Below are positions 1-64,000 of a DNA stretch of 64,000 bases, one piece after another. The notes under the pieces were generated by a model. That model was given only the letters and a program-made list of their open reading frames with translations, was not told the DNA's origin and searched no databases. The stretch is from contig JAAHII010000001.1 of NCBI GenBank assembly GCA_010671905.1, forward strand, positions 2,728,001 to 2,792,000, given 5' to 3'. Both the position numbers and the translations under genes were made by a program. Within the stretch, counting starts at the first letter, position 1. Each line of letters starts with the position of its first letter. This stretch comes from Leptolyngbya sp. SIOISBB (GTDB lineage: Bacteria > Cyanobacteriota > Cyanobacteriia > Phormidesmidales > Phormidesmidaceae).

Positions 1-68
1 AGGGGCTACCATAACCAACAGGCGTTGGCAGCTCGCACGCAACGCTGCAGGCAGTTCATCGAGTTGGC

Positions 69-2831
69 ATGCAGATCCTTTCCGTTACGCTCAAAAATTT
101 CAAAACTCACCAGGACAAGCATTTCACCTTTGCGCCCGGGACGAATGCCATTTGCGGCGAGAACGGGGCTGGCAAAACCAGCATTTTAGAAGCGATCGCC
201 TGGACCCTCTTCAACTACATAGGCGACTACGCCAAAGATGACTTAATTCGTAACGGCAGCAGCAGTGCTGAGGTGACGGTGGAGTTCATCTCCAACCATG
301 ACGAGCGGACGTACACAGTCCAACGTCACACCAATAAGGGTTACACGATTTTTGACCCCCAGCTGAACGAGCGATTGCCCTATACCCGCATCAAAGACGA
401 GGTGCTGCCTTGGTTACGCGATCATCTAGGGGTTTCCCCGGGCACTGATTTGGGTGAACTCTTTGCTCGCACCGTGGGCGTCCCCCAGGGCACCTTCACG
501 GCTGACTTTTTGCAATCAGCCGAAAATCGGAAAGCGGTTTTTGACAAGGTCCTCAAGGTCGAGGAGTACAAAACCGTCTATAAAGACCTGAACAGTCTGC
601 GCCGGTTGGCCGAAGCCAAAGTGACCGCTGTGGAGACTGAAGTCGCCGGGTATGAAGAGCAACTCGCCGGTTGGGATGCCCTACAAGCGCGTCATCAACA
701 GGTGAACACCGCCATCAACCAGAGTGAAGCTCAAATTAAAACCCTGGCAACCCAATTAGCGACCCTCCAAAAAGAACGGGATGCGCTCAAAGCTCAGGCC
801 GATCAGGTCCAGCAGTTGCAAACGCAGCGCCAGCAGGCCCAGGCCCAACTAGATGGCCAACAGCAGGCGATCGCCCTTCTGACCCAAACCTTAAATCAGG
901 CCCAAGCAGCAGCGAAAATTTGCGCCGAGACGCACGCCGCTTATCAGGCCTATCAGGAGGCTGAACAGGCACTAGAGTCCCTAAATCAGCAACAAACTGA
1001 GCGCCAATCCTGCCAAAAAAAACAACAGCAGTTACAAAAAACCCTCGATACCCGCGCCGCTGACCTGACCCGACTCAAAGTACAGCTGGAAGGCTTTGAA
1101 ACCGCAGCCCAAGAAATCCAGCAGTTACAGCCCCAAATCCAGCAACAAACCGAGTTGGAGGCACAACTCAAAGACCTGCAGCAACAGCAAACAGCCCTCG
1201 CACAGGTGCGCGGTGAACTGCAGGCGAGTGAAAAACAGTCCCGCCAACAATCCCAGCAAATTGAGCAACGACAGCAAGACCTGGCTCAGCTACAGGCTCT
1301 AGAAACCGCTGTCGCCACCCTACCCGAGGTCGAACAGCGGCGCGATCGCCTGCAGCAGCAACTCAGTCGCATTGCCGCCGCCCAACAGTTTGAGGCAGAG
1401 CTCCAGCAGTTGGTGCAGCGAGGTAAAACTACCTGCGATCGCCACCAAGCCGAAGCTACTGCGGCCCTGGAGACGTTAGCCGATTTGCAGCAAAGCATCC
1501 CGCTCTTATCGGCGGAATCCATCAAAGCTCTGCAATCAACCTTAGAGTCTGGCGTCCAGGTGAATCGAACCATGGTGGCCGACGTGGAACAAATCTTGGT
1601 CGACCTCTCCGCCCAGACCGATTCGGAACGCTTGCGATCGCAGCTGCAAGAGACGCAACAGAGCCTCGCCGACCTCAGTAAACAGCAGGCGACCCTCGCC
1701 ACCCGTCCCGACAAACAGCAGCAGCTCGCCCACTTACAAGAACAACAGCTTGCGTTAGCCAAGCACACCCAGCAATTGCAGGCACAGCTTGCCACTGAGG
1801 AATCGCTAGCGACTCAACTCACCACGACCCAGGCAACTTTGGCACAGCTCGAAAACCCCAAAGGGCGCAGTGCCGTGTTGACCAAATCACTCAAGCAGCA
1901 AACCAGTGTGCAAAAACGCTACGACGAAATGCAAGCCGCCCAAACCGGCATTCAAAAACAAATTGACGCCCTGGCAAACCAGCTAGCCTCCTTTGTTGAT
2001 CTGGATGAAGCGATCGCCACCCAAAACCAAGCCAAACAAACCCACCAAGCAGGCTATCTGCAATATCTGCAAAATGCTCAGTCGGCTCAAGCGGCTGACC
2101 GTTTAACCACAGAGTTAGCGGCTGCCCAAACCACGCTAACCGCACAGCAACAAGCCCGCGACCAAATCCAGGCTCAGCTTGATAAGGTCCAAGCCAATTT
2201 CGACCCACAAAAAGCACAGGCCGTTGATACGACGTATCAAACCGTGCGATCGGAGCGCGATCGCCTCGCGGGCGGCTTACCTAGCCAGCAGCAAATGCAG
2301 CAAGAATTACAGCGCCAACTCGATAGCCTGAAAGACTTGGCCCACAAGCGTGAGACAGCCCTTGAGGAACGCAAACAGCGCGAGCGCGTTAAGCGCTTTA
2401 TCAACTTTGCCCGCAAAGCCTATAAAGAGGCCGGTCCTCGGATTACGGAACGCTATGTGCGGCAGATTTCTAGGGAGGGCGATCGGCTCTTCCGAGAATT
2501 GCTCAATCGCCCCAATGTCGCCCTCACCTGGACACGGGATTACGAAATTCTGGTGCAAGAAGGCCCCAACACCCGCCGTTTTGTCAATTTGTCTGGGGGC
2601 GAGCAAATGTGTGCCGCGCTAGCAGTCCGCCTGGCGCTCCTCAAAGTGTTGGCCGATATTGACATTGCCTTTTTTGATGAACCCACCACCAACATGGACC
2701 GGTCACGTCGCGAGAGCCTGGCCGAAGCGATCGCTCGGATCCGTAGCTTCAATCAACTCTTCGTCATCAGCCATGATGACACGTTTGAAAAAGTGACGGA
2801 AAACGTCATCGTCGTTGAGCGCGATAGCTAA
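69..2831 (+). CDS. SbcC/Rad50-like SMC-family ATPase
   Basis: A 920-residue protein with the layout of SbcC/Rad50. The N-terminus (MQILSVTLKNFKTH) is the first strand of the ABC head, followed by Walker A GENGAGKTS near residues 31-39. A very Gln/Ala-rich coiled coil spans roughly residues 180-780. The C-terminal half of the head has the ABC signature LSGGEQM, Walker B IAFFDEPT and the switch His in VISHDD. Proteins of this family tether and process DNA ends together with an Mre11/SbcD- or NurA-type nuclease. I see no CxxC zinc hook in the middle of the coil, unlike classical Rad50. An in-frame stop at 12-14 closes the frame upstream and the first ATG matches the family start, although no clear ribosome-binding site precedes it. 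The nuclease partner, if adjacent, lies left of the window. Confidence 0.9.
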   Translation: MQILSVTLKNFKTHQDKHFTFAPGTNAICGENGAGKTSILEAIAWTLFNYIGDYAKDDLIRNGSSSAEVTVEFISNHDERTYTVQRHTNKGYTIFDPQLNERLPYTRIKDEVLPWLRDHLGVSPGTDLGELFARTVGVPQGTFTADFLQSAENRKAVFDKVLKVEEYKTVYKDLNSLRRLAEAKVTAVETEVAGYEEQLAGWDALQARHQQVNTAINQSEAQIKTLATQLATLQKERDALKAQADQVQQLQTQRQQAQAQLDGQQQAIALLTQTLNQAQAAAKICAETHAAYQAYQEAEQALESLNQQQTERQSCQKKQQQLQKTLDTRAADLTRLKVQLEGFETAAQEIQQLQPQIQQQTELEAQLKDLQQQQTALAQVRGELQASEKQSRQQSQQIEQRQQDLAQLQALETAVATLPEVEQRRDRLQQQLSRIAAAQQFEAELQQLVQRGKTTCDRHQAEATAALETLADLQQSIPLLSAESIKALQSTLESGVQVNRTMVADVEQILVDLSAQTDSERLRSQLQETQQSLADLSKQQATLATRPDKQQQLAHLQEQQLALAKHTQQLQAQLATEESLATQLTTTQATLAQLENPKGRSAVLTKSLKQQTSVQKRYDEMQAAQTGIQKQIDALANQLASFVDLDEAIATQNQAKQTHQAGYLQYLQNAQSAQAADRLTTELAAAQTTLTAQQQARDQIQAQLDKVQANFDPQKAQAVDTTYQTVRSERDRLAGGLPSQQQMQQELQRQLDSLKDLAHKRETALEERKQRERVKRFINFARKAYKEAGPRITERYVRQISREGDRLFRELLNRPNVALTWTRDYEILVQEGPNTRRFVNLSGGEQMCAALAVRLALLKVLADIDIAFFDEPTTNMDRSRRESLAEAIARIRSFNQLFVISHDDTFEKVTENVIVVERDS

Positions 2832-2895
2832 CCATCATGCTGGCACCAGCAGACCGTAAACCACGCGCCTCCTGCGATCAGGCCATAGCATTCCT

Positions 2896-3047
2896 CCAGA
2901 GACCTGATCAAGGATCCCCAATAGCAGTATGTGTTATAGCGGAATGCGGAATGCGGAGGTCGGAATGCGGAATTGAAATGCAGGCTAGAAAGCAGTTTCG
3001 ACAATCCAGGGAGACCTGATCAAAGAGCTCCAACAGTAGTATGTGTT
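2896..3047. repeat. Pair of imperfect direct repeats (about 40 bp)
   Basis: The stretch at 2896-2935 (ccagagacctgatcaaggat...gtatgtgtt) recurs with few changes at 3006-3047. The two copies lie in the 557-bp gap 2832-3388 between the SbcC-like gene and the histidine kinase. Nothing else convincing was seen in that gap apart from a 7-bp tandem repeat. The short reading frames here cross the repeats and look non-coding. Confidence 0.6.
2941..2975. repeat. 7-bp tandem repeat (GGAATGC-type STRR)
   Basis: Five consecutive heptamers can be read: GGAATGC, GGAATGC, GGAGGTC, GGAATGC, GGAATTG. Short tandemly repeated heptamers between genes are a known feature of many filamentous cyanobacterial genomes. 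No function can be assigned. Confidence 0.75.
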
Positions 3048-3388
3048 CCCTCTTGACCGACGATTGCTGACGACTGATGTGTGAAAATTGAGCGGCATCG
3101 ATCTGCCGACGGGTCGCACTAGCCCACAAAACTTCTGCACCGATGATGCACGAGTTCCCGAAATTCAAGATAGGTAGTATCACGGAAGGGGCACACTGAG
3201 AGCACCGTAACTCTCATCCGTTATCACGGGATGAAACTGGCGGACCGTTCCCCTCCGGATGGCGTATCCACATCGAAGAAAAAAATTAAGCAAGCAAGCG
3301 CCTAGGGGCAGTCCACTGATTTCTGCTAACGGTTACGTCTCATGACTCCCCCTCGATTGACAACGGTATCGCATCCTTAACTCATTCA

Positions 3389-5194
3389 ATGTCATCCGAT
3401 TACGTTGCCACCTCAGAAACTGCTCACCCGCACCCGTCACCGACGACAGGGTTATCCCTCTTCGAAAAACTGAGACCTAAACGACTCGTTGGGCAGATCG
3501 GCTACGGGTATTTAATCGCTATTTCTGTCGGCTGGGTGGGTTCGCTAGTTGGCATTGTCGTCGCCGATTATTTTCAAGGCCAAGGGACTTTTCAACTGTT
3601 AGATGCGCAAGCTCAAACCCGTTTGCTAATTGATTTTGAGGCAACTGCTAATCATGCTCAACTGCATAGTCTGCGAGCCCTCGCCTTGCAGAATGCTCAG
3701 GTAGAATACCAGCCAGAGCTATTGATATTAAGTGAAAATTTAGCCACGTTATCCCAACTGCGCCAAGACTTAGACGTTTTTTTGGCCGGTCAACCAGTGT
3801 GGCTGGCTGCTGATGCAGCGGTCTTGCAGTCACTGTTAGCGACCTACGAAAGCGTATTGCAAGAGCAGCAAACACAGATTTTGTCAGCGATCGCTGAGGA
3901 GGCCCCCACAGAGCTGTTTGTACAAGTCGCTTCGGCGGAAGGAACCGCCATGCTGACTCAGCTGCATCAAGACTTAGCCCAGCTTATTCAGGTGGCCCAA
4001 AACCAGGAAGCCATGGCTACCGATGTGATGGAGTCTGCCCAAGGGATCGAGAAATTGATCGTGATTGTCAGTCTCACCATTGCTGGCTTGTTAGCCGGGT
4101 TATTGGCTTGGCGAACGACCCAAGCGATCGCCCAACCGATCGAAAACATCACCCAGGTCGCTCGCCAAGTGACTTTGGAAGCTGACTATAGCGCTAGGGC
4201 ACAGGTTTTTCATGATGATGAAGTGGGCCTCTTAGCCATTTCCCTGAATGAGCTGATTGAACGAGTCGCAGAACGCACGCAAGCCTTGGAAACAGCGGCT
4301 GCAGACGCGATCAACCAAAATCAAACCCTCGAAAATACCCTCACAACCCTCAAGCAAACCCAGTTAAAACTGGTGCAATCCGAAAAAATGTCTTCGCTGG
4401 GGCAATTGGCCGCTGGGATTGCCCATGAAGTCAATAATCCGATGGGGTTTATTCAGGGGAACGTGCAATACGCTCGTGAATATAGCAACACGTTGTTTAA
4501 GGTGATCGACCTATTGCAGGCCCAAATTCCTAGGCTCGAAGGTGACGTAGACAAAACCCTCAAAGATGCCGATCTCGATTTTCTTCGACAAGACTTTCCT
4601 CGGGTCTTGCAGTCCATTCGCAACGGTACTGAGCGCATCAATAGTTTGGTGCTCTCGCTTCAGGTCTTTTCTCGCCTGCAAGAATCGCCCGTGAAGTCGA
4701 CCAATTTGAATGACGGACTCGAAAGTAGCCTCACGCTGTTAGGACATCGCCTGCAGTCTCAACCCAACCGCCCCGCAGTACTGGTGAAAAAGGATTTCGA
4801 AGATTTACCTATGATTGAGTGCTTGAGCAGTCAAATGAATCAAGTGTTCATGAACATCATCCGCAACGCGGTGGATGCGATCGATGCTCGCTGGCAGCAA
4901 TCTCCTGGTCATTGGCAACCCGAACTGAGGCTGAGTAGCCAATTACAATCAGAGGCCGTTCACATTCAAATCACGAACAATGGATTACCCATTCCACCGG
5001 AGGTGCAAGAAAGAATATTTGATCCTTTCTTCACCACCAAACCGATTGGTCAAGGCATCGGGCTGGGGCTATCCATTAGTTATGAAATTGTGTGCAAACA
5101 ACATTACGGCACCCTCACCTTCACCTCACCTTTTGCTGACAATGTCGGCACGCAGTTTTGCCTGTCGATCCCACTCGTGCCATCGTTTGCCTGA
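3389..5194 (+). CDS. Membrane-bound sensor histidine kinase (HAMP-HisKA-HATPase)
   Basis: A 601-residue sensor kinase. Two hydrophobic segments (about residues 36-60 and 223-243) enclose an extracytoplasmic sensing region of roughly 160 residues with no recognised domain. A HAMP-like linker follows (about 243-297), then a short coiled coil and the dimerisation/phosphoacceptor helix MSSLGQLAAGIAHEVNNP with the phosphorylated His at residue 346. The ATP-binding domain has an N-box (MNQVFMNIIRNAVDAI), DPFFTTK and the G-box GQGIGLGLSISYEIV. It should autophosphorylate in response to an unknown signal and pass the phosphate to a response regulator, but no regulator gene is adjacent, so the partner is unknown. 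The start ATG has no strong Shine-Dalgarno sequence. Confidence 0.93.
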   Translation: MSSDYVATSETAHPHPSPTTGLSLFEKLRPKRLVGQIGYGYLIAISVGWVGSLVGIVVADYFQGQGTFQLLDAQAQTRLLIDFEATANHAQLHSLRALALQNAQVEYQPELLILSENLATLSQLRQDLDVFLAGQPVWLAADAAVLQSLLATYESVLQEQQTQILSAIAEEAPTELFVQVASAEGTAMLTQLHQDLAQLIQVAQNQEAMATDVMESAQGIEKLIVIVSLTIAGLLAGLLAWRTTQAIAQPIENITQVARQVTLEADYSARAQVFHDDEVGLLAISLNELIERVAERTQALETAAADAINQNQTLENTLTTLKQTQLKLVQSEKMSSLGQLAAGIAHEVNNPMGFIQGNVQYAREYSNTLFKVIDLLQAQIPRLEGDVDKTLKDADLDFLRQDFPRVLQSIRNGTERINSLVLSLQVFSRLQESPVKSTNLNDGLESSLTLLGHRLQSQPNRPAVLVKKDFEDLPMIECLSSQMNQVFMNIIRNAVDAIDARWQQSPGHWQPELRLSSQLQSEAVHIQITNNGLPIPPEVQERIFDPFFTTKPIGQGIGLGLSISYEIVCKQHYGTLTFTSPFADNVGTQFCLSIPLVPSFA

Positions 5195-5290
5195 TCTCTG
5201 CCTCCAGAAACCAGCTGATGCATGGATGTAGCAGCATCGCAGAACTTATCCGAGCCCATCATTGAACCCAGCAAGGCATGACCCAATTGA

Positions 5291-5940
5291 CGAACAAAAA
5301 TACGTGAAGCCTTCACCGATGAAGAACGAGATTGCATCCTGTCGAGTCTGCGGTTCAGTCACTACTATCGCCACTATCACGGGTTTGTCTTAGCACTGTT
5401 CTTTCTGGGATTCCGTCCCAGTGAGCTGATCAAGTTGCAATGGAAGCATGTTGACCTTGAGGGCCGCAACATTATCGTTGCTGAGTCACTGAGGCGGGGG
5501 CCAGATGGCAAAACCGCTAGCTACGCCCGCCAGAACAGAGCTACCAAAACTGGAGACATCCGCACCCTACCGTTAGGGGCCGACCAGGTGCAGATTCTTG
5601 CCCGCCAGCGTGAACAATACCCAGACCCTAAACCTGATGCCCTGGTGTTTCGCAGTCCAAGGGGACAGGCTACCGATGACCACAACTTTTGTAACCGTAC
5701 CTGGCGGGCCATCCTCGACGCTGCCCACATTGAGCCCTACCGCCCGCCCTACACCGCTCGTCATAACTTCTTGCGACATGGGCAAAGCGGAACGGCATGA
5801 CGGACGAGCAATTAGCCTACTGGATGGGCCACAAAACCACCCGCATGGTGACGGAACACTATGGGCACCTTGACAAACAGCCGATGGTTCCCCGCTTTTC
5901 TTGGATTTCGCCCGACCAAAAATGTACACCTGATTTTTGA
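5291..5940 (+). pseudogene. Tyrosine recombinase (integrase) remnant
   Basis: Catalytic-domain remnant of a phage-type integrase. From 5291 the frame reads through the Arg-I box (FLGFRPSELIKLQW), a Lys hairpin (TKTGDIRTLPL) and the RH box (PPYTARHNF), then hits a stop at 5798-5800. The rest of the domain continues in another frame from 5797: MTDEQLAYWMGHKTTRMV, then TEHYGHLDKQP with the nucleophilic Tyr. Restoring the frame needs two single-base insertions removed between about 5768 and 5796, giving RHNF-CDMAKA-NGMTDEQ. The N-terminal arm-binding and core-binding parts are absent, with an in-frame stop at 5288-5290. It is therefore a truncated, frameshifted pseudogene. It marks the left part of an accessory block that ends near tRNA-Ala. 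Confidence 0.85.
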
Positions 5941-6301
5941 TCGTCAACGTGCACCCAACCACAAGCAGAAAAAACTTTAAGCCTACTGTTACGAGGAAAT
6001 AAGAGTTACCCCCTCTCTCAAGAGAGTCTAGAACATCTGAATTTCACAAAGGAGTCCTCTCGAAATATCATTTAAGAAATGTTTGGGCAGTCTTGTTATT
6101 CAAAAAAGATAGACAGTAAATTACAGGTATCCAGGTCTTATTTCCATTTATTTTTAGCTGAAAATATACAAGTAAAAGCTATAAGGCATTAGCGCACAGC
6201 CTGATAGAGGTAAATTATTCTCTTCAAATAAAAATAGAACAAACTTTCTATCTATCAAGACTAAATGTCCAGAAAAATATTCTTTGAGCAAGGAAAAAAT
6301 C
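5941..6301. other. AT-rich intergenic region, no gene seen
   Basis: This stretch between the integrase remnant and the large toxin-like gene is visibly richer in A and T than the flanking housekeeping DNA. No reading frame of coding character, tRNA fragment or clear terminator was found. It presumably carries the promoter of the downstream gene. The Shine-Dalgarno AAGGA at 6290-6294 fixes the ATG at 6302 as start. Confidence 0.5.
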
Positions 6302-9300
6302 ATGTATGTAAATGATTTTAGCGATAAACAGACAGGTATTGAACTAGATGATGATTTTCCAGTTTGGTCTATTGAGCAATGGAATAACAGCTATAGTCAG
6401 TGGAAAAAACTTGCAGATCCTGAAGCTTCTGTAGATTCATCGCTTCCAGTCCTTGATTTTTCATTTGATGGGGGACAGGCTCAAGACTTAAGCGGCAATG
6501 GAAATGACGGCACTATTGTTAACGGACTACCAACTTTTGGAAAAAATCGACGGGGAATGCTTTTTGTGGGTAGCGGCACACAAATTGTGGTTCCCAACAA
6601 TAAGAACCTTCGCCTGCGTAAAGGTATGACCCTCCAAGGATGGGTTTATGCCAACAGCCTAAGACAAATTGACAAATTTTCATTTCTTGACAGAGAAGAT
6701 TACGAAGAAATCGAAGATCCGAGGCAGTGTGTGCGAAGAGATGGAACCTCAGGAAACACCTACTCGGCTGCATACTCATACCTCCAGGCCGTAAGGTCTG
6801 CCTTCTATCGATATGCTGATGCTTTAGAACTTGGGACTGAGACTGTACCTGCTGCCCGTAAAGATGCTTCGTTACTTTACAAATCGAGCAGTCGGATACG
6901 TATTGCTCCTCGAACAATAGAAGAGACCAATGTCAAAAGCAGTCAGGCTTATAGTCGGAGACGATCTCTCTTAGCAGAATTCGGCATTAGGACTTCGCTT
7001 GAGACAGATAGTCGTTTGTCAGGAATTCATTTAGCCATTGACGAACTATATGAAATCATTTTGGTCGATGATGCACCACCTGCATATGACTGGCGCGAAG
7101 AACCAGTTTTCCAAACTGCACCTAGCGTACTTGCAAAAATCAATTCATACGGCCTTGACGTCGATCCTCTGACAGGGTGTCCCTATGCAATAATTTTTGT
7201 CGGAAGAAAAATATTCAAGGTGATAAGCCAAACGCCAATCGAACGCTTTCGCTGGGTATTCCTTGCAGCAACTTACGATGGCAAAACGTTGGAGTTATAT
7301 GTTGACGGTGAACGGGCAGCACGAACTGAAGTCAATAAATCAACCGTAAAAGAGAAGGTTCCGACAGAGAACCTTGTACCAGATCTTCTAGGGCAGAAAG
7401 TTTCCCAAAGCAATCTCATTGATGAATCAGATAGTCCACTGTTTGTGGGTGAACTTCCATTCGACCAAGGTTATTCGGAAGGGATAATTGATGAGATTAA
7501 AGTTTTCGATTATCCTCGTTCAGCCGAAGCGATCGCTCGAGAATATTATCGAGCACGTCCATTGGCTACGTTTTCGTTCTACTCAGGTCGCACGGATGGT
7601 TCAGCTGGCCGTAAAGACATTGGTTTTACAGCAGGAGCTGCATCGATTGTTTGTGACACACACATCAATAGTCAAGGAAAATCCCAAGGCAAGGGAAATT
7701 GTTTATTATTGCCAGGATTCGACGCTGCATTTTTCTTTAATATCCACGAGCTACAGGAAAGATGGCAAACTCCGTATCCAACAGTAGCTATCGAGCCAGA
7801 AGCTAACTCTGGTTCGATCACCTTTCAAGCATGGGTAAATCCACAAAAGGCACCATCCAATTTTCCCACCAACACCGATGTAGGCACAGTGCCGCAGATA
7901 TTGTTTGCTCAAGGTTCACCACCCTATAACCCATTCTGGCTTCGATTAGACAGCACAGGCAGATTGGTTTGGACGGTCAGGCTCCACGGATCAGAAATAA
8001 CGCTCATCGCTCTCAAGCCGCTTGAAGCCGGACACTGGCAGTCGATTGCGGCAACCTACAATGAGTTTGATGGCATTATGCGACTCTTTATTGGTGGCAT
8101 GCCTGTAGGTGCTAAGCCCACTCCTTGGCTTGGTTGTCCATTAGAAATTGATTGGGCAGGTGGGTTTTATGCAGGTGGTCCGACGCCTTACTGCCCAGCG
8201 ATTAAGATGGACGAAATAACGCTCTATCCATTTGCCCGAACCAGAGAGGAAATAGCGCGAGATGCGACCTATTTCGATGATCCGTGCGGGGTGAGGCAAC
8301 CAGGGTTGTTTCCGTCGCAGTCGCCAGTCGATGGATATGGAGGTATACAGGATGCACTTGACCAACCTATCCAAACGCAGCCAGGTGGTCTACTCGACTG
8401 TAGCAGAGCGATTTGCAATGATGAACAGTGGAATAACTGGCAACAAGGCGGCTTTGTCGGTAATTTCTCCGACGTCACGATCGATCCTACTGGGGGAACG
8501 GGAACTGTTCCAAATTGTTCTATTGCTAAATGTACGCCAGAGGCCTACGCTGCATGGCTGGCACATGAGCAGGAACAACGGAACCTGGTAAGCGCTTATC
8601 AACAAACCAGTATCGATTGTTCTATTGCCAGATGTACAGAGGAACAGTCTGCTGTTTATGAAAGGCAGATATGGCAGCAATACGAGGCAGCACTAAAGCA
8701 AGCGTTCGATACTACACCTCCTGATCAGGATGAGTGCGGACCAATTAACTGTTGCCCTGCACCTTTCGCTCAAACAGCTTCGGAGGATGCTGGTGTTACT
8801 AACGAAGAAAGTACGGGAGATGATAGTGATAAGACATCGACGGAAGAAACTTCAGAAGACTCAGATGAGGAGAAGCCGCCTAAGTCCAATGTGACAGTTA
8901 GTACCTCTGAGGTGGATGAGTCAGGCAACACATTTATCAGAGGAGTGCGTTGGAAGGGCGGCCCTCGAGATGGACAAAGGGTATCAGGGGAATGGACTTG
9001 GACGGTATATTTTGAAGATGGTTCGACCGCCAATTACCAAATAATGTGCTACGAGGGCGACTGTCTAGTCTCAACTGGCAATGAGGATGATTTAGCAACA
9101 GGTGATGGTGGTGATGCATTACCGACTGATGACGCCCAAGTCGAAGACTCCCCTGATGACAACCAAAGCGATACCAGTGGTACTGGAACATCACCGGATA
9201 CAGGAGGGACAGCCGATACTAACAACCCAGAAGTCGATTCGATATTGTCGGATACTGGTACAGGTCAACGCTTAGAGCCGACCTTCGATCCCCTGGCAGA

Positions 9301-10597
9301 CGCGCAGCGATCGCCCTGGGATCAATGGCCCCCAGGTACTGGAGAATTTGGTCCTGGAACTGGGCAAGGAATTGGTGGTTCGGGTGCTGGTGGGGTTAGT
9401 GGTGGCGACGGTGTAGCCCCTGGCCTCTTGGGAAATAGAAACCGTGGCATCATGAGTCTGCATGATGTTAACGAGTTCCTAACAGATCCTGGGAGCTATG
9501 GTTATGGAACCCATAATATGGGGGAAGGAACCGCTTACCATACCCCCCATAACTTCGTCGTTCCAGTCAAGTTTATTGAGAATGGATTTATCCAGAATTC
9601 GGTGCTCGAATCCCTTATGGGTGAGGGGCGTTTTAGTTCACCAGAAGGCTCTCGCCCAGAATCAGAACCTTCTGGTGAGAATTCTCAACGAAAGCGCCTA
9701 CGAGAGAAAGTTAATGGTGCTTTGGGAGATCTTTCAGGACGTGGTGGCGGTGATACGACCTCCCAATCTTTGATGGCTGTACTACAGATAGCAGCAGCAA
9801 GGTTGTTTCCTAATAGGGAGCCCGATCCAGAAGCAGAGCAGAACCTAGAAACTTTACTCGACATCATAACTGGATTCACTCCCTTCGTTAACGATGCTCG
9901 TGACTTATATGAGCTGTTGACTGGCAAAGATATGATCACGGGTCAGTCTTTGCAAGATTGGGAGCGAGCAATGGCTTTATTAGGTTTAATTTTGGGGTCT
10001 GGGGTTGCTTGGCGAAAAATGCTCGAAGAGTTAGCAGAAACCTTCCGATATTTTCCATTTTTCCGCAATTCTGACGAAGTAATTGCTATTGCTCGAGCTG
10101 AGGCCGAATTCATTGAATCCTTGAACCTAGAGACGACGATTAAGCCCCGAGGGCTAACAGCTAAACAGCGAAGTAAGAAATGGGGGCGTTATCAAATTGA
10201 AACAAATAATGGAAAGAATGTAGAGTACACTGCGAAATTTAAATACGATCTCAAAAAAGACAACTGGTTTGAAGGAGGTGGGCGATTCCCTAGACATGTT
10301 TTACAAATAGACGGATTTGAAAAAGTGGGTGGCAAAATTTTTGCCATTGAAGCAAAGTATATCGATCCCAAAGCTAAAGTAGCTAATTCTTTTCATAATA
10401 AGAATCTTTCAAGAGCAATTGCTCAAGCTCAAAAATACCAACGTTTTCTCCTTGAAAACCCAAGTGTAGAAGCTGTTGTCTACAGATGTAATACGCCAGA
10501 GCTAGCTGATCACTTTAGAACTAAGGTCATTGGTCAATTGTCTTCTGAGATGCGCAGCAAGTTTAGAGTAGAAGTTGTACCTGCATCTTTTGATTGA
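6302..10597 (+). CDS. LamG-domain polymorphic toxin-like protein with C-terminal REase-fold nuclease
   Basis: A protein of about 1431 residues. Two LamG/concanavalin-like jelly rolls come first: about residues 45-415, starting LDFSFDGGQAQDLSGNGNDG, with WVFLAATYDGKTLELYVDG and a roughly 170-residue insertion; and about 420-670, with WQSIAATYNEFDGIMRLFIGG. Three Cys motifs of the form (D/N)CSxAxC follow, then an acidic Ser/Gly/Thr-rich linker. A pre-toxin (PT-TG-like) helical segment at about 1163-1245 contains FTPFVNDARDLYELLTGKD. The final 180 residues look like a PD-(D/E)XK nuclease toxin, with D1337 and E1350-A-K1352 in LQIDGF and AIEAKYID. Pre-toxin plus nuclease tip is the standard polymorphic-toxin plan. 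I see no signal peptide, so the export route is unknown. The ATG at 6302 is chosen for its AAGGA site rather than an upstream TTG. No immunity gene is recognisable downstream. Confidence 0.8.
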   Translation: MYVNDFSDKQTGIELDDDFPVWSIEQWNNSYSQWKKLADPEASVDSSLPVLDFSFDGGQAQDLSGNGNDGTIVNGLPTFGKNRRGMLFVGSGTQIVVPNNKNLRLRKGMTLQGWVYANSLRQIDKFSFLDREDYEEIEDPRQCVRRDGTSGNTYSAAYSYLQAVRSAFYRYADALELGTETVPAARKDASLLYKSSSRIRIAPRTIEETNVKSSQAYSRRRSLLAEFGIRTSLETDSRLSGIHLAIDELYEIILVDDAPPAYDWREEPVFQTAPSVLAKINSYGLDVDPLTGCPYAIIFVGRKIFKVISQTPIERFRWVFLAATYDGKTLELYVDGERAARTEVNKSTVKEKVPTENLVPDLLGQKVSQSNLIDESDSPLFVGELPFDQGYSEGIIDEIKVFDYPRSAEAIAREYYRARPLATFSFYSGRTDGSAGRKDIGFTAGAASIVCDTHINSQGKSQGKGNCLLLPGFDAAFFFNIHELQERWQTPYPTVAIEPEANSGSITFQAWVNPQKAPSNFPTNTDVGTVPQILFAQGSPPYNPFWLRLDSTGRLVWTVRLHGSEITLIALKPLEAGHWQSIAATYNEFDGIMRLFIGGMPVGAKPTPWLGCPLEIDWAGGFYAGGPTPYCPAIKMDEITLYPFARTREEIARDATYFDDPCGVRQPGLFPSQSPVDGYGGIQDALDQPIQTQPGGLLDCSRAICNDEQWNNWQQGGFVGNFSDVTIDPTGGTGTVPNCSIAKCTPEAYAAWLAHEQEQRNLVSAYQQTSIDCSIARCTEEQSAVYERQIWQQYEAALKQAFDTTPPDQDECGPINCCPAPFAQTASEDAGVTNEESTGDDSDKTSTEETSEDSDEEKPPKSNVTVSTSEVDESGNTFIRGVRWKGGPRDGQRVSGEWTWTVYFEDGSTANYQIMCYEGDCLVSTGNEDDLATGDGGDALPTDDAQVEDSPDDNQSDTSGTGTSPDTGGTADTNNPEVDSILSDTGTGQRLEPTFDPLADAQRSPWDQWPPGTGEFGPGTGQGIGGSGAGGVSGGDGVAPGLLGNRNRGIMSLHDVNEFLTDPGSYGYGTHNMGEGTAYHTPHNFVVPVKFIENGFIQNSVLESLMGEGRFSSPEGSRPESEPSGENSQRKRLREKVNGALGDLSGRGGGDTTSQSLMAVLQIAAARLFPNREPDPEAEQNLETLLDIITGFTPFVNDARDLYELLTGKDMITGQSLQDWERAMALLGLILGSGVAWRKMLEELAETFRYFPFFRNSDEVIAIARAEAEFIESLNLETTIKPRGLTAKQRSKKWGRYQIETNNGKNVEYTAKFKYDLKKDNWFEGGGRFPRHVLQIDGFEKVGGKIFAIEAKYIDPKAKVANSFHNKNLSRAIAQAQKYQRFLLENPSVEAVVYRCNTPELADHFRTKVIGQLSSEMRSKFRVEVVPASFD

Positions 10598-10933
10598 TTG
10601 CGTCTTGACAATACGCTAACTAGATGGAGAATGTACCTTTGCAAGTGGGTATGGTCGAGACGATCACTCCAAAACGTGTGAAGAATAAAAGCTAATCCTT
10701 TGCAGGGTCATCGAGGAAATGAGTGCTGACAAAGCAAATTCCTCACTTGATGCAGGGCATTTGAGTGTGATTACTTTCATTATCGGCACTGCGAAGACAA
10801 ATGACTGTGATGGGGCATACTTGGGCCGCAAAGATACCATCAAGCAGATTCACTCCCCGTTAACCCTCATCGCTGCAATTGCGGTTAAAAGAGAAACAAG
10901 TACTCCTGTTGCCAATTTTTGGAGGTCGAGAAG
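10598..10933. other. Gap downstream of the toxin, no convincing immunity gene
   Basis: An immunity gene would normally follow a polymorphic toxin here. The only candidate is a 72-codon frame at 10719-10937 that starts MSADKANSSLDAG. It has a purine-rich GAGGA too close to the ATG and no recognisable domain. I do not call it a gene. The strong Shine-Dalgarno GGAGG at 10921-10925 belongs to the next, broken gene. Confidence 0.4.
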
Positions 10934-11929
10934 ATGAAATCAATCAAAGCATTTCGGCTGTGGGTCAAATGTGTGGTCTAGGAATAGCCACGTGCCTATG
11001 GTCGGTCTCTGCCACTGCTGCTCCCCTCAAAATTGCCACATGGAATATCGAAAATTTGCGGGCGTCAGAAAATAGCGGCCCGAATCCGAGAACGAGGGCT
11101 GACTATCAGCGTCTGGCCCAATATTCTGAACAACTCGATGCTGACATTGTCGCTCTGCAAGAAGTGGAAGGTGTGGCGGCAGCGATTCAAGTCTTTGATG
11201 AAAATGAGTATGATTTCTTCTTTTCTAGTTGAGAAGATCCTATGTTGACTGGGTTTGCCCTACGCCGAGGGATTGATGTTGTGCAAAATCCCGATCTCGT
11301 TGCTTTGGATGTGACGGACCAAGGCGGCCTGCGCTATGGCACCGACATTACCGTGACCTATAGCGGGCGAGAAATTCGGCTCTTGTCGATTCACCTTAAA
11401 GCTTTTTGCTTTGACAATCCGTTGGCAACGTCATCCAATGCCTGTAGAACGCTCAATGAACAGCTGCCGGTGCTTGAGAGTTGGATTGATGCCCAAGCAA
11501 CGGCAGCTATTCCCTTGGTGGTGTTGGGAGATTTCAACCGCCGGATTAATGAGTTGGGAGATGAATTTTGGATTAAAGTTGATGACGCAGAACCTCCAAA
11601 TGCTGATCTCACCAAAAGCACCTTAGGGCTGGTTTCTCAAGGCTGGGACAGCCAATACCCTAGCTACATCGATCATATTGTCAACAGATCGCCTCACCTC
11701 CCAATGGGTCCTGGCAGAATCTTTTCAGCAAGTTTTGTTTACTGAACAAATCTCTCAGCAAGAGCTGCTTTCTGACCATTGTCCGATTGCCATCACGCTC
11801 GATGTTCCAAAAGCTGGGGATATGGAGTCGATTCTGTCAGAAACGCAGCGGTTATTGGTGGAACGCATTGAAGCGATCGAACAAGAATTACGAGAACTGA
11901 GACAGCCCATTCGGGACATTGATGAATAG
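10934..11929 (+). pseudogene. Endonuclease/exonuclease/phosphatase family protein, multiply broken
   Basis: Remnant of a secreted DNase-I-like (EEP) hydrolase. A strong GGAGG precedes ATG 10934, which starts a signal-peptide-like MKSIKAFRLWVKCVV. That frame hits TAG at 10979-10981, but it continues one base back as LGIATCLWSVSATAAPLKIATWNIENL. The family landmarks are ATWNIENL, DADIVALQEVEG, IRLLSIHLKAFCFD, LVVLGDFNRRI and SDHCPIAITLDV. An in-frame TGA at 11230-11232 interrupts it before EDPMLTGFALRRGI. An extra base near 11683-11686 shifts the frame between YIDHIV and TDRLTSQWVLAES. The C-terminal coiled segment ends at 11929. Three lesions mean it cannot make a full product unless they are sequencing errors. 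It lies between the toxin gene and tRNA-Ala. Confidence 0.85.
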
Positions 11930-12118
11930 GGCTTTGGCCTAACTGTAGGCTTGAGATAGAGGCAGCCGAAGAGTGATTAACGGTTACCGTTTATGCAATA
12001 GCTGAGCCCCAATTCTGTCCCCAATTTTGCCCCTCAAACCGTGCCTAACAGTGTCCAAGTAATCTGTACCAAAAAGTGGAAACCTTGACCAGCAGGGACT
12101 TTGTTTCCTGAAACCAAA

Positions 12119-12191
12119 TGGAGCTAAGCGGATTCGAACCGCTGACCCCTTGAATGCCATTCAAGTGCTCTACCAACTGAGCTATAGCCCC
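12119..12191 (-). tRNA. tRNA-Ala (anticodon GGC)
   Basis: The reverse strand folds as a tRNA: acceptor GGGGCTA/TAGCTCC, D arm GCTCAGTTGGTAGAGC, anticodon stem CTTGA/TCAAG with loop ATGGCAT (anticodon GGC, reading GCC), and T loop GGTTCGAATCC. The 3' CCA is not encoded. Its 3' end faces the accessory block to the left, the orientation usual for an integrase target site, although I found no duplicated tRNA fragment near the integrase remnant. Confidence 0.95.
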
Positions 12192-12320
12192 ACATAATGC
12201 GAATATGATCATGCCCTGTGGGGGGCATCAGCGTCAAGCACTACAAAGAAATTAACGCTGATGCAGGAATAAAACACGCTAGAGTCAGGGCAGATCGATC
12301 GCTGCTCTTTAACCCTGCCC

Positions 12321-13394
12321 ATGGCCTCTTCTGACCCTTTGACCAACTCCCCAATTGATGTCGATAAACTGGTTACCCAGCTTCGCCATAAAGTAGGCAC
12401 TTGGGTCGAGTGGGGCAAGGCCTGCCAGGCGCTCCAAAAATCTGGGATGAATCCCCAGAAACTCTTTGAAGAGACGGGGTTCGAACCGCCTCAGCAAAAC
12501 CAGGTCATTGTGGCTGCGCAGGTGTATGAATCGATCGTGGCAGCAAGTGTCCCCGAAGCAGTGCAGGCTTATTTTGGGCAGCGAGGCAGCGATATTTTAT
12601 ATGAGTTGCGGATCTTGACCCAGCCAGATCGCGCTCGGGCTGCCGAGCTTGCCCTGCAACAAAGTTTAGATGCCGACACGATTAAAGATGTCGCCAAAGC
12701 ACTGAAAGAGTACTCCTACTTTAAGGAACCGCCCAATGGGTTTACCGATACGGCTGGCGATGCCGTCGCTTACACCTATTGGAAGTTAGCACGACAGCAA
12801 TCTGACTTGGCAGCACGATCGCGCCTGATTGCCCAAGCACTCCGGTTTGCCACCAGCGACACGGCTCGCCAACAAGTGGAGTCGTTGCTCACCGATTTAA
12901 CCGTCGTGAAGGAGCGACCGGCCCCAACCCTGCCGACCTATCGACTCGAAACAGATTCAGAACTGCCCCTGGTGATTCCCCTGGCGGGGCAATTGCCCCT
13001 CAGTATGGCAGATCTACAAGCGGTGCCTGTGATCGTGCCTGAGGAACCCTTTGGTATCGTGAAATCTACTGGCCCCGCTGCTTGGGTGCCGGTGCCGGGG
13101 TGGCAAGTGGTTTTACAAGCCGAAGACCCGGTGGGCATTTTGGCGAAGGCGCGACAGTTACCGAATGTGCAGAATCCCGATAATCCGGAAACATTGCTCT
13201 TGGTGTGCGATCGCGCTCAGCGAGCATGGGACGCCGACAGTTATTTCCTCACAGAACAAGAGGACACCGTCGCAGTGGAGTGGCTACCAGAGTCCCCAGA
13301 TCATAAGCTCCTAGGCAAATTATTGGTGGTCATGCGTCCCAAACGCATCTTGGATGAAAACTACACCCGCGAACTCATGCAGTTCGAAGAATAG
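12321..13394 (+). CDS. raf1: Rubisco accumulation factor 1 (Raf1)
   Basis: A 357-residue homologue of Raf1, the dimeric chaperone that binds Rubisco large-subunit dimers after chaperonin folding and helps form the L8 core before the small subunit replaces it. The protein has the expected two-part plan. The N-terminal alpha domain contains GTWVEWGKACQALQKSG, LYELRILTQPDRARAAEL and an AKALKEYSYFKEPP region. A Pro-rich linker follows at about residues 200-215. The C-terminal beta dimerisation domain contains PVPGWQVVLQAEDPVGI and LLGKLLVVMRPKRILDENYTRELMQFEE. The length is normal for the family. It starts 129 bp from tRNA-Ala on the other strand. Its presence supports a carboxysome-bearing cyanobacterium. 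Confidence 0.92.
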   Translation: MASSDPLTNSPIDVDKLVTQLRHKVGTWVEWGKACQALQKSGMNPQKLFEETGFEPPQQNQVIVAAQVYESIVAASVPEAVQAYFGQRGSDILYELRILTQPDRARAAELALQQSLDADTIKDVAKALKEYSYFKEPPNGFTDTAGDAVAYTYWKLARQQSDLAARSRLIAQALRFATSDTARQQVESLLTDLTVVKERPAPTLPTYRLETDSELPLVIPLAGQLPLSMADLQAVPVIVPEEPFGIVKSTGPAAWVPVPGWQVVLQAEDPVGILAKARQLPNVQNPDNPETLLLVCDRAQRAWDADSYFLTEQEDTVAVEWLPESPDHKLLGKLLVVMRPKRILDENYTRELMQFEE

Positions 13395-13476
13395 CCGCTG
13401 CGTTGGCGCTAGCCTGTCCGGAGGACAATCGCCCCGCCACTCCCACCTCAGGACCAAGCCCCGACACCCCAAACCT

Positions 13477-13504
13477 GACACCCAACACCCGACACCCAAT
13501 ACCC
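13477..13504. repeat. 7-bp tandem repeat (GACACCC-type STRR)
   Basis: Four heptamers in a row: GACACCC, AACACCC, GACACCC, AATACCC. Degenerate copies lie on both sides, from about 13462 to 13512. It fills the short gap between raf1 and the next small gene. Confidence 0.7.
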
Positions 13505-13514
13505 ACTCACCCTT

Positions 13515-13751
13515 ATGCCACTCGAACGCCGCCTCTCTCGCACCATGTTTTTAGAAAACGAAGTCGTCGAACTTCGACAAGTGTGTTTTACCCCCGGCCG
13601 CATGTTTGAACCCGGGAAATACATTGCGGGCGAGTTGCCAGACACAGCGTTTGAAATGGGTCTCGTCGACAAACTGCCACCCGTGCGGGGGCAGAGTGAA
13701 GAAGTTGGTGAGCCACCGGGAGATCGCCCACCGAACGACAGCAACACCTAG
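13515..13751 (+). CDS. Small conserved-looking hypothetical protein (78 aa)
   Basis: Encodes 78 residues with natural-looking composition in the first 57 (FLENEVVELRQVCFTPGRMF, then EPGKYIAGELPDTAFEMGLV) and a Pro/Glu/Asp-rich tail. I recognise no domain, signal peptide or membrane segment. The CFTPGRMF-EPGKYIAGELP segment suggests a small beta-fold. No Shine-Dalgarno sequence is visible before the ATG. The stop overlaps the stop of the convergent zinc-ribbon gene by four bases, and opposite-strand frames overlap most of it, so non-coding status cannot be excluded. Confidence 0.5.
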   Translation: MPLERRLSRTMFLENEVVELRQVCFTPGRMFEPGKYIAGELPDTAFEMGLVDKLPPVRGQSEEVGEPPGDRPPNDSNT

Positions 13752-13948
13752 ACAGCAACAAAGGCCAGAGCCACCAAAATGCCGAGCAAACTCGCCAACA
13801 ACCAACTGAAATCGCCGGGCCAGCTATAGCGGCCCAAGTCTTCGGTGTAGCGACAATAGAGACATTCAAATATGTCTCCGTCACCGTGTAGACGCACAAA
13901 TCCCTTTCTTTTGCATCTTGGGCATTCAAAACCAGTATCTTCAGACAT
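13748..13948 (-). CDS. Small zinc-ribbon membrane protein (66 aa)
   Basis: A 66-residue protein with two CxxC pairs (FECPRCKRKG and FECLYCRYTE) that can form a zinc ribbon, followed by one hydrophobic segment at about residues 46-66 (FSWLLASLLGILVALAFVAV) at the extreme C-terminus. This predicts a tail-anchored protein with the ribbon in the cytoplasm. A GGGAG sequence lies a few bases upstream of the ATG. The function is unknown. Small ribbon-plus-anchor proteins can be regulatory or assembly factors, but nothing in the neighbourhood supports a specific role. Confidence 0.7.
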   Translation of the reverse strand: MSEDTGFECPRCKRKGFVRLHGDGDIFECLYCRYTEDLGRYSWPGDFSWLLASLLGILVALAFVAV

Positions 13949-14345
13949 GATTCATCTCCCAATACCTAGGGTGGGCAGCCGAGGCGCTGACCACTTGTAA
14001 TGGTCATCCTTCGACATCACTTCAGAGACTCACCCCAGTCCCTGTCGGTGTATACCCAAGGCAGAAATTTCTTGCACAACCCCTCTCATGCTAAATCTGG
14101 CTGATGTGCATCCTGCATGGAGAGACGCAACAAGTCGGCAGACTGTGTAGCCCAAAGGATGAGACCAAAAGGATGACGTACATTCTGCTGTGGGTGGCGT
14201 GCCCTAGGCGTATTTTGAATTGCATCTTCATTATCAAACGCCATGGTTGAGATGCCTCAATCGCCATTGAGAAATATTGAGGGTTATCAAGAAAGTTGGT
14301 GCGCAGGAACGCGGATCAACTAATGTACCGTTTTGGTCTTTCGGA

Positions 14346-14545
14346 GTTACAGGCGCACGGCCGTGCGGTACGTGTTTAGCATTAGTTCATAACTGCTGAT
14401 CCCCTCCGGTGGAGGGGTGCCCGTAGGGCGGGGTGGGTTCGTCAGCAAGTGCGCGCCGACGAACCCACCCCGATGCCCCTCCCAAGAGGGGATTCAATAC
14501 CGACTGAGAGGTTAACGCGAAACAGATACGCCGTGCGCCCGTAAC
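14346..14545. repeat. 200-bp imperfect palindromic element (MITE-like)
   Basis: Two arms of about 95 bp face each other. The left arm begins GTTACAGGCGCACGGC (14346) and ends GGGGTGGGTTCGTC (14443). The right arm begins GACGAACCCACCCC (14458) and ends GCCGTGCGCCCGTAAC (14545). The outer 16 bp match with one change, and the inner arms share CCCCTC...GAGGGG blocks, each of which can form its own small hairpin. No reading frame fits inside. It sits in the 718-bp gap 13949-14666, which otherwise holds nothing I can identify. It could be a non-autonomous transposable element or encode a structured RNA. Confidence 0.65.
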
Positions 14546-14666
14546 AAGATGGGAGATTTTATTAAATCCTGATTCCGAAGGACTGTCATCATTTAGCGGT
14601 CAAATCCTTTCAGTAAAGAAGCAAAAGCCCCCAGCGCCCACTGACGCCAGTTGTATGGTGCTGCCT

Positions 14667-15746
14667 TCATGCTTGCCGCCCCTCCGGCAGAATCACCATC
14701 GCATCGCCAAAGGAATAGAAACGATACTCTTTCCGAACGGCTTCGGCATAGAGCTGCAAGAGTCGCTGGCGGCCAATCATGGCACTGACCAACATCATCA
14801 GACTCGACTCAGGCAGGTGAAAGTTAGTCATCAGTCCGTCTAGCACCTGCCACTGATAGCCAGGATAGATAAAGAGGTTGGTCTTGCCCTGCAGAGTTTG
14901 CAGTTCCCCACTTTGAGCGGCTCCTTCTAGAGCACGGGTCACGGTTGTACCCACAGCAATCACGCGGCCACCGTTCGCCTTAGTTTGACGAATTTTCTCG
15001 ACGGTGGCGGCGGGCACGTCTAGCCACTCAGCATGCATTTTGTGCTCAGTGATGGTTTCAGCTTCCACCGGACGAAAGGTGCCGACCCCGACGTGAAGGG
15101 TGATAAAGGTGCGATCAATCCCCCGGTCGGCTAACCGGGTAAACAGCTCTGGGGTGAAATGCAGTCCCGCCGTCGGAGCCGCCACCGCACCCAGCTTTTC
15201 GGCGTAGATAGTTTGGTAGCGATCGGGTGGGGCGGTCGATTCGGTAATGTACGGCGGTAGGGGCATCTTACCCAAGCGATCGCACACCTCATAAAACGAC
15301 TCCGGTCCCGGAATGGTGAACCGGAGAATCCGGCCATTCGTTTCGGGGTCAGAGGCCACGACATCAGCGATGAGAGTCGGCTGCTCCAAATTTTCGCCAA
15401 AGTGAATCCGCGCCCCCGGCTTGAGACGTTTTCCCGGCTTCACCAACGCTAGCCACTCCAAAGCCGCCCGCTCTTCCAGCAGTAAAATCTCGACTGCGGC
15501 ACCCCCCACTTTTTGGCCAAACAGCCGGGCGGGGAGCACCTTAGTGTCATTGAGGACGAGTAAATCGCCTGGCTGCAGGAGATCAGGTAAGTCATATACC
15601 TGGCGATGTGCGTGCTCAGTCGGTGACGTCACCGTCAGCAATCGGGCGTGATCCCTGGGTTCAATGGGATTTTGAGCGATATGCCCAGGCGGCAGTTCAT
15701 AGCCGTAGGCAGAGAGTTGGAGGTCTGGATTTTCAGCAGTACCCAT
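14667..15746 (-). CDS. queA: S-adenosylmethionine:tRNA ribosyltransferase-isomerase
   Basis: A 359-residue QueA. The enzyme transfers and isomerises the ribosyl moiety of SAM onto 7-aminomethyl-7-deazaguanine in tRNA, making epoxyqueuosine at the wobble position of GUN anticodons. Family landmarks are [74 protein letters not shown] and [20 protein letters not shown] near the end. The length is normal. It stands alone on the minus strand, and no other queuosine gene is in the window. Confidence 0.96.
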
Positions 15747-15862
15747 CAGTCACGGCAGGTAATTGGGTAGAACCCCCATGGTAATGCGCGGAGTTTCACA
15801 GTGTCTAAACCTCAGGCAGTTTTGGAGAATAGAGCTGTACGCACCCACCGGAGGGTTTTCAG

Positions 15863-16252
15863 ATGGATTACATCTATCACCTCGCCAATGCCAGTCTGAC
15901 CCTTCGAGTTGTCGAACACCTGCTCAGAACACCCGAGCTACCCTTGTCGTGGATTACGGTAATTCACCAAATTGATGGTTGGGTGATTAAAGTCAGAATG
16001 CAAGACCTCATCGAAGAGTCCGCCGCTGAAGATTTTCGCGCCTATTTGAACGAACTCGGCATTTCCCATGAGCCTAACATCCGTCTCAGAATGGCTCTGT
16101 GGGCGCTAGAGACTGGACAGTCCCCCGTTGATGTCATGCGCCGCTATCAAGTGGCGGTGGTTTCCCACGGGAAGCCTGAGCGAGAAGAGATTGAAGCTTT
16201 CCGCAATCAGTTTGTCATGGGCCTGGGCTATTGCCCAGAGACGCTGGCTTAA
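15863..16252 (+). CDS. Hypothetical protein (129 aa)
   Basis: A 129-residue protein of unknown function. GGAGGG lies about nine bases before the ATG and a strong intrinsic terminator follows the stop, so this is a complete single-gene unit. It has a beta-strand-like middle (WITVIHQIDGWVIKVRMQDL) and helical segments, with no Cys cluster, signal peptide or membrane helix. I do not recognise the family. Confidence 0.75.
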   Translation: MDYIYHLANASLTLRVVEHLLRTPELPLSWITVIHQIDGWVIKVRMQDLIEESAAEDFRAYLNELGISHEPNIRLRMALWALETGQSPVDVMRRYQVAVVSHGKPEREEIEAFRNQFVMGLGYCPETLA

Positions 16253-16288
16253 GGTCGACGTCGTCGTTAATTCGTTTCTCTTCCCGAG

Positions 16289-16326
16289 TGCCCTGTTTCT
16301 ACAAAGTCGGAAACAGGGCATTTTTT
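16289..16326 (+). terminator. Rho-independent terminator after the 129-aa gene
   Basis: A perfect 11-bp stem, TGCCCTGTTTC / GAAACAGGGCA, with a 10-base loop is followed directly by TTTTTT. It starts 37 bases after the stop codon at 16252. Confidence 0.9.
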
Positions 16327-16682
16327 AGGGCTAGTTTAAGGATAAAACGGTGTTGCTGCCGCGATCGCCCTGATGACCTTCACTCTGTTATACCGGTCAA
16401 AAAAGCACAACGCTCACGTTCTGGTGGCCTCTTCAGCCTCATGGCGATTAGGGTCTCGCTTGGGTTATTAGCCTTTCCGTGGTGGCGCGATTGCCTTTGC
16501 AATGCCGAAATCACGACCGCCAGCCAGTACGAACGGACCTAGTCATCGCGGCATTGAGCGACCTCGCTAGCCTGACTGTGCGTGCCTGTAAACATCCTTA
16601 GCCCTATCAGGATTGCCTCTATCAGCGACTGTAGGTTTGATTACAGTTAGGCTATTGAGCAATGGTCACGGGAGACTGAGCG
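16327..16682. other. Intergenic, no gene seen
   Basis: A 356-bp gap between the terminator and the orthocaspase gene. The frames crossing it lack coding character, and no repeat or RNA was recognised. Confidence 0.4.
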
Positions 16683-18854
16683 ATGTCACGAGGATTTTCA
16701 CGTCGTCATTTCTTACAGGCTGGCGGTGCCACGCTAGCAGCCTTGGGATGGTCGCAACTGGATGTGATGCGCCAGGGAGATCGCTACGGCCGGGCCTGGG
16801 CACAATCGACTCCTCGCAAACTCGCCCTCCTGGTGGGCATCAACGAGTATCCTCGCGATAGCCTATTTGCCCCGCTCAATGGCTGCGTCAGCGATGTTGA
16901 GCTGCAATATTATCTGCTGGTGCATCGCTTTGGGTTTAACCCCCGCGACATTGTGCGACTCACGGACCAGCAAGCGACTCGCGAGGGCATTCTCAATGCT
17001 TTTGAAGAGCATTTGATCAAACAGGCCAAGCCCGGAGACGTAGTGGTGTTCCACTTTTCCGGTCACGGCTCCCGCGTGTTGGACCCCGATCAAGACTTTG
17101 AAGATGGGCTGAACAGTACCTTGGTGCCCATTGACAGTCCGTTACCTGCAGGCTTCCCGCGTGAAGGTGGGGCCGTCAATGACATTACCGGCCATACAAT
17201 GTTTTTATTGGGCAGCGCCATCCCCACTGAAAACTACACCGTGGTGTTAGATAGCTGCCATTCCGGCGGGGCCAAGCGCGGTAATTTAACGATTCGCGCA
17301 CGTCTAGGCGGTGGCAACCTGACGATGAGTGATACCGAGCGAGCCTATCAAGAGCAGTGGCTGTCGCGGTTAGACATGAGTCCGGCAGCCTTCATTCAGC
17401 AACGGCGAGAGGGCATTGCCAAAGGGGCGGCCATTGCCTCTACCCGGCGAGAGCAATATGCCGCCGATGCGCCCTTCAACGACTTTTATGCCGGGGCCTT
17501 CACCTTTGTGCTCACGCAATATTTGTGGCAGCAAACGGGCGCTTCTCCCCTGACGGGGGCGATCGCGAACGTAGCGCGCACCACTACCGAATTGTCTTTT
17601 AGTAACCAAGAACCGCAGTTTGAAACCAAACCTGGCAGTAACTTTGAGGGCGAACCGCTTTACTTCACCCCCAAAGTCGCGAATCCGGCTGAAGCTGTGG
17701 TGACCAACATCGCGGGCGGCGAAGTCGAAATGTGGCTGGGTGGGGTCGAGCCCAATAGTTTGGAAGCCTTTGATGCCGGGGCCGTGTTGTCGGGGGTGGA
17801 TGCTCGCGGGCAAGATCGCGGTTTGGTCGAGTTGACCACGCGTAGTGGCCTCATTGGCCGGGGACGCCTATTAGACGCCGACACCTTACCCTCTGGTTCC
17901 CTGCTGCAAGAGCAGATGCGGGGCATTCCGACCCAAGTCACCTTGCGCATCGGCCTCGATCCCTCATTGGGCGCGGATGCCGCTAGTGCCCGGACCGGCT
18001 TAGCGACGATTCCTAGCGTGGAGGCCTTGAATTTAGGAGGCGAGGAAGTCCACTACATTCTTGGCCGCATGACCGCCGCCTATCGTCAGGAGCTGGCTGG
18101 ACAGTCCAACTTACCGGCAGAAGGCAGCCTGGGCCTGTTTTCCCAAGGCTTGGATCTGGTGCCCGACTCTTACGGCAATCCAGGGGAATCTATTACTGCA
18201 GCACTGGAACGATTACACCCTAAATTGAGATCGCTCTTAGCAGCTCGGACCGTCAAACTCACTTTAAATCCGGGATCGTCGCGGTTGAACCTCAACGTGA
18301 CGATGGCGGATGAAAATGGGAATCAAACTTTTGGCCAAGCGGTGACGCTACGGGGCAGTCAAACTCCGCCACCCGCTCGGCCCGGCATCCTGCAAGTGCC
18401 GGTGGACACGGGGCTACGGTTCGCGATTGAAAATCTGGAAAACCGGGATTTGTACCTCAGTGTCCTAGTGGTGGATGCGGCAGGCATTATGGCGGTGATT
18501 TTTCCCAATAATTGGACCGCCTCGGTGGCGGCGACCTTGCTGCCTGCAGGCGAAACGTTGATGCTGCCAGATAGCGGTAGTTTCCGCCTGGTAACTCAAC
18601 CTCCCTTGGGTACGACAGAGGTCCTCGTCGTTGCCAGTACAAGTCCTTTAGATAACGCTCTCCGGGGTCTACAGGCGATCGCCGACAATGCGGGGCTCAC
18701 TCGCGGCCCCGTCGGCATTGCCGACCCGAACGACGTGATTGGCAGCCTGCTCGAAGACATCAGTGACGGCACGCGGGGAGCGGGAAACGCAGCCACGCGA
18801 TCGGTCAGCGTTTCCCAACTAGCCGCGCTATCCCTCACGTTTGACGTAATTTAG
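16683..18854 (+). CDS. Tat-exported orthocaspase (peptidase C14) with C-terminal DUF4384-like domain
   Basis: A 723-residue caspase-fold protease. The N-terminus has a twin-arginine motif (SRRHFLQ, residues 6-12) followed by a hydrophobic stretch and AWAQ, predicting Tat export. The p20 domain begins KLALLVGINEYP. The catalytic dyad is His128 in VVFHFSGHGSRV and Cys192 in VVLDSCHSGGAKRG, so it should be an active Arg/Lys-specific metacaspase-type protease rather than an inactive pseudo-variant. The substrate-binding acidic residues DSC are present. The C-terminal third (YLSVLVVDAAGIMAVIFPNN and onward) resembles DUF4384 beta domains often fused to cyanobacterial orthocaspases. The start ATG follows a gagacugagcg sequence. 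Export would separate it from cytoplasmic cell-death targets. Confidence 0.9.
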   Translation: MSRGFSRRHFLQAGGATLAALGWSQLDVMRQGDRYGRAWAQSTPRKLALLVGINEYPRDSLFAPLNGCVSDVELQYYLLVHRFGFNPRDIVRLTDQQATREGILNAFEEHLIKQAKPGDVVVFHFSGHGSRVLDPDQDFEDGLNSTLVPIDSPLPAGFPREGGAVNDITGHTMFLLGSAIPTENYTVVLDSCHSGGAKRGNLTIRARLGGGNLTMSDTERAYQEQWLSRLDMSPAAFIQQRREGIAKGAAIASTRREQYAADAPFNDFYAGAFTFVLTQYLWQQTGASPLTGAIANVARTTTELSFSNQEPQFETKPGSNFEGEPLYFTPKVANPAEAVVTNIAGGEVEMWLGGVEPNSLEAFDAGAVLSGVDARGQDRGLVELTTRSGLIGRGRLLDADTLPSGSLLQEQMRGIPTQVTLRIGLDPSLGADAASARTGLATIPSVEALNLGGEEVHYILGRMTAAYRQELAGQSNLPAEGSLGLFSQGLDLVPDSYGNPGESITAALERLHPKLRSLLAARTVKLTLNPGSSRLNLNVTMADENGNQTFGQAVTLRGSQTPPPARPGILQVPVDTGLRFAIENLENRDLYLSVLVVDAAGIMAVIFPNNWTASVAATLLPAGETLMLPDSGSFRLVTQPPLGTTEVLVVASTSPLDNALRGLQAIADNAGLTRGPVGIADPNDVIGSLLEDISDGTRGAGNAATRSVSVSQLAALSLTFDVI

Positions 18855-19344
18855 GCCAGCGGGAAAATTATTTTCCAAGCCATTTCCCACCTCGTTAACT
18901 TGTCAGTATCAGAAAAAATGGCTGGCTTATATAAAGATGTCTTGATTTTGTATCAAGGTTTTACAAATCCTGAAAACGGGCGAAACCAACCAGATTTCAG
19001 TATTTTCACGGGTTTAAATCGGCCGATGAATGTCCGGTCTTAACCAACAGATTCACGAAGAGAGAGTTAAGGGCGATCGCATCTGCGATTGAAGTTGCCG
19101 CACCACGGCACAATGAGAACCACGCATTTACCCCTCAGGTTGACGACCTGATTCTACGGATGAGTGATGTGGTTGACAGGGCTAGATCACCTGGTCTCTG
19201 CCCCATGCTGGCGTCAGCGTTTTGGTGACGTTAGCCTCGACCGGCTCTTCTAGAACTCCGCCCACCGTGACTAATGACTATGACTGATGGCATCTGATAT
19301 CGTTCCCCACGATTCGTTGCCGTCCTCAGATCACCGTTAGGCCA
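18855..19344. other. Intergenic, no gene seen
   Basis: A 490-bp gap between the orthocaspase and TPR genes, containing an AT-rich part around 18880-19020. No frame of coding character, terminator with T-tract or repeat was found. Confidence 0.4.
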
Positions 19345-20445
19345 ATGACTGCCGAATCTATTATCAAGTTTGGAAATATGACTTCTAAAGCTGATCTTGA
19401 GCAATGGCTAGCAGAGTGTGACGCTGAGCTTGAGCGCGGCCATGACACCGGAGAGATTTGGCAAAGACGCAGCTTTTGCCTGGCCCGGCTGCAGCGCTAT
19501 CCGGAAGCCATCCTGAGTTTTCAGCAGGCCCTCTCGCTCGATCCCAACAACCCCAAGGTTTGGTGTAACTATGCCAGCACCCTGGCCGCGACACGGCAAC
19601 TGGCCGATGCCGTTTATGCCTATGATCGAGCCTTAGATTTAGCGCCCAACTATGCCAATGTGTGGCGGCGCCGGGGCAAAGTGCTATATCACCAAAAGGA
19701 ATACGTTCGCGCGATCGAGAGTTATGACCATGCGCTGGTTTTAGAACCGACGGATGCTCGGGTCTGGTATGGCAAAGGCTTGGCGTCTTATCAACTCGGG
19801 CAAATCAAGCAGTCCATTGAATACTTTAAAGTCGCGATCGCCAACGACCCTAACAGTCCAGAGGCCTATATTTCTCTCGCCCATGCCTTAATTGACAATA
19901 ACCAAAAGAGTCAAGCGTTTGCCTACCTGCAACCCTGGATTACCAAAGGCTGCCAAGATGCTCGCTTGCTGCAGTGTTATGCCTATCTGTTAGACCAACG
20001 CCGCGACCATGAGGAAGCCCTGCACTATTTAGAAGAAGCCTGTGTCCTCGACCCGCGCAACGTTGACCTGTGGTTTCACCGAGGGATTGTACTCACCCGT
20101 CTGAAACGGTTGCCAGAAGCTCATGAAGCGTTTCGCGAAGTGCTCAAATGCCGCGCTGATCGCACCGATGGCTGGTTAGCGTTAGGTCTAGTCCTGCGCC
20201 ACTTGTCAGAACCAGAGGCCGCGATCGCGGCCTTTGATAAGGCCCTTGCGCTATCTCCGAGTCATCCGCTAGCCTTTTTCCACCAAGCGAGCTGCTACGC
20301 CATCTTGGGTCGCGATGACTGGGCTGAAGAACATCTGCGACGCGCCCTCTCCCTCGATGCCCAAACCTACTTACTCAAAGCCCGACAAGACCCCGTTTTA
20401 CAAGCCCTGGAAACGCGACTCCTCCCAGCCGCCAAGACCGGTTGA
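19345..20445 (+). CDS. TPR-repeat protein
   Basis: A 366-residue soluble protein made almost wholly of tetratricopeptide repeats, about nine units. Typical units are YPEAILSFQQALSLDPNNPK, LADAVYAYDRALDLAPNYAN and EYVRAIESYDHALVLEPTDA, each followed by a WxxxGxxL helix. TPR superhelices bind partner proteins, and nothing here tells which. There is no signal peptide. An internal ATG at 19378 (MTSKADLEQWL) could be the true start, because neither site has a clear Shine-Dalgarno sequence. Confidence 0.85.
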   Translation: MTAESIIKFGNMTSKADLEQWLAECDAELERGHDTGEIWQRRSFCLARLQRYPEAILSFQQALSLDPNNPKVWCNYASTLAATRQLADAVYAYDRALDLAPNYANVWRRRGKVLYHQKEYVRAIESYDHALVLEPTDARVWYGKGLASYQLGQIKQSIEYFKVAIANDPNSPEAYISLAHALIDNNQKSQAFAYLQPWITKGCQDARLLQCYAYLLDQRRDHEEALHYLEEACVLDPRNVDLWFHRGIVLTRLKRLPEAHEAFREVLKCRADRTDGWLALGLVLRHLSEPEAAIAAFDKALALSPSHPLAFFHQASCYAILGRDDWAEEHLRRALSLDAQTYLLKARQDPVLQALETRLLPAAKTG

Positions 20446-20605
20446 GGATCGGATTGAACCCAGGACACAACGGCATAAGTTGGCATTCCATGTCGTTACA
20501 GGCAAGGGGGAGAGGGGGCAAGAGGGAGCAGATTTTGCAGGAGTATCGCGACTGTGACACAAAGGACGAGGGTTCTGCCCTTCATCGTGCCAGTCAAGTT
20601 CACAC

Positions 20606-22282
20606 CTAGACGAGTGTAAAAACGGACAGTAGGAGAACTCCTAAAAGGCCCGCAGCTCCTAGGTAGTAAAGAGTGGGCCAGAGGACTCGACGCATGAGTA
20701 ACCCTTCACGGCCAATCAAACCGACGGTCGCTTCTGCGGCCACAATATTCGAGACACAAATCATGTTACCGGCAGAGGCTCCGACACACTGTAAACCCAG
20801 TACCGCCGCCGTCGACACGCCAATCTGGAGCGCCACCCCAAACTGAAACAGTGAGAACATGAGATTGCTGACGGTGACACTACCGGCCACAAAAGAGCCC
20901 ACGGCCCCCACCAGGGGAGCAAACAACGGCCAGGTTTGCCCTGCCAAACTCGACATGGTCGCCGCGAGGGTTAAGGGCATACTCTCTAATCCTGCGGTAT
21001 TGACGCCAGAATTGATGAAGACCCGGGCCATGAGCACTGCTGCCCCGAGTGCTAAGGTCGTTTTTTGGAGTAACGGCATGGCGTCCGCGATCGCCTGTCG
21101 CAAATCGGAGCGCTCCATATGGTGGAGGAAGAACGTGATTGCTACGACCAACAGGAAAATGGTCGGCGGCAAATAGAGGGGTTGCGTGCTGACGGTAACC
21201 TCAGTGCCCAGAATATTCGACCAAACCAAGGTAAATGATTGCAGCCAGCCCCGAAAAGGCAGAAATTCCAGTCGTGACAGCATCAGCAACATACCTAACA
21301 ATACGTAGGGGAGCCACGCCTGACGCGCCGATAGACGATGATTCGTGGGCGTCGGCGCGACCTGGTCTGTCCCTGACCATACCTCTGGCCACTGTGCCAC
21401 CGGCGGAAAGTCCCAGGGTTCAGCAGGCACTAAGAAGCCGCGCTGCGCTGCGGGTACCACGATCGCCAAACCCACTAATCCACCGATCAAGGTCGGAAAT
21501 TCGGGTCCGATGAAGAAGGCGGTTAGACCATAGGGCAAGGTAAACGCCAGACCGGCAAAGAGCGCAAATTTCCAGATCGCTAACCCGGCTTTGATCGATC
21601 GTGTCTCCCCAAAGCCAGCCGTGATCACCATGACTAAAACGAGCGGCAAAAACGTCCCAATAATGCCGTGAAAGAGCGCCGCCCAACGACCGACGGCGAG
21701 CAGATAGTCGGCCTGGGTCAGCCCTAACTCAGTCAACTGCTGTTGCACACTCGGCACACCCGCTAAGCCCTCATCCACACCAATCAAGATCGGCGTGCCC
21801 ACTGCCCCAAAAGTTGACGGCGTACTTTGAATCAGCAGCGCCGCAATCACCGCCGCCATGGCCGGAAACCGGATGGCTACCAGCAACGGCACTGTAATCA
21901 CTGCGGGCGTCCCAAAACCCGAGGCACCCTCGATGAAACTCCCAAACAACCAAGCGATGATGATGACCTGCACCCGACGATCGCGGGAGATCCGCAACAG
22001 GCTTTGACGAATGGTGGCGATCGCCCCTGACTCTTGCAGAGTGTTCAGCAATAAAATGGCCCCAAAAACGATGTAGAGAATCTCCGCCGCCGCCACTAAA
22101 CCTTGAATGCTGGACGCAGCGATTTCCACCAGTGGTACTTGCCACACTATGAGGGCAATTCCCACCGTGACGAGATAGGCGATCGGCATGGCTTGACCCG
22201 CTGGTCGACGAGCGATTACTAGCAACACAAAAACAGTGGCGATCGGAATTAAGGCAACCAGCGAATAGAGCAGTAACTGCAC
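20606..22282 (-). CDS. L-lactate permease family transporter
   Basis: A 558-residue polytopic membrane protein of the LctP/LldP family, with about 12-14 hydrophobic segments. Family signatures are visible: FGSFIEGASGFGTPAVITVP, the STFGAVGTPI segment, and a C-terminal LFAPLVGAVGSFVAGSVTVS followed by SAGNMICVSNIVAAEATVGL. These proteins import L-lactate, and in some cases glycolate, by proton symport. In a cyanobacterium glycolate or lactate uptake are both plausible. No lactate dehydrogenase or regulator is adjacent, so the substrate remains inferred from the family. Confidence 0.92.
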   Translation of the reverse strand: MQLLLYSLVALIPIATVFVLLVIARRPAGQAMPIAYLVTVGIALIVWQVPLVEIAASSIQGLVAAAEILYIVFGAILLLNTLQESGAIATIRQSLLRISRDRRVQVIIIAWLFGSFIEGASGFGTPAVITVPLLVAIRFPAMAAVIAALLIQSTPSTFGAVGTPILIGVDEGLAGVPSVQQQLTELGLTQADYLLAVGRWAALFHGIIGTFLPLVLVMVITAGFGETRSIKAGLAIWKFALFAGLAFTLPYGLTAFFIGPEFPTLIGGLVGLAIVVPAAQRGFLVPAEPWDFPPVAQWPEVWSGTDQVAPTPTNHRLSARQAWLPYVLLGMLLMLSRLEFLPFRGWLQSFTLVWSNILGTEVTVSTQPLYLPPTIFLLVVAITFFLHHMERSDLRQAIADAMPLLQKTTLALGAAVLMARVFINSGVNTAGLESMPLTLAATMSSLAGQTWPLFAPLVGAVGSFVAGSVTVSNLMFSLFQFGVALQIGVSTAAVLGLQCVGASAGNMICVSNIVAAEATVGLIGREGLLMRRVLWPTLYYLGAAGLLGVLLLSVFTLV

Positions 22283-22455
22283 AGTAACGCCTCAATCATC
22301 TAGAAAGTTCTCTTCAGTATTATCTGGGATGTTCAGCTAACGACACCCCAGCCGCTTAGCAACGCTTTTAGAAACTACCGTTCCAAGCTTTCGTTACTGA
22401 ATTCTTAATCAGCATCCAGTTTACTAAGGGTGTTTTTAATTGCGAGTTTCTCGGC

Positions 22456-24282
22456 ATGTTGGCTCCTGTCTTGCAAGCCTTTTGGTCAGGTCTTCTTAGT
22501 GCCGCTTCGATGCCCTTAGGCACCATTACCTCGCGCTTTTGGCGACCCTCTGGACGCCTTGTCGGTTCCTTGACGGCATTTGGCGCGGGGGCACTCCTGT
22601 CAGCCACCGTTTTAAATTTGGTCGCAGATGCCGTTGAAGCAGGCCACATCATCGAGTTGGTGATTGGCTCCATGCTCGGGAGTCTGTTTTTCACGACCGT
22701 CAACCGCTTCGTCAACCAGTTTGGCGGCTTTTTGCGGAAGCCCGCCACTGCCATGGCCCATGTGCAACAACAGCAAGAGCAACAGTTTCAACAGTTTCTC
22801 AGCCATGTTAAGCGGATGGATGTTTTTCGATCGCTGCCAACCGACGATTTACACTTCCTGACCGGCCATGCTCTGCTCAGTCATTACCCAGCGGGAACCG
22901 TGATTTATCCACCCAAGAGTACCTGTGAGAGCTTATATATTCTGCAGTCAGGTGACGTGCAGCTACTCGATCCTTTGCAAGACATGCAGCCATTTACGAC
23001 GCTGCAGCCAGGCGATAGCTTTAGCCGCATGGCCTTCTTCGCGGGTACGCCCCACGGCACCAGTGCAGTTGCCACGACCGATTGTGAAGTCGCCATTGTG
23101 CCCAAGGATATTTTTGAGGATTTGTTGGAAACCTCGCCGGAATTGAACACCGCGACTCAATGGATGGTGCAAAGCGAAGAGGTGGCGCGTTATCTGCAAG
23201 AGCGCCATTACTTTACCCCAGCAGCCATTCAATCTTGGGTGGGGCAAGCGGTTGCTGAGATTCAGGCGAACGCCCGGATTCCGGACGCGATCGCGATCGA
23301 AAACGAAGCGGCAGAATTTCGGGCGATCGCTCGTCAACTCCAGCGACTGCCGCTGTTTCAATATTTGCCCAATGAGGATATTGAGGCGATCTCTAATCGT
23401 CTGACTTACCGCCAGTACGACCAAGGAGAAACGCTCTTTTATCAAGGGGAAACCGCTGACCGGCTCTACATTTTGCACACTGGAGGCATTGCCCTCAGCG
23501 ACCCTAAAAACCCTAGCCGCAAGGTGAAGCTTTTAGAGTCTCGTGACATCTTTGGTGGCTTCTCATTGATTACTGGCGCCCCTCACTCGGTGACCGCAGT
23601 GGCCGGAGTCTTGTCAGGCGTATGGGAGTTACCCGCCAGCGCCTTTAAAGAACTGCTCAAACAATCACCGGAGCTGAGAGAAGCAGTAGAAACCCTCTTT
23701 CGCCAAAAGATTGAGGGGTATCTGCAAGAAAAACAAGGATTTTCGCCCGAGCAGTCCAGCCAGTGGTTACAGCAAGCCTCGACAAATTTACACACCGGGG
23801 TAGGGTTGCCTTCCGTTCAGGACATGATGACAGCGCTGGCAGAGCACGGCAATGCGCCCTTAGCAATTTGGCTGGGTCTCTTAATTGACGGTATCCCAGA
23901 ATCGCTGATCATTGGGGCTTCGGTCGTGGCGGGAGGCGGCGTGAGCGGCACCCTCTTAGCCGGTTTGTTTATTTCCAACTATCCCGAAGCGCTCTCTAGC
24001 TCTGATGGCATGCGGCAGCAGGGCTTTCCCTTTTCGCGTATTTTGCTGCTGTGGTGCTCGGTCATGCTGGTACAAGGCATCGTCGCCGGTCTGGGCAGTT
24101 TGCTCTTAGCAGATGCCCCCATGCCCCTGACAGCCCTCATCGAAGCCTTTGGCGCGGGGGCAATTTTGACCGTGTTAACTGAGACGATGTTTCCAGAAGC
24201 GTATGAACGTCGGGGCTTCATGGTGGGGTTGTCAATGTTGTGCGGTTTTCTGGTCATTATTTTGATGCAGACGCTTGGATAA
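22456..24282 (+). CDS. ZIP-like membrane protein split by two cyclic-nucleotide-binding domains
   Basis: A 608-residue fusion. The first 90 residues are hydrophobic, with a small-residue-rich start (PLGTITSRFW, FGAGALLSATVLNLVADAVE) like the beginning of ZIP-family metal transporters. Two Crp-type cNMP-binding domains follow, at about residues 118-240 (YPAGTVIYPPKSTCESLYIL) and 290-410 (YDQGETLFYQGETADRLYIL). The polypeptide then returns to membrane segments at about 455-608 containing IDGIPESLIIGASVV and FISNYPEALSSS, which match the HxxPE-type helices of ZIP proteins but with Asp in place of His. Metal transport gated by a nucleotide or by partner binding is an inference. The classical PRAA/RxxS phosphate-cassette residues are weak, so cAMP/cGMP binding is uncertain. 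It is a single-gene unit with 173 bp upstream. Confidence 0.8.
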   Translation: MLAPVLQAFWSGLLSAASMPLGTITSRFWRPSGRLVGSLTAFGAGALLSATVLNLVADAVEAGHIIELVIGSMLGSLFFTTVNRFVNQFGGFLRKPATAMAHVQQQQEQQFQQFLSHVKRMDVFRSLPTDDLHFLTGHALLSHYPAGTVIYPPKSTCESLYILQSGDVQLLDPLQDMQPFTTLQPGDSFSRMAFFAGTPHGTSAVATTDCEVAIVPKDIFEDLLETSPELNTATQWMVQSEEVARYLQERHYFTPAAIQSWVGQAVAEIQANARIPDAIAIENEAAEFRAIARQLQRLPLFQYLPNEDIEAISNRLTYRQYDQGETLFYQGETADRLYILHTGGIALSDPKNPSRKVKLLESRDIFGGFSLITGAPHSVTAVAGVLSGVWELPASAFKELLKQSPELREAVETLFRQKIEGYLQEKQGFSPEQSSQWLQQASTNLHTGVGLPSVQDMMTALAEHGNAPLAIWLGLLIDGIPESLIIGASVVAGGGVSGTLLAGLFISNYPEALSSSDGMRQQGFPFSRILLLWCSVMLVQGIVAGLGSLLLADAPMPLTALIEAFGAGAILTVLTETMFPEAYERRGFMVGLSMLCGFLVIILMQTLG

Positions 24283-24492
24283 CCTGTCGACCTTGCCCCA
24301 GCACGTTACCGCGCATTCATATTCCGAGTGGTTGGGTGGCGACTATGGCCTCACTGCATCCATCATTCAAAAAGCTATTACTAAATTTTGGATTTTCTCA
24401 GCGCGACCTAAGCTATCTATTGAGTGATTTCGGTAACTTACTTCTCAGTGGCGCGACTAACACACCCCATTCAACTGTAAGGACTTTCAACG

Positions 24493-25809
24493 ATGGCGGA
24501 TATCCTCGGACGCACTCCCAATCCTTTGTTACGAAGCCTCTCAGCCGCCATCATGGGGGCTTCTGCCGCTACCATACTGACCGGAGGGATACTGGGACTC
24601 TCGAAACTAGAGAAACAACAGGTCAATCAATGGGCAATGTCTGCCGGACTGGGTGGAGCCGTTGTCGGGTCCGTGTTTGGCGGTTTTGTAAAACCTCAAC
24701 CGGTAACCAAACAGGCATCCCAGAAACAGGAAAAGGGTTGGACTGACTGGCGCGACTTTGTCGTCTTTCGCAAAGAGGCTGAAAGTCAGGAAATCACTTC
24801 GTTTTACCTTAAGCCTCAAGATGGTAAACCCATCCCTAGCTTCAAACCGGGCCAGTTTCTCACCCTCAAGCTCGACATTCCAGAACAGTCTCGACCTGTC
24901 ATCCGCACCTATTCTCTATCCGACTACGCGGTGACACCAGATTACTATCGCCTTTCCATCAAGCGAGAGGGCGCTCCCCAAGATCAAGCTGTGCCCCCTG
25001 GCATCGCCTCTAACTTCATGCACGACCACATTCAAGAGGGTTCGGTGATTCCGTGCAAGCCGCCCAACGGTAAGTTTGTGCTGGATGTGCAGCAGCCCCA
25101 TCCAGCAGTGCTCATCAGCAATGGCGTCGGCATTACGCCAATGATCAGCATGGCCAAAGCGGTTGCCGCTCAGAATCCCGATCGCCCGGTTTGGTTTCTC
25201 CACGGGGCGCGCGATGGCAGCTATCATGCCTTTCGAGAAGCGGTGCCCGCGATCGCTCCTGAAAATCCCAACTTCACGGTGCATTATCGCTACAGTCGCC
25301 CCCGCCCAGACGATGATGGCGGCTACCAGAGCACGGGTTACGTCGATACAGCCTTAGTAAAGTCGCTACTGACGCCCAAGTTTGGCCCGAACGATGCGGA
25401 GTATTTTCTCTGTGGTTCCCCCAGCTTTATGGATTCTCTGCGGAGTGGCTTAGCGGAATGGGGCGTCCCGAACGAGCAAGTCTATTTTGAGTCCTTCTCC
25501 AAACCCGTGGCGAAAGCTGCTCCCGTCACGCCTGAAAGCGATGCCGCCCAAACTGCGGAGATTGTATTTGCCAAGTCTGGTAAGACGGCGACCTGGTCAG
25601 AGTTCGATGGCACGCTCTTGGAATTTGCCGAGGAACAAGGACTAAGTCCCGACTATAGCTGTCGGGCGGGCATTTGCCTGACCTGCATGTGCCGCCTAGA
25701 AGAGGGCGAAGTCGCCTACGACGAGGAGCCGTCAGGGTCACCCGATGAAGGGAAAGTGCTGATCTGCGTATCTAAACCCAAGACCGCCAAAGTGGTTTTG
25801 GATATCTGA
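24493..25809 (+). CDS. Membrane-anchored FAD/NAD(P)-dependent reductase with C-terminal [2Fe-2S] ferredoxin domain
   Basis: A 438-residue flavin reductase. Two hydrophobic, Gly/Ala-rich segments (about 17-35 and 46-66) anchor the N-terminus. The ferredoxin-reductase-type domain starts near residue 84 and carries the FAD motif RTYSLSDY (138-145). The nucleotide-binding segment has NGVGITPMISMAKAV and ends YFLCGSPSFMDSL. A plant-type ferredoxin domain closes the protein with Cys390, Cys395, Cys398 and Cys425 (C-x4-C-x2-C-x26-C), all four present. The layout resembles the reductase halves of flavohaemoglobin and phthalate-dioxygenase-type systems, passing electrons from NAD(P)H through FAD to the cluster and an unknown acceptor. 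AAGGA lies upstream of the ATG. Confidence 0.88.
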   Translation: MADILGRTPNPLLRSLSAAIMGASAATILTGGILGLSKLEKQQVNQWAMSAGLGGAVVGSVFGGFVKPQPVTKQASQKQEKGWTDWRDFVVFRKEAESQEITSFYLKPQDGKPIPSFKPGQFLTLKLDIPEQSRPVIRTYSLSDYAVTPDYYRLSIKREGAPQDQAVPPGIASNFMHDHIQEGSVIPCKPPNGKFVLDVQQPHPAVLISNGVGITPMISMAKAVAAQNPDRPVWFLHGARDGSYHAFREAVPAIAPENPNFTVHYRYSRPRPDDDGGYQSTGYVDTALVKSLLTPKFGPNDAEYFLCGSPSFMDSLRSGLAEWGVPNEQVYFESFSKPVAKAAPVTPESDAAQTAEIVFAKSGKTATWSEFDGTLLEFAEEQGLSPDYSCRAGICLTCMCRLEEGEVAYDEEPSGSPDEGKVLICVSKPKTAKVVLDI

Positions 25810-25814
25810 ATGCG

Positions 25815-26255
25815 TTAATTTTCTAAGTTCTCTAAATCAGCAAGATCTTGAAGACGCCCAGAAGCACGTTTATTGGCTTTGAGGTTTTCGATATCAATGA
25901 AGTTGACACTCACTCCCCCCATATTGGTTTCCAAGCGAGATGCGTAGCAAATCCCAAAATCAACACCGTCTGGGGTTGTAATTAAATCAATGCGATTAGG
26001 CGGGTAGCCCAGTTGAATAACTTGATCGGGTACCAAAAAATCAGCCGACCGTAAATCGACAGAGGAAAATCCAAACTCAGCTAGAGCTTGCACCATGTTT
26101 TCGGCATTCTCTGGAGTCATCTCGATCCAGATGTCAATATCCTTGGTGTATCGAGGATAACCATGCAAAGCCACTGCATACCCGCCAATCACCAGATAGC
26201 GCACCTGATTATCGTTGAGTAACTGAATAAACTCTTTGAAATCTTGGTTCAGCAC
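25815..26255 (-). CDS. Nucleotidyltransferase-fold protein (DUF6036/MNT-type)
   Basis: A 146-residue minimal nucleotidyltransferase-fold protein. The active-site signature is present: the GG loop in YLVIGGYAVALHGYPRYTKD and the metal-binding DIDIW, with a later acidic strand NRIDLITTP. Proteins of this type are commonly toxins or antitoxins in two-gene modules, where they AMP- or NMP-modify a partner or RNA. The upstream 65-aa gene overlaps its 5' end by 47 bases, which fits such a module. The biochemical activity is inferred from the fold only. Confidence 0.82.
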   Translation of the reverse strand: MLNQDFKEFIQLLNDNQVRYLVIGGYAVALHGYPRYTKDIDIWIEMTPENAENMVQALAEFGFSSVDLRSADFLVPDQVIQLGYPPNRIDLITTPDGVDFGICYASRLETNMGGVSVNFIDIENLKANKRASGRLQDLADLENLEN

Positions 26256-26406
26256 CGTACTTCCAGAGATGATATTCGTGACGCAATTCTTCGAGAGCGG
26301 CTAGGCGCTCAGCATGAGTTTGCGATCGCCAATATTTTGCGTCTTGCTTAGGCGATCGCAAACTCGTCTTTGTCACAACTAGCTTTCTAGTGGGCGAAGC
26401 ATCCAC
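26209..26406 (-). CDS. Small partner of the nucleotidyltransferase (65 aa)
   Basis: A 65-residue protein starting at a GTG (MDASPTRKLVVTKTSLRSPK). Its centre reads SQTHAERLAALEELRHEYHL, which is the sequence type found just upstream of many minimal nucleotidyltransferase genes (WRSQTPAERLAALExLR). It overlaps that gene by 47 bp in a different frame. It is likely the second component of a toxin-antitoxin-like pair, and which partner is toxic is unknown. Confidence 0.7.
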   Translation of the reverse strand: MDASPTRKLVVTKTSLRSPKQDAKYWRSQTHAERLAALEELRHEYHLWKYGAEPRFQRVYSVTQR

Positions 26407-26442
26407 GGGTATTTCGGTTTGAATGCCTAGAACTTCGTACGC

Positions 26443-26601
26443 TTACATTGTAGTCTTTGGCGTGTGGTGCTGGGCTCGTAATGAAGGAAGGGCGATCTCG
26501 TCCATCTCCTCAAAATCCTCCGGTTTCCAGAGTTCCTGAACTCGGATGGTTGCGGCGTTGCTGTTAGGGGAGATCGCATGTCTCAACAGCGCAACCAGCA
26601 C
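26443..26601 (-). CDS. Possible small ORF (52 aa) at the end of the ATPase operon
   Basis: A short frame opening with GTG at 26601 (or TTG nine bases earlier), five bases after the stop at 26607, and closing with TAA at 26443-26445. The product has protein-like composition (LRHAISPNSNAATIRVQELW, then KPEDFEEMDEIALPSLR). The tight spacing fits a last operon gene, but it could equally be the remnant of a longer gene. I recognise no family. Confidence 0.35.
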   Translation of the reverse strand: MLVALLRHAISPNSNAATIRVQELWKPEDFEEMDEIALPSLRAQHHTPKTTM

Positions 26602-26606
26602 GCTGA

Positions 26607-26904
26607 TCAAGGATCTTCAATAATTTCGTCATCTGAGGATGGCAACTGAATCGGCGCAAAAGCTTTGACGTCTTCCTGATCAAGTTGATGGGCCAGGTCA
26701 GCTTCTTCAAGTCGTTCTAGCAATGGCAGGATGTCACTGAAGCTGCGGAATCCCAGTGCCTCCAGATCTTCGTAGGTAATGGTTTCGTCAGAAAGCTCAC
26801 CCCGTTTGAGTAGCAAGGCGCGAACCCGCTCTTCTTGGACGGATAGGGCTGCTTGTTGGCGTAGAGTCGGAGCAGCCGCTTTCAAGCCTTCCTGTAAAAC
26901 TTCA
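26607..26904 (-). pseudogene. C-terminal part of the AAA ATPase, displaced by a frameshift
   Basis: This frame is open from the G5 run at 26905-26909 and has no good start of its own (only TTG at 26885). Reading into it from the ATPase gives SEVDLIT-PEVLQEGLKAAA, a natural helical continuation, then a winged-helix-like tail (ETITYEDLEALGFRSFSDIL, LERLEEADLAHQLDQEDVKA) ending in an acidic stretch. Deleting one base from the C-run in the coding strand restores a single protein of about 420 residues. It is annotated separately so that the displaced frame is visible. Confidence 0.7.
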
Positions 26905-27870
26905 GGGGGTGATCAGGTCAACCTCTGAATCAGCGGCTTTGGAGAGCACTGTATTACCTAGTCGGTTGAACAAGCGAGGTTTACCCAGAGACACACGGCA
27001 AAATTCTGCGGCTGCTTCAGGCGTGAAAGGTAAAACACACCGTGGGTCTTGAGGATCAGTACAGTCATTATCGAGGCGGGCGCTGCTCAGATAGTTGATC
27101 AGCATTTTGTAGGTAGTCGGCTGATCTAGTTCATCGAGCTTGAGCTGTAGATCGAATAAGCCCCGCTCGCTGGTTAGCAGATCGCCGGTGATGCCCATGG
27201 GATGGCCAGTGAGCATAAACCAGGCATCGCCTTTCAACATGCCTTGAGCGTCGTGCATCATTTGCCTGACTTCGCTGGGGTTGCGTTTATCCAAATCATC
27301 GATGGCGATGACAACACCGTCAGGATATTTATCCTGGGCACGCTCCAACAAAATGTTGAGGCTGACAGTAGGGTATTGCGACGTGACGGGCTCCATGTCT
27401 TTTTCACTGGTTTCAGCTGTGATGAGCGCGTTGCCACCCACTTTTGAGCTGCGCTCTTTCAGAATCTTTGATGTAGGAATCCCGAGCTGATAGAGATAGC
27501 GCTGTGCCCAGTAGTCATCATCCATTTCTTTTGCTACGGCTAGCAAGGCAGTCGTAGCTAAATCTAAGCCAGCAGGTAATGAAATGTACGTCGTCAGCAT
27601 TTTGGGGCGCTTACGCCGTAGTACCGATAGCACCTCTAGTAGAAAGGCACTTTTGCCGATGCCGATGCGACCATAGACGAGTATTCGTCGGCGCTCCCGG
27701 CTTTGAAACTGGTTGAAAACCTGAAGCAATTCACCCTGACGTCCGGTAAAAATGCGCTGCAGGGTTTCACTTTCAAGATCGATAGGGCTTTCAGTAAAGG
27801 GAATCTCGCGCAGATCCAAGCGTTGAATATTGCCTTGTGACTGGTCGAAGAGATCGTCAGCTGTGGTCAT
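26902..27870 (-). CDS. AAA/Orc1-Cdc6-like ATPase, probably C-terminally truncated by a frameshift
   Basis: A 322-residue P-loop ATPase. Walker A is GRIGIGKSAF (about residues 67-76) and Walker B is VVIAIDDLDKRNP. The sensor region is WFMLTGHPMG, and the preceding segment IFTGRQGELLQVFNQFQSRE is the usual entry of Orc/Cdc6- or STAND-like modules. Its start overlaps the stop of the TPR gene by ATGA, so the two are translationally coupled. The reading frame closes at DLITP* next to a G5 run on the + strand. The expected C-terminal helices continue in another frame. With the TPR partner it resembles signal-transduction or conflict modules, but no effector domain is visible. Confidence 0.8.
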   Translation of the reverse strand: MTTADDLFDQSQGNIQRLDLREIPFTESPIDLESETLQRIFTGRQGELLQVFNQFQSRERRRILVYGRIGIGKSAFLLEVLSVLRRKRPKMLTTYISLPAGLDLATTALLAVAKEMDDDYWAQRYLYQLGIPTSKILKERSSKVGGNALITAETSEKDMEPVTSQYPTVSLNILLERAQDKYPDGVVIAIDDLDKRNPSEVRQMMHDAQGMLKGDAWFMLTGHPMGITGDLLTSERGLFDLQLKLDELDQPTTYKMLINYLSSARLDNDCTDPQDPRCVLPFTPEAAAEFCRVSLGKPRLFNRLGNTVLSKAADSEVDLITP

Positions 27871-29639
27871 GCCATTGCCTCACTGATGTTTTGCTCTACC
27901 TGCTGAACCGCTTGCTGCAAGCTTTCTACCTCAGTCACTTTATCCGACCGGCCTAAATGACGATAAAGGTCTAGAGATTTTTCTAATTCGGCCATGCCCT
28001 TCTTGACGTATCCCTGGGAAACTAGAATGCTGCCCAGACCATGGCGGCTTTTAGCCATGCCGGGTTCATCTTTGAGGTGGTCGTAGAGGCGCAGGGCATC
28101 GCGGTAGTAGAGGCGGGCGTTATCCCAATCAGAGAGGGTTTCGTGGGCGCGGCCCGTTTGGTAGAGGGCATTGGCGTGAGCCAGTGGGTCATCACCTTCG
28201 CGCAGTAAGCGGACGCTGTTGAGCAAAAGCTGCAGCCCTTCTTGCCATTCCCCTTCGCGGACCAGGCGACTGCCAAGCACCGATTGAGTTGTCGGTAGTG
28301 CTTGCCAGATTTTGGCGCGCTCGTAATGTTCAGGGCTGATGGCCTCTAAAGCCGTTTTGTATGCGTCTAATGCTTGCTTTAAGTCTTCTGGGTTTTGAGT
28401 TTTTTCAAAGCGACGGGAGAGAGCAGTACCCAGACGATATTTGGAATCGATAAAGTCTGGACTGCCTGACACCGAAACTTCCAATGCCTCTTGCAGAAGT
28501 AAAATCGCCGTATCTAAATCTTCGGGATGTTTCCTAAGCTCTGCCTGTTTCATGAAAGCTTCTGCCAAATGACCTTGATTTTCAGCCCATTTGTAGGGGA
28601 AAGCTTTGCGAGTAAAGAGTTGCGCAACTTGCTGGTAAATTTTAATTGCTGTTTGCAAGTTCGAAGTTGGCTCGCCTCGAATCAAATCTCGATAAGCATT
28701 TGCTAAATTGTGCTTTCCTCTAGCCCAATCTTCTGGAAATGTATGACAAGTATAGACCTCCAAGGCCAGTTCAAAGGCATTAATAGCCTTTTCAAAATTG
28801 ACTGTCCGATCACCTTTGATGCGATTTAAATAGCCCAATCCTATGTTGTTTTGAGTCATCGCCCAATCTTCTGGAAAGGCGTCGCGGGTATAAGTTTGCA
28901 GCGCTAATTCATAGGCGGCAATGGCCTGCTCCAGATTTTCTGTCCGGTCGCCTCGGATGCGATCACCATAGGCAATTCCTAAGTTGTTTTGGGTACCTGC
29001 CCATTCTTCAGGCAATGCGTCGCGGGTTCTGACTTTCAGGGCTAATTCATAGGCGGCAATGGCCTGCTCCAGATTTTCTGCCCGGTCGCCTCGGATGCGA
29101 TTACCATAGGCACTTCCTAAGTTATCTTGGGTTGTCGCCCATTCTTCAGGAAAGGTGTCGCAGGTTCTGACTTTCAAGGCTAATTCATAGGCGGCAATGG
29201 CCTGCTCCAGATTCTCTGCCCGATCACCTCGGATGCGATCACCGTAGGCATTGCCTAGGTTGTTTTGGGTCATTGCCCACTGTTCTGGGAAACGACTGCG
29301 TTTCAGTGCCTTTGAGGCAGTCTGATGAGCTACCAAACTTAATTCAAGGTTTAGTGCTCGACTACCTGACTGCAAACGGTCAACTCTAGAACCAAAAGCA
29401 TTGAAGAGAGCAGCGATATTTTCTCGATCACCTGCTTTTCCATCAGTTACCAACTTGTCAAAAATCTGTGGCAGGGCATCTAGCAAAGATTCATTAATTT
29501 GCTTTAAGCGAGATTCGAGGAATTGTTGAACCTCTTCATTGTCGCCTTTAGCTTCGGCATAGCATTTGCCAAAGGCCAATAAAAACTTGGCTCCGTCTCG
29601 GGTCGGTATTGCTGATAGTTTACCAAATCCCTTCGCCAT
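27867..29639 (-). CDS. TPR-repeat protein coupled to the ATPase gene
   Basis: A 590-residue protein. An N-terminal helical region (about 1-100) is followed by long TPR units whose consensus is FPEEWA-TQNNLG-AYG-RIRGDR-ENLEQAIAAYE-ALKVRTRD. Three of these are almost identical 46-residue copies, while later units (from about residue 330) are more diverged. This TPR type is common in filamentous cyanobacteria and often sits beside NB-ARC, CHAT or AAA domains. Here the partner is the downstream ATPase, joined by an ATGA overlap. The TPR part is probably the sensor or scaffold of the pair. No signal peptide is seen. Confidence 0.85.
   Translation of the reverse strand: MAKGFGKLSAIPTRDGAKFLLAFGKCYAEAKGDNEEVQQFLESRLKQINESLLDALPQIFDKLVTDGKAGDRENIAALFNAFGSRVDRLQSGSRALNLELSLVAHQTASKALKRSRFPEQWAMTQNNLGNAYGDRIRGDRAENLEQAIAAYELALKVRTCDTFPEEWATTQDNLGSAYGNRIRGDRAENLEQAIAAYELALKVRTRDALPEEWAGTQNNLGIAYGDRIRGDRTENLEQAIAAYELALQTYTRDAFPEDWAMTQNNIGLGYLNRIKGDRTVNFEKAINAFELALEVYTCHTFPEDWARGKHNLANAYRDLIRGEPTSNLQTAIKIYQQVAQLFTRKAFPYKWAENQGHLAEAFMKQAELRKHPEDLDTAILLLQEALEVSVSGSPDFIDSKYRLGTALSRRFEKTQNPEDLKQALDAYKTALEAISPEHYERAKIWQALPTTQSVLGSRLVREGEWQEGLQLLLNSVRLLREGDDPLAHANALYQTGRAHETLSDWDNARLYYRDALRLYDHLKDEPGMAKSRHGLGSILVSQGYVKKGMAELEKSLDLYRHLGRSDKVTEVESLQQAVQQVEQNISEAMA
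28860..29290. repeat. Near-identical 138-bp tandem repeats inside the TPR gene
   Basis: The block gctaattcataggcggcaat recurs at about 28903, 29041 and 29179, exactly 138 bp (46 codons) apart, and the surrounding bases are nearly unchanged. Similarity at the DNA level, beyond what the TPR fold requires, points to recent duplication or gene conversion. Confidence 0.85.
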
Positions 29640-29812
29640 AGCCCTTTAGTTGACCAGTTTTGCAAGATATTCACCTTCAATAGTAATGCGTAGTTCTGAG
29701 GGCGGAATTATTCTTGCCGTAACCTCCTGACACTATTCCTGCTTGGCCAATTCTTGTCTTAGCGGGGATGTCATACTAAGGGATGTTTGCCCCCACCGTG
29801 CCCCCCTTGCCC

Positions 29813-32173
29813 ATGACGGCTTCCACCGACTTTCTTGCCAAGCTCAACCCCTCTCAGCGTGCCTCTGTCGAGCACTTCTGCGGTCCCCTACTGGTGGTGG
29901 CCGGAGCCGGATCGGGCAAAACCCGCGCCCTTACCTTCCGCATTGCCAACCTGGTGCTCAACCATCGCGTGGATCCTGAAAACATCTTGGCGGTGACCTT
30001 TACCAACAAAGCCGCTAAAGAGATGAAAGAGCGGATTGAGGTGCTGTTTGCGGAGCAGGAAGCCCAGGCAAAACATGGCAAGTCGCTGTCGGCATTGCCG
30101 GAGTATGAGCAGACCAAGCTGCGATCGCACGTCTACAAAAACGTCACCAAGTATTTGTGGATTGGCACCTTTCACGCGCTGTGCTCCCGCATCTTGCGGT
30201 TTGACATTGAGAAGTACCAGCACCCCGACGGCTACACCTGGAAAAAGACCTTCTCAATTTTTGACGAATCCGACGCCCAGAGCCTGGTCAAGACCATTGT
30301 TACCAAAGAGCTAAACCTGGATGACAAAAAGTTCAATCCGCGTTCAGTCCGCTACGCCATCAGCAATGCCAAAAATCAGAACTTCACCCCAGCAGAACTC
30401 GAAAAAGAGCAGCCCAACTACCGGGGGCGGATGATCGCCGATGTTTACCGCCGCTATGAGCAGTCCCTGGCCGCCAACAACAGCCTCGACTTTGATGACC
30501 TGATCATGATTCCGGTCAAGCTGTTTCAGCAAAACGAGTCAGTGCTAGGCTACTGGCACAAACGCTTTCGCCATATCCTCGTGGATGAGTACCAGGACAC
30601 GAACCGTACCCAGTACGACCTGATTCGCCTGCTGACCACTAACGGCGAAGATATGGGGAAATTTAATGACTGGCGCAACCGTTCCACTTTTGTCGTGGGG
30701 GATGCCGACCAGAGTATTTACTCCTTCCGCGCTGCCGACTTCACGATCTTGATGAACTTCCAGGATGATTTTGGGGATGGGCTGCCGGACGACGACACCC
30801 GCACGATGGTCAAGCTGGAGGAAAACTACCGCTCCACGTCCAACATTCTCCACGTTGCCAACCACATCATTGAGAACAACACCGAGCGCATTGATAAGAT
30901 TTTGCGGGCGACGCGGGGCGAAGGAGAGTCGATCTTTTGCTACAAAGCCGACGACGAGATCCATGAAGCCGACTTTGTCGTGGGACAGATTCGCAGCCTG
31001 GAGTACCAGAATCCTGAACTGAAGTGGGGCGACTTCGCGATCCTTTACCGCACCAACGCCCAGTCTCGCGCCTTTGAGGAAATTCTGACCCGCTACAGTG
31101 TGCCGTACCAAGTGGTGGGTGGGCTGCGATTCTACGATCGCCGCGAAATCAAAGACGTATTGGCCTACCTGCGGATCATTGCGAATCCCCTCGACAGCGT
31201 CAGCATCAAGCGAGTGATTAACGTACCTCGACGCGGCGTTGGCAAAGGTACTCTAGACAAACTCGATCAGGCCACCCAAACCCTCGGTAACATTCCCCTC
31301 TGGGAAATTCTCAGCGACGAGACCTCGGTGAAAACTTTGGCAGGGCGATCGGCCAAGGGAGTCCTAGAATTTGCTGGGCTCATCAAGAAGTATCGCGATC
31401 GCCTCGACGACACCAAAGGCTCCGAAATTATCCAGGAGTTACTGGAAGACTCTGGCTACATCGACGCCCTCAAAGCCGAAGGCACTGAAGAAGCCGACGA
31501 TCGCCTCGGCAACGTACAGGAACTTTACAACGCCGTCCTGCAGTTTGAGGAAGAAAACGAAGACACTTCTCTCCTCGCGTTCCTCGCCAACGCTTCCCTC
31601 GCCTCCGACCTGGACAATATGGAGGAAGGCAACAATCGCGTCTCCCTCATGACGCTGCACTCTTCCAAGGGGCTGGAATTCCCGGTCGTATTCCTCGTTG
31701 GCCTAGAGCAGGGCCTCTTCCCCAACTTCCGCTCCCTCGAAGACCCCGCTGCCACGGAAGAAGAACGCCGCCTCTGCTACGTCGGCATCACTCGCGCTAA
31801 GGAACGCCTGTTCATTTCCTACGCACGGGAACGTCGCCTCTACGGTCACCGTGAACCCGCCAGTCCGTCTCTCTTCCTAGGCGAGTTGCCCGTAGAATAC
31901 ATAACCACCAACGCGGGACTCGGGATGCCCCAACGCATGACTACCCCCATCCGCGACGCCCGCAAAAAGAAAGAGATCGCCGCCAAACCCGGTAGCGGTG
32001 CCCACGAATTTGATTGGAGTGCGGGCGATGTTGTCGTGCATCCTTCCTTTGGCGCTGGCGAAGTAACCCACATCTTCGGCGCGGGCAACAAAATCTGCCT
32101 CGCGGTGAAGTTCCCCGGTCAGGGCCGCAAAATAATCGACCCAAAACTGACGAAGTTGCAGAAGGCGGAGTGA
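29813..32173 (+). CDS. pcrA: ATP-dependent DNA helicase PcrA/UvrD
   Basis: A superfamily-1A 3'-5' helicase of about 786 residues. Motifs in order: Q motif LNPSQRASVEHF; I VVAGAGSGKTRAL; Ia VTFTNKAAKEMKERI; Ib/Ic GTFHALCSRILR; II LVDEYQDTN; III VVGDADQSIYSFRAAD; IV LEENYRSTSNIL; V MTLHSSKGLEFPVVFLVG; VI EERRLCYVGITRAKERL. A C-terminal Tudor-like domain (VVVHPSFGAGEVTHIFGAG) binds RNA polymerase in PcrA. The enzyme acts in nucleotide-excision repair, removal of RecA filaments and replication-transcription conflicts. I prefer ATG 29813 (MTASTDFLAKL) over ATG 29783, because the extra ten residues are Pro-rich and atypical. Confidence 0.96.
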   Translation: MTASTDFLAKLNPSQRASVEHFCGPLLVVAGAGSGKTRALTFRIANLVLNHRVDPENILAVTFTNKAAKEMKERIEVLFAEQEAQAKHGKSLSALPEYEQTKLRSHVYKNVTKYLWIGTFHALCSRILRFDIEKYQHPDGYTWKKTFSIFDESDAQSLVKTIVTKELNLDDKKFNPRSVRYAISNAKNQNFTPAELEKEQPNYRGRMIADVYRRYEQSLAANNSLDFDDLIMIPVKLFQQNESVLGYWHKRFRHILVDEYQDTNRTQYDLIRLLTTNGEDMGKFNDWRNRSTFVVGDADQSIYSFRAADFTILMNFQDDFGDGLPDDDTRTMVKLEENYRSTSNILHVANHIIENNTERIDKILRATRGEGESIFCYKADDEIHEADFVVGQIRSLEYQNPELKWGDFAILYRTNAQSRAFEEILTRYSVPYQVVGGLRFYDRREIKDVLAYLRIIANPLDSVSIKRVINVPRRGVGKGTLDKLDQATQTLGNIPLWEILSDETSVKTLAGRSAKGVLEFAGLIKKYRDRLDDTKGSEIIQELLEDSGYIDALKAEGTEEADDRLGNVQELYNAVLQFEEENEDTSLLAFLANASLASDLDNMEEGNNRVSLMTLHSSKGLEFPVVFLVGLEQGLFPNFRSLEDPAATEEERRLCYVGITRAKERLFISYARERRLYGHREPASPSLFLGELPVEYITTNAGLGMPQRMTTPIRDARKKKEIAAKPGSGAHEFDWSAGDVVVHPSFGAGEVTHIFGAGNKICLAVKFPGQGRKIIDPKLTKLQKAE

Positions 32174-32231
32174 TCTAAATTGCGATCGCTATGATTGAGT
32201 AAACGTTTGCTGGCGAGGCTGAATCAACGCT

Positions 32232-32810
32232 ATGACTGCCCTCACGCTAAATTTGCACCCAGTTGCTCAACTCACTGAGGAAGCTTTTAAGACCCTCTGT
32301 GCAGCGAATCCGGACGCCAAGTTAGAGCGCACAGCCACAGGAGAACTCATTATTATGTCGCCAACGGGCGGGGAAACGGGACGGCGCAATCTCAATATCT
32401 CGATGCAGTTGGGATTGTGGAATCAGCAGGTAGGTTTAGGCGTCGCGTTCGACTCCAGCACGATGTTTCAACTGCCTAACGGCGCATTCCGTTCACCCGA
32501 TGCCGCTTGGATAGAACTGTCGTGTTGGGAAGCGCTAACGCCAGAAGAACGGGAAGGTTTCTGTCCCTTGTGCCCTGATTTTGTGATTGAACTCCGTTCT
32601 CCCAGCGACTCTCTCAAAACTCTGCGCGAAAAGATGACCGAGTACATCGATAACGGCGCACAACTTGGCTGGCTCATCGATCCCAAATCCAAACAAGTCG
32701 AAATTTATCGTCCAGACACCTCGCCTGAAATTTTGAAGGCTCCTCAGATGCTTTCCGGTGAGCGTATCTTAAAAGACTTTCAATTCAATCTCGCAAGCAT
32801 TTGGGCTTAA
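32232..32810 (+). CDS. Uma2-family (DUF820) PD-(D/E)XK protein
   Basis: A 192-residue Uma2/DUF820 protein, a restriction-endonuclease-fold family greatly expanded in cyanobacteria. Signature parts are LERTATGELIIMSPTGGETG, FRSPDAAWIELSCWE, CPDFVIELRSPSDSL, EYIDNGAQLGWLIDP and QVEIYRPDTSPEIL. The catalytic-type Asp, Glu and Lys positions of the PD-(D/E)XK fold are present (PDAAW, IELRS). The biological role of the family is not settled. Two unrelated copies in this window (also at 35.2 kb) illustrate its expansion. Confidence 0.88.
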   Translation: MTALTLNLHPVAQLTEEAFKTLCAANPDAKLERTATGELIIMSPTGGETGRRNLNISMQLGLWNQQVGLGVAFDSSTMFQLPNGAFRSPDAAWIELSCWEALTPEEREGFCPLCPDFVIELRSPSDSLKTLREKMTEYIDNGAQLGWLIDPKSKQVEIYRPDTSPEILKAPQMLSGERILKDFQFNLASIWA

Positions 32811-32912
32811 CGCAGTGAAGCTTCCTCTATCCTGCGCTTTAACAACTCTGCCCCAAATTATCTGAAACTCTAACGCCTCAATATCGACTTGAGAAAGTTA
32901 ACAACCAAGCCG

Positions 32913-33395
32913 TTAGCTTTCGTTGACTTGATGTAAAACGGCATTGATGAAGCGATCGCTAAAATAAATACCTGCTTGCCTCATTTGCTGAAGATAAGGC
33001 TGAATTGCTGGGATATATGCCAATTGCTTAGCGCGAATCAAAATTCCCACAGAACCCACGATTCTTAGATTCAGAGATTCTGCAACTTTGCGGCCCGTTA
33101 ATTCATCCATCAATACCCGATCGGCGTTGACTTCTAAGGCCAGAGCAATGACTTCAGCCTCTCCCCGGTCGAGCGTTGGCAACAAGAGCCGTACTTATTG
33201 ATCGGACTGGAGCGATCGCACCTCAATCCAGGGCAGTTTCTCTAAGCCGACGTTCCCCGACTGTGAAGGTTGGTACGCAGTAATTTCTTGTGCGACGGCG
33301 ACTGGAATTACCAATTCACCGACCACTTTTTGCAATAGGGAGATTTGCTCAATCCGTGCGAAGGCAATGAGCGGAGTGGCATTGCTGATAATCAT
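32913..33395 (-). pseudogene. DUF3368 PIN-like toxin with an in-frame stop
   Basis: Together the two halves make a complete PIN-like DUF3368 protein of about 160 residues: MIISNATPLIAFARIEQISL at the start, LPTLDRGEAEVIALALEVNA and DRVLMDELTGRKVAESLNL in the middle, and IPAIQPYLQQMRQAGIYFSD at the end. A single TAA at 33195-33197 interrupts the frame between EVRSLQSDQ and VRLLLPTLDRG, and the reading frame is unchanged across it. PIN-like toxins cleave RNA, and the conserved Asp residues are present in both halves. The start overlaps the stop of the upstream UPF0175 gene (ATGA). The stop probably inactivates the toxin unless it is a sequencing error or is read through. Confidence 0.85.
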
Positions 33396-33670
33396 GCCGG
33401 ATCGGGAAAATCTGCCAGCGCGATCAGTTCGCTATCGAGCATCGATTCGTCATAGTCAAACGCGATGATTCCCCGTTCTGTTAAAGCATCCATAAAGTCG
33501 AGGCGATTCATGTCAGCCAGTTGAGCCGCTTTCCCCAGGGAGAGCTTTTTGTCTTGAAAGTAAGCGATCGCGGCAATCAGGCGAATATTACGGCTCAGGT
33601 CTTCTGCACCCAGTTTGAGTGCTGCCAGTAGATCGGCGGATATTTCAAAGGTTACGGATTCTCGCATCAT
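33392..33670 (-). CDS. UPF0175-family antitoxin-like protein
   Basis: About 92 residues with the UPF0175 pattern: MRESVTFEISADLLAALKLG, IRLIAAIAYFQDKKLSLGKA, QLADMNRLDFMDALTERGI. The middle forms a helix-turn-helix. Such genes typically precede DUF3368 PIN-like toxins and act as antitoxin and autorepressor, which is the arrangement here with an ATGA overlap. GAGGA eight bases upstream supports the ATG at 33670. An in-frame ATG 24 bases earlier is possible. Confidence 0.85.
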   Translation of the reverse strand: MMRESVTFEISADLLAALKLGAEDLSRNIRLIAAIAYFQDKKLSLGKAAQLADMNRLDFMDALTERGIIAFDYDESMLDSELIALADFPDPA

Positions 33671-33971
33671 AGGCCCGTCCTCGCTGACACCCATAGCTTA
33701 ACCGAGGCGGCTTGCAGTTGCGGGATAATCGTTCACCCAACTACCCTGCCACTCAAACATCCCTGCCCTCGCCTGAAAACAGCGGCTAAACTAAGACCAA
33801 CCTGACGCAACATTGCCTCCATGACTGGCGTTGAAGCCGCTGACCAGAGCTGCAATCGTTCAGCGACTCTTTCAAAAACCCTCCTACACAAAGCGGAGTA
33901 GTTTAATTGTTCTTATCTCGTGCGATAGCATAAGCGTCGAAAAGATATCTTCTCCGTAGAAAGTTTGAACA

Positions 33972-34271
33972 ATGTCTCACAGTTTCGTTCGCAGGTCTCA
34001 TAAGCATGGCAATTTATATCCAGAAGCCTACAACTGGTTAAAGCATATTCCTGATACTTGTTTATTCCATGTTGATTATAAAGACAGGCATCCTTTTTCC
34101 AGATATAGCAATTCTCTGCAAAAGATTATGGAATCCTATATCAAGGTTTTGGATGAAATTGACAATGTAAATACAGCCTTGCTCAATGCTGAGGGGCAAA
34201 TAGTTTACACGTGGGACAAATTATCTAAGGCTCAAGAAGAGTTATTATTTTCACTCCTGTCTCACTTTTGA
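33972..34271 (+). CDS. AT-rich orphan gene (99 aa)
   Basis: A 99-residue product beginning MSHSFVRRSHKHGN, with a plausible helical C-terminal half (VLDEIDNVNTALLNAEGQIV). Base composition is clearly more AT-rich than its neighbours, like the next gene, suggesting a shared foreign origin. No signal peptide, membrane helix or known domain is seen. Upstream 33695-33971 holds nothing recognised. Confidence 0.5.
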   Translation: MSHSFVRRSHKHGNLYPEAYNWLKHIPDTCLFHVDYKDRHPFSRYSNSLQKIMESYIKVLDEIDNVNTALLNAEGQIVYTWDKLSKAQEELLFSLLSHF

Positions 34272-34396
34272 TGATTGTTACCACATTCTAAAAATCAATT
34301 CATCCACCTACATCATTAGGTACCGAGATTTTCGCTGACAAGTGGCTGAAGCAAGTTTCACATCCTACATTTCTAGACTTCAAAAGCGAGACCAGT

Positions 34397-35008
34397 ATGT
34401 ATAGAGATTCTTTTAGTGAGATTGTCAATAAGATCAAACATAATGGAGATAAGTTGTGCTCTTTGGTGATCGCCTCAAGAAGTAAACCTTTATTAGTAAC
34501 TGGAAAGACAAGCAAGATTATTTACCTACATGAGAATGTTAGGATACCTGGCTATTTTCTGGAAGGAATGCAGTCAGATGGGGTTCTGGGGCCTCACCCG
34601 GATATTCACCCAGACAATACCGCCATTTCTCTAAACTACGATCTTCGATATCACTTTGCCAATCTCTATCGAGTATCAAAGAGCCTCAAAAAGGCTGTCA
34701 GCAACGGGATTAAAAGACTTCATGGAGTGACGCTTACTCATCCCAGGAAGCTTGAAAAAGCTCCAAGAAAGGAGCAGTGGGAAAAAATCGCAGAGAGAAT
34801 CAGTAATCTGCCGATGTTGTTTTATGAAAATGAATTTAGCAAGAAGATTCCAGGAATTAATTTCATAAAAAACGGACATAATTCTGCAGTAGAAATAGCT
34901 ATACCTGGGAAAAGAAGTACTCCATGGGAAGGTGATATCCTAATACAATCTCAATTTCAAGTCGATGCCATTTCCTTGAGTTACCGTCCACCCTATGGCA
35001 TTGGATAG
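34397..35008 (+). CDS. AT-rich orphan gene (203 aa or slightly longer)
   Basis: A 203-residue protein from the ATG, containing CSLVIASRSKPLLVTGKTSK, MQSDGVLGPHPDIHPDNTAI and WEKIAERISNLPMLFYENEF. The frame is open upstream to a stop near 34288 and reads like coding sequence there too (TSLGTEIFADKWLKQVSHPT), so the real start may be a non-ATG codon or the gene may have lost its 5' end. I do not recognise the family. It is strongly AT-rich compared with the surrounding chromosome and lies between two defence- or toxin-like genes. Confidence 0.55.
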   Translation: MYRDSFSEIVNKIKHNGDKLCSLVIASRSKPLLVTGKTSKIIYLHENVRIPGYFLEGMQSDGVLGPHPDIHPDNTAISLNYDLRYHFANLYRVSKSLKKAVSNGIKRLHGVTLTHPRKLEKAPRKEQWEKIAERISNLPMLFYENEFSKKIPGINFIKNGHNSAVEIAIPGKRSTPWEGDILIQSQFQVDAISLSYRPPYGIG

Positions 35009-35228
35009 TTCCTATTCGCCCTCACGTTTTCATGGAGAATGGTCAAAATAAATTCTTTTGTCTATGAAGCTTTCAAGTCTGACTTTAGACTGCTTATTCC
35101 CCCTTAACGAATAATAAATTCTCGAACTCATTGATTCCTGAGATAAAAGCAAGAACGTCGAAGTGTATCCGAATCCTGACTCAGAAATCATTGGCTAAAT
35201 TGAAAACACCCTGGCGCAAGGCACCCTC

Positions 35229-35843
35229 ATGGTACAAGCACAGACTCAACCGCTAACTTTTGAAGAATTCCTGGCAGCATATCCAGAGGATGGCGGCATT
35301 TATGAATTGATCAATGGAGAAGTCATTGCAGTGAACCCGACTGGCAAGCATGAAGAAGTAGTCGCGTTCATTGTTGCAGAATTCAATTTTGAAATTCGCC
35401 GCTTGGGTCTACCTTACGTGCTGCCGCGTACTTGTACCCTCAAACCTGCAGTTCCCAATACTGGCTACAAACCCGACATCACCGTATTGCATAAAACTGC
35501 CCTCTCAGAAGAGCCTCGATGGGAGGCTGCTTCCACGATTTTGAGTGGACGATCTGTGCCGCTCGTAGTGGAAGTGGTCAGCACCAATTGGCGCGATGAT
35601 TACGACCACAAGCGGGCCGACTACGAGGCGATGGGCATTCCGGAATACTGGATCGTGGAACATTACTTGGGGTTAGGCGGGCGGCGGTATGTGGGAGTGC
35701 CCAAGCAGCCAACCGTCACTGTCTGCCAATGGGTGGATGGTGAGTATCAGATGCAGCAGTTTCGTCGCGGCGATCGCCTCTCGTCCTTGACCTTTCCAGA
35801 ATTACAGCTTGATGTGAATCAGATGTTTGATACGGCTACATAG
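35229..35843 (+). CDS. Uma2-family (DUF820) PD-(D/E)XK protein
   Basis: A 204-residue second Uma2/DUF820 copy. Key segments are MVQAQTQPLTFEEFLAAYPE, GIYELINGEVIAVNPTGKHE, GYKPDITVLHKTAL, VPLVVEVVSTNWRDDYDHKR, ADYEAMGIPEYWIVEHYLGL and FRRGDRLSSLTFPEL. The PDI...EVVS...K arrangement preserves the PD-(D/E)XK active site. It belongs to a different subgroup from the copy at 32.2 kb. Function in vivo is unknown. Confidence 0.88.
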   Translation: MVQAQTQPLTFEEFLAAYPEDGGIYELINGEVIAVNPTGKHEEVVAFIVAEFNFEIRRLGLPYVLPRTCTLKPAVPNTGYKPDITVLHKTALSEEPRWEAASTILSGRSVPLVVEVVSTNWRDDYDHKRADYEAMGIPEYWIVEHYLGLGGRRYVGVPKQPTVTVCQWVDGEYQMQQFRRGDRLSSLTFPELQLDVNQMFDTAT

Positions 35844-35892
35844 TGTCGCCATTGTGGCTAGCGTTGGGTCTCATCCTATTGAGGGTGATGGT

Positions 35893-37584
35893 TCATCCCG
35901 AGGAAGCTGAATGAAGAACAGGAAGCGAGATGTAAGACTCTGAGCTGCTGCACCGCAGGCTGAGAGTGATGATTTGGGCATCAATGAGAGAACTGTTTTG
36001 CTCCGCGATCGCCAACCCCGGATTCACTGTATAGGCGGGAAAATTCGCGGCGCTAATGCTGACTCTCAAGGCCTGCCCCTTCAGACCGGTAAAACAAGTG
36101 GGCTGCAGTTGCAAGAGATGAGTTTGCCAGGTATGAGGCAGACATTCCACCCGTCGGTATCCCTGGGTAAGGTTATAGACAGTACCATCCGAGCGCACTT
36201 CAGAAACCGTGATGCTGAGGTCAAAACTGGGGCGATCGCACTGGCAACTGAGACTCACTTCAATATTTCCGGCTACCGACAGATCCTGCATCAATGGATC
36301 AGACGTGTAGGTGAGGACATCGCTGCGGCCATCAATGGCAGCGCGGTCAAACGAACCTGCCGGTAGAGCGGCATGGCCACCCAGCGAGGGCACCGGACGC
36401 CATGGGTCATGCACCCAGGTATCAATCGTTGAGTCGACGGAGGTTACCGGTCGTCCATTATCAGCGACCTCTGCCGCCTCTGCCTGCAGCAACTTGCCAT
36501 CGCCTAAGTGCATGGCCGCGAGACCACTGCTTGCAAATTGCCAGCGCTGGCGATCTCCCTTGGGCCATCGTTCGAAAGCTCGCCACCGATTACGACCCAT
36601 TTCAAAGAAATTGACGGACGGCTGTTTGATAAACGGGGCGGGTTCATCGCGAAGCCAATGGGCAAACCACTGCACTTGAAAACGATCAATCGGGCTATTC
36701 GCAGCTGACCCAAAATTGCGCCCCCCAACGTGTTGACTCCACGGCAAATGGCCCCAAGGCCCAATCCACAACGGCTGGGGAAATTGACTGCGCGCTGACA
36801 TCTCTTGATATAGCCGCACATCCCCCCGCAGGTAAGGGTCAAACCATCCACCAATATGAAACATGGGCAAGTCGATTGCCGCTAATTGAGGAGTAACGGT
36901 TTGCCAATAGGAATGAGTCGGTGGGTATTGGCACCAATCATGGAAGAAAGACTCGGGCGCATAACGCTTGAGCACGTCCGGGCAGGCTGGGGTCGCGTCA
37001 TGCACGGGCAGCTGCCGTGAAGCTTGGTAAAGCGCCTGAAAAGCCTCGCGATCGCCTTTGAGACGGGCTGTTTCTGCCGCGAGCTGAATGGCCCACCCAA
37101 CACCCGCTTGTAGTAGCAACGCCCCTTGTTCATAAGCCCAATCTTCGCCGGGGTGATATCCCACCATCGCGGGCGCGATCGCCTTTAAAGCCTTCGGTGC
37201 AGCCTGAGCCGCAAATAACTGGGTCATCCCCTGATAAGAAAAGCCATACATACCCACGCGGCCATTGCTGTGGGGTAATCGCGCTGCCCATTCCACCGTG
37301 TCAAAGCCGTCTTTAATCTCGTGGGTAAAGAGCTGAAACTCGCCCTCAGAAGTCCCTCGCCCCCGCACATCTTGGATAACGACAATAAACCCGTGGGAGG
37401 CATACCAGCTGGGGTGGGCATACACCACCGTGGAGGCGATCTCTCGACCATAGGGCTGCCGCATCAGCAGGACTGGAAAGTCACCCGCCGCATCGGGACG
37501 ATAGACATCCGCATCTAAGCGGACGCAATCCCGAGTCAAGATGGATACACTTTCTTTAGGCCGAACTGGATACCGTAGTCGCAC
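35893..37584 (-). CDS. CocE/NonD-family alpha/beta hydrolase (X-Pro peptidase-like)
   Basis: A 563-residue serine hydrolase of the CocE/PepX type. The catalytic triad candidates are Ser116 in GMYGFSYQGM, Asp in HIGGWFDPYLRGD (about residue 252) and His in IGPWGHLPWSQHVGG (about 282). The oxyanion-type VIQDVRGRGTSEG is present, and a C-terminal jelly-roll (DVLTYTSDPLMQDLSVAGNI onward) completes the family architecture. Members hydrolyse esters or amide bonds such as cocaine, glutaryl-7-ACA or X-Pro dipeptides, and the natural substrate here is unknown. There is no signal peptide. It stands alone. Confidence 0.9.
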   Translation of the reverse strand: MRLRYPVRPKESVSILTRDCVRLDADVYRPDAAGDFPVLLMRQPYGREIASTVVYAHPSWYASHGFIVVIQDVRGRGTSEGEFQLFTHEIKDGFDTVEWAARLPHSNGRVGMYGFSYQGMTQLFAAQAAPKALKAIAPAMVGYHPGEDWAYEQGALLLQAGVGWAIQLAAETARLKGDREAFQALYQASRQLPVHDATPACPDVLKRYAPESFFHDWCQYPPTHSYWQTVTPQLAAIDLPMFHIGGWFDPYLRGDVRLYQEMSARSQFPQPLWIGPWGHLPWSQHVGGRNFGSAANSPIDRFQVQWFAHWLRDEPAPFIKQPSVNFFEMGRNRWRAFERWPKGDRQRWQFASSGLAAMHLGDGKLLQAEAAEVADNGRPVTSVDSTIDTWVHDPWRPVPSLGGHAALPAGSFDRAAIDGRSDVLTYTSDPLMQDLSVAGNIEVSLSCQCDRPSFDLSITVSEVRSDGTVYNLTQGYRRVECLPHTWQTHLLQLQPTCFTGLKGQALRVSISAANFPAYTVNPGLAIAEQNSSLIDAQIITLSLRCSSSESYISLPVLHSASSG

Positions 37585-37832
37585 AAATTCCTCGGAGCCG
37601 ATTTACCAAGAGGTTCTATCCATCGCTGGTCGCTCATGCCAGTAGCAATGGACCCATCACGGCAGCATGATGCGCAGTTTAAGCCGATCACCCCGCCGAG
37701 GGGGCTTCTTAAACTTACTACTTGGTCAAATCAAAATCGGGCAGTTTTATGCAGAGGGTAGCAAGATTGCTACACGAGCCCTCGATATCCTGGTTTCCTC
37801 AGCCTGGCCAAGCGGCTCAGAACTGGGGTTAA

Positions 37833-38339
37833 TCAATCAGAGCCGCCCCAAGTCCAACGAGGATTCCCGTCACGCAAGCCGCCAAACATCCGCGTCGAGG
37901 TAAATCCATTAGCATCAGGGATACCCGTCATATCCAACACCGCTGTCACTTCACCATCCGCTAGCTGCACCTGCAGGTAGGAATGACCTTCATAGGTTTC
38001 ATCATCAATGCGGTTGATGATGGCTGACCCTTCGCAATTCCGAAATTCAGGCTTGAGGGTCGCCACCCAGGTAGTGCTAAAAACATCTGAGCGAGCCACG
38101 CGAACATTGGTAGCAATGTCTCGCAGCTTGATCATGCCATCGCGAGAGTAGCTGCCTTCGGTATAAGGACGCAGGGTTTCGTGGGCAATAAGCTGAGCCG
38201 GACAATTCCCCGGCAGGTCGAGGGTGGGCAGAACATCCAGCTCAATCGTGGTGGCTAGTGCCGCTGAGCCGAAGCCAGTCAGTAGGCTCATGGGACCAGC
38301 CCAGAGGAGCGATCGCCAAATTGTGGGTGCTTGCATCAT
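37833..38339 (-). CDS. Exported hypothetical protein (168 aa)
   Basis: A 168-residue protein with an N-terminal signal peptide (LLWAGPMSLLTGFGSAALA, probable cleavage before TTIELDVL). The mature part is a beta-rich domain with two Cys residues (NCPAQLI and RNCEGSAI) that could pair, and conserved-looking segments EGSYSRDGMIKLRDIATNVR and YEGHSYLQVQLADGEVTAV. I do not recognise the family. The 248-bp gap 37585-37832 on its downstream side holds no convincing gene. Confidence 0.7.
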   Translation of the reverse strand: MMQAPTIWRSLLWAGPMSLLTGFGSAALATTIELDVLPTLDLPGNCPAQLIAHETLRPYTEGSYSRDGMIKLRDIATNVRVARSDVFSTTWVATLKPEFRNCEGSAIINRIDDETYEGHSYLQVQLADGEVTAVLDMTGIPDANGFTSTRMFGGLRDGNPRWTWGGSD

Positions 38340-38477
38340 GGTCGATAGAGATAACTATCTACACTCAACACCCCTAGTCGTTAGATTTACGGAATCATGT
38401 TAAGCACTGTCAATTTTGAATCAAAGGGCTGCTGAAGCAACTGCCAGCCCCTGATGTCTCCATTAACTCCGTTTCGA

Positions 38478-39032
38478 CTAGCGAAAAATATCCTCATCGA
38501 AAATATCGGCCAGCGCCTCTAGCGGCTCCAAGATTTCATAGAGGCGATTGTAGGTGTCGAGCAAGCGATCGCCCCGCACGATCAACTCCGGCGTCGGATA
38601 CGCTTGCATCACCTCTAGTAGGGTGATCTCATTATCGTCAGAGGCAGCACCAATGATGGCAGAGCGTAGAGCTTGCCGACTGCCGGTACCAGACGGAGGA
38701 TGAATCGTTTCCCCAATTTGATCCAGCACCCACTCACCTGGCAATGAGTTCAGGGCCAAATCGAGCACCACCAGATTCACCGGCACAGAATCCGTTAGGG
38801 TTGTTTGCACTGCTGCGGGTTCTTGGTTGGCTAACGTGAGCAATTCTTCCAGTGGCCCCGAGGGTTCGCCGGTTTCGGCTAACTCTTCTAAATCGGTGAT
38901 GGGCACCGGCATCGAGAGCGGCCCATAGGTGAGCACAATTTTTTCCGCCGCGATCGCTTCACTCACGCCGCCCAAAAATCCGGCTGCCAGTCCCAAGATC
39001 CCAGTCAATAATGCTGTCTGTGTGAATTTCAT
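38478..39032 (-). CDS. DUF1400-type exported protein
   Basis: A 184-residue protein with a signal peptide (LLTGILGLAAGFLGGVSEAI, cleavage near AAA/EKI) followed by the cyanobacterial DUF1400 pattern: EKIVLTYGPLSMPVPITDLE, then a helical region that includes SRQALRSAIIGAASDDNEIT. DUF1400 often precedes an alpha/beta-hydrolase domain, but here the protein ends after the DUF1400 part. Its start overlaps the stop of the upstream gene (ATGA), making it the last gene of a compact leftward operon starting near 41.8 kb. Confidence 0.8.
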   Translation of the reverse strand: MKFTQTALLTGILGLAAGFLGGVSEAIAAEKIVLTYGPLSMPVPITDLEELAETGEPSGPLEELLTLANQEPAAVQTTLTDSVPVNLVVLDLALNSLPGEWVLDQIGETIHPPSGTGSRQALRSAIIGAASDDNEITLLEVMQAYPTPELIVRGDRLLDTYNRLYEILEPLEALADIFDEDIFR

Positions 39033-39709
39033 TCCTTATCTCCTGGCGATCGCCGACCGCTGAGCATCGCGATCGCTAAGCCGATAACAACAACAGCGCC
39101 ACCCACAATAGCAGCAACTATCCCAAGACTAGACGTGGAAATCGGAGATGGAGTTTCCGAAGTTGGCGCAACTGCCCCTGACGGTGCGTCCGCAGGAGCC
39201 GTAGTCACATCACCATCAGCGCGCTCAGAGTCAGGCGCAGCAGCCTCCTCAGTCGCTCTCGGGGGAGGCGTTCCGGCCCCTCGACTCGCGACGGTGACTT
39301 CAAAGCGCAACTCAAAATCAGAAAACTGCTCTGCGGACTGAGGGCTGCCCGTCAACACCAGTTCATAAGCCCCCACATCGGGAAACGTCACCGTTGCGCC
39401 CGGAATATCTTGGAAGGCTTCTGCCGAGATCGGCGTCAGCGTTGGCGTTGCCACCACCGTACCTTGACTGTCGTAGAGGGTGAGCGTGCAATCGCAGTTT
39501 GCTAGGGGAATCACTGTGCCCCCTGCTTGCGTCAGGGCAAACCACAAATCTGTCGGTTCTCCGGCGCGGGCGATATCGTTTGGCTCAATGTGTAAAGTCG
39601 CGCCCACATCATCGGCAATCTGGACGTCGTGGGCAGCCGCAGGCGATAGGATAACGCCACCCAGCAGAGCCGTGACGACTAGCGAACGATAGGGAAAGAG
39701 TAAGCGCAT
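39029..39709 (-). CDS. Exported single-pass protein with Ig-like domain
   Basis: A 226-residue protein with a signal peptide (ending SPAAA), a beta-sandwich-like extracytoplasmic domain at about residues 27-145 (LHIEPNDIARAGEPTDLWFA, IPLANCDCTLTLYDSQG, FPDVGAYELVLTG), a Thr/Pro/Ala-rich linker and a C-terminal membrane helix (about 195-217) ending in a basic tail. The NCDC segment could bind a metal or form a disulfide. It lies directly after the SafE/ferric-reductase-like gene with 7 bp between, so a shared envelope redox or metal role is likely but unproven. Confidence 0.75.
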   Translation of the reverse strand: MRLLFPYRSLVVTALLGGVILSPAAAHDVQIADDVGATLHIEPNDIARAGEPTDLWFALTQAGGTVIPLANCDCTLTLYDSQGTVVATPTLTPISAEAFQDIPGATVTFPDVGAYELVLTGSPQSAEQFSDFELRFEVTVASRGAGTPPPRATEEAAAPDSERADGDVTTAPADAPSGAVAPTSETPSPISTSSLGIVAAIVGGAVVVIGLAIAMLSGRRSPGDKE

Positions 39710-39716
39710 AAGACCG

Positions 39717-39932
39717 TTAGTGACATTGAGAAGTGGGTGGCTGGGTCGGCTGCAGCGATGGTTTAGAGGCCGGTGTATACCACTGCTTAAGATGCAGGAG
39801 TCGCCAACAGTAGGGCGATCGCAGGGCCATCACCAACACCAAAACGCCCGTCAGCAAGCCAGAATGCAGGAGGGGACGGCCCTGGAGTTGCAGACTGCCG
39901 AGATAACTCGACCCTGCAACGATCGCATGCAG
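39717..39932 (-). pseudogene. C-terminal end of the SafE/ferric-reductase-like protein, displaced by a frameshift
   Basis: Beyond the G8 run (C8 on the + strand at 39933-39940) the expected C-terminus continues in a different frame: GGLHAIVAGSSYLGSLQLQG, then hydrophobic SGLLTGVLVLVMALRSPYCW and a Pro/Ser tail ending at 39717. The LHAI histidine and following helix match the end of ferric-reductase-like domains. The stop lies 7 bp from the next start, as expected in a compact operon. One G fewer in the run would restore a single protein. Confidence 0.75.
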
Positions 39933-40995
39933 CCCCCCCCAGCAGTAACACCGGCACACTGAGTAAATGCAGCGATCGCCAGGCCTTACCGAGACGCCGC
40001 TGGGCCTGATCAGTACTAGTCAGGGTCAACGGCACCATGAGCATCAGGGAAATGACACCGGCCACCATGCCCCACTGATGTTGGGGCAGCATAAAGCGCA
40101 CCGCCGCCGGATTCCAGTTCCAACTGTGTTCGAGCATGTGGACGGTATGAGCCAGGGCCAGCACAAACCCGGCAACTCCCAACAAGCGCCGAAACCGGAG
40201 AGGCGCGCGCCACACTTGACTGATGGGGCGAGCAATTAAAGCGAGGGCGAGGCACAAGAGCGACAGGTGCCCGGCATAGTCCACCATCAGATCGCCCGTG
40301 CGCAACAGGGTCAACACCCCAATGAGTAACGTAATCCAACCACCCAGTTGAAAGAGTTGGCTGCGGCGATCGCGGCTTAGCCAAGCGCTATAGGCGCCCA
40401 AGCCCACCATCGTCGGCAGGGTGCCCAAGCCAAACGCCCCCATCGTCGCGGCCCCAGCTAGTAGGGAACTGGTTTCCGCCGCTTTGATTTGTGCTGTATA
40501 GAGGAAGCCACACGGAATCAAGCCCCAGGCCAAACCCAGGCCCAGCGGTGTCCACCAGCGGCGGGACTGAGCGGTGTATCCCATGGTTTGCTGCAGGCGA
40601 TCGTGCAGTGCTCCCTGCAATGGATGCAAAAAGGGCAGTTTGGGCAGCATTCCTGGGGCCACCTGATTGAGACCCATGAGGATGAGCAAGGTGCCCGTCA
40701 GCAGTGCCATCCCGCGTCGGAGACCGCTCCCCACGCCCGCCATTTGACCGCCTACCACCAGGACCGAGCCGATCCCCCCAATCACCGCGCCAACGAGAAC
40801 ATAACTGGCCAGCCGCCCCAGATTGAGACTGAGGTGAAACCAAAACGAGTGCGATCGCGGCGGCCTCTCAGTCGCCTCAGTCGCTGAGGGAGAAGCCGCC
40901 AAGGAAAAGGCAACCGCAATGGGGCCACACATGCCCACACAGTGACCAAAACTGCCTAAGAATCCTAAAGCGGCGACGAGTGAGAGTTCCAGCAC
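39787..40995 (-). CDS. SafE/DsbD-like membrane protein fused to a ferric-reductase-like domain (frameshifted C-terminus)
   Basis: The N-terminal half is the sulfite-exporter/cytochrome-biogenesis-type transmembrane domain: FLGSFGHCVGMCGPIAVAFS with the paired Cys motif CxxxC and, later, GLAWGLIPCGFLYTAQIKAA with the second Cys, as in electron-carrying DsbD/CcdA/SafE proteins. The C-terminal half (LLGVAGFVLALAHTVHMLEH, then WGMVAGVISLMLMVPLTLTS, WRSLHLLSVPVLLL) resembles a ferric-reductase-like haem domain with conserved His residues. After LLLGG the annotated frame turns polar (AACDRCRVELSRQS), because a G8 run shifts the frame. The correct end is at 39717. A role in moving electrons across the membrane for metal reduction or thiol chemistry is inferred. 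Confidence 0.8.
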   Translation of the reverse strand: MLELSLVAALGFLGSFGHCVGMCGPIAVAFSLAASPSATEATERPPRSHSFWFHLSLNLGRLASYVLVGAVIGGIGSVLVVGGQMAGVGSGLRRGMALLTGTLLILMGLNQVAPGMLPKLPFLHPLQGALHDRLQQTMGYTAQSRRWWTPLGLGLAWGLIPCGFLYTAQIKAAETSSLLAGAATMGAFGLGTLPTMVGLGAYSAWLSRDRRSQLFQLGGWITLLIGVLTLLRTGDLMVDYAGHLSLLCLALALIARPISQVWRAPLRFRRLLGVAGFVLALAHTVHMLEHSWNWNPAAVRFMLPQHQWGMVAGVISLMLMVPLTLTSTDQAQRRLGKAWRSLHLLSVPVLLLGGAACDRCRVELSRQSATPGPSPPAFWLADGRFGVGDGPAIALLLATPAS

Positions 40996-41002
40996 GTCGT
41001 CT

Positions 41003-41806
41003 CTACCCCTCCAACGTCAAAAACTGCTCTAGAGCATCGGCCACTGTGGGCGGCCAACGACGAATAGTACGGATCCACTCAATATCTTTGTAACGGCTGT
41101 CCAAACCTTCTACGGCTACCCATTGACTTTCGGCCTCACCGCGCTGATTAGCCGCCCACAGCCCAGCCGTGAGAGCCGCCCGCGCATCTGGAAAGTTCGG
41201 GTACTTGCGCACAATGCCGCGCAAGACAGTTAACGCTTCGTCAACCCGCCCAGCCTGATACAGCGCTAAGCCATAGTTGACTCGTGCCAGGGCAAAGTTG
41301 GGGTCTAAGTCAGCGGCGGCTTGGTAGTCGGCGATCGCCGCGTCCCAATTACCTTGTCCAGCCTCCGCATTACCGCGATTGTTCAAGGCTCCCGCTTCTT
41401 TGGGGTCGAGGTCTAAAACGTAGTTATAATCCGCGATCGCCTCATCCCAATCGCGCTGCATTTCGTAAGCGGCACCCCGATTGAGGTAGGCGTCGACTTC
41501 ATCTGGCGCTAACATAATCGCCTGGGTATAGTCCATAATCGCCGCATCTAATTGCAGCTGACTCGCGCGCACAATACCGCGATTGCTCCAAATCGCGGGT
41601 TCATCGGGCAGGTAGTCCAGCAACTGCGTCCACAGCTCATCGGCTGCCGCATAGTCCCCTTCACGACTCGTGATGAAGGCTTTTTCCCGTAAGGTGGCGA
41701 TTTCCTGAATATCGGCTTGACTAAAGTCTGCTGGGGCAGCGATCGCCGAGGGTACGAGTCCCCATCCCACCAACAGGCACAGACACAGACTCCACAAAAC
41801 TTTCAT
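41003..41806 (-). CDS. Exported TPR-repeat protein
   Basis: About 267 residues starting MKVLWSLCLCLLVGWGLVPS, a signal peptide ending AIAAPA. An alternative ATG at 41848 would add 14 residues and spoil the signal. The mature protein has about five TPR units (YAAADELWTQLLDYLPDEPA, LDAAIMDYTQAIMLAPDEVD, WDEAIADYNYVLDLDPKEAG, WDAAIADYQAAADLDPNFAL) and a C-terminal helical end (IRTIRRWPPTVADALEQFLT) of a kind seen in other cyanobacterial lumenal TPR proteins. It is the first gene of the operon that leads into the SafE-like membrane protein 7 bp downstream, so it may be a periplasmic or lumenal assembly factor for that complex. Confidence 0.82.
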   Translation of the reverse strand: MKVLWSLCLCLLVGWGLVPSAIAAPADFSQADIQEIATLREKAFITSREGDYAAADELWTQLLDYLPDEPAIWSNRGIVRASQLQLDAAIMDYTQAIMLAPDEVDAYLNRGAAYEMQRDWDEAIADYNYVLDLDPKEAGALNNRGNAEAGQGNWDAAIADYQAAADLDPNFALARVNYGLALYQAGRVDEALTVLRGIVRKYPNFPDARAALTAGLWAANQRGEAESQWVAVEGLDSRYKDIEWIRTIRRWPPTVADALEQFLTLEG

Positions 41807-42010
41807 CACAGTTTTACTGGGCTCCAAAACCACCCATATAAAAGACACCTCTATAGCCTATCGAGTCGAGTTACCGAAAGGAAAGGAAAAACATCCCTTA
41901 GGGGAGATTATGCCGCGACCCACTGATGATTGCCCAGAAAACCGGCTGCTGACTGTGAATGATTAGCATCCTTGTGACTCTGATTAGCGTGGCTGCAGTA
42001 TCATCGGTGG

Positions 42011-42634
42011 GTGAAAACGCTAAATGTGGGAGATTGCGTGGCAGACTACCAACCGTCTCTGCTCTCTAATCAAGATCTCAAGGCCGCCGAAGTATCTTGG
42101 GCGTACAATCGTTCGACCCATCAGCAGGCCGCGCTGACGGCCTCAGAACTCACAACTTGGAAGCAGCGCATTCACGCTTTTCAGCAGACCGTCAAGACCC
42201 ATGCTGGGGCGGCTCAAGGCAGCCTGTTTGGCGACAATGCCCCGGCTCCTGCAGACGACATTGAGCCGTTTACGCTGCCCCAACGTAATGCCGAATTTTG
42301 GCGCGAACAATTCACCGATGCGGGGAATGCAGCTTTATATTTTGTCGTCGACCACGAAGCTGACCTATTGCTCTACGTTGGCGAAACCGTGAAAGCCAAT
42401 CAGCGGTGGAAGGGTACCCACGATTGCAAGCGCTACATTTTGAATTACGTTTCTGCTCATCGCACGGCTAACTTGCCGGTGCAGGTCAATATCGGCTTTT
42501 GGCCCTATGCCCCAGAAGCGCGTAAGGCTCGCCAATCTTTGGAATCTGAACTCATTCGCAAATGGAGATCGCCCTTCAACAAAGAAAACTGGCGCCAGTG
42601 GGCTACCCCATTTATCGGTCAAGCGGAGACTTAA
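42011..42634 (+). CDS. GIY-YIG domain protein
   Basis: A 207-residue protein from GTG 42011. A GIY-YIG-type nuclease fold occupies the second half: ALYFVVD (about 108-114) and LLYVGET (120-126) form the two diagnostic strands, with Arg132 in ANQRWKGTHD and the acidic SLESELIRKW as candidate catalytic Arg and metal-binding Glu. The N-terminal about 90 residues are helical with no domain recognised. The family includes homing and repair nucleases. Here it could act in DNA repair or processing, but nothing nearby decides this. It converges on the LuxR gene with a four-base overlap. GTG codons at 42026 and 42038 are alternative starts. Confidence 0.82.
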   Translation: MKTLNVGDCVADYQPSLLSNQDLKAAEVSWAYNRSTHQQAALTASELTTWKQRIHAFQQTVKTHAGAAQGSLFGDNAPAPADDIEPFTLPQRNAEFWREQFTDAGNAALYFVVDHEADLLLYVGETVKANQRWKGTHDCKRYILNYVSAHRTANLPVQVNIGFWPYAPEARKARQSLESELIRKWRSPFNKENWRQWATPFIGQAET

Positions 42635-43278
42635 CTGTCCTGAACCGCTCGGCGTTTAGCGTGAATGCTGCGCATATGTTTTTTGACGGTGTTGAGCGTG
42701 ATACACAGTTGCTCTGCCATCTGACCATAGGTATGCCCTTGACGGCTCAGGAGCCAGACTTCTTGCTCGCGGGGCGTCAATCTCCAAGCCCGCCCTTCAT
42801 CCCGTAGAATCTCCTGAGCAATTTGTTGAGAATCTTCGACGGTAATCAAAATGTAAGCAGGCTGAGCGGGTTTTGGTTTGACCCAACTGGCATGGACGCC
42901 AAGGGCATTACCCGCTTTTGTGAAAATATTGCAGTGAATCGTCCAGGTTTGCTTGGGAAAGTGCGATCGCGAGGCTCGCAATATTTGACCCACAAAGGCA
43001 AATTCCCGACTAATCGCAACATCTCTGGACAAATCACTCTCGCTAGCACCAAGGCCAACACTCCCCAAGGTTTGCTTCAACCGTTCACTGACGTACAGAA
43101 CCTGCCCCTGTTCTGTCAACACCATATGGTTGGCCACAAGATTCATCGATTCAGCAATCTCGGCATCAGTCTGGGGTGATGACGGTGCGGTTGATTTTTC
43201 TGCAGTCGCAGCCAAACGATTGGCATAAAGAGAGGGCCGAGAAGAGTCACGTTGTCGAGACGTGAGCGGTAGATTCAT
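42631..43278 (-). CDS. LuxR-family transcriptional regulator with PAS-like sensor
   Basis: A 215-residue regulator. The C-terminal LuxR/GerE helix-turn-helix is clear: RLTPREQEVWLLSRQGHTYG, then QMAEQLCITLNTVKKHMRSI. The N-terminal part (SMNLVANHMVLTEQGQVLYV, later CNIFTKAGNALGVHASWVKP) has the look of a PAS domain sensing a small ligand or redox state. There is no receiver domain, so it is not a two-component regulator. It lies about 490 bp downstream of the unknown three-gene cluster, and a regulatory link is possible but unsupported. Confidence 0.88.
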   Translation of the reverse strand: MNLPLTSRQRDSSRPSLYANRLAATAEKSTAPSSPQTDAEIAESMNLVANHMVLTEQGQVLYVSERLKQTLGSVGLGASESDLSRDVAISREFAFVGQILRASRSHFPKQTWTIHCNIFTKAGNALGVHASWVKPKPAQPAYILITVEDSQQIAQEILRDEGRAWRLTPREQEVWLLSRQGHTYGQMAEQLCITLNTVKKHMRSIHAKRRAVQDS

Positions 43279-43764
43279 AGCTAAAATCCTGACATTTCGT
43301 TAGCTCATTGTTGAAGCACCCCATCGATCACATCGAAGTTTGATCGTCGAAACGAGCTATTCCTCAATATTCAAAGTAGATAACTAAATTTTCCGAAAAA
43401 TCACCTAAACAACTATGCACAAAAGTGCCAGAAATCTGATTTCCCAATATCTATTTGGCCATAAATAATTGCGCTGATAATTTGAATGAATGTCAAGCTC
43501 TAGAATGGCAGCTCCGGGTAGATAAAACTGCAGCATAGATGCATGAAACTACACTTTGCAGGAATGGAATTTCATTTTTGACTGGTCGTGTCGTTCATTA
43601 AATCAGCACATTTTCAGGCTCAGCATGGCCGCGTCCACACACAGCAAAGGGCTGCAACTCTACCAGGTAGAGAATTGGGATGTGGCGATCGCGGTGACAT
43701 GCTGGCAGCCCGCAGATAGGCGATAGCTGCTCTGCAGGCGGGATGTTCTCAAAGCGGCACTTGA
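43279..43764. other. Intergenic between the LuxR gene and the 559-aa gene
   Basis: A 486-bp region with an AT-rich segment (about 43380-43600) that should contain the LuxR promoter. No reading frame, terminator with T-tract or operator palindrome could be supported. Confidence 0.4.
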
Positions 43765-45444
43765 TTACCACTGCAGCGTCGGGTCAGGATCAGGACATGC
43801 CGGCAGCAACTTGCAAATAAACGCCAGAATGCAGACCTCGTCCGCTTGGGTCAATCGCTCTTGCACCGTCTTGGTTCCTTGCGGAGTGGGTTTTGAGGGC
43901 CGGGGCTGCACGGGCGTCACCGGGAGTATCGGTCGCACAATCGCCGCCTTTTGCAGTCGCAGAAATGCGTCAGAGAGCTGAGCAGCATTACTGGGGTTAG
44001 GCTTCATCTTGACCGTTGACACCGGCTGCACTGTTGGCGAGACTCGCCAGTTAGCAGACTGCGCCGTGAACACTTTAGGCGTAGCCTGAAACGTCTGCTT
44101 TGTCCCAGTGACAGCCTGTAAAGATTGGGTTTGCCGGGGAGACATCCTGACAGTCGTAGCCGCCGCCAGATGCACCGAGCGTGCCGACGGCTGAACCTGC
44201 CGCGATCGCGGTTGCGCAGACTTGGGGTTGCTATTCCCGGCGGGCGCGGTCACCTTTACCTTATGAGCCAACTGAGGATTGAGCAAGGGATTCTGTTTCA
44301 GGGTTGTGTACTGGGGCTGGAGCTTGACCATGGGTTGCACTTGCAGCGCCTGCATCGCGGTAGAGAACTGCAGTGAATTGCCAGTTTTGCCCGGCTTTGA
44401 ATTGCTCGGCGGCTTAGATGTGCTGACCTGTTTCTCCACCACAATATTGCGAGCAAAGACCACCGCCGTCGTATAGGCCGGGCACACCCCTACCGGCGGC
44501 GACTGCCCGTCCGACAGTTTTTTATGTTGGTCTAAAAATCGCCAGAATTTGGCCGCAAACACGTCCGCATCCAACCAGGGACGCAGCACCGCTGCGGAGC
44601 TAAATTCAAATGTGATCGACGTAATATCGGAATCTTGCAGATCGGCAGCGAGTCGCTGCTTGAGTTTGGCAGGTGCTTGCTCCAGCATTTTGGGAATTTC
44701 ATCCGCCGTCAACGTGAATGTTTGCCAGGCTCCCTCATCAATCGCGTTCATCGGCGAAAAGCTACTGGGAAAGAACTGCACATTATCCGTCCCCGTAATT
44801 TGGTCGATGTCTTGATTAAAGTGCGATCGCCAATCTTGCCAAGTCAGGCTCGGAGACTTGGCTCCCAATCGCGCTTTAATCCCCTGAGCTTGCTCTACTT
44901 CATGCTTGTAGCCATCGGTAATCCATTCTGTTTCTAAGTTCTGAATGGCCTGGCGAAGTTGGGGTTTTTCCACGGTCAACCAATGATTTTTGAGCACCGG
45001 ATCAGCCGTGGTTTCGCCAGTGCTTTTGGCCGCCGCATAGCGCTCTTGCAACACAAAGAGCTGATCGCGATATTGCTTGTAGCGCTTGTATGCTTCGGTA
45101 TCTTCTCCCGCTGTGGTCTGCAACAGTTGGGAAGCAGCCTGATATTGCTCCTCTTCGCGATCGGTGCGAGCTGACCAGGCCACTTCCGTCTCGACGCCAT
45201 TCAAGACGTCGTCATAAATGTCCCACAGGGCGCGATCGCTCGTCGGCAACCAGGCTTCTCCATCAGGAATCGAGTTCACCAGCAGCGAAAAGGCTTTGAG
45301 ATCGTCGTAGTCCATGTCCGAGACAAAATCGAGAGTCTCCTTAGAGAACGTCAACGGCGTCACAGGAAAGCTTAAAAAGGTCTTGTCATTGCCAAATACT
45401 TTTTTGGCCTTTGTCATGAGGGCTAGTTGAGTAGTCGTATCCAT
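43765..45444 (-). CDS. Unknown protein, paralogue of the 526-aa protein (559 aa)
   Basis: A 559-residue protein of unrecognised family. The structured part (1-340) shares blocks in the same order with the 526-aa product at 46.4 kb: residues 23-41 (FLSFPVTPLTFSKETLDFVS) with 35-54; 174-183 (WITDGYKHEV) with 245-254; 275-292 (ITFEFSSAAVLRPWLDAD) with 373-390; 322-337 (PAYTTAVVFARNIVVE) with 424-439. A Gln/Thr/Pro-rich low-complexity stretch (341-525) replaces the Gly/Ser loops of the paralogue. The final residues, FICKLLPACPDPDPTLQW, match the paralogue's tail. There is no signal peptide or membrane helix. It is the last gene of a leftward three-gene cluster, 971 bp after its paralogue. Confidence 0.8.
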   Translation of the reverse strand: MDTTTQLALMTKAKKVFGNDKTFLSFPVTPLTFSKETLDFVSDMDYDDLKAFSLLVNSIPDGEAWLPTSDRALWDIYDDVLNGVETEVAWSARTDREEEQYQAASQLLQTTAGEDTEAYKRYKQYRDQLFVLQERYAAAKSTGETTADPVLKNHWLTVEKPQLRQAIQNLETEWITDGYKHEVEQAQGIKARLGAKSPSLTWQDWRSHFNQDIDQITGTDNVQFFPSSFSPMNAIDEGAWQTFTLTADEIPKMLEQAPAKLKQRLAADLQDSDITSITFEFSSAAVLRPWLDADVFAAKFWRFLDQHKKLSDGQSPPVGVCPAYTTAVVFARNIVVEKQVSTSKPPSNSKPGKTGNSLQFSTAMQALQVQPMVKLQPQYTTLKQNPLLNPQLAHKVKVTAPAGNSNPKSAQPRSRQVQPSARSVHLAAATTVRMSPRQTQSLQAVTGTKQTFQATPKVFTAQSANWRVSPTVQPVSTVKMKPNPSNAAQLSDAFLRLQKAAIVRPILPVTPVQPRPSKPTPQGTKTVQERLTQADEVCILAFICKLLPACPDPDPTLQW

Positions 45445-45583
45445 AGCGAATTCCAGGTAAAAGGTCGGTAGTGCAGGGGCGATCGTGATGTCGAGACAGG
45501 TAGCCCAGCGTTGTTAGCTGCCAGTTACAAATTAGGGAAAGCGATGCCGGTAATGGCTTCTCAAACATCCCTGCGCGGGAGAA

Positions 45584-45623
45584 ACCTCACCGCCTGCGGC
45601 ACCTCTCCTTCCCAGCAGAGGTT
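45584..45623. repeat. Dispersed repeat copy 1 (acctcaccgcctgcggcacc type)
   Basis: This stretch resembles 48101-48142 (acctcaccgtctgcagcacc and on). Each copy sits in the gap upstream of one of the two large paralogous genes. Pyrimidine-rich CCTCTCCTT blocks are shared. The function is unknown. Confidence 0.55.
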
Positions 45624-45668
45624 TATGCACATCTCTGTGAGACTGAAAAATGCTGCATTGGCCCCCTT

Positions 45669-45802
45669 TATCCCCCCAACTTTGGGGAAGACCGGAGTTC
45701 ACAGTCCCCCAGAATTGATACCGCTGGCGAAGTCAACATTTAGAAACACTGGCTGAGTAGCAACCGTTTTCGAGGCCCCCCAGCCCCCAACTTTGGGGGA
45801 GC
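45669..45802. repeat. Two CCCCCAACTTTGGGGG palindromes
   Basis: Short hairpins at about 45671-45688 and 45783-45799 have the same CCCCCAAC-TTTGGGGG sequence. Such palindromes are scattered in many cyanobacterial genomes. They lie in the gap between the 559- and 526-aa genes. Confidence 0.6.
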
Positions 45803-46020
45803 AAGGGTCAGAAGTCTCCCGAAGTCAGGTGATTTAGGGGACAGATGAGGCGTGGGCAAGTTTACGAAATATTTCGCCAGTAGTATCAGAATTGGGGATG
45901 TAGGGGACGAGATCTCTAGAAATGATCAACCAGAAACGGATGTATCAGCGGCAGCCTTACCCAGGAGAAATTTATCCAAAGTCTGCGGTAGGGATGAACC
46001 CACATTCCAATCAGGCTACG

Positions 46021-46190
46021 GCTTATACATAAGTCATTCGTTTAGAACACACATGAGGTTCGATCCCCTCAATCCCCCCCTTAAAAAGGGGGGAAATCCC
46101 AGTTTGAATCGGATAAAGCCCCCTTAAAAAGGGGGCAGCGACAGCGGGGGATCTGCCATTTGCGCTGAGTTCTAGAGATGTGTATAAGCG
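46021..46190. repeat. 170-bp palindromic element with CCCCCTTAAAAAGGGGG hairpins
   Basis: The ends are inverted (GCTTATACA at 46021 and TGTATAAGC at 46181-46189, each with an inner TAGAAC/GTTCTA). Inside are two palindromes, C7-TTAAAAA-G6 (46074-46093) and C5-TTAAAAA-G5 (46119-46135). The right end (tgtataagcggcagcctta) is repeated in direct orientation at 45941-45959. It has a MITE-like structure without coding capacity. Confidence 0.55.
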
Positions 46191-46375
46191 GCAGCCTTAG
46201 TCAGGAGAGGCTAGATGAGGTTCTCAAAGCGGCAAAACTGCCTTGCCCGATCTGCCAGCCCTTCTCCTGATCAGCGATCAGACCCTTTCGAATAAGGGAT
46301 AGGTCAGACTTGGATGAAGAAAGCAACATGGCTCGCCAATCGAAAGGTCAGCAAACTGCTTGAGGCATGGGGAAG

Positions 46376-46393
46376 GCCCCCGAAATCGGGGGC
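46376..46393 (-). terminator. Hairpin after the 526-aa gene
   Basis: A perfect GCCCCCGATTTCGGGGGC stem-loop lies 23 bases beyond the stop codon of the leftward gene. No T-tract follows, so it may act as a weak terminator or an mRNA 3'-end stabiliser. Confidence 0.5.
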
Positions 46394-46415
46394 TGTAGAC
46401 CAGAGCAACGAATGG

Positions 46416-47996
46416 CTAGATCCAGTCGGTGATCTCTGGTAAGGGATCGGGAGATTTCGGCAGTACGTGGCACTTAAAGCCGATGATTTGCATACCCGGC
46501 ACTTTCATGGACTTGCCGTCATATTCATAACCATGCTCAGACGTCGTTTCTCCAGAACTGCTCCCTCGGCTGTGGGAACCCCCCAAATTAAATGGGCCAA
46601 AGGATAAGAAGCCACCGCCCTTAGCTCGCGAACTTTCAGACTGGGAAATGTAATCCGAGAAGCCCTTACTTTGCCCCAGGTGCAGCTCCAGGTCCTTAAT
46701 CACCAACATCGATGTGGGATAAGCCGGAATCTTACCCTTGGGAGGCGTACCGCCATCGCTGATCATTTCTGACTTCGCCTGCGGATTGTTCTGATCCATC
46801 CGGATGCACTTGCTCGTTAAAAACGCCGTGCTCAACCAAGGCTGGCTGATAAATACCTGCGCAATCTTAAAGGACAATCGGAAGTTACTCGTATCAAACG
46901 ACACGTGGGATTCGTAATCGCGGCTAGAGCTGCTGCCACTGCCGCCGCCACCGACATTAAACAGACCCAAGCTAAAGCCCCCACCCCCTCGCGTTGAGGC
47001 ATATTTGGAGTTGTAGCTAGAGTTGCGATAACGGCGATATTCGGAAGACCGAAAACCATACTCAGTCCACCCAGCCGACTTGGTAAAGTTACTCGGCACC
47101 AGCGTCGTGTAATAGAAATCGCTCCCCGAGGCAATGCCTGTCAGCTTCGCCTTGAGCAAATCATCCCGATATTGCTCTTTTAGCAGCGACATATCGCGCC
47201 GCATCACCTGATCGATGAAGGCGTGGATCTTCTCGTAGTCATTCTTGTAGCCATTGGAAACCCAATCGGCCATCGCCGCTCGAACGCGATTGCGCAGAAT
47301 ATTGGCATTGAGCGACCAGTAATGGACATCTTCGGGACTAGTGGCCGCCAACGCTTTGATCCGCCGGGCGTTATATTCCAATGCCGCCGCTTCGTAGGCC
47401 GCCAGTTTCTCGTGATAGATTTTCACCATCGGGCTGTCGTCAGTCACCTCTTTTTCAATAAAGGTGGCAGTCTCCAGATCGAGTTCTTTCTCAATCTTGG
47501 TTGTCGTCAAGAGGCCTCGCAGCCGTTTAATCTTGGCTTTGACATCATCCGGTAGCTCGTTATGCATCACCTGAGTCATGTCCATGATGTATTCGTAACG
47601 ATCAGAGAGGGAGCCCTCATTGTTCATAACGCTCATCTGGGCAAATTGATTATTCGTGCCCGCCACATCGGGAACAAAATCCACCATGCGCGCAAAGCTT
47701 TCTGCTTGGGTGTAAAGGCGACTCGTATCAGCAGCCCGCAGTTGGTCAATCAACTCTGGCGTTAACTCAGGGGGATTTTCCCCTGACAAAATCTCCTGAA
47801 CCGCTTCTTTGGTGACCGTACCCGTTAGTCCCTGAGACAAAAAGTCAAAGTCTTCAGGGCGAAGGGGAATGCCGACAGAGCACCAGCTAAAGAAATTATC
47901 TTCAGACTTTGGCACTGTGTCATCACCATTGGTCAAAATATCGTAAATTCCAGCAACGATGGAATTTGCTAAAGCACTTGGTTTTTCAAAAGACAT
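46416..47996 (-). CDS. Unknown protein with paired Gly/Ser-rich loops (526 aa)
   Basis: A 526-residue protein of unrecognised family, with a strong AAAGGAG before the ATG. An all-helical N-terminal half (about 1-290) is followed by a beta-rich half with two similar Gly/Ser loops: residues 337-358 (GGGGFSLGLFNVGGGGSG then SSSS) and 460-482 (GGGFLSFGPFNLGGSHSRG then SSSG). Both read GGGF-x-x-G-x-F-N-x-GG-x-S-rich. A Tyr/Arg/Ser-rich run (EYRRYRNSSYNSKY) precedes the first loop. Strands share blocks with the 559-aa paralogue, and the tail FKCHVLPKSPDPLPEITDWI matches that paralogue's tail. There is no signal peptide or membrane helix. Flexible Gly/Ser hairpins in beta proteins can insert into membranes or mediate assembly, but that is speculation here. 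Confidence 0.82.
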   Translation of the reverse strand: MSFEKPSALANSIVAGIYDILTNGDDTVPKSEDNFFSWCSVGIPLRPEDFDFLSQGLTGTVTKEAVQEILSGENPPELTPELIDQLRAADTSRLYTQAESFARMVDFVPDVAGTNNQFAQMSVMNNEGSLSDRYEYIMDMTQVMHNELPDDVKAKIKRLRGLLTTTKIEKELDLETATFIEKEVTDDSPMVKIYHEKLAAYEAAALEYNARRIKALAATSPEDVHYWSLNANILRNRVRAAMADWVSNGYKNDYEKIHAFIDQVMRRDMSLLKEQYRDDLLKAKLTGIASGSDFYYTTLVPSNFTKSAGWTEYGFRSSEYRRYRNSSYNSKYASTRGGGGFSLGLFNVGGGGSGSSSSRDYESHVSFDTSNFRLSFKIAQVFISQPWLSTAFLTSKCIRMDQNNPQAKSEMISDGGTPPKGKIPAYPTSMLVIKDLELHLGQSKGFSDYISQSESSRAKGGGFLSFGPFNLGGSHSRGSSSGETTSEHGYEYDGKSMKVPGMQIIGFKCHVLPKSPDPLPEITDWI

Positions 47997-48100
47997 AATG
48001 GTCTCCTTTTAGGAATGTTGAGTTTGCAGAAACAAAGAATTGACTGTTTTGTGGTTAAACCTCATCCAGAGTCAGAAGTGGAGTTTTGACAGCTGGTACA

Positions 48101-48190
48101 ACCTCACCGTCTGCAGCACCTCTCCTTCTCTAGAAGAGGCTTAACTAGACTCTGATTCCTCTCCTTGAGAAGGAGAGGTTAGGTGAGGTT
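48101..48190. repeat. Inverted repeat with CCTCTCCTTGAGAAGGAGAGG hairpin (copy 2)
   Basis: The left arm acctcaccgtctgcagcacc(tctcctt...) at 48101 faces a right arm at about 48158-48190, which itself contains a perfect CCTCTCC-TTGAGAA-GGAGAGG hairpin and ends gttaggtgaggt. It lies in the gap between the 179-aa and 526-aa genes and could act as a partial terminator or processing site within the cluster. Confidence 0.6.
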
Positions 48191-48231
48191 TTCCCAAACA
48201 AGCCCAACTCCAGTTGTCAACTTGGACGTGG

Positions 48232-48771
48232 TTAGAACTTGCCAACCCAGTAGAGAATTTCGTATTTCCAGGTCGACCAGCCCAGGCCTTCTTCCTCAAA
48301 ATCCCAGCGGTGCAGGGTCCAACCATCGGGGATTTGGTTGACCGCAAAAGGCTTGAGCAGCGTGCCCAACTCATCATCTTTATCGAGCCGCACCGCAGCG
48401 TCTGCCGCTTCGACGGTTAACGAACCGACGGTAGCCACCCGAGGATTCGGAACAGTTGCCAAGGCCTTATCGATCGCTTTTTTAGCCTGTTCGTAATCAC
48501 TGGCCGTCTTAGCGGTGTCTTCATCCATCGCAGTCATTTCAATCTGAAAAAGGCCATTTCTGGGTAACTGTTGGTCAAAGACATAGCCCCCACCCGGCCC
48601 AAATTTCAGGTTCTCATCATCATTGATATTGATCGGGCGAGTCACAAATCCTTCAGAGGTTTGGCTATCAGAGGTTTTGACTGCGCCAATCACATAAACT
48701 TCGTCTTTGCCAGTTTTATCTTCGGTGTCGCGGCACCGAACTTCGTCTAAGTAAACAACAACTCTAGGCAT
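48232..48771 (-). CDS. Small C2-like/beta-sandwich candidate, first gene of the unknown cluster (179 aa)
   Basis: A 179-residue protein with AAAGGAGA before the ATG. The N-terminus (RVVVYLDEVRCRDTEDKTG, then KDEVYVIGAVKTS) has the alternating strands and acidic loops of C2-like beta-sandwich proteins. In such folds the Asp/Glu cluster binds calcium. A helix (DYEQAKKAIDKALATVP) and a Trp-rich C-terminal strand (HRWDFEEEGLGWSTWKYEIL) follow. There is no signal peptide. It heads the leftward cluster with the 526- and 559-aa proteins. The C2 assignment rests on pattern only, and calcium or lipid binding is inference. Confidence 0.7.
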   Translation of the reverse strand: MPRVVVYLDEVRCRDTEDKTGKDEVYVIGAVKTSDSQTSEGFVTRPININDDENLKFGPGGGYVFDQQLPRNGLFQIEMTAMDEDTAKTASDYEQAKKAIDKALATVPNPRVATVGSLTVEAADAAVRLDKDDELGTLLKPFAVNQIPDGWTLHRWDFEEEGLGWSTWKYEILYWVGKF

Positions 48772-50165
48772 CAGGAATCTCCTTTGTGAGTGATTTGCAT
48801 GCCTTGAAAAAGTTCAGTTAAAACTCTTTAGGGGCAATATGAGCTGTATCCATAAGCGATTAAGTCTTATGTGACTGCATCATGGCAACTTCACAAAAGA
48901 AATGAGAATACTCAGTCAGGGTGCTTTTAAGTCATGATTCATCTCATCAGCATCTAGCCTTACTTACTAGAGATTTCTGGCTCTCATAATAGATTTTTGT
49001 GATAGCTTCAAAAAGGTTTGTCAAATTCATTGCCTACACTCGTCAGAAGCGGAATTCCAGATTTTTCTCGGACTTTGAAAATAATTAGTTGGGGTGTTAT
49101 CAGATCTTTTAATCCTGATATAGGAATTGCCTTGAAGCCTAATTCTCTATCGAGCCTCTAGCGGCAAGTGATATGCCCAGAAAAAAGTTTCCAGAGTTTA
49201 TTCGAAAAGCACTGAGTGTGAATCAAGCACACTTTCCGGAAAAATAAGGTAATTTGCAATATCTGTTTGAGAAGCAGAGGCGAGGGCAAAGCGATCGCAA
49301 TGAGCAAGGTCAATTTCGTTAGATGACATCAACTCAGATTGTTTGCCCGCAGTAGACTATTCGACAGGTACCCGATCAGGGGGATGGTGTCATCTGTAGC
49401 AGCTCCAGAAATGTCCAAAACGGTTTTTATCTCTTAATGAACAGTTCAGTAAGACCAATAAGGGAGAGCCACATCTGGTTGACTGATAAAAGTTAGGCAA
49501 ATTGTACAGAGAAAGGAGCAGCGCCCGAATGCTGACCATTGTGAGATTTGCTGGTGCTGCTTGCAAGAAGCCGTCGCCGGGTCAGGTTCATCATTACCCT
49601 AGAAACAGATGGGTTGAATTAAGCGCCATCTGTCTTGTAAAACCGTCTTAACCCATTCGCCGCCAATGCGAAATAGCTGTTGCGGCGAAATGCCGCACCG
49701 CAGTCGGTCGGTCTCAATAACGGCTGCTTCCTGACGCTATGACAGGCAGCGTAAGAAAGCACCAACGCCAAGATCAAAAAGGGTAGAAGGCAAGTTGCAA
49801 AAGTAGTGAAGTTGTTCCAACGGTTCTAGACATCGTCTGACGCGTCTTTGCTAATGCCTCGGCACGGAATATCGTTGATCTCCTGGATCAGGTCAACTTC
49901 ATCTAGCTGGGGGAGTTGTCACCATCCACAAACAGGTAGGCAGGTGGCCGAGGTGTGTCCAGTCGTAATCTTGCTCCAAGCAACTCATCAGGACATGGTA
50001 GAGGTGGGAGATTGTTGACAATATTTTGGAACTTTGAATTGTGTCTGATTCTAGAATGCTGACTTCCTTGGAATCTGCTCACTGGACTGGCCAGAAAGCG
50101 GTCCAGCGATATTAAGACACAACTTTGATCAGTCCAGCAGCTCCTGAACACTTAGCTCGTGTTGT
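48772..50165. other. 1.4-kb intergenic region upstream of the unknown cluster
   Basis: This is the longest gene-free stretch in the window. It must carry the promoter of the 179-aa gene and the 3' end of the glycosyltransferase operon. A frame at 49903-50151 on the minus strand has non-protein-like composition and is not called. A minus-strand segment near 49620-49790 shows short protein-like runs but no intact frame, possibly a remnant. No tRNA, strong terminator or repeat array was found. Confidence 0.45.
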
Positions 50166-51170
50166 TTAGCTGGGCAAATCATTGAGGTGAATCACAACGC
50201 TTACGTCAGCGTCATAAGAACAGAGAAATGTCAGACAAAAAAATAACGATGCCATGCTAGGAGATGCCGTAAATAAAATTGCCTTAAGCAAGACCAAGAA
50301 AAATAATTTAATTCGTTTTAACCACCATTCGGGTTCAATTGAAATTGCCTTGGCAAAAAATCTTAGAGCCAACCAACCATTCTGGCGAGACGGTGCTCCT
50401 TCTATCGACTTAAAGGTGAAATAGCGATATTTATCGGCATATGCTTGCTCCCCTATTGTGGCTTTTAGCTCAGGATAAGACAGGAAGAAATTATCAATAA
50501 TTTTGAGATTGGCTTGTGATAATTTTAAAATATTAGTGGAAAGCGATGTCTTTAAAATGCGATAAAATACTTGCACTTTAGGGATACAAACAAACTCATA
50601 TTTAGCAGCAATTCGCAGCCACATATCCCAATCCTCTGAAGGTGGGAGTGTGCTGTCAAACTGACCGATCTGATCAAGTACATCACTACGAACCAAGGCA
50701 TTTGAGCCGTTATCAATAAAGTTACGCAAGAGTAACTGGCTCAGCACGTCTCCTTCTGCATCAATGTGGCTGCCATGCCGCAGAAATTGATCAGCTTCAT
50801 CAATCCAATCGATCCAGCTATAAGCGAGTCCTGCCTGGGGATGGTTTTGTAGAGCTGTCACTTGATCGCTAATTTTGTCAGGTGTCCATAAATCATCGGC
50901 ATCCAAGAAGGCTATAAAATCACCCTCTGACTTCTCAATGCCTCGATTTCTAGCGACTGCTGGGCCAGCATTAGCATATGAAAAAACCTTGATTCTCGTA
51001 TCTTGTTCTGCGATAGAAGCAACAGATCGAACTGTGGAATCTCGGGAGCCGTCATCAATCACAATGACTTCTAGATTCGAATAGCTCTGTTTCCTAACAG
51101 ATTCTAACGTGTCTTGAATTGTTTTTTCACAATTATAGGCAGGAATGATTACAGATACTAGAGGCGTCAT
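50166..51170 (-). CDS. Family-2 glycosyltransferase
   Basis: About 334 residues from MTPLVSVIIPAYNCEKTIQD. GT-A signatures are present: VIVIDDGSRDSTV, the nucleotide/metal motif FIAFLDADDLWTPDKI, and acceptor-region GSNALVRSDVLDQIGQFDST followed by LPPSEDWDMWLRIA. It probably transfers a sugar from a nucleotide-sugar to a surface polysaccharide or lipid. A hydrophobic segment near the C-terminus (LFFLVLLKAILFTASPSMAS) may bind the membrane. It is 29 bp after its paralogue, with which it shares AYSWxxxxDExxxFLRxG. The DNA is markedly AT-rich compared with clpB next door. A longer start at 51260 would overlap the upstream gene by 61 bp and is unlikely. Confidence 0.88.
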   Translation of the reverse strand: MTPLVSVIIPAYNCEKTIQDTLESVRKQSYSNLEVIVIDDGSRDSTVRSVASIAEQDTRIKVFSYANAGPAVARNRGIEKSEGDFIAFLDADDLWTPDKISDQVTALQNHPQAGLAYSWIDWIDEADQFLRHGSHIDAEGDVLSQLLLRNFIDNGSNALVRSDVLDQIGQFDSTLPPSEDWDMWLRIAAKYEFVCIPKVQVFYRILKTSLSTNILKLSQANLKIIDNFFLSYPELKATIGEQAYADKYRYFTFKSIEGAPSRQNGWLALRFFAKAISIEPEWWLKRIKLFFLVLLKAILFTASPSMASLFFCLTFLCSYDADVSVVIHLNDLPS

Positions 51171-51199
51171 AAGTGATCTCAAAAGTATACTTAGCAGAT

Positions 51200-52204
51200 T
51201 TAGTTTTCTGACAATATCTCTGTCTGCAAATAGCCATAGATAGAGGTAATATCCAACCAATTCAAGGCTGATCTGAAGAGTTTCTGGTTGATTTTACTGG
51301 GTAGTACTATTGTCAACAATGCTCTCAAGCAGATCTTCAAAAAAACCTTTTTGAAGATCAATTTTGGATCATTGATGAGTAGAACTCGAAGGAGACCTAA
51401 ACAATACAAGCCTTTCTCTCTAGATGGGAAATTGTTTAAGCACTCATAAACAAGATATTTGTAAAAATTACCGAGAAAAGCGTTTTGGTAGTCTGGCAAA
51501 TCATTTCTATTACTCAAATGCTTTTCATAAATTTGATCAATCCCCATGCGTGCACGCTGAATGCCGCTAGACCAAGACTCTATCTTGTTAGATTTTCGGT
51601 ATAAGATTTGAACTTTAGGCACAACCTCAAACATATATTGCTCCGCTAGGCTAATGGCAATATCATAATCTTGACCCGCAATAATCGCTTCATCAAATCC
51701 ATCAATGGCATTGACAGCATCTGTGTAAGCGAGAAAGTTTGATCCGTTTTCAAATAAATTTGCTAATAACGAATCTAAAAATACATTTCCTTTTTTAGTC
51801 GGGTATCCACCTCTTCTAAGAAAGTTGCTATTCTCATCTATAACGTTTGTCCAGCTATAAACAACACTGGCATGAGGATTATGATTGAGAGACTGTAACT
51901 GCAACTCTAACTTGTCATCAGTCCAGAGATCATCGGCGTCGAGAAAAGATATAAACTTCCCCTTAGCTTTTTCAAGACCACAATTACGGCTTTTTTGAGG
52001 ACCGGAATTCTCATAACTCAAGACTCGAATGCGAGCATCAGAAAATCTCTGAATTACTTCTAGGGTGTTGTCGGTCGAACCATCGTTGATGATGATGAGT
52101 TCAAAATCATCAAATGTTTGTGTCAGAACAGAATTGACGGTTTCTGCAATGGTCTTTTCAGCGTTGTAGGCGGGAATCACCACCGAAACGGCAGGGCTGT
52201 TCAT
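51200..52204 (-). CDS. Family-2 glycosyltransferase, tandem paralogue
   Basis: 334 residues from MNSPAVSVVIPAYNAEKTIA. An upstream TTG would add two residues. GT-A motifs are LIIINDGSTDNTLEVI, KFISFLDADDLWTDDKLELQ and FENGSNFLAYTDAVNAIDGF followed by GQDYDIAISLAEQY. It is clearly related to the next gene along its whole length, which indicates a tandem duplication. It is AT-rich, like that gene. No membrane anchor is obvious apart from a weakly hydrophobic C-terminal region. The sugar and acceptor are unknown. Confidence 0.88.
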   Translation of the reverse strand: MNSPAVSVVIPAYNAEKTIAETVNSVLTQTFDDFELIIINDGSTDNTLEVIQRFSDARIRVLSYENSGPQKSRNCGLEKAKGKFISFLDADDLWTDDKLELQLQSLNHNPHASVVYSWTNVIDENSNFLRRGGYPTKKGNVFLDSLLANLFENGSNFLAYTDAVNAIDGFDEAIIAGQDYDIAISLAEQYMFEVVPKVQILYRKSNKIESWSSGIQRARMGIDQIYEKHLSNRNDLPDYQNAFLGNFYKYLVYECLNNFPSREKGLYCLGLLRVLLINDPKLIFKKVFLKICLRALLTIVLPSKINQKLFRSALNWLDITSIYGYLQTEILSEN

Positions 52205-52285
52205 AGTCAAGCTGTGGTGAACGGGTCTGAAAGTGGGCTCATTTTGCTGGCTGATTCGCTCCTGAGATTGATGCCTCGAGCGGCG

Positions 52286-53227
52286 CTAACTGGCTTTTAA
52301 TCTGGAAGCAGAAAGGGCGGATAGAACATAGCGACAGATGCCCGCAAAATTACCTTGATAAAAACTCATTTGACATTGCAAGGCGAGATCGGACTGATGT
52401 AAGCCATGGGCAAAACAATGCTGCAGCATGCGCTTAAGGGTACCCAAGCTGAATTTGGTGAGTAGAAAAGGTTGTTGCCACCAGGGAACATCGAGCATCA
52501 TGAGTTGGCAGGTACATAGCCCGTAACGGTGGGTCAGCCGTAATAAATACTCTCGTTCTAGACGCGCTGCCGGGATGTAGTGCTGAATTTGCATGGCGGG
52601 GTTGTAATAGATTTCCCAGCCGTTTTTGGCTAGACGCAGGGAGATTTCATAGTCGTCTCCCCCCTGCGAAATCCTTACTAAGGTGCGGGGAATGCAGGCT
52701 AGCCAAGCCGATCGCCGGACGACCAAGCCTGCTCCTGCTGGCAAAATCTGGCGCTCTGGGTGAAGGCGATAGGGTTCAGAGCCGTAGTTTTGCAGGGCTA
52801 AAAACTTAGAGATCGATTTGATCGGCATTGCTGGCGGCTGCTCAAAAGCGGCTTCGGTTTTGCCACCGTAGGCTCCGACTTGGGGATGTTCTTGTCCAAA
52901 CTGGACGGCGGCGGCGACCCAGTCTACAGCAGGCCAATTGTCATCATCCAGGAAGCCGACTAAGGTGCCCGTAGCGTGATCAACACCGCATTGACGCGCA
53001 AAGGCAAGGCCTTGTTGGGGTTCAAAAACGTAGCTCAGCGACACGTCCGATCGCCAAGAAGCTTGATATTGCTGGGCAATCTCGGCGGTTTCGTCCTGAC
53101 TGTTGTTATCCACAATGATGACTTCCCATTGCAGATCGTTAGGGGCGACTTGATCCCGTAGGTGCGCTAATACCGCCGGCAGCCGCTCGGCGCCGTTATA
53201 AGTAGGGATCACAACCGATAAATCCAC
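52286..53227 (-). CDS. Family-2 glycosyltransferase
   Basis: 313 residues from a GTG preceded by GGAGACAAGG. GT-A motifs are MDLSVVIPTYNGAERLPAVL, EVIIVDNNSQDETAEIAQQY, the GTLVGFLDDDNWPAVDWVAA acidic motif and the acceptor-side GGDDYEISLRLAKNGWEIYY. The Trp/Pro-rich C-terminal part differs from the two AT-rich glycosyltransferases downstream, and its base composition matches the chromosome, so it is probably the resident gene of this small polysaccharide-type cluster. It resembles glycosyltransferases of cyanobacterial exopolysaccharide loci, without enough evidence for a specific name. Confidence 0.87.
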   Translation of the reverse strand: MDLSVVIPTYNGAERLPAVLAHLRDQVAPNDLQWEVIIVDNNSQDETAEIAQQYQASWRSDVSLSYVFEPQQGLAFARQCGVDHATGTLVGFLDDDNWPAVDWVAAAVQFGQEHPQVGAYGGKTEAAFEQPPAMPIKSISKFLALQNYGSEPYRLHPERQILPAGAGLVVRRSAWLACIPRTLVRISQGGDDYEISLRLAKNGWEIYYNPAMQIQHYIPAARLEREYLLRLTHRYGLCTCQLMMLDVPWWQQPFLLTKFSLGTLKRMLQHCFAHGLHQSDLALQCQMSFYQGNFAGICRYVLSALSASRLKAS

Positions 53228-53462
53228 GGCCTTGTCTCCATCAGGCTCAATGCAATCGCACCCCGAAGCAGTTTGCTCTCAGGCTAACGCTATCGAGAAC
53301 GACAAAATAGCGGCACGCGCGACCAAAGAGGAGCGGATGGCAATCTACCTGAGAAAACCTGCTTGCCTTTAAAGTTCCCAGTTGTGGTCGACAATCTACT
53401 GAGACACTATTTGTCAACGATGGTGGCGAGTCTAAACGGCGATGTGAAAAGCGACTTGCTCC

Positions 53463-56138
53463 CTACACAGCCGGGGCTGCGGCCGTTGGGGCTGTCGCCT
53501 CAACGACCTCATCGGGTATGACTGGGCGGAAGACTAGGGCACCTTCACGGCAACTGACTTGTACGGTGCTACCTTCGGGAAAGGCTTCTTCTAAAATCTT
53601 GGTGGCAATGGGATTTTCGAGTTCTTTTTGAATGGCGCGTTTGAGGGGGCGAGCACCGTACACCGGGTCATACCCGACCTTAGCAATGTGTTCGATCGCG
53701 GCCTTGGACAACGACAGCGATAGTTTTTGGTCGGCTAATCGCTGCTCGATGCGACGCACTTGAATGGAGACAATGGCGCGTAACTGCTCTTGCCGGAGGG
53801 GATGGAACAAGATGAGGTCATCCACTCGATTCAAAAATTCTGGGCGGAAGTGGCTGCGGAGCGCTTTGAGCACCAGATCGCGCATTTCGTCGTAGCGATT
53901 ATCATCGCCAGCAACTTCGAGAATGTGATCGCTGCCGATGTTGCTGGTCATGATCACAACGGTATTGCTGAAATCGACCAGATGTCCCTGGGCATCAGTG
54001 ATGCGACCATCGTCTAGCACTTGCAGCAGAATGTTGAAAACATCAGGATGAGCTTTTTCAACTTCATCTAGCAAGACGACGGAATAGGGATGGCGCCGTA
54101 CCGCTTCGGAAAGCTGACCGCCTTCTTCATAGCCCACATAGCCGGGAGGAGCCCCGACTAAACGCGCGACGGCATGCTTTTCCATGTACTCCGACATGTC
54201 GATGCGGATTAGGGCTTCTTCGGTGTCAAACATGAAGGCGGCGAGGGCACGAGCGAGTTCGGTTTTACCGACCCCCGTGGGTCCCATAAACAAGAAGGAG
54301 CCCAGTGGCCGACCAGGATCATTCATGCCGGCCCGAGCCCGACGAATTGCCGCAGCCACGGCAGCAACGGCTTCCTCTTGGCCAATCACGCGCGCATGGA
54401 GGTGGCCTTCTAATTGCAGCAGCTTTTGTCGCTCGGATGCCATCAGACGATTAACTGGAATCCCAGTCCACTTGGCGACGATTTCAGCGATATCGGCTTC
54501 CAGGACTTGTTCACGGAGTAGGGTTTTGCCCTGAGCCTGGATTTCCAGCAGCTGGGCTTCCTTTGCGTCCAGTTCGCGCTGTACCGCTTCCAGCTTGCCG
54601 TATTTGAGTTGAGCCGCCTTGTTCAGGTCATAGGCCCGTTCCGCCTGATCGACCTGTAAACGCAGATGTTCCTCTTCTTCCTTTAGGGCGTTAATGGCTT
54701 CCAGTGTTTGCTTTTCGGTTTGCCACTGGCCGCTGAACTGCGCTTGCCGCTCAGACAGGTCGTCAATCTCTTCTTTGATGCGAGCTAAGCGTTCTTGGGC
54801 CGTTCGGTAGGCGGCGCCAGAAGAGGCATCCTCACTCTCCAAGGAAAGTTGCTCCATCTGGAGCTGCATCAGGCGGCGATCTATGACTTCCAGTTCCTCC
54901 GGTTTCGAGGTGATTTCCATCTTGAGCTTGGCTGCCGCTTCGTCCACCAAATCAATCGCTTTGTCGGGCAAAAAGCGATCGCTGATGTAGCGATCGGACA
55001 TCACCGCTGCCGCCACGAGAGCGGAGTCCGCAATTTTCACCCCATGGTGCACTTCATAGCGTTCCTTCAGTCCCCGCAGAATGGAGATCGTATCGTCGGC
55101 GGTCGGTTGCTCGACATAGACCTGCTGAAACCGCCGTTCTAGGGCGGCGTCTTTTTCAATATTTTTGCGGTACTCATCCAGGGTCGTCGCTCCGATGCAG
55201 CGGAGTTCACCGCGCGCCAGCATCGGTTTCAGCAGATTTCCGGCGTCCATCGTGCCCTGACCGGCCCCGGCCCCAACGACGGTGTGCAGTTCGTCGATAA
55301 ACAGCACGATTTGGCCGTCCGACTCGGTGACTTCTCGCAGGACAGAGCGGAGGCGATCTTCAAATTCGCCCCGATATTTAGCGCCAGCAATCAGCCCGCC
55401 AATGTCTAGGGAAATGAGTTGGCGATTTTTGAGAGATTCTGGCACATCACCGTTGAGGATGCGTTGCGCCAGCCCTTCGGCGATCGCGGTTTTACCCACT
55501 CCCGGTTCGCCAATCAGAACAGGATTATTTTTCGTGCGTCGTGAGAGCACCTGAATCACGCGCCGAATTTCTTCATCTCGGCCAATCACCGGATCAAGAT
55601 GGCCTTCTTTCGCCATCTCGGTGAGATCGCGACCAAATTTCTCCAGGGCTTGGTAGCGATTTTCCGGATCTTGGTCGGTGACTTTTTGGCCACCGCGAAT
55701 GGTTTTGATGGCTGTTGTCAGCTCGGCAGCACTGACCTCAAATCCCTTCAACAGGCGACGACCAATGCGTTCATCTTCGGCAAAGCCCAGTAGTAGATGC
55801 TCAACGGAGATGAACTTGTCGCTCATCTCCAAGCGAGCCGCCTCGGACTGGTCGAGCATGCGATCTAGACCTTTGCCCAAATACAGATTGCTATCGGCCG
55901 ACACGCGTACCCGAGCCTGACGCTTGGCAAAGGTTTCGAGTTCTTGCAGCAGCAGTTCTGGATCGAGGCTCGCTTTTTGCAGAATGGTGTTGCCCAAGCC
56001 ATCCTTTTGTTCGAGCAACGCGATGATGACGTGCTCGGCCTCCAGATATTGATGAGTAAAGCGGCGAGCTACAGTTTGGGCCTCGACGATCGCATCCCAA
56101 GCTTTGGTCGTAAATTTATCCGGGTCGGTGGGCTGCAT
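53463..56138 (-). CDS. clpB: ATP-dependent disaggregase ClpB
   Basis: An 891-residue Hsp100 chaperone of normal length. The Clp-N repeat domain (about 1-145) begins [23 protein letters not shown]1 has Walker A GEPGVGKT (210-217) and Walker [21 protein letters not shown]. The middle coiled-coil domain (about 410-530) includes [20 protein letters not shown], typical of ClpB rather than ClpC. NBD2 has [14 protein letters not shown] (about 615-628) and [20 protein letters not shown]. No ClpP-binding IGF loop is seen. It rescues aggregated proteins with DnaK/DnaJ, which are also encoded at this end of the window. It ends 236 bp before the glycosyltransferase cluster. Confidence 0.97.
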
Positions 56139-56378
56139 GACAGGGTAGGTAAGACGGGCGGATCTAGGTACAAATCCCTAGGTATTTCAGTGTATCAGGC
56201 TATCTGAATAGGGCACTTTTCGAGCAGCATGATGTTGTCAAACGCTGCGGACAATCAGGCATTGAGGTCGAGGAAGCGGGAGGCCAGTAGCCAGGGTTGT
56301 GGCGCTGTCAGATTCGGTTTCTTCAGTTCCACTGTTGCCCCCGGTTACTGATTCGCGCCGAAGTTTCAGAGCAGAGAA

Positions 56379-56813
56379 CTAACTGACGGCTTGAGCTGCG
56401 GGCTGGGCTGCTTTCTGTACGGATCCTTGGGTTCCAAGTTGAATCAACTCCACCTTGTAGCCATCGGGATCTTGCACAAAGGCGATGACCGTGGAGCCAT
56501 GTTTCATCGGGCCGGGTTCGCGGACGACGTTACCCCCTTGGTCTTTGATGGTTTCACAGGTGCCGTAGATATCATCAACCCCCAGGGCAATATGACCATA
56601 ACCATCGCCTAAGTCGTACTTCTCAGTGCCCCAGTTGTAGGTCAGTTCTAGGACACTGTGCTCAGACTCGTCACCATAACCGACAAACGCCAGGGTGAAT
56701 TTGCCCCCAGGGTAGTCTTTTTGACGGAGCAGCTTCATGCCTAAGATGTCGCAGTAAAACTTCAGCGACTGGTCGAGATTGCCGACGCGAAGCATAGTGT
56801 GCAGAAGTCTCAT
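56379..56813 (-). CDS. gloA: Lactoylglutathione lyase (glyoxalase I)
   Basis: About 144 residues from [29 protein letters not shown] upstream supports this ATG over one five codons earlier. The family pattern is complete: [40 protein letters not shown] and [14 protein letters not shown], including the metal ligands His (LLHTML), Glu (LELTYNWG), His (YGHIALG) and Glu (KVELIQ). It converts the glutathione hemithioacetal of methylglyoxal to S-lactoylglutathione. The Ala/Gln tail is an ordinary low-complexity extension. Confidence 0.95.
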
Positions 56814-56965
56814 CAGGTCACCTCTCAATACGATTCAATGGTTCTTTCCTCAAGTATAGAGAGATAGCGTAAGTGCTGCCTGGAGAGCCTGGGTGAGAGG
56901 GGATGAGGGCGTTGGGTGTGAAGGTAAAAGTTGCGGCGGTGTTTGAGAAAACTGCATGCTTTACG

Positions 56966-57670
56966 TTATTTGCCAAAGCGCAGCCAATATTTCAGAGCGT
57001 AGCCGATGAGGACGAAGAAGGCGATCGCGGCGGCACCCATCCCAATGGGACTCGGCACCCAAAAGTCGGCTTCGATGTCGTTGATTTCTCCCGGTACGAG
57101 AGCCCATTGAGCTGAGGAGAGCAGCTCACCGGTCAGTGACCTGACCCAAGGAGCAGTGATTTGCACGTGCCCGGTCAATAACTGCTGTCCTTGCAACAAC
57201 GGCAGTCGGGTCTCAGTGAGGTCAGGCACTGCTGTCAGGTCAAAACGGAGGTTGATGTGATTGAAAATAATGCCAAACCAGTTGTTTTGATGTAAGGAAA
57301 GCTGAGCTGCGACTGGCTCTCCTCCGAGCAAGGTAAATGGTGTTGCCGATTCTTGAGGGACAAAAAATTCGTTGAACTTGGTTTCAAGTTCTCGCCCATT
57401 GTTGAACGGAATGGTCATCTCTAAGGTTTGCTCATCTAAAAAGCGCGTGGTGCCGCCAACGGCGGCGGTGCGATCGCGCAAGACTTGTAAACCTTGGACC
57501 CACTCAGCGTTGGTGGCCACTTCTGCCCCGCGCCAGTGCAGCCGGTGCTGCAGTTGTCCGTGAGTTTGACTGTCAAACTGAATATCGAGGTCGTATTGCA
57601 AACAGCCCGTCAAGAGCAACAGGCAGCCAATGATCGCCAATCGCCAGACGGTTTTAAGCCAGCGCGTCAT
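56966..57670 (-). CDS. DUF3153-family lipoprotein
   Basis: A 234-residue lipoprotein. The signal LAIIGCLLLLTGC ends with a lipobox Cys near residue 23. The DUF3153 domain follows (CLQYDLDIQFDSQTHGQLQH, IPFNNGRELETKFNEFF), then a C-terminal membrane helix (MGAAAIAFFVLIGYALKYWL). Lipid anchor plus C-terminal helix means both ends sit at the membrane with a periplasmic beta domain between. The family is conserved in cyanobacteria, and its function is not established. Confidence 0.88.
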   Translation of the reverse strand: MTRWLKTVWRLAIIGCLLLLTGCLQYDLDIQFDSQTHGQLQHRLHWRGAEVATNAEWVQGLQVLRDRTAAVGGTTRFLDEQTLEMTIPFNNGRELETKFNEFFVPQESATPFTLLGGEPVAAQLSLHQNNWFGIIFNHINLRFDLTAVPDLTETRLPLLQGQQLLTGHVQITAPWVRSLTGELLSSAQWALVPGEINDIEADFWVPSPIGMGAAAIAFFVLIGYALKYWLRFGK

Positions 57671-57836
57671 TCTTTTTCAGTGCTCGCAAAGATTAACAAG
57701 CATTATCGGTGAAGCGAGCCTCTAAAACAATTCACGGCTTCTCTAAAAGCGGCAGGGCGTCTGGGCAAATCAATCCTCAATGCTGCTACCCTAGTACCCT
57801 CACTGCAACGTTTCGCTAAATCTCACGGGATGAGAC

Positions 57837-58169
57837 TCACCCCGCGCCGCAGCAATGATCAATACCCAGGCTATCAAGCAGCAAATCACTGACGGCATTG
57901 GCGATCGCAAACTCCCCATAAAAACTTTTAGAAAAGTCAAATGCCTGCATTTCTGTCAGCACTGCCAACACTAGCGAGCCCAAGTCGTTTTCTCCTTCCA
58001 TGCGGTGTCGGACAAAGACCTTAGAAGCTCGCTCAGCAATATCCGCATTCACCGCTTCGGGTGGAAACTCGGTATTGAGCCACTCATGCAAGGTGGCTTT
58101 GAGCCATCTGCCCTCTTGTTCAGGGTTATCGGCCGGGGGTAATACGATGGGTTCAACAGGTTCAGCCAT
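57837..58169 (-). CDS. Conserved-looking hypothetical protein (110 aa)
   Basis: About 110 residues from MAEPVEPIVLPPADNPEQEG. An ATG 13 codons upstream is also possible. The protein is helical (WLKATLHEWLNTEFPPEAVN, LGSLVLAVLTEMQAFDFSKS) and ends DSLGIDHCCGAG, whose Cys pair could bind metal or be redox-active. There is no signal peptide or membrane segment. I do not recognise a named domain. It ends 166 bp before the DUF3153 gene and starts 107 bp after the peroxiredoxin-like gene. Confidence 0.7.
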   Translation of the reverse strand: MAEPVEPIVLPPADNPEQEGRWLKATLHEWLNTEFPPEAVNADIAERASKVFVRHRMEGENDLGSLVLAVLTEMQAFDFSKSFYGEFAIANAVSDLLLDSLGIDHCCGAG

Positions 58170-58276
58170 GAAAATTAGATCAGCGCAAGTGACTTTAGGG
58201 GAGCACAATCTGCGCCAAGCGCAGCAGAACTATGCTTTTGATCATGCCAAATTTTTCCCCATTTGCCTTAACTTTT

Positions 58277-58927
58277 TTAAAACTCCTCATGGTGTGAGCA
58301 TGTGACATGCTCACTTGCTGGGCTCCCTGAACCCATCAACGATTCGTCAGTACCGGCGTGATTTAGTCCGTTAGCAGGGTCGATAAGGTGTAGAGCAGGT
58401 GCAACGGTGCGGCGTTGTAGTCCAAAAAACGAAAAATGGTGCCAATAACGCAGGCGGCCATATTTATCCAACACAAACTGGGCCGACAACGGTGCTCCCA
58501 GCGCTTGACCGGTGCCGTATTGGCGAAAGACTTCACAAAACGGATCGCAGAGTAAAGGCGGTTGTAAGTTCAGATCAGTTTTCACAACCTGGCTTTGAGC
58601 CAGTGTCGTGCTCGTAAGCAAAATCAGCTGTGCACCTGCCGCCGCAAACTTGTTATATGCCTCATTCATTGCCACCAGATGAGGAAAACACAAGGGGCAA
58701 TAATGCCGCTCGGTGAAAATGCGCGTGAACGCCAAGACCACCGGACGTTCGCCCCAGTGTTGAGATAAGCGATAGGGCTGGCGCGTGCCCGCCTCGATCA
58801 GGGTAAAGTCGGGAGCGCGATCGCCGAGTTGAAACCGATGGCTCGCTGGGATCGGAATAAAGTTACGCCAAAAGCGCTCACTAATTAAGGATGATGTCGG
58901 TGCTTGAGGGTTCGCAAGTCCAGTCAT
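58277..58927 (-). CDS. Peroxiredoxin-like (AhpC/TSA) protein
   Basis: About 216 residues from MTGLANPQAPTSSLISERFW. The thioredoxin-fold AhpC/TSA core is visible: FQLGDRAPDFTLIEAGTRQP, VVLAFTRIFTERHYCPLCFP (Cys pair CxxC at the peroxidatic position), LILLTSTTLAQSQ, FVLDKYGRLRYWHHFSFFG. The CPLC motif, rather than the TxxC of true 2-Cys peroxiredoxins, suggests a thiol-disulfide or atypical peroxidase role. The His/Cys tail EHVTCSHHEEF overlaps a perfect palindrome at 58294-58314. It lies about 190 bp downstream of a 2-Cys peroxiredoxin in the same direction. Confidence 0.82.
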   Translation of the reverse strand: MTGLANPQAPTSSLISERFWRNFIPIPASHRFQLGDRAPDFTLIEAGTRQPYRLSQHWGERPVVLAFTRIFTERHYCPLCFPHLVAMNEAYNKFAAAGAQLILLTSTTLAQSQVVKTDLNLQPPLLCDPFCEVFRQYGTGQALGAPLSAQFVLDKYGRLRYWHHFSFFGLQRRTVAPALHLIDPANGLNHAGTDESLMGSGSPASEHVTCSHHEEF

Positions 58928-59113
58928 GAGGGCGGCAAAATCGCAATCGCGGCAGAGGAACAAGTGGGCTGAGCGGGCAACACTGATGCATGGACTGAGG
59001 TGAAAATCTACTCGCCTCGCGATCGGAATTCAGTCATGAGGTCAGTGACAGCACTGGGGTGAGATCAGACCGCATGCTGGGCCGAATCAACAACTGTAGT
59101 GATGGCGTTGAGT

Positions 59114-59719
59114 TTAAACCGCAGCAAAAAATTCCTTTGACTTGACCGGATCGGGATTCATCGTTTTTTCGCCAGGTTGCCAGTCGGCCGGGCAAACCTC
59201 TTCAGGATGGACCTGCACATGTTGAATCGCTTGCAATACCCGCAGCGTTTCATCCACACTGCGGCCAAAAGAAAAATTGTGCACTGTGGAGTACTCAATG
59301 ACCCCTTCTTTATCGATGATAAACAGGCCTCGCAGGGCAATCCCAGCCTCTGGATCAAGGACGTTGTAAGCAGCACTAATTTCCTTCTTCAGGTCTGACA
59401 CTAGAGGATAGTTGAGGTCGCCGATACCGCCTAGTTTGCGCTCGGTTTGAATCCAGGCAAGATGAGAGAATTCGCTATCGACTGAGACGCCAAGCACTTC
59501 GGTATTGAGGTCTTTAAATTCGCCGTAGCGATCGCTAAACGCCGCAATTTCGGTTGGGCAAACAAAGGTAAAATCGAGGGGATAAAAAAATAGAACGACG
59601 TATCGGCCACGATAGTCAGACAATTTAATCGTTTTGAATTCCTGGTCGACCACTGCGGTCGCCGTAAAATCAGGCGCTGACTGGCCGACGCGAACACAAC
59701 CGTTGACTGGGTTGGTCAT
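59114..59719 (-). CDS. 2-Cys peroxiredoxin
   Basis: A 201-residue typical 2-Cys peroxiredoxin. The peroxidatic Cys54 is in [20 protein letters not shown] and the resolving Cys176 in [13 protein letters not shown]. The GGIG segment ([14 protein letters not shown]) marks the sensitive, hyperoxidation-prone type, while the canonical YF helix is replaced by a SKEFFAAV end. It reduces H2O2 and alkyl hydroperoxides with thioredoxin (or NTRC) as donor. GAGGA lies about ten bases before the ATG. A divergent 250-bp spacer separates it from the TPR lipoprotein. Confidence 0.95.
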
Positions 59720-59977
59720 AGGATTTCGTCCTCACAAACGATTCTCTGTCAGAGTGCTATGAGTGCAACCCCACAACACATTGCTTATATCATAAGCATT
59801 CAGCTTTCCGGGATGGCAAGCGAGCATTCATCTGTTTACAGTTGGGCCGTATTTTCCAATGTTTAGGGCCGCCTGTGACATTTTGAGTGCTCAACTTGCG
59901 ATCGCAGTAGCACTTCACTGTTGCTCAGCAATTTTGCAAACGACCAATTGACATATTTGGTGAGGTCTTCAAAAACG

Positions 59978-60736
59978 ATGCGTCTAGCTATCGCTTACAG
60001 CCTCTGCGTCCTGACCGGTAATCTGTGGGGCTGTTCACCCCCCGCATCGCCAACGCCCTTTCAACTCGCGCTCGCGCTGGCGCCTTCGTTGCAGGAAAGT
60101 CTGACTTATCCCGGTTTTCTCGTCGATGCTCGGGGGGCGGCTGCATATCGTCAGCAAGGGCTCGTGGCACGCCAACAAGCGGACTTTGAAACCGCGATCG
60201 CAGCATTGAAAACGGCTGTTGCGCTCGATCCTGGCCATGTGCCCAGCTATGTTTTATTGGGGTGGACTCAGCATTTAGCGGGCGATCGAGATGCAGCAAT
60301 CGTCGCGCTCAACCAAGGGCTGACTCGCGATCCTGAACATATACCGGCCCTCAATGCCTTGGGTATTGCTTACCTCGTAAAGGGTGATCTGGAAGCGGCG
60401 ATCGCCACCCATACGCAAGCCAAAAACCTCAATTCTGAAAACGAAATTGCCTATTACAATCTCAGTCTGGCCTATCAACGGTTGCCGGATATCGCAGCAG
60501 CGATCGAACATGCTAATCGCGCCACTGAGTTAGAACCTTATAACCCTCACCCGTGGGTGGCTTTGGCCCTCGCTCACTGGAGTAACCAAGACTTGGATGC
60601 GACTCAAGCCGCCTATCAGCAAGCTTTGCAACTCGATGGTCGCTATTACGACGCCGATCATCTTGAACATTTGCTCAGGGCGGGGTTTAGCACCGAGCAA
60701 ATTGAGCAAGTTGATGAGATTCGCACCCAATTTTAG
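59978..60736 (+). CDS. TPR-repeat lipoprotein
   Basis: About 252 residues from MRLAIAYSLCVLTGNLWGCS. The upstream ATG at 59921 would add a polar leader and is unlikely. A lipobox-like LWGC near residue 18 suggests a lipoprotein. Four or five TPR units follow (FETAIAALKTAVALDPGHVP, RDAAIVALNQGLTRDPEHIP, LEAAIATHTQAKNLNSENEI, IAAAIEHANRATELEPYNPH), ending STEQIEQVDEIRTQF. It is probably an envelope-exposed protein-interaction scaffold with unknown partner. Confidence 0.82.
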   Translation: MRLAIAYSLCVLTGNLWGCSPPASPTPFQLALALAPSLQESLTYPGFLVDARGAAAYRQQGLVARQQADFETAIAALKTAVALDPGHVPSYVLLGWTQHLAGDRDAAIVALNQGLTRDPEHIPALNALGIAYLVKGDLEAAIATHTQAKNLNSENEIAYYNLSLAYQRLPDIAAAIEHANRATELEPYNPHPWVALALAHWSNQDLDATQAAYQQALQLDGRYYDADHLEHLLRAGFSTEQIEQVDEIRTQF

Positions 60737-60755
60737 GGCACTTCAGCTCAGCTAA

Positions 60756-60781
60756 GAGCATTTAGAAAATCCTAAACGCTC
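60756..60781. terminator. Hairpin between convergent genes
   Basis: GAGCATTTAG and CTAAACGCTC pair (one mismatch) around an AAAATC loop in the 91-bp gap between convergent genes. No T-tract is present. A bidirectional termination role is plausible. Confidence 0.4.
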
Positions 60782-60827
60782 ACCCGATCACTTCAGGCAT
60801 CAGGGGCACCTGGGTCATTCCACAAAG

Positions 60828-61601
60828 TTAGAGATAGCGATCGCGGAACTTCTCAACAATTTCTCGTAGCGGTGCATCCAAGCGTTCTAGCACTGGCTGA
60901 CGAATGTGGTCAGGGATCCCACCGTAAAAGGCTTCGGCAATACCGCCAGTAATGCAGGTGAGGGTGTCGGAGTCGCCCCCTAGGGAGACCGCGTTCCGAA
61001 TCGCATCCTCAAAATCAGTGGCATCTAAGAACGCAATGAGTGCCTCTGGTACGGTGCCTTGGCAAGACTCATTAAAGCTGTAAACCGGACGAATTTCATC
61101 AACGGTGCGCTGCAAATCGTAACCAAATCGCTCGGTCACAAATACCCGAATCTCGTCTTTGCCACGTCCTTGACGTGCTAGAAAGATGGCTGCTGCCGTA
61201 GCCTGAGCACCTTTGATACCCTCTGGATGATTGTGGGTAACTTCAGCAGTTTTCTCGGCTTCCGTCAGCACGGACTCTAATGAGGTGCCTGAAAATCCCA
61301 CTGGACTCACGCGCATCGCTGAGCCATTCCCCCAGCTGTTATAAGGGGCCACGGTGGGCGCTGCCGCCCATTGATGAAAGCGCGCGCCATAGCTACCGGT
61401 TGGGTTGGGATAACGCCAGTAGTATTTTTTGAAGGCTTTAGCATAGTCGCCTCCATGCAGTAAGACATCAGCTACTGCCACCGACAAAATCGTATCGTCG
61501 GTAAAGGTTGTCGCTTCAGTAAAGAGTGGAAAGTCTTTACAGCGACGATTCTCAAACTCGTACACCGAGCCGATCATGTCACCCGCGATCGCCCCCAACA
61601 T
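60828..61601 (-). CDS. ADP-ribosylglycohydrolase family protein
   Basis: A 257-residue DraG-type hydrolase. Dinuclear Mg/Mn ligands are recognisable: GAIAGDMIGSVYEF at the start, FTDDTILSVAVADVL with the TDD triplet, NGSAMRVSPVG, THNHPEGIKGAQATAAAIFL, and GGDSDTLTCITGGIAEAFYG near the C-terminus. Members remove ADP-ribose from proteins, nucleic acids or small molecules. In bacteria without dinitrogenase reductase ADP-ribosylation the substrate is open, and no ADP-ribosyltransferase is adjacent. It lies between a TPR lipoprotein (convergent) and dnaJ. Confidence 0.92.
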   Translation of the reverse strand: MLGAIAGDMIGSVYEFENRRCKDFPLFTEATTFTDDTILSVAVADVLLHGGDYAKAFKKYYWRYPNPTGSYGARFHQWAAAPTVAPYNSWGNGSAMRVSPVGFSGTSLESVLTEAEKTAEVTHNHPEGIKGAQATAAAIFLARQGRGKDEIRVFVTERFGYDLQRTVDEIRPVYSFNESCQGTVPEALIAFLDATDFEDAIRNAVSLGGDSDTLTCITGGIAEAFYGGIPDHIRQPVLERLDAPLREIVEKFRDRYL

Positions 61602-61720
61602 AGCGCTTTTGCTCCAATTACAACCTTCATCTACAGTGTGTCCAGCCTAGCGATTCCTTTCGCGAATAGTAGATTGTAGTGTCGGGGGACGCAATCACAC
61701 CATTATCAAGCGGCCGCTGA

Positions 61721-62686
61721 CTAGGCTTTGAGGAGGTCAGCCCGGGGATTAAAGGTTTCTAGAGATCGCAGTTCTTGATAGAGCGTGCGTTCGCGATCGC
61801 TGATTTTAGGGGGCACCGCAATATCGACTTCCATGATTTGATCCCCCCGGCGCTCACGACCAATCGGATACCCTCGGCCCGCCAGCCGGAGTCGTTTGCC
61901 CATCTGTACGCCCGGAGGCACATTCATTTGTACTGGACCATCCAGGGTTGGCACGGTGATATTGGCGCCCACCGTCGCTTCACTTGGCGTGACGGGAATC
62001 CGGCACAAAACATCGTTGTTCACCAGTTTAAAAAACGGATGGGGTTTGACCTCAATCCGGAGATAGAGATTGCCGCCGCCCATACCTTGTCCTTTTAACC
62101 GAATGCGCTGCCCCGTCACCATCCCAGGGGGCATCTCGACTTCGATGGTCCGACCATCTTCTAGGCGAATGCGCTCTTGGCCGCCGCTATAGGCGCGTTC
62201 GAGTGGCACCGTGAGCGTTGCTTCGGCATCCCGACGGTTATTATTGTTGCTGCGCGCAGCTGTTCGCGCGGCGTTAGACTGCCGCGCTGATGAGCGAGGA
62301 CCGGATTCTGGCTCTGGATTACTACGACCATTCGGATTCCGAGCCGGTTCATCACGTCGATTGAGCAGTTGATCAATAAAGGAATTGAAGTCACCTAGAT
62401 CGCTAAAGTCGATATCTTTGAAAGAAAATTTGTGACTAACGCGCTGGCGGAAGCCCTTTTGTTGCCAGAAGCTGCTGTACTGTTCATACTGCGATCGCCT
62501 ATCTGGGTCTGAGAGCACTTCATAGGCCTCACCCAAGAGTTTGAACTGTTCCTCAGCGGCTTTATCGCCTGGGTTGAGATCCGGGTGATATTTGCGTGCT
62601 TGCTGGCGAAAAGCCTGTTTGACATCAGCTGCCGTCGCGTCTTGGTCGACTCCTAAGATTTCAAAATAGTTCCGAAAGTTTTCCAT
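61721..62686 (-). CDS. dnaJ: DnaJ/CbpA-type co-chaperone
   Basis: About 321 residues from MENFRNYFEILGVDQDATAA. An ATG four codons upstream is possible. The J domain carries HPD in RQQARKYHPDLNPGDKAAEE. A linker with Arg/Asn/Ser runs follows (about 125-165). The C-terminal substrate-binding domains CTD1 and CTD2 are present (VEMPPGMVTGQRIRLKGQGM, VPPGVQMGKRLRLAGRGYPI). There is no Cys-rich zinc region, so it is CbpA-like (type II). It stimulates the ATPase of the DnaK encoded just upstream, 76 bp away on the same strand. Confidence 0.93.
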   Translation of the reverse strand: MENFRNYFEILGVDQDATAADVKQAFRQQARKYHPDLNPGDKAAEEQFKLLGEAYEVLSDPDRRSQYEQYSSFWQQKGFRQRVSHKFSFKDIDFSDLGDFNSFIDQLLNRRDEPARNPNGRSNPEPESGPRSSARQSNAARTAARSNNNNRRDAEATLTVPLERAYSGGQERIRLEDGRTIEVEMPPGMVTGQRIRLKGQGMGGGNLYLRIEVKPHPFFKLVNNDVLCRIPVTPSEATVGANITVPTLDGPVQMNVPPGVQMGKRLRLAGRGYPIGRERRGDQIMEVDIAVPPKISDRERTLYQELRSLETFNPRADLLKA

Positions 62687-62762
62687 AAACGCAGACAAAA
62701 TGCCGACTCACTGCTGTGAGCCCATCAGTACATGAGGTCAAGACAACTGTCAATCAGCAGGG

Positions 62763-64000
62763 TTAGAACCACTCATCATCGTCACCCCAACCCTCATCAT
62801 AGCCGTTGCGATTGGTTCGGCGAGGATCGGGATACTCGTCCCGCTGGGGGCGGGCAGATCTCTGATCACGAGGATTGGGAGTTTGGGGGGCTCGCGCAGA
62901 CGCACCGGCCGGTGGACGATTCCAGTCGCGGTCATCACGGGAGGTAGACGGCGGTCGTTGAGTGCCATCGCCCCAAGGATCCGAGGATGAATTACTGTAG
63001 CCGGTTTGCTCAGGATAGCGAGGTGCGGGGCGCGCATTGGGATTGTAGGGATCGCCTCCATAGTCACGGATGGGGGGCTGTCCCGATCTGGCATCCCGGG
63101 GTGGTTGCCCACTATAGGGGCGGGGTTCCTCCCAGTTTGAGCCATTCGCTGCGGGCGCACCGTAAGCCTCGCGTCCCGGCGGGGTGCCATAGGGATCATT
63201 GTTGCGGGGCGGTGTCCCATAGGGGGCGTTATTGCGAGGGGGCGCACCGTAAGCATCTGGCTGATAGCGGGGCGGTGGGGATGAGTTGTAGTAATCGTTC
63301 GCTGGGGGTGTGCCCGTCAGGCGAGGGCGATCGTAGTTCCAAGCATCATCTTCCCAAGCGGGACGACGCGACCAGCTATCTTCGTAGCGATTAAATTCGT
63401 CTTCGTCTCCCATAAAGGTACGCTTGAGGGTCCCGCCGATCTGCCCCAGCAAATCCGTTTCTTCAGTGTCGTCTTCGTAGAGATAAGCTTCACGATTCAG
63501 CTCGTAAACCTCGTCCTGTAGTTCCGATTGGGTAATGTCGATACCCCGCTCATCGTTATTGGCTAGGCATTCCCGCAGTTCTTGAATTAACCGCTCAACG
63601 CGGCGACGGCGATCGCGGGCAAACTGCATGCCAAAATCCAGTACGACTTCTCGCAAGACTCGCTCAGCTTGGTAGGTCAAAGCTTCGGCCCGGTTCCGCT
63701 TTTCTACTTGTTCTCGCTTGAGGCGATCCGTTGCGGAATATTCCTCGGCATCCTTAATCATCTGCTGCACTTCAGCTTCGCTGAGGCTGGCTGAGCCTTG
63801 AATGGTGAGACTTTGCTCGCGCCCCGTGGTGCGATCCATCGCGGAGACTTGCAGAATGCCGTTGGCGTCGATATCAAAGGCAACTTGTACCTGGGGGACG
63901 CCCCGAGGCGCCGGGGGAATGCCCATCAGCTTAAATCGCCCTAGGGGCTTATTATCGGCAGCCATTTCCCGCTCACCCTGCAGCACGTGAACTTCCACCA
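62763..64000 (-). CDS. dnaK: DnaK-type chaperone, C-terminal part with long acidic/Pro-rich tail (cut by window edge)
   Basis: The window holds the last about 412 residues. The visible substrate-binding domain has VHVLQGEREMAADNKPLGRF, MGIPPAPRGVPQVQVAFDID and ANGILQVSAMDRTTGREQSL, then the helical lid. From about 190 residues before the stop the protein becomes low-complexity (Pro/Asn/Tyr/Gly/Arg/Asp) with near-repeats APYGTPPRNNDPYGTPPGRE, ending YDEGWGDDDEWF. Ordinary DnaK ends with a short EEVD-like acidic tail. The very long tail is characteristic of one of the several cyanobacterial DnaK paralogues. The ATPase domain lies beyond the right edge. Confidence 0.92.
   Translation of the reverse strand, partial: VEVHVLQGEREMAADNKPLGRFKLMGIPPAPRGVPQVQVAFDIDANGILQVSAMDRTTGREQSLTIQGSASLSEAEVQQMIKDAEEYSATDRLKREQVEKRNRAEALTYQAERVLREVVLDFGMQFARDRRRRVERLIQELRECLANNDERGIDITQSELQDEVYELNREAYLYEDDTEETDLLGQIGGTLKRTFMGDEDEFNRYEDSWSRRPAWEDDAWNYDRPRLTGTPPANDYYNSSPPPRYQPDAYGAPPRNNAPYGTPPRNNDPYGTPPGREAYGAPAANGSNWEEPRPYSGQPPRDARSGQPPIRDYGGDPYNPNARPAPRYPEQTGYSNSSSDPWGDGTQRPPSTSRDDRDWNRPPAGASARAPQTPNPRDQRSARPQRDEYPDPRRTNRNGYDEGWGDDDEWF

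What the first reader, a model, noticed from the sequence alone, without database searches (positions are those of the whole stretch)
43765..48771. Three-gene cluster of unknown function built on two diverged paralogues and a C2-like protein
Seen: three leftward genes (179, 526, 559 aa) without recognisable domains, with strong ribosome sites on the first two. The 526- and 559-aa proteins share sequence blocks in the same order (FxS-PL-DFxS near the N-terminus; W(V/I)(S/T)(N/D)GYK; PW(L) after a beta strand; AY(P/T)T before another strand) although overall similarity is low. The small protein looks like a C2-type beta sandwich. Inference: the three act together, possibly as a surface or membrane-active complex. 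I know of no described system with this composition.
Basis: partly seen in the sequence, partly recalled or inferred. Interest (0 to 1): 0.75.

Follow-up and report, generated by a model that had tools for sequence, protein, structure and literature searches.

The report
Paired pore-like proteins, function unproven
Two of the three genes are ancient sister genes that travel together through very different microbes, sometimes beside enzymes that cut cell walls, proteins or lipids, and they look like an undescribed membrane-piercing pair; the third gene is an occasional companion.

Summary
The three genes are real. B (526 aa) and C (559 aa) are paralogues: profile-profile probability 100%, E 4.4e-54 over 347 columns. 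No Pfam, NCBIfam or PHROGs model matches either convincingly. They form a conserved pair: C lies beside B in 39 of 43 loci from cyanobacteria, Nitrospirota, Bacteroidota, proteobacteria, Paenibacillus, an actinobacterium and an archaeal MAG. C occurs in 16 of the 17 relatives with a B match; the 17th has only a remote larger form. Protein A (179 aa) is not part of the unit: it was found beside B in three genomes of one genus and elsewhere without B or C.

Best explanation (inferred): B is a beta-pore former. Two Gly/Ser-rich, charge-poor inserts interrupt its beta core; weak structural hints point to gasdermins. C keeps the core but lacks insert 1, and would be the partner. In at least 14 of 43 loci a neighbour encodes a peptidase, lipase, phosphoesterase, murein enzyme, or peptidoglycan-binding, hemopexin or LGFP protein, partly as in bacterial gasdermin operons (PMC9612521). 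No solved fold matched significantly; pore formation needs experiment.

The parts
48232..48771 (-). Gene A, 179 aa, accessory protein with no known domain; found beside B in three genomes of one genus only
46416..47996 (-). Gene B, 526 aa, proposed pore-forming member of the pair
43765..45444 (-). Gene C, 559 aa, paralogue of B, proposed partner; no equivalent of insert 1, a Pro/Gln-rich linker in place of insert 2
46881..47051 (-). B residues 316-372: insert 1, Gly/Ser-rich and charge-poor, candidate membrane hairpin 1 (inferred)
46512..46679 (-). B residues 440-495: insert 2, Gly/Ser-rich with a G-P-F type tip, candidate membrane hairpin 2 (inferred, weaker)
47148..47438 (-). B residues 187-283: helical module with the W-x-x-x-G-Y-K block shared with C
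44821..45162 (-). C residues 95-208: matching helical module
43981..44394 (-). C residues 351-488: low-confidence Pro/Gln-rich linker; in G006 this part of C is longer and holds DUF7452 repeats
48779..48785 (-). ribosome site of A (AAAGGAG)
48003..48009 (-). ribosome site of B (AAAGGAG)
48048..48229 (.). DNA between A and B that does not align to G003 (182 nt here against 5 nt there)
45635..46366 (.). DNA between B and C that does not align to G003 (about 730 nt here against about 270 nt there), repeat-rich

Best explanation
B and C are an inherited pair of paralogous soluble proteins that act together on a membrane. Shown: they are homologous, adjacent and co-inherited. Inferred: B carries a beta core with two long Gly/Ser-rich inserts that unfold into amphipathic hairpins; several B subunits, nucleated, capped or aimed by C (which keeps the core and the helical module but lacks insert 1 and has a linker at insert 2), assemble a beta-barrel pore from the cytosolic side. 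Where peptidases are encoded next door they would switch it on, and murein hydrolases and lipases without signal peptides would pass through or finish the job: a holin-endolysin-like or gasdermin-like lysis or release module. Protein A is an optional add-on in this genus. I saw no hydrolase beside the pair in the window, so activator and target here are unknown.
For: B-C paralogy, E 4.4e-54. Adjacency in 39 of 43 loci; of the four without C, two end at the contig edge. C present in 16 of the 17 relatives with a B match. B and C identity matrices over 35 loci correlate at 0.61, reached by 0 of 500 label permutations. Inserts (measured on residues 324-372 and 446-496): Gly+Ser 40% and 34% against 6% in a helical control; longest charge-free run 19.0 and 18.7 against 10.7 residues on average. 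Alternating hydropathy beyond shuffles (p<=0.05) in 44% of 43 rows for insert 1, 12% for insert 2, 0% in two control segments. Parts of both inserts have model confidence under 50 (327-360 and 475-486). Bacterial gasdermins are ranks 5 and 13 in Foldseek (7n50 E 0.43, 7n52 E 0.99), and gasdermin-E (9h5m, Z 4.5, rmsd 5.1, 168 aligned, model 9..518) is the only one of the 50 listed VIA rows to span the whole model. Neighbours in at least 14 of 43 loci: caspase C14 with trypsin, papain C1, C70 with patatin, patatin, CHAP, muramidase, M74 endopeptidase, peptidoglycan-binding, hemopexin, LGFP, metallophosphoesterase; multi-member families of this sort were rarer in 75 background genes. No signal-peptide-like start, by a hydropathy proxy, in 43 of 43 B rows at the start codon nearest the match and in 33 of 36 C rows.
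Against: No structural match is significant: best Foldseek E 0.18, 7n50 at E 0.43, no VIA Z of 8 or more for B. The B model is moderate (pLDDT 70.8). Insert 2 shows little alternation (12%). The N-terminal cysteine of most bacterial gasdermins is absent in 43 of 43 B rows. Relatives on a Sinorhizobium plasmid start with signal-peptide-like stretches, which points to export there; with the farthest possible start, 2 of 42 further B rows also would. Only at least 4 of 43 loci have a neighbouring protease, and the background genes also held murein enzymes (Peptidase_M15 in 3, Amidase_3 in 2, GH25 in 1). Some C proteins keep a G-P-F-like segment at insert 2. B is about twice as long as the solved bacterial gasdermin chain 7n50 (240 residues).
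Confidence: 0.42

Rival explanations
1. B and C are a released or secreted binary toxin or adhesin complex that acts on other cells, with hemopexin, LGFP, DUF7452 or peptidoglycan-binding partners giving target recognition and the hydrolases acting as cargo.
For: Hemopexin, LGFP and DUF7452 modules in or beside the pair; hemopexin is listed among predicted anti-eukaryotic effector domains of extracellular injection systems (PMC8213781, one passage); signal-peptide-like starts in Sinorhizobium relatives; two C proteins end in a membrane-like helix.
Against: By the hydropathy proxy B and most C rows have no signal-peptide-like start. No secretion-system family appears among the neighbour families shown, but that table was cut at 25 of 78.
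Confidence: 0.27
2. B and C are a non-lytic envelope or scaffold complex, for example a membrane-shaping or stress protein pair, and the neighbouring hydrolases reflect envelope maintenance.
For: Helical modules in both proteins, whose VIA matches are coiled coils and, for B, several F-BAR domains; murein enzymes among the neighbours and also in the background genes.
Against: Patchy presence (6 of 386 genomes of the phylum sample); a second, frame-split copy in the same genome; caspase, patatin and C70 peptidase neighbours do not look like housekeeping.
Confidence: 0.18
3. All three genes A, B and C form one obligatory complex.
For: A is adjacent, co-directional, well preserved and has a strong ribosome site in the window; it sits just before B in three genomes of one genus.
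Against: A and B overlap in only 1 of 386 phylum genomes; A occurs without B or C nearby in five other cyanobacteria and on an Allocoleopsis plasmid.
Confidence: 0.05

Closest known systems
Bacterial gasdermins (bGSDM)
   Same: No obvious signal peptide; two inserts interrupting a beta core (inferred); in some loci caspase-like, trypsin-like, amidase, lysozyme-type or phospholipase neighbours, as told for bGSDM operons (PMC9612521, passages and section 5); weak structural matches.
   Different: No sequence match, no N-terminal cysteine, about twice the length of the solved chain 7n50, a helical module inside the core, and a paralogous partner gene; most loci show no protease neighbour.
Fungal RCD-1-1/RCD-1-2 gasdermin pair
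   Same: Two related proteins; RCD-1 forms heterodimers that build the pore (PMC11760362, passages), as proposed here for B and C.
   Different: RCD-1-1 and RCD-1-2 are told as heteroallelic, not an operon; B and C are about 18% identical in the profile alignment and C lacks insert 1.
CDC-like proteins (CDCL short and long) and the MACPF/CDC superfamily
   Same: A short and a long protein cooperate in one pore; a core sheet with two segments that become membrane hairpins (PMC11952106, passages and section 10).
   Different: No Pfam match and only chance-level PDB sequence hits; parts of the B inserts are low-confidence loops rather than clear helical bundles; HTH and diglycine hinge not shown.
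Phage holin plus endolysin
   Same: Pore protein plus murein hydrolase logic; the murein-acting neighbours in the 14 loci have no signal-peptide-like start.
   Different: B and C are large soluble proteins, not small membrane proteins (recalled), and searches with B found no relative in viral contigs or phage records.

Membership tests
Gasdermin (bacterial) | sequence match to a gasdermin profile or chain | tested here: inconclusive
   No Pfam family at E<=1 for B or C, only chance-level PDB sequence hits; I did not verify that a bacterial gasdermin model is in that library
Gasdermin (bacterial) | twisted beta core with two extension hairpins | tested here: inconclusive
   Foldseek 7n50 E 0.43, 7n52 E 0.99; VIA 9h5m Z 4.5, rmsd 5.1, 168 aligned; model pLDDT 70.8
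Gasdermin (bacterial) | N-terminal cysteine for palmitoylation (majority of bGSDMs, PMC9612521 section 5) | tested here: not met
   0 of 43 B rows and 0 of 36 C rows have Cys in the first 12 residues
Gasdermin (bacterial) | adjacent activating protease | tested here: inconclusive
   C14 plus trypsin, C1 or C70 beside the pair in L071, L087, L077, L082, at least 4 of 43 loci; none seen in the window
Gasdermin (bacterial) | no signal peptide | tested here: met
   Hydropathy proxy only: 43 of 43 B rows at the start nearest the match, 33 of 36 C rows; Sinorhizobium relatives differ
Gasdermin (bacterial) | pore formation after cleavage | not testable with these tools
   needs protein
MACPF/CDC/CDCL | profile match | tested here: inconclusive
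   No Pfam family at E<=1; models in the library not checked one by one
MACPF/CDC/CDCL | two helical bundles that become hairpins, HTH and diglycine hinge (PMC11952106) | tested here: inconclusive
   Parts of the inserts have pLDDT under 50; a well-conserved SDGG lies before the third core strand but its place in the sheet could not be checked
RCD-1-type two-protein pore | two homologous proteins found together | tested here: met
   39 of 43 loci; 16 of the 17 relatives with a B match
RCD-1-type two-protein pore | heterodimer needed for pore | not testable with these tools
   no complex prediction or assay available

The most novel reading that the evidence does not exclude
B and C are the founding members of an undescribed, cross-phylum two-component pore family: an operon-encoded paralogue pair, structurally akin to gasdermins, that acts as a programmed lysis or release switch with interchangeable proteases, lipases and murein hydrolases as activators or effectors.
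Probability: 0.28. Interest if true: 0.82.

Novelty: new variant of a known kind. Interest (0 to 1): 0.6.

Why it matters
A conserved protein pair without a family model in the libraries searched, present in bacteria and an archaeal MAG and sometimes beside lytic enzymes, is a concrete gap in annotation. If it makes pores, it would add a two-gene, operon-encoded relative or analogue of gasdermins, and would let the question whether the gasdermin and MACPF/CDC lineages are linked be tested with a new candidate intermediate. It would also give unnamed proteins in cyanobacteria, Nitrospira and flavobacteria a first testable function.

Tried and rejected
Family scans (Pfam, NCBIfam, PHROGs, PADLOC) gave nothing convincing for A, B or C. 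PDB sequence searches with single proteins and profiles gave nothing or chance-level hits. A phage origin was considered and dropped: searches with B found no relative in viral contigs (11 stretches matched a pattern, none confirmed) or phage records. Foldseek of B against viral models gave nothing at E<=0.001. For C, Foldseek and VIA list mostly helical chains, which says nothing about its beta part. No MACPF, CDC or aerolysin chain is among the rows listed for B, which does not exclude them.

Corrections made on the way. My first gene picker dropped A in G002 and G003 because it overlapped an over-extended B frame; searches corrected this. The signal-peptide and cysteine proxies used rows cut at the match start (only 23 of 42 B rows began on a start codon), so I repeated them from real start codons: 0 of 42 at the nearest start, 2 of 42 (L051, L086, probably over-extended) at the farthest; the three C rows over the limit (L078, L079, L086) reflect a hydrophobic first helix. 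A loose pattern for the insert 1 tip matched only 19 of 43 rows and is not used; the insert 2 tip G[PIC][FLVI] is in 43 of 43, with 1.6 such motifs per protein overall.

What was left out of counts. Alignment A3 is the window plus 42 of the 43 loci (L079 was left out, being close to L078); A4 is the window plus 35 of the 39 loci with C (left out: L047 truncated, L061, L066 split, L089). Neighbours scanned together were 75 of 92: left out by hand were near-duplicates (L033, L057, L059, L060, L081), one short frame (L054) and two downstream genes of L089. The background was the first 76 of 92 genes drawn at random from 194, less L066:2885, which was scanned. Both tables were cut at 25 families (of 78 and 126), so single hits in the background may be missed.
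Full report
What is there. The window lies in an 8.34 Mb genome; close relatives of B (95% identity) are in two MAGs named Halomicronema, so the host is probably a Halomicronema-like cyanobacterium (inference). Three minus-strand genes are present as described. I call them A (179 aa), B (526 aa) and C (559 aa), in order of transcription. Ribosome sites are AAAGGAG for A and B and absent for C. Against G003 the codon differences are mostly synonymous: synonymous/nonsynonymous A 52/10, B 141/27, C 142/82. The window carries more DNA between A and B and between B and C than G003.

No known family. Pfam and PHROGs list nothing for A, B or C at E<=1; NCBIfam lists only hits at E 0.11 and 0.16 far below cut-off; PADLOC none at E<=0.01. 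PDB sequence searches give nothing or chance-level hits.

B and C are paralogues. BLAST finds them at E 1e-7 and 2.7e-7. Profile-profile comparison of 43 B rows with 36 C rows gives probability 100%, E 4.4e-54, 347 columns, from the first helix to just past the AYPT/AYTT block. The control, B against A, gives probability 0.07%. Predicted secondary structures follow the same order (my reading): first helix, strand, helical module, then core strands, in B near 311-315, 373-384, 425-439 and 496-511, in C near 241-245, 274-287, 323-339 and 536-546. Strand pairing could not be checked, as coordinates were not at hand.

The pair is the conserved unit. A scan of the genome collection (84,980 species) with one conserved peptide pattern gave 57 stretches, of which 43 encode B; the pattern does not sample all distant relatives. 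In a six-frame search C is adjacent on the same strand in 39 of 43. Two of the other four contigs end within about 70 bases of B (L074, L084); two have room but no C (L076, L085). In Paenibacillus the order is C, a small helical gene, B. In 115 related genomes B matches in 17 and C in 16; the 16 are the same genomes, and the seventeenth (G065) has a single 1062-residue remote form. Identity matrices of B and C over 35 loci correlate at 0.61; none of 500 permutations reached that. Distribution is patchy: 6 of 386 genomes of the phylum sample, some with remote forms only, and relatives in Nitrospirota, Bacteroidota, proteobacteria, Paenibacillus, Pedococcus and a Methanomethylovorans MAG, which fits horizontal spread; binning errors in MAGs are possible.

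A is a visitor. In 115 relatives A occurs in 3, all of one genus, just before B. In 386 phylum genomes it occurs in 6, and only the window genome also has B. In the five others, and on an Allocoleopsis plasmid, A or a doubled A stands without B or C in the stretch fetched.

Why a pore. Two stretches of B (about 316-372 and 440-495) lie between core strands. Measured on 324-372 and 446-496 they hold 40% and 34% Gly+Ser, against 6% in a helical control, and have longest charge-free runs of 19.0 and 18.7 residues against 10.7. In the window both carry a similar tip, GGGF followed by G-(L/P)-F. Alternation of polar and hydrophobic residues exceeds shuffles in 44% of 43 rows for the first and only 12% for the second, with 0% in two control segments, so the second hairpin is the weaker claim. 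Parts of the inserts have model confidence below 50 (327-360, 475-486). In C the first is replaced by short helices and the second by a low-confidence linker, though some C proteins keep a short G-P-F-like piece. The layout resembles gasdermins, where loops in place of helical bundles give the hairpins (PMC11952106, section 10).

Structure comparison. The B model has mean pLDDT 70.8 and pTM 0.75. Foldseek gives nothing significant (best E 0.18); bacterial gasdermins 7n50 and 7n52 are ranks 5 and 13 at E 0.43 and 0.99. VIA-align gives gasdermin-E (9h5m) Z 4.5, rmsd 5.1, 168 aligned residues over 9..518, the only one of the 50 listed rows that spans the protein; the others fall mainly on the helical part, 148-267. 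These are hints, not proof. C (pLDDT 75.5) matched mostly helical chains.

Neighbours. I called open frames around the loci and followed same-strand chains with gaps under 450 bases. Above Pfam's cut-offs, at least 14 of 43 loci have a neighbour that is a peptidase, lipase, phosphoesterase, murein enzyme, or peptidoglycan-binding, hemopexin or LGFP protein: L055, L058, L067, L068, L069, L070, L071, L072, L073, L077, L079, L082, L086, L087. Not every neighbour was scanned singly. Outside the 43: an Amidase_2 protein in G006 (L031) and Lipase_3 plus a peptidoglycan-binding protein beside a larger relative (L111). Examples are caspase C14 plus trypsin (L071; L087), papain C1 (L077), C70 peptidase plus patatin (L082), CHAP (L069, L070) and muramidase (L087). 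In the 14 loci these proteins have no signal-peptide-like start by hydropathy. As a control, 75 neighbours and 75 background genes were scanned together. Families with two or more members among neighbours were PG_binding_1 6, CHAP 4, Patatin 3, SH3_3 3, and C14, Hemopexin, LGFP, Trypsin, Trypsin_2, PG_binding_2 and DUF3048_C 2 each. Among the background they were Peptidase_M15_2 and M15_3 3, histidine kinase domains 3, MscL 2, Response_reg 2, Amidase_3 2, TPR, Rieske and others 2, with one GH25. Both tables were cut at 25 families. In the window I scanned the two genes downstream of C: a LuxR-type regulator and a GIY-YIG-like gene below cut-off; the glycosyltransferase-like genes upstream of A (named from sequence only) were not scanned.

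Comparison with the literature. PMC9612521 (passages and section 5 read) reports that bacterial gasdermins are often beside caspase-like and other proteases, that lysozymes and amidases are sometimes encoded nearby, names a phospholipase in one operon type, and suggests holin-endolysin mimicry. That list overlaps with ours. Fungal RCD-1 shows that two related gasdermins can form one heterodimeric pore (PMC11760362, passages). Bacterial gasdermin genes are reported in some cyanobacteria (PMC9950537, passages). Five searches of the open library that touched gasdermins and two on MACPF and LGFP/hemopexin showed, in the rows listed, no title or abstract start that describes this pair; many papers are not held and only the top rows were seen.

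Verdict. The pair is real, widespread and unnamed in the libraries searched. A gasdermin-like two-component pore is the best reading at about 0.4; an exported binary toxin or adhesin is the main rival. It is not filed as a gasdermin: the N-terminal cysteine was absent and the fold test inconclusive.

Noticed in passing
L034 (G000:C1:7432000-7449000), 7485-10561: A second, more distant B-C pair in the same genome; its B match is split over two overlapping frames.
   Followed up: partly
L071:7578-7916, L087:7541-7894, L082:4048-4446, L084:6777-7148: Small proteins (112-132 aa) that match only the helical module of B lie next to B in four loci.
   Followed up: partly
L035:3120-6308, L111:1152-3620, L112:4023-6614, L113:5569-8052: Single proteins of 822-1062 aa in other cyanobacteria carry a B-like C-terminal half with Gly/Ser-rich inserts; no separate C match was found in the stretches fetched.
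   Followed up: partly
L096:2817-6793: Sinorhizobium plasmid: three adjacent relatives whose starts look like signal peptides, with several genes annotated as TIR-domain proteins about 4 kb away.
   Followed up: no
L031:5387-7720: C of G006 is 778 aa and carries DUF7452 repeats; a very similar C lies in G034 (L033).
   Followed up: partly
L125:4526-5449 and L126:4678-5604: In two other cyanobacteria the A match is the C-terminal half of a 307-308 aa protein whose first half looks like a related repeat; no B or C in the stretch fetched.
   Followed up: no
L072:11089-12483: A hemopexin protein fused to an L,D-transpeptidase (YkuD_2) domain sits directly after C.
   Followed up: no
window 45635-46366 and 48048-48229: Repeat-like DNA with short inverted repeats (my reading) separates the three genes more widely than in G003.
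   Followed up: partly
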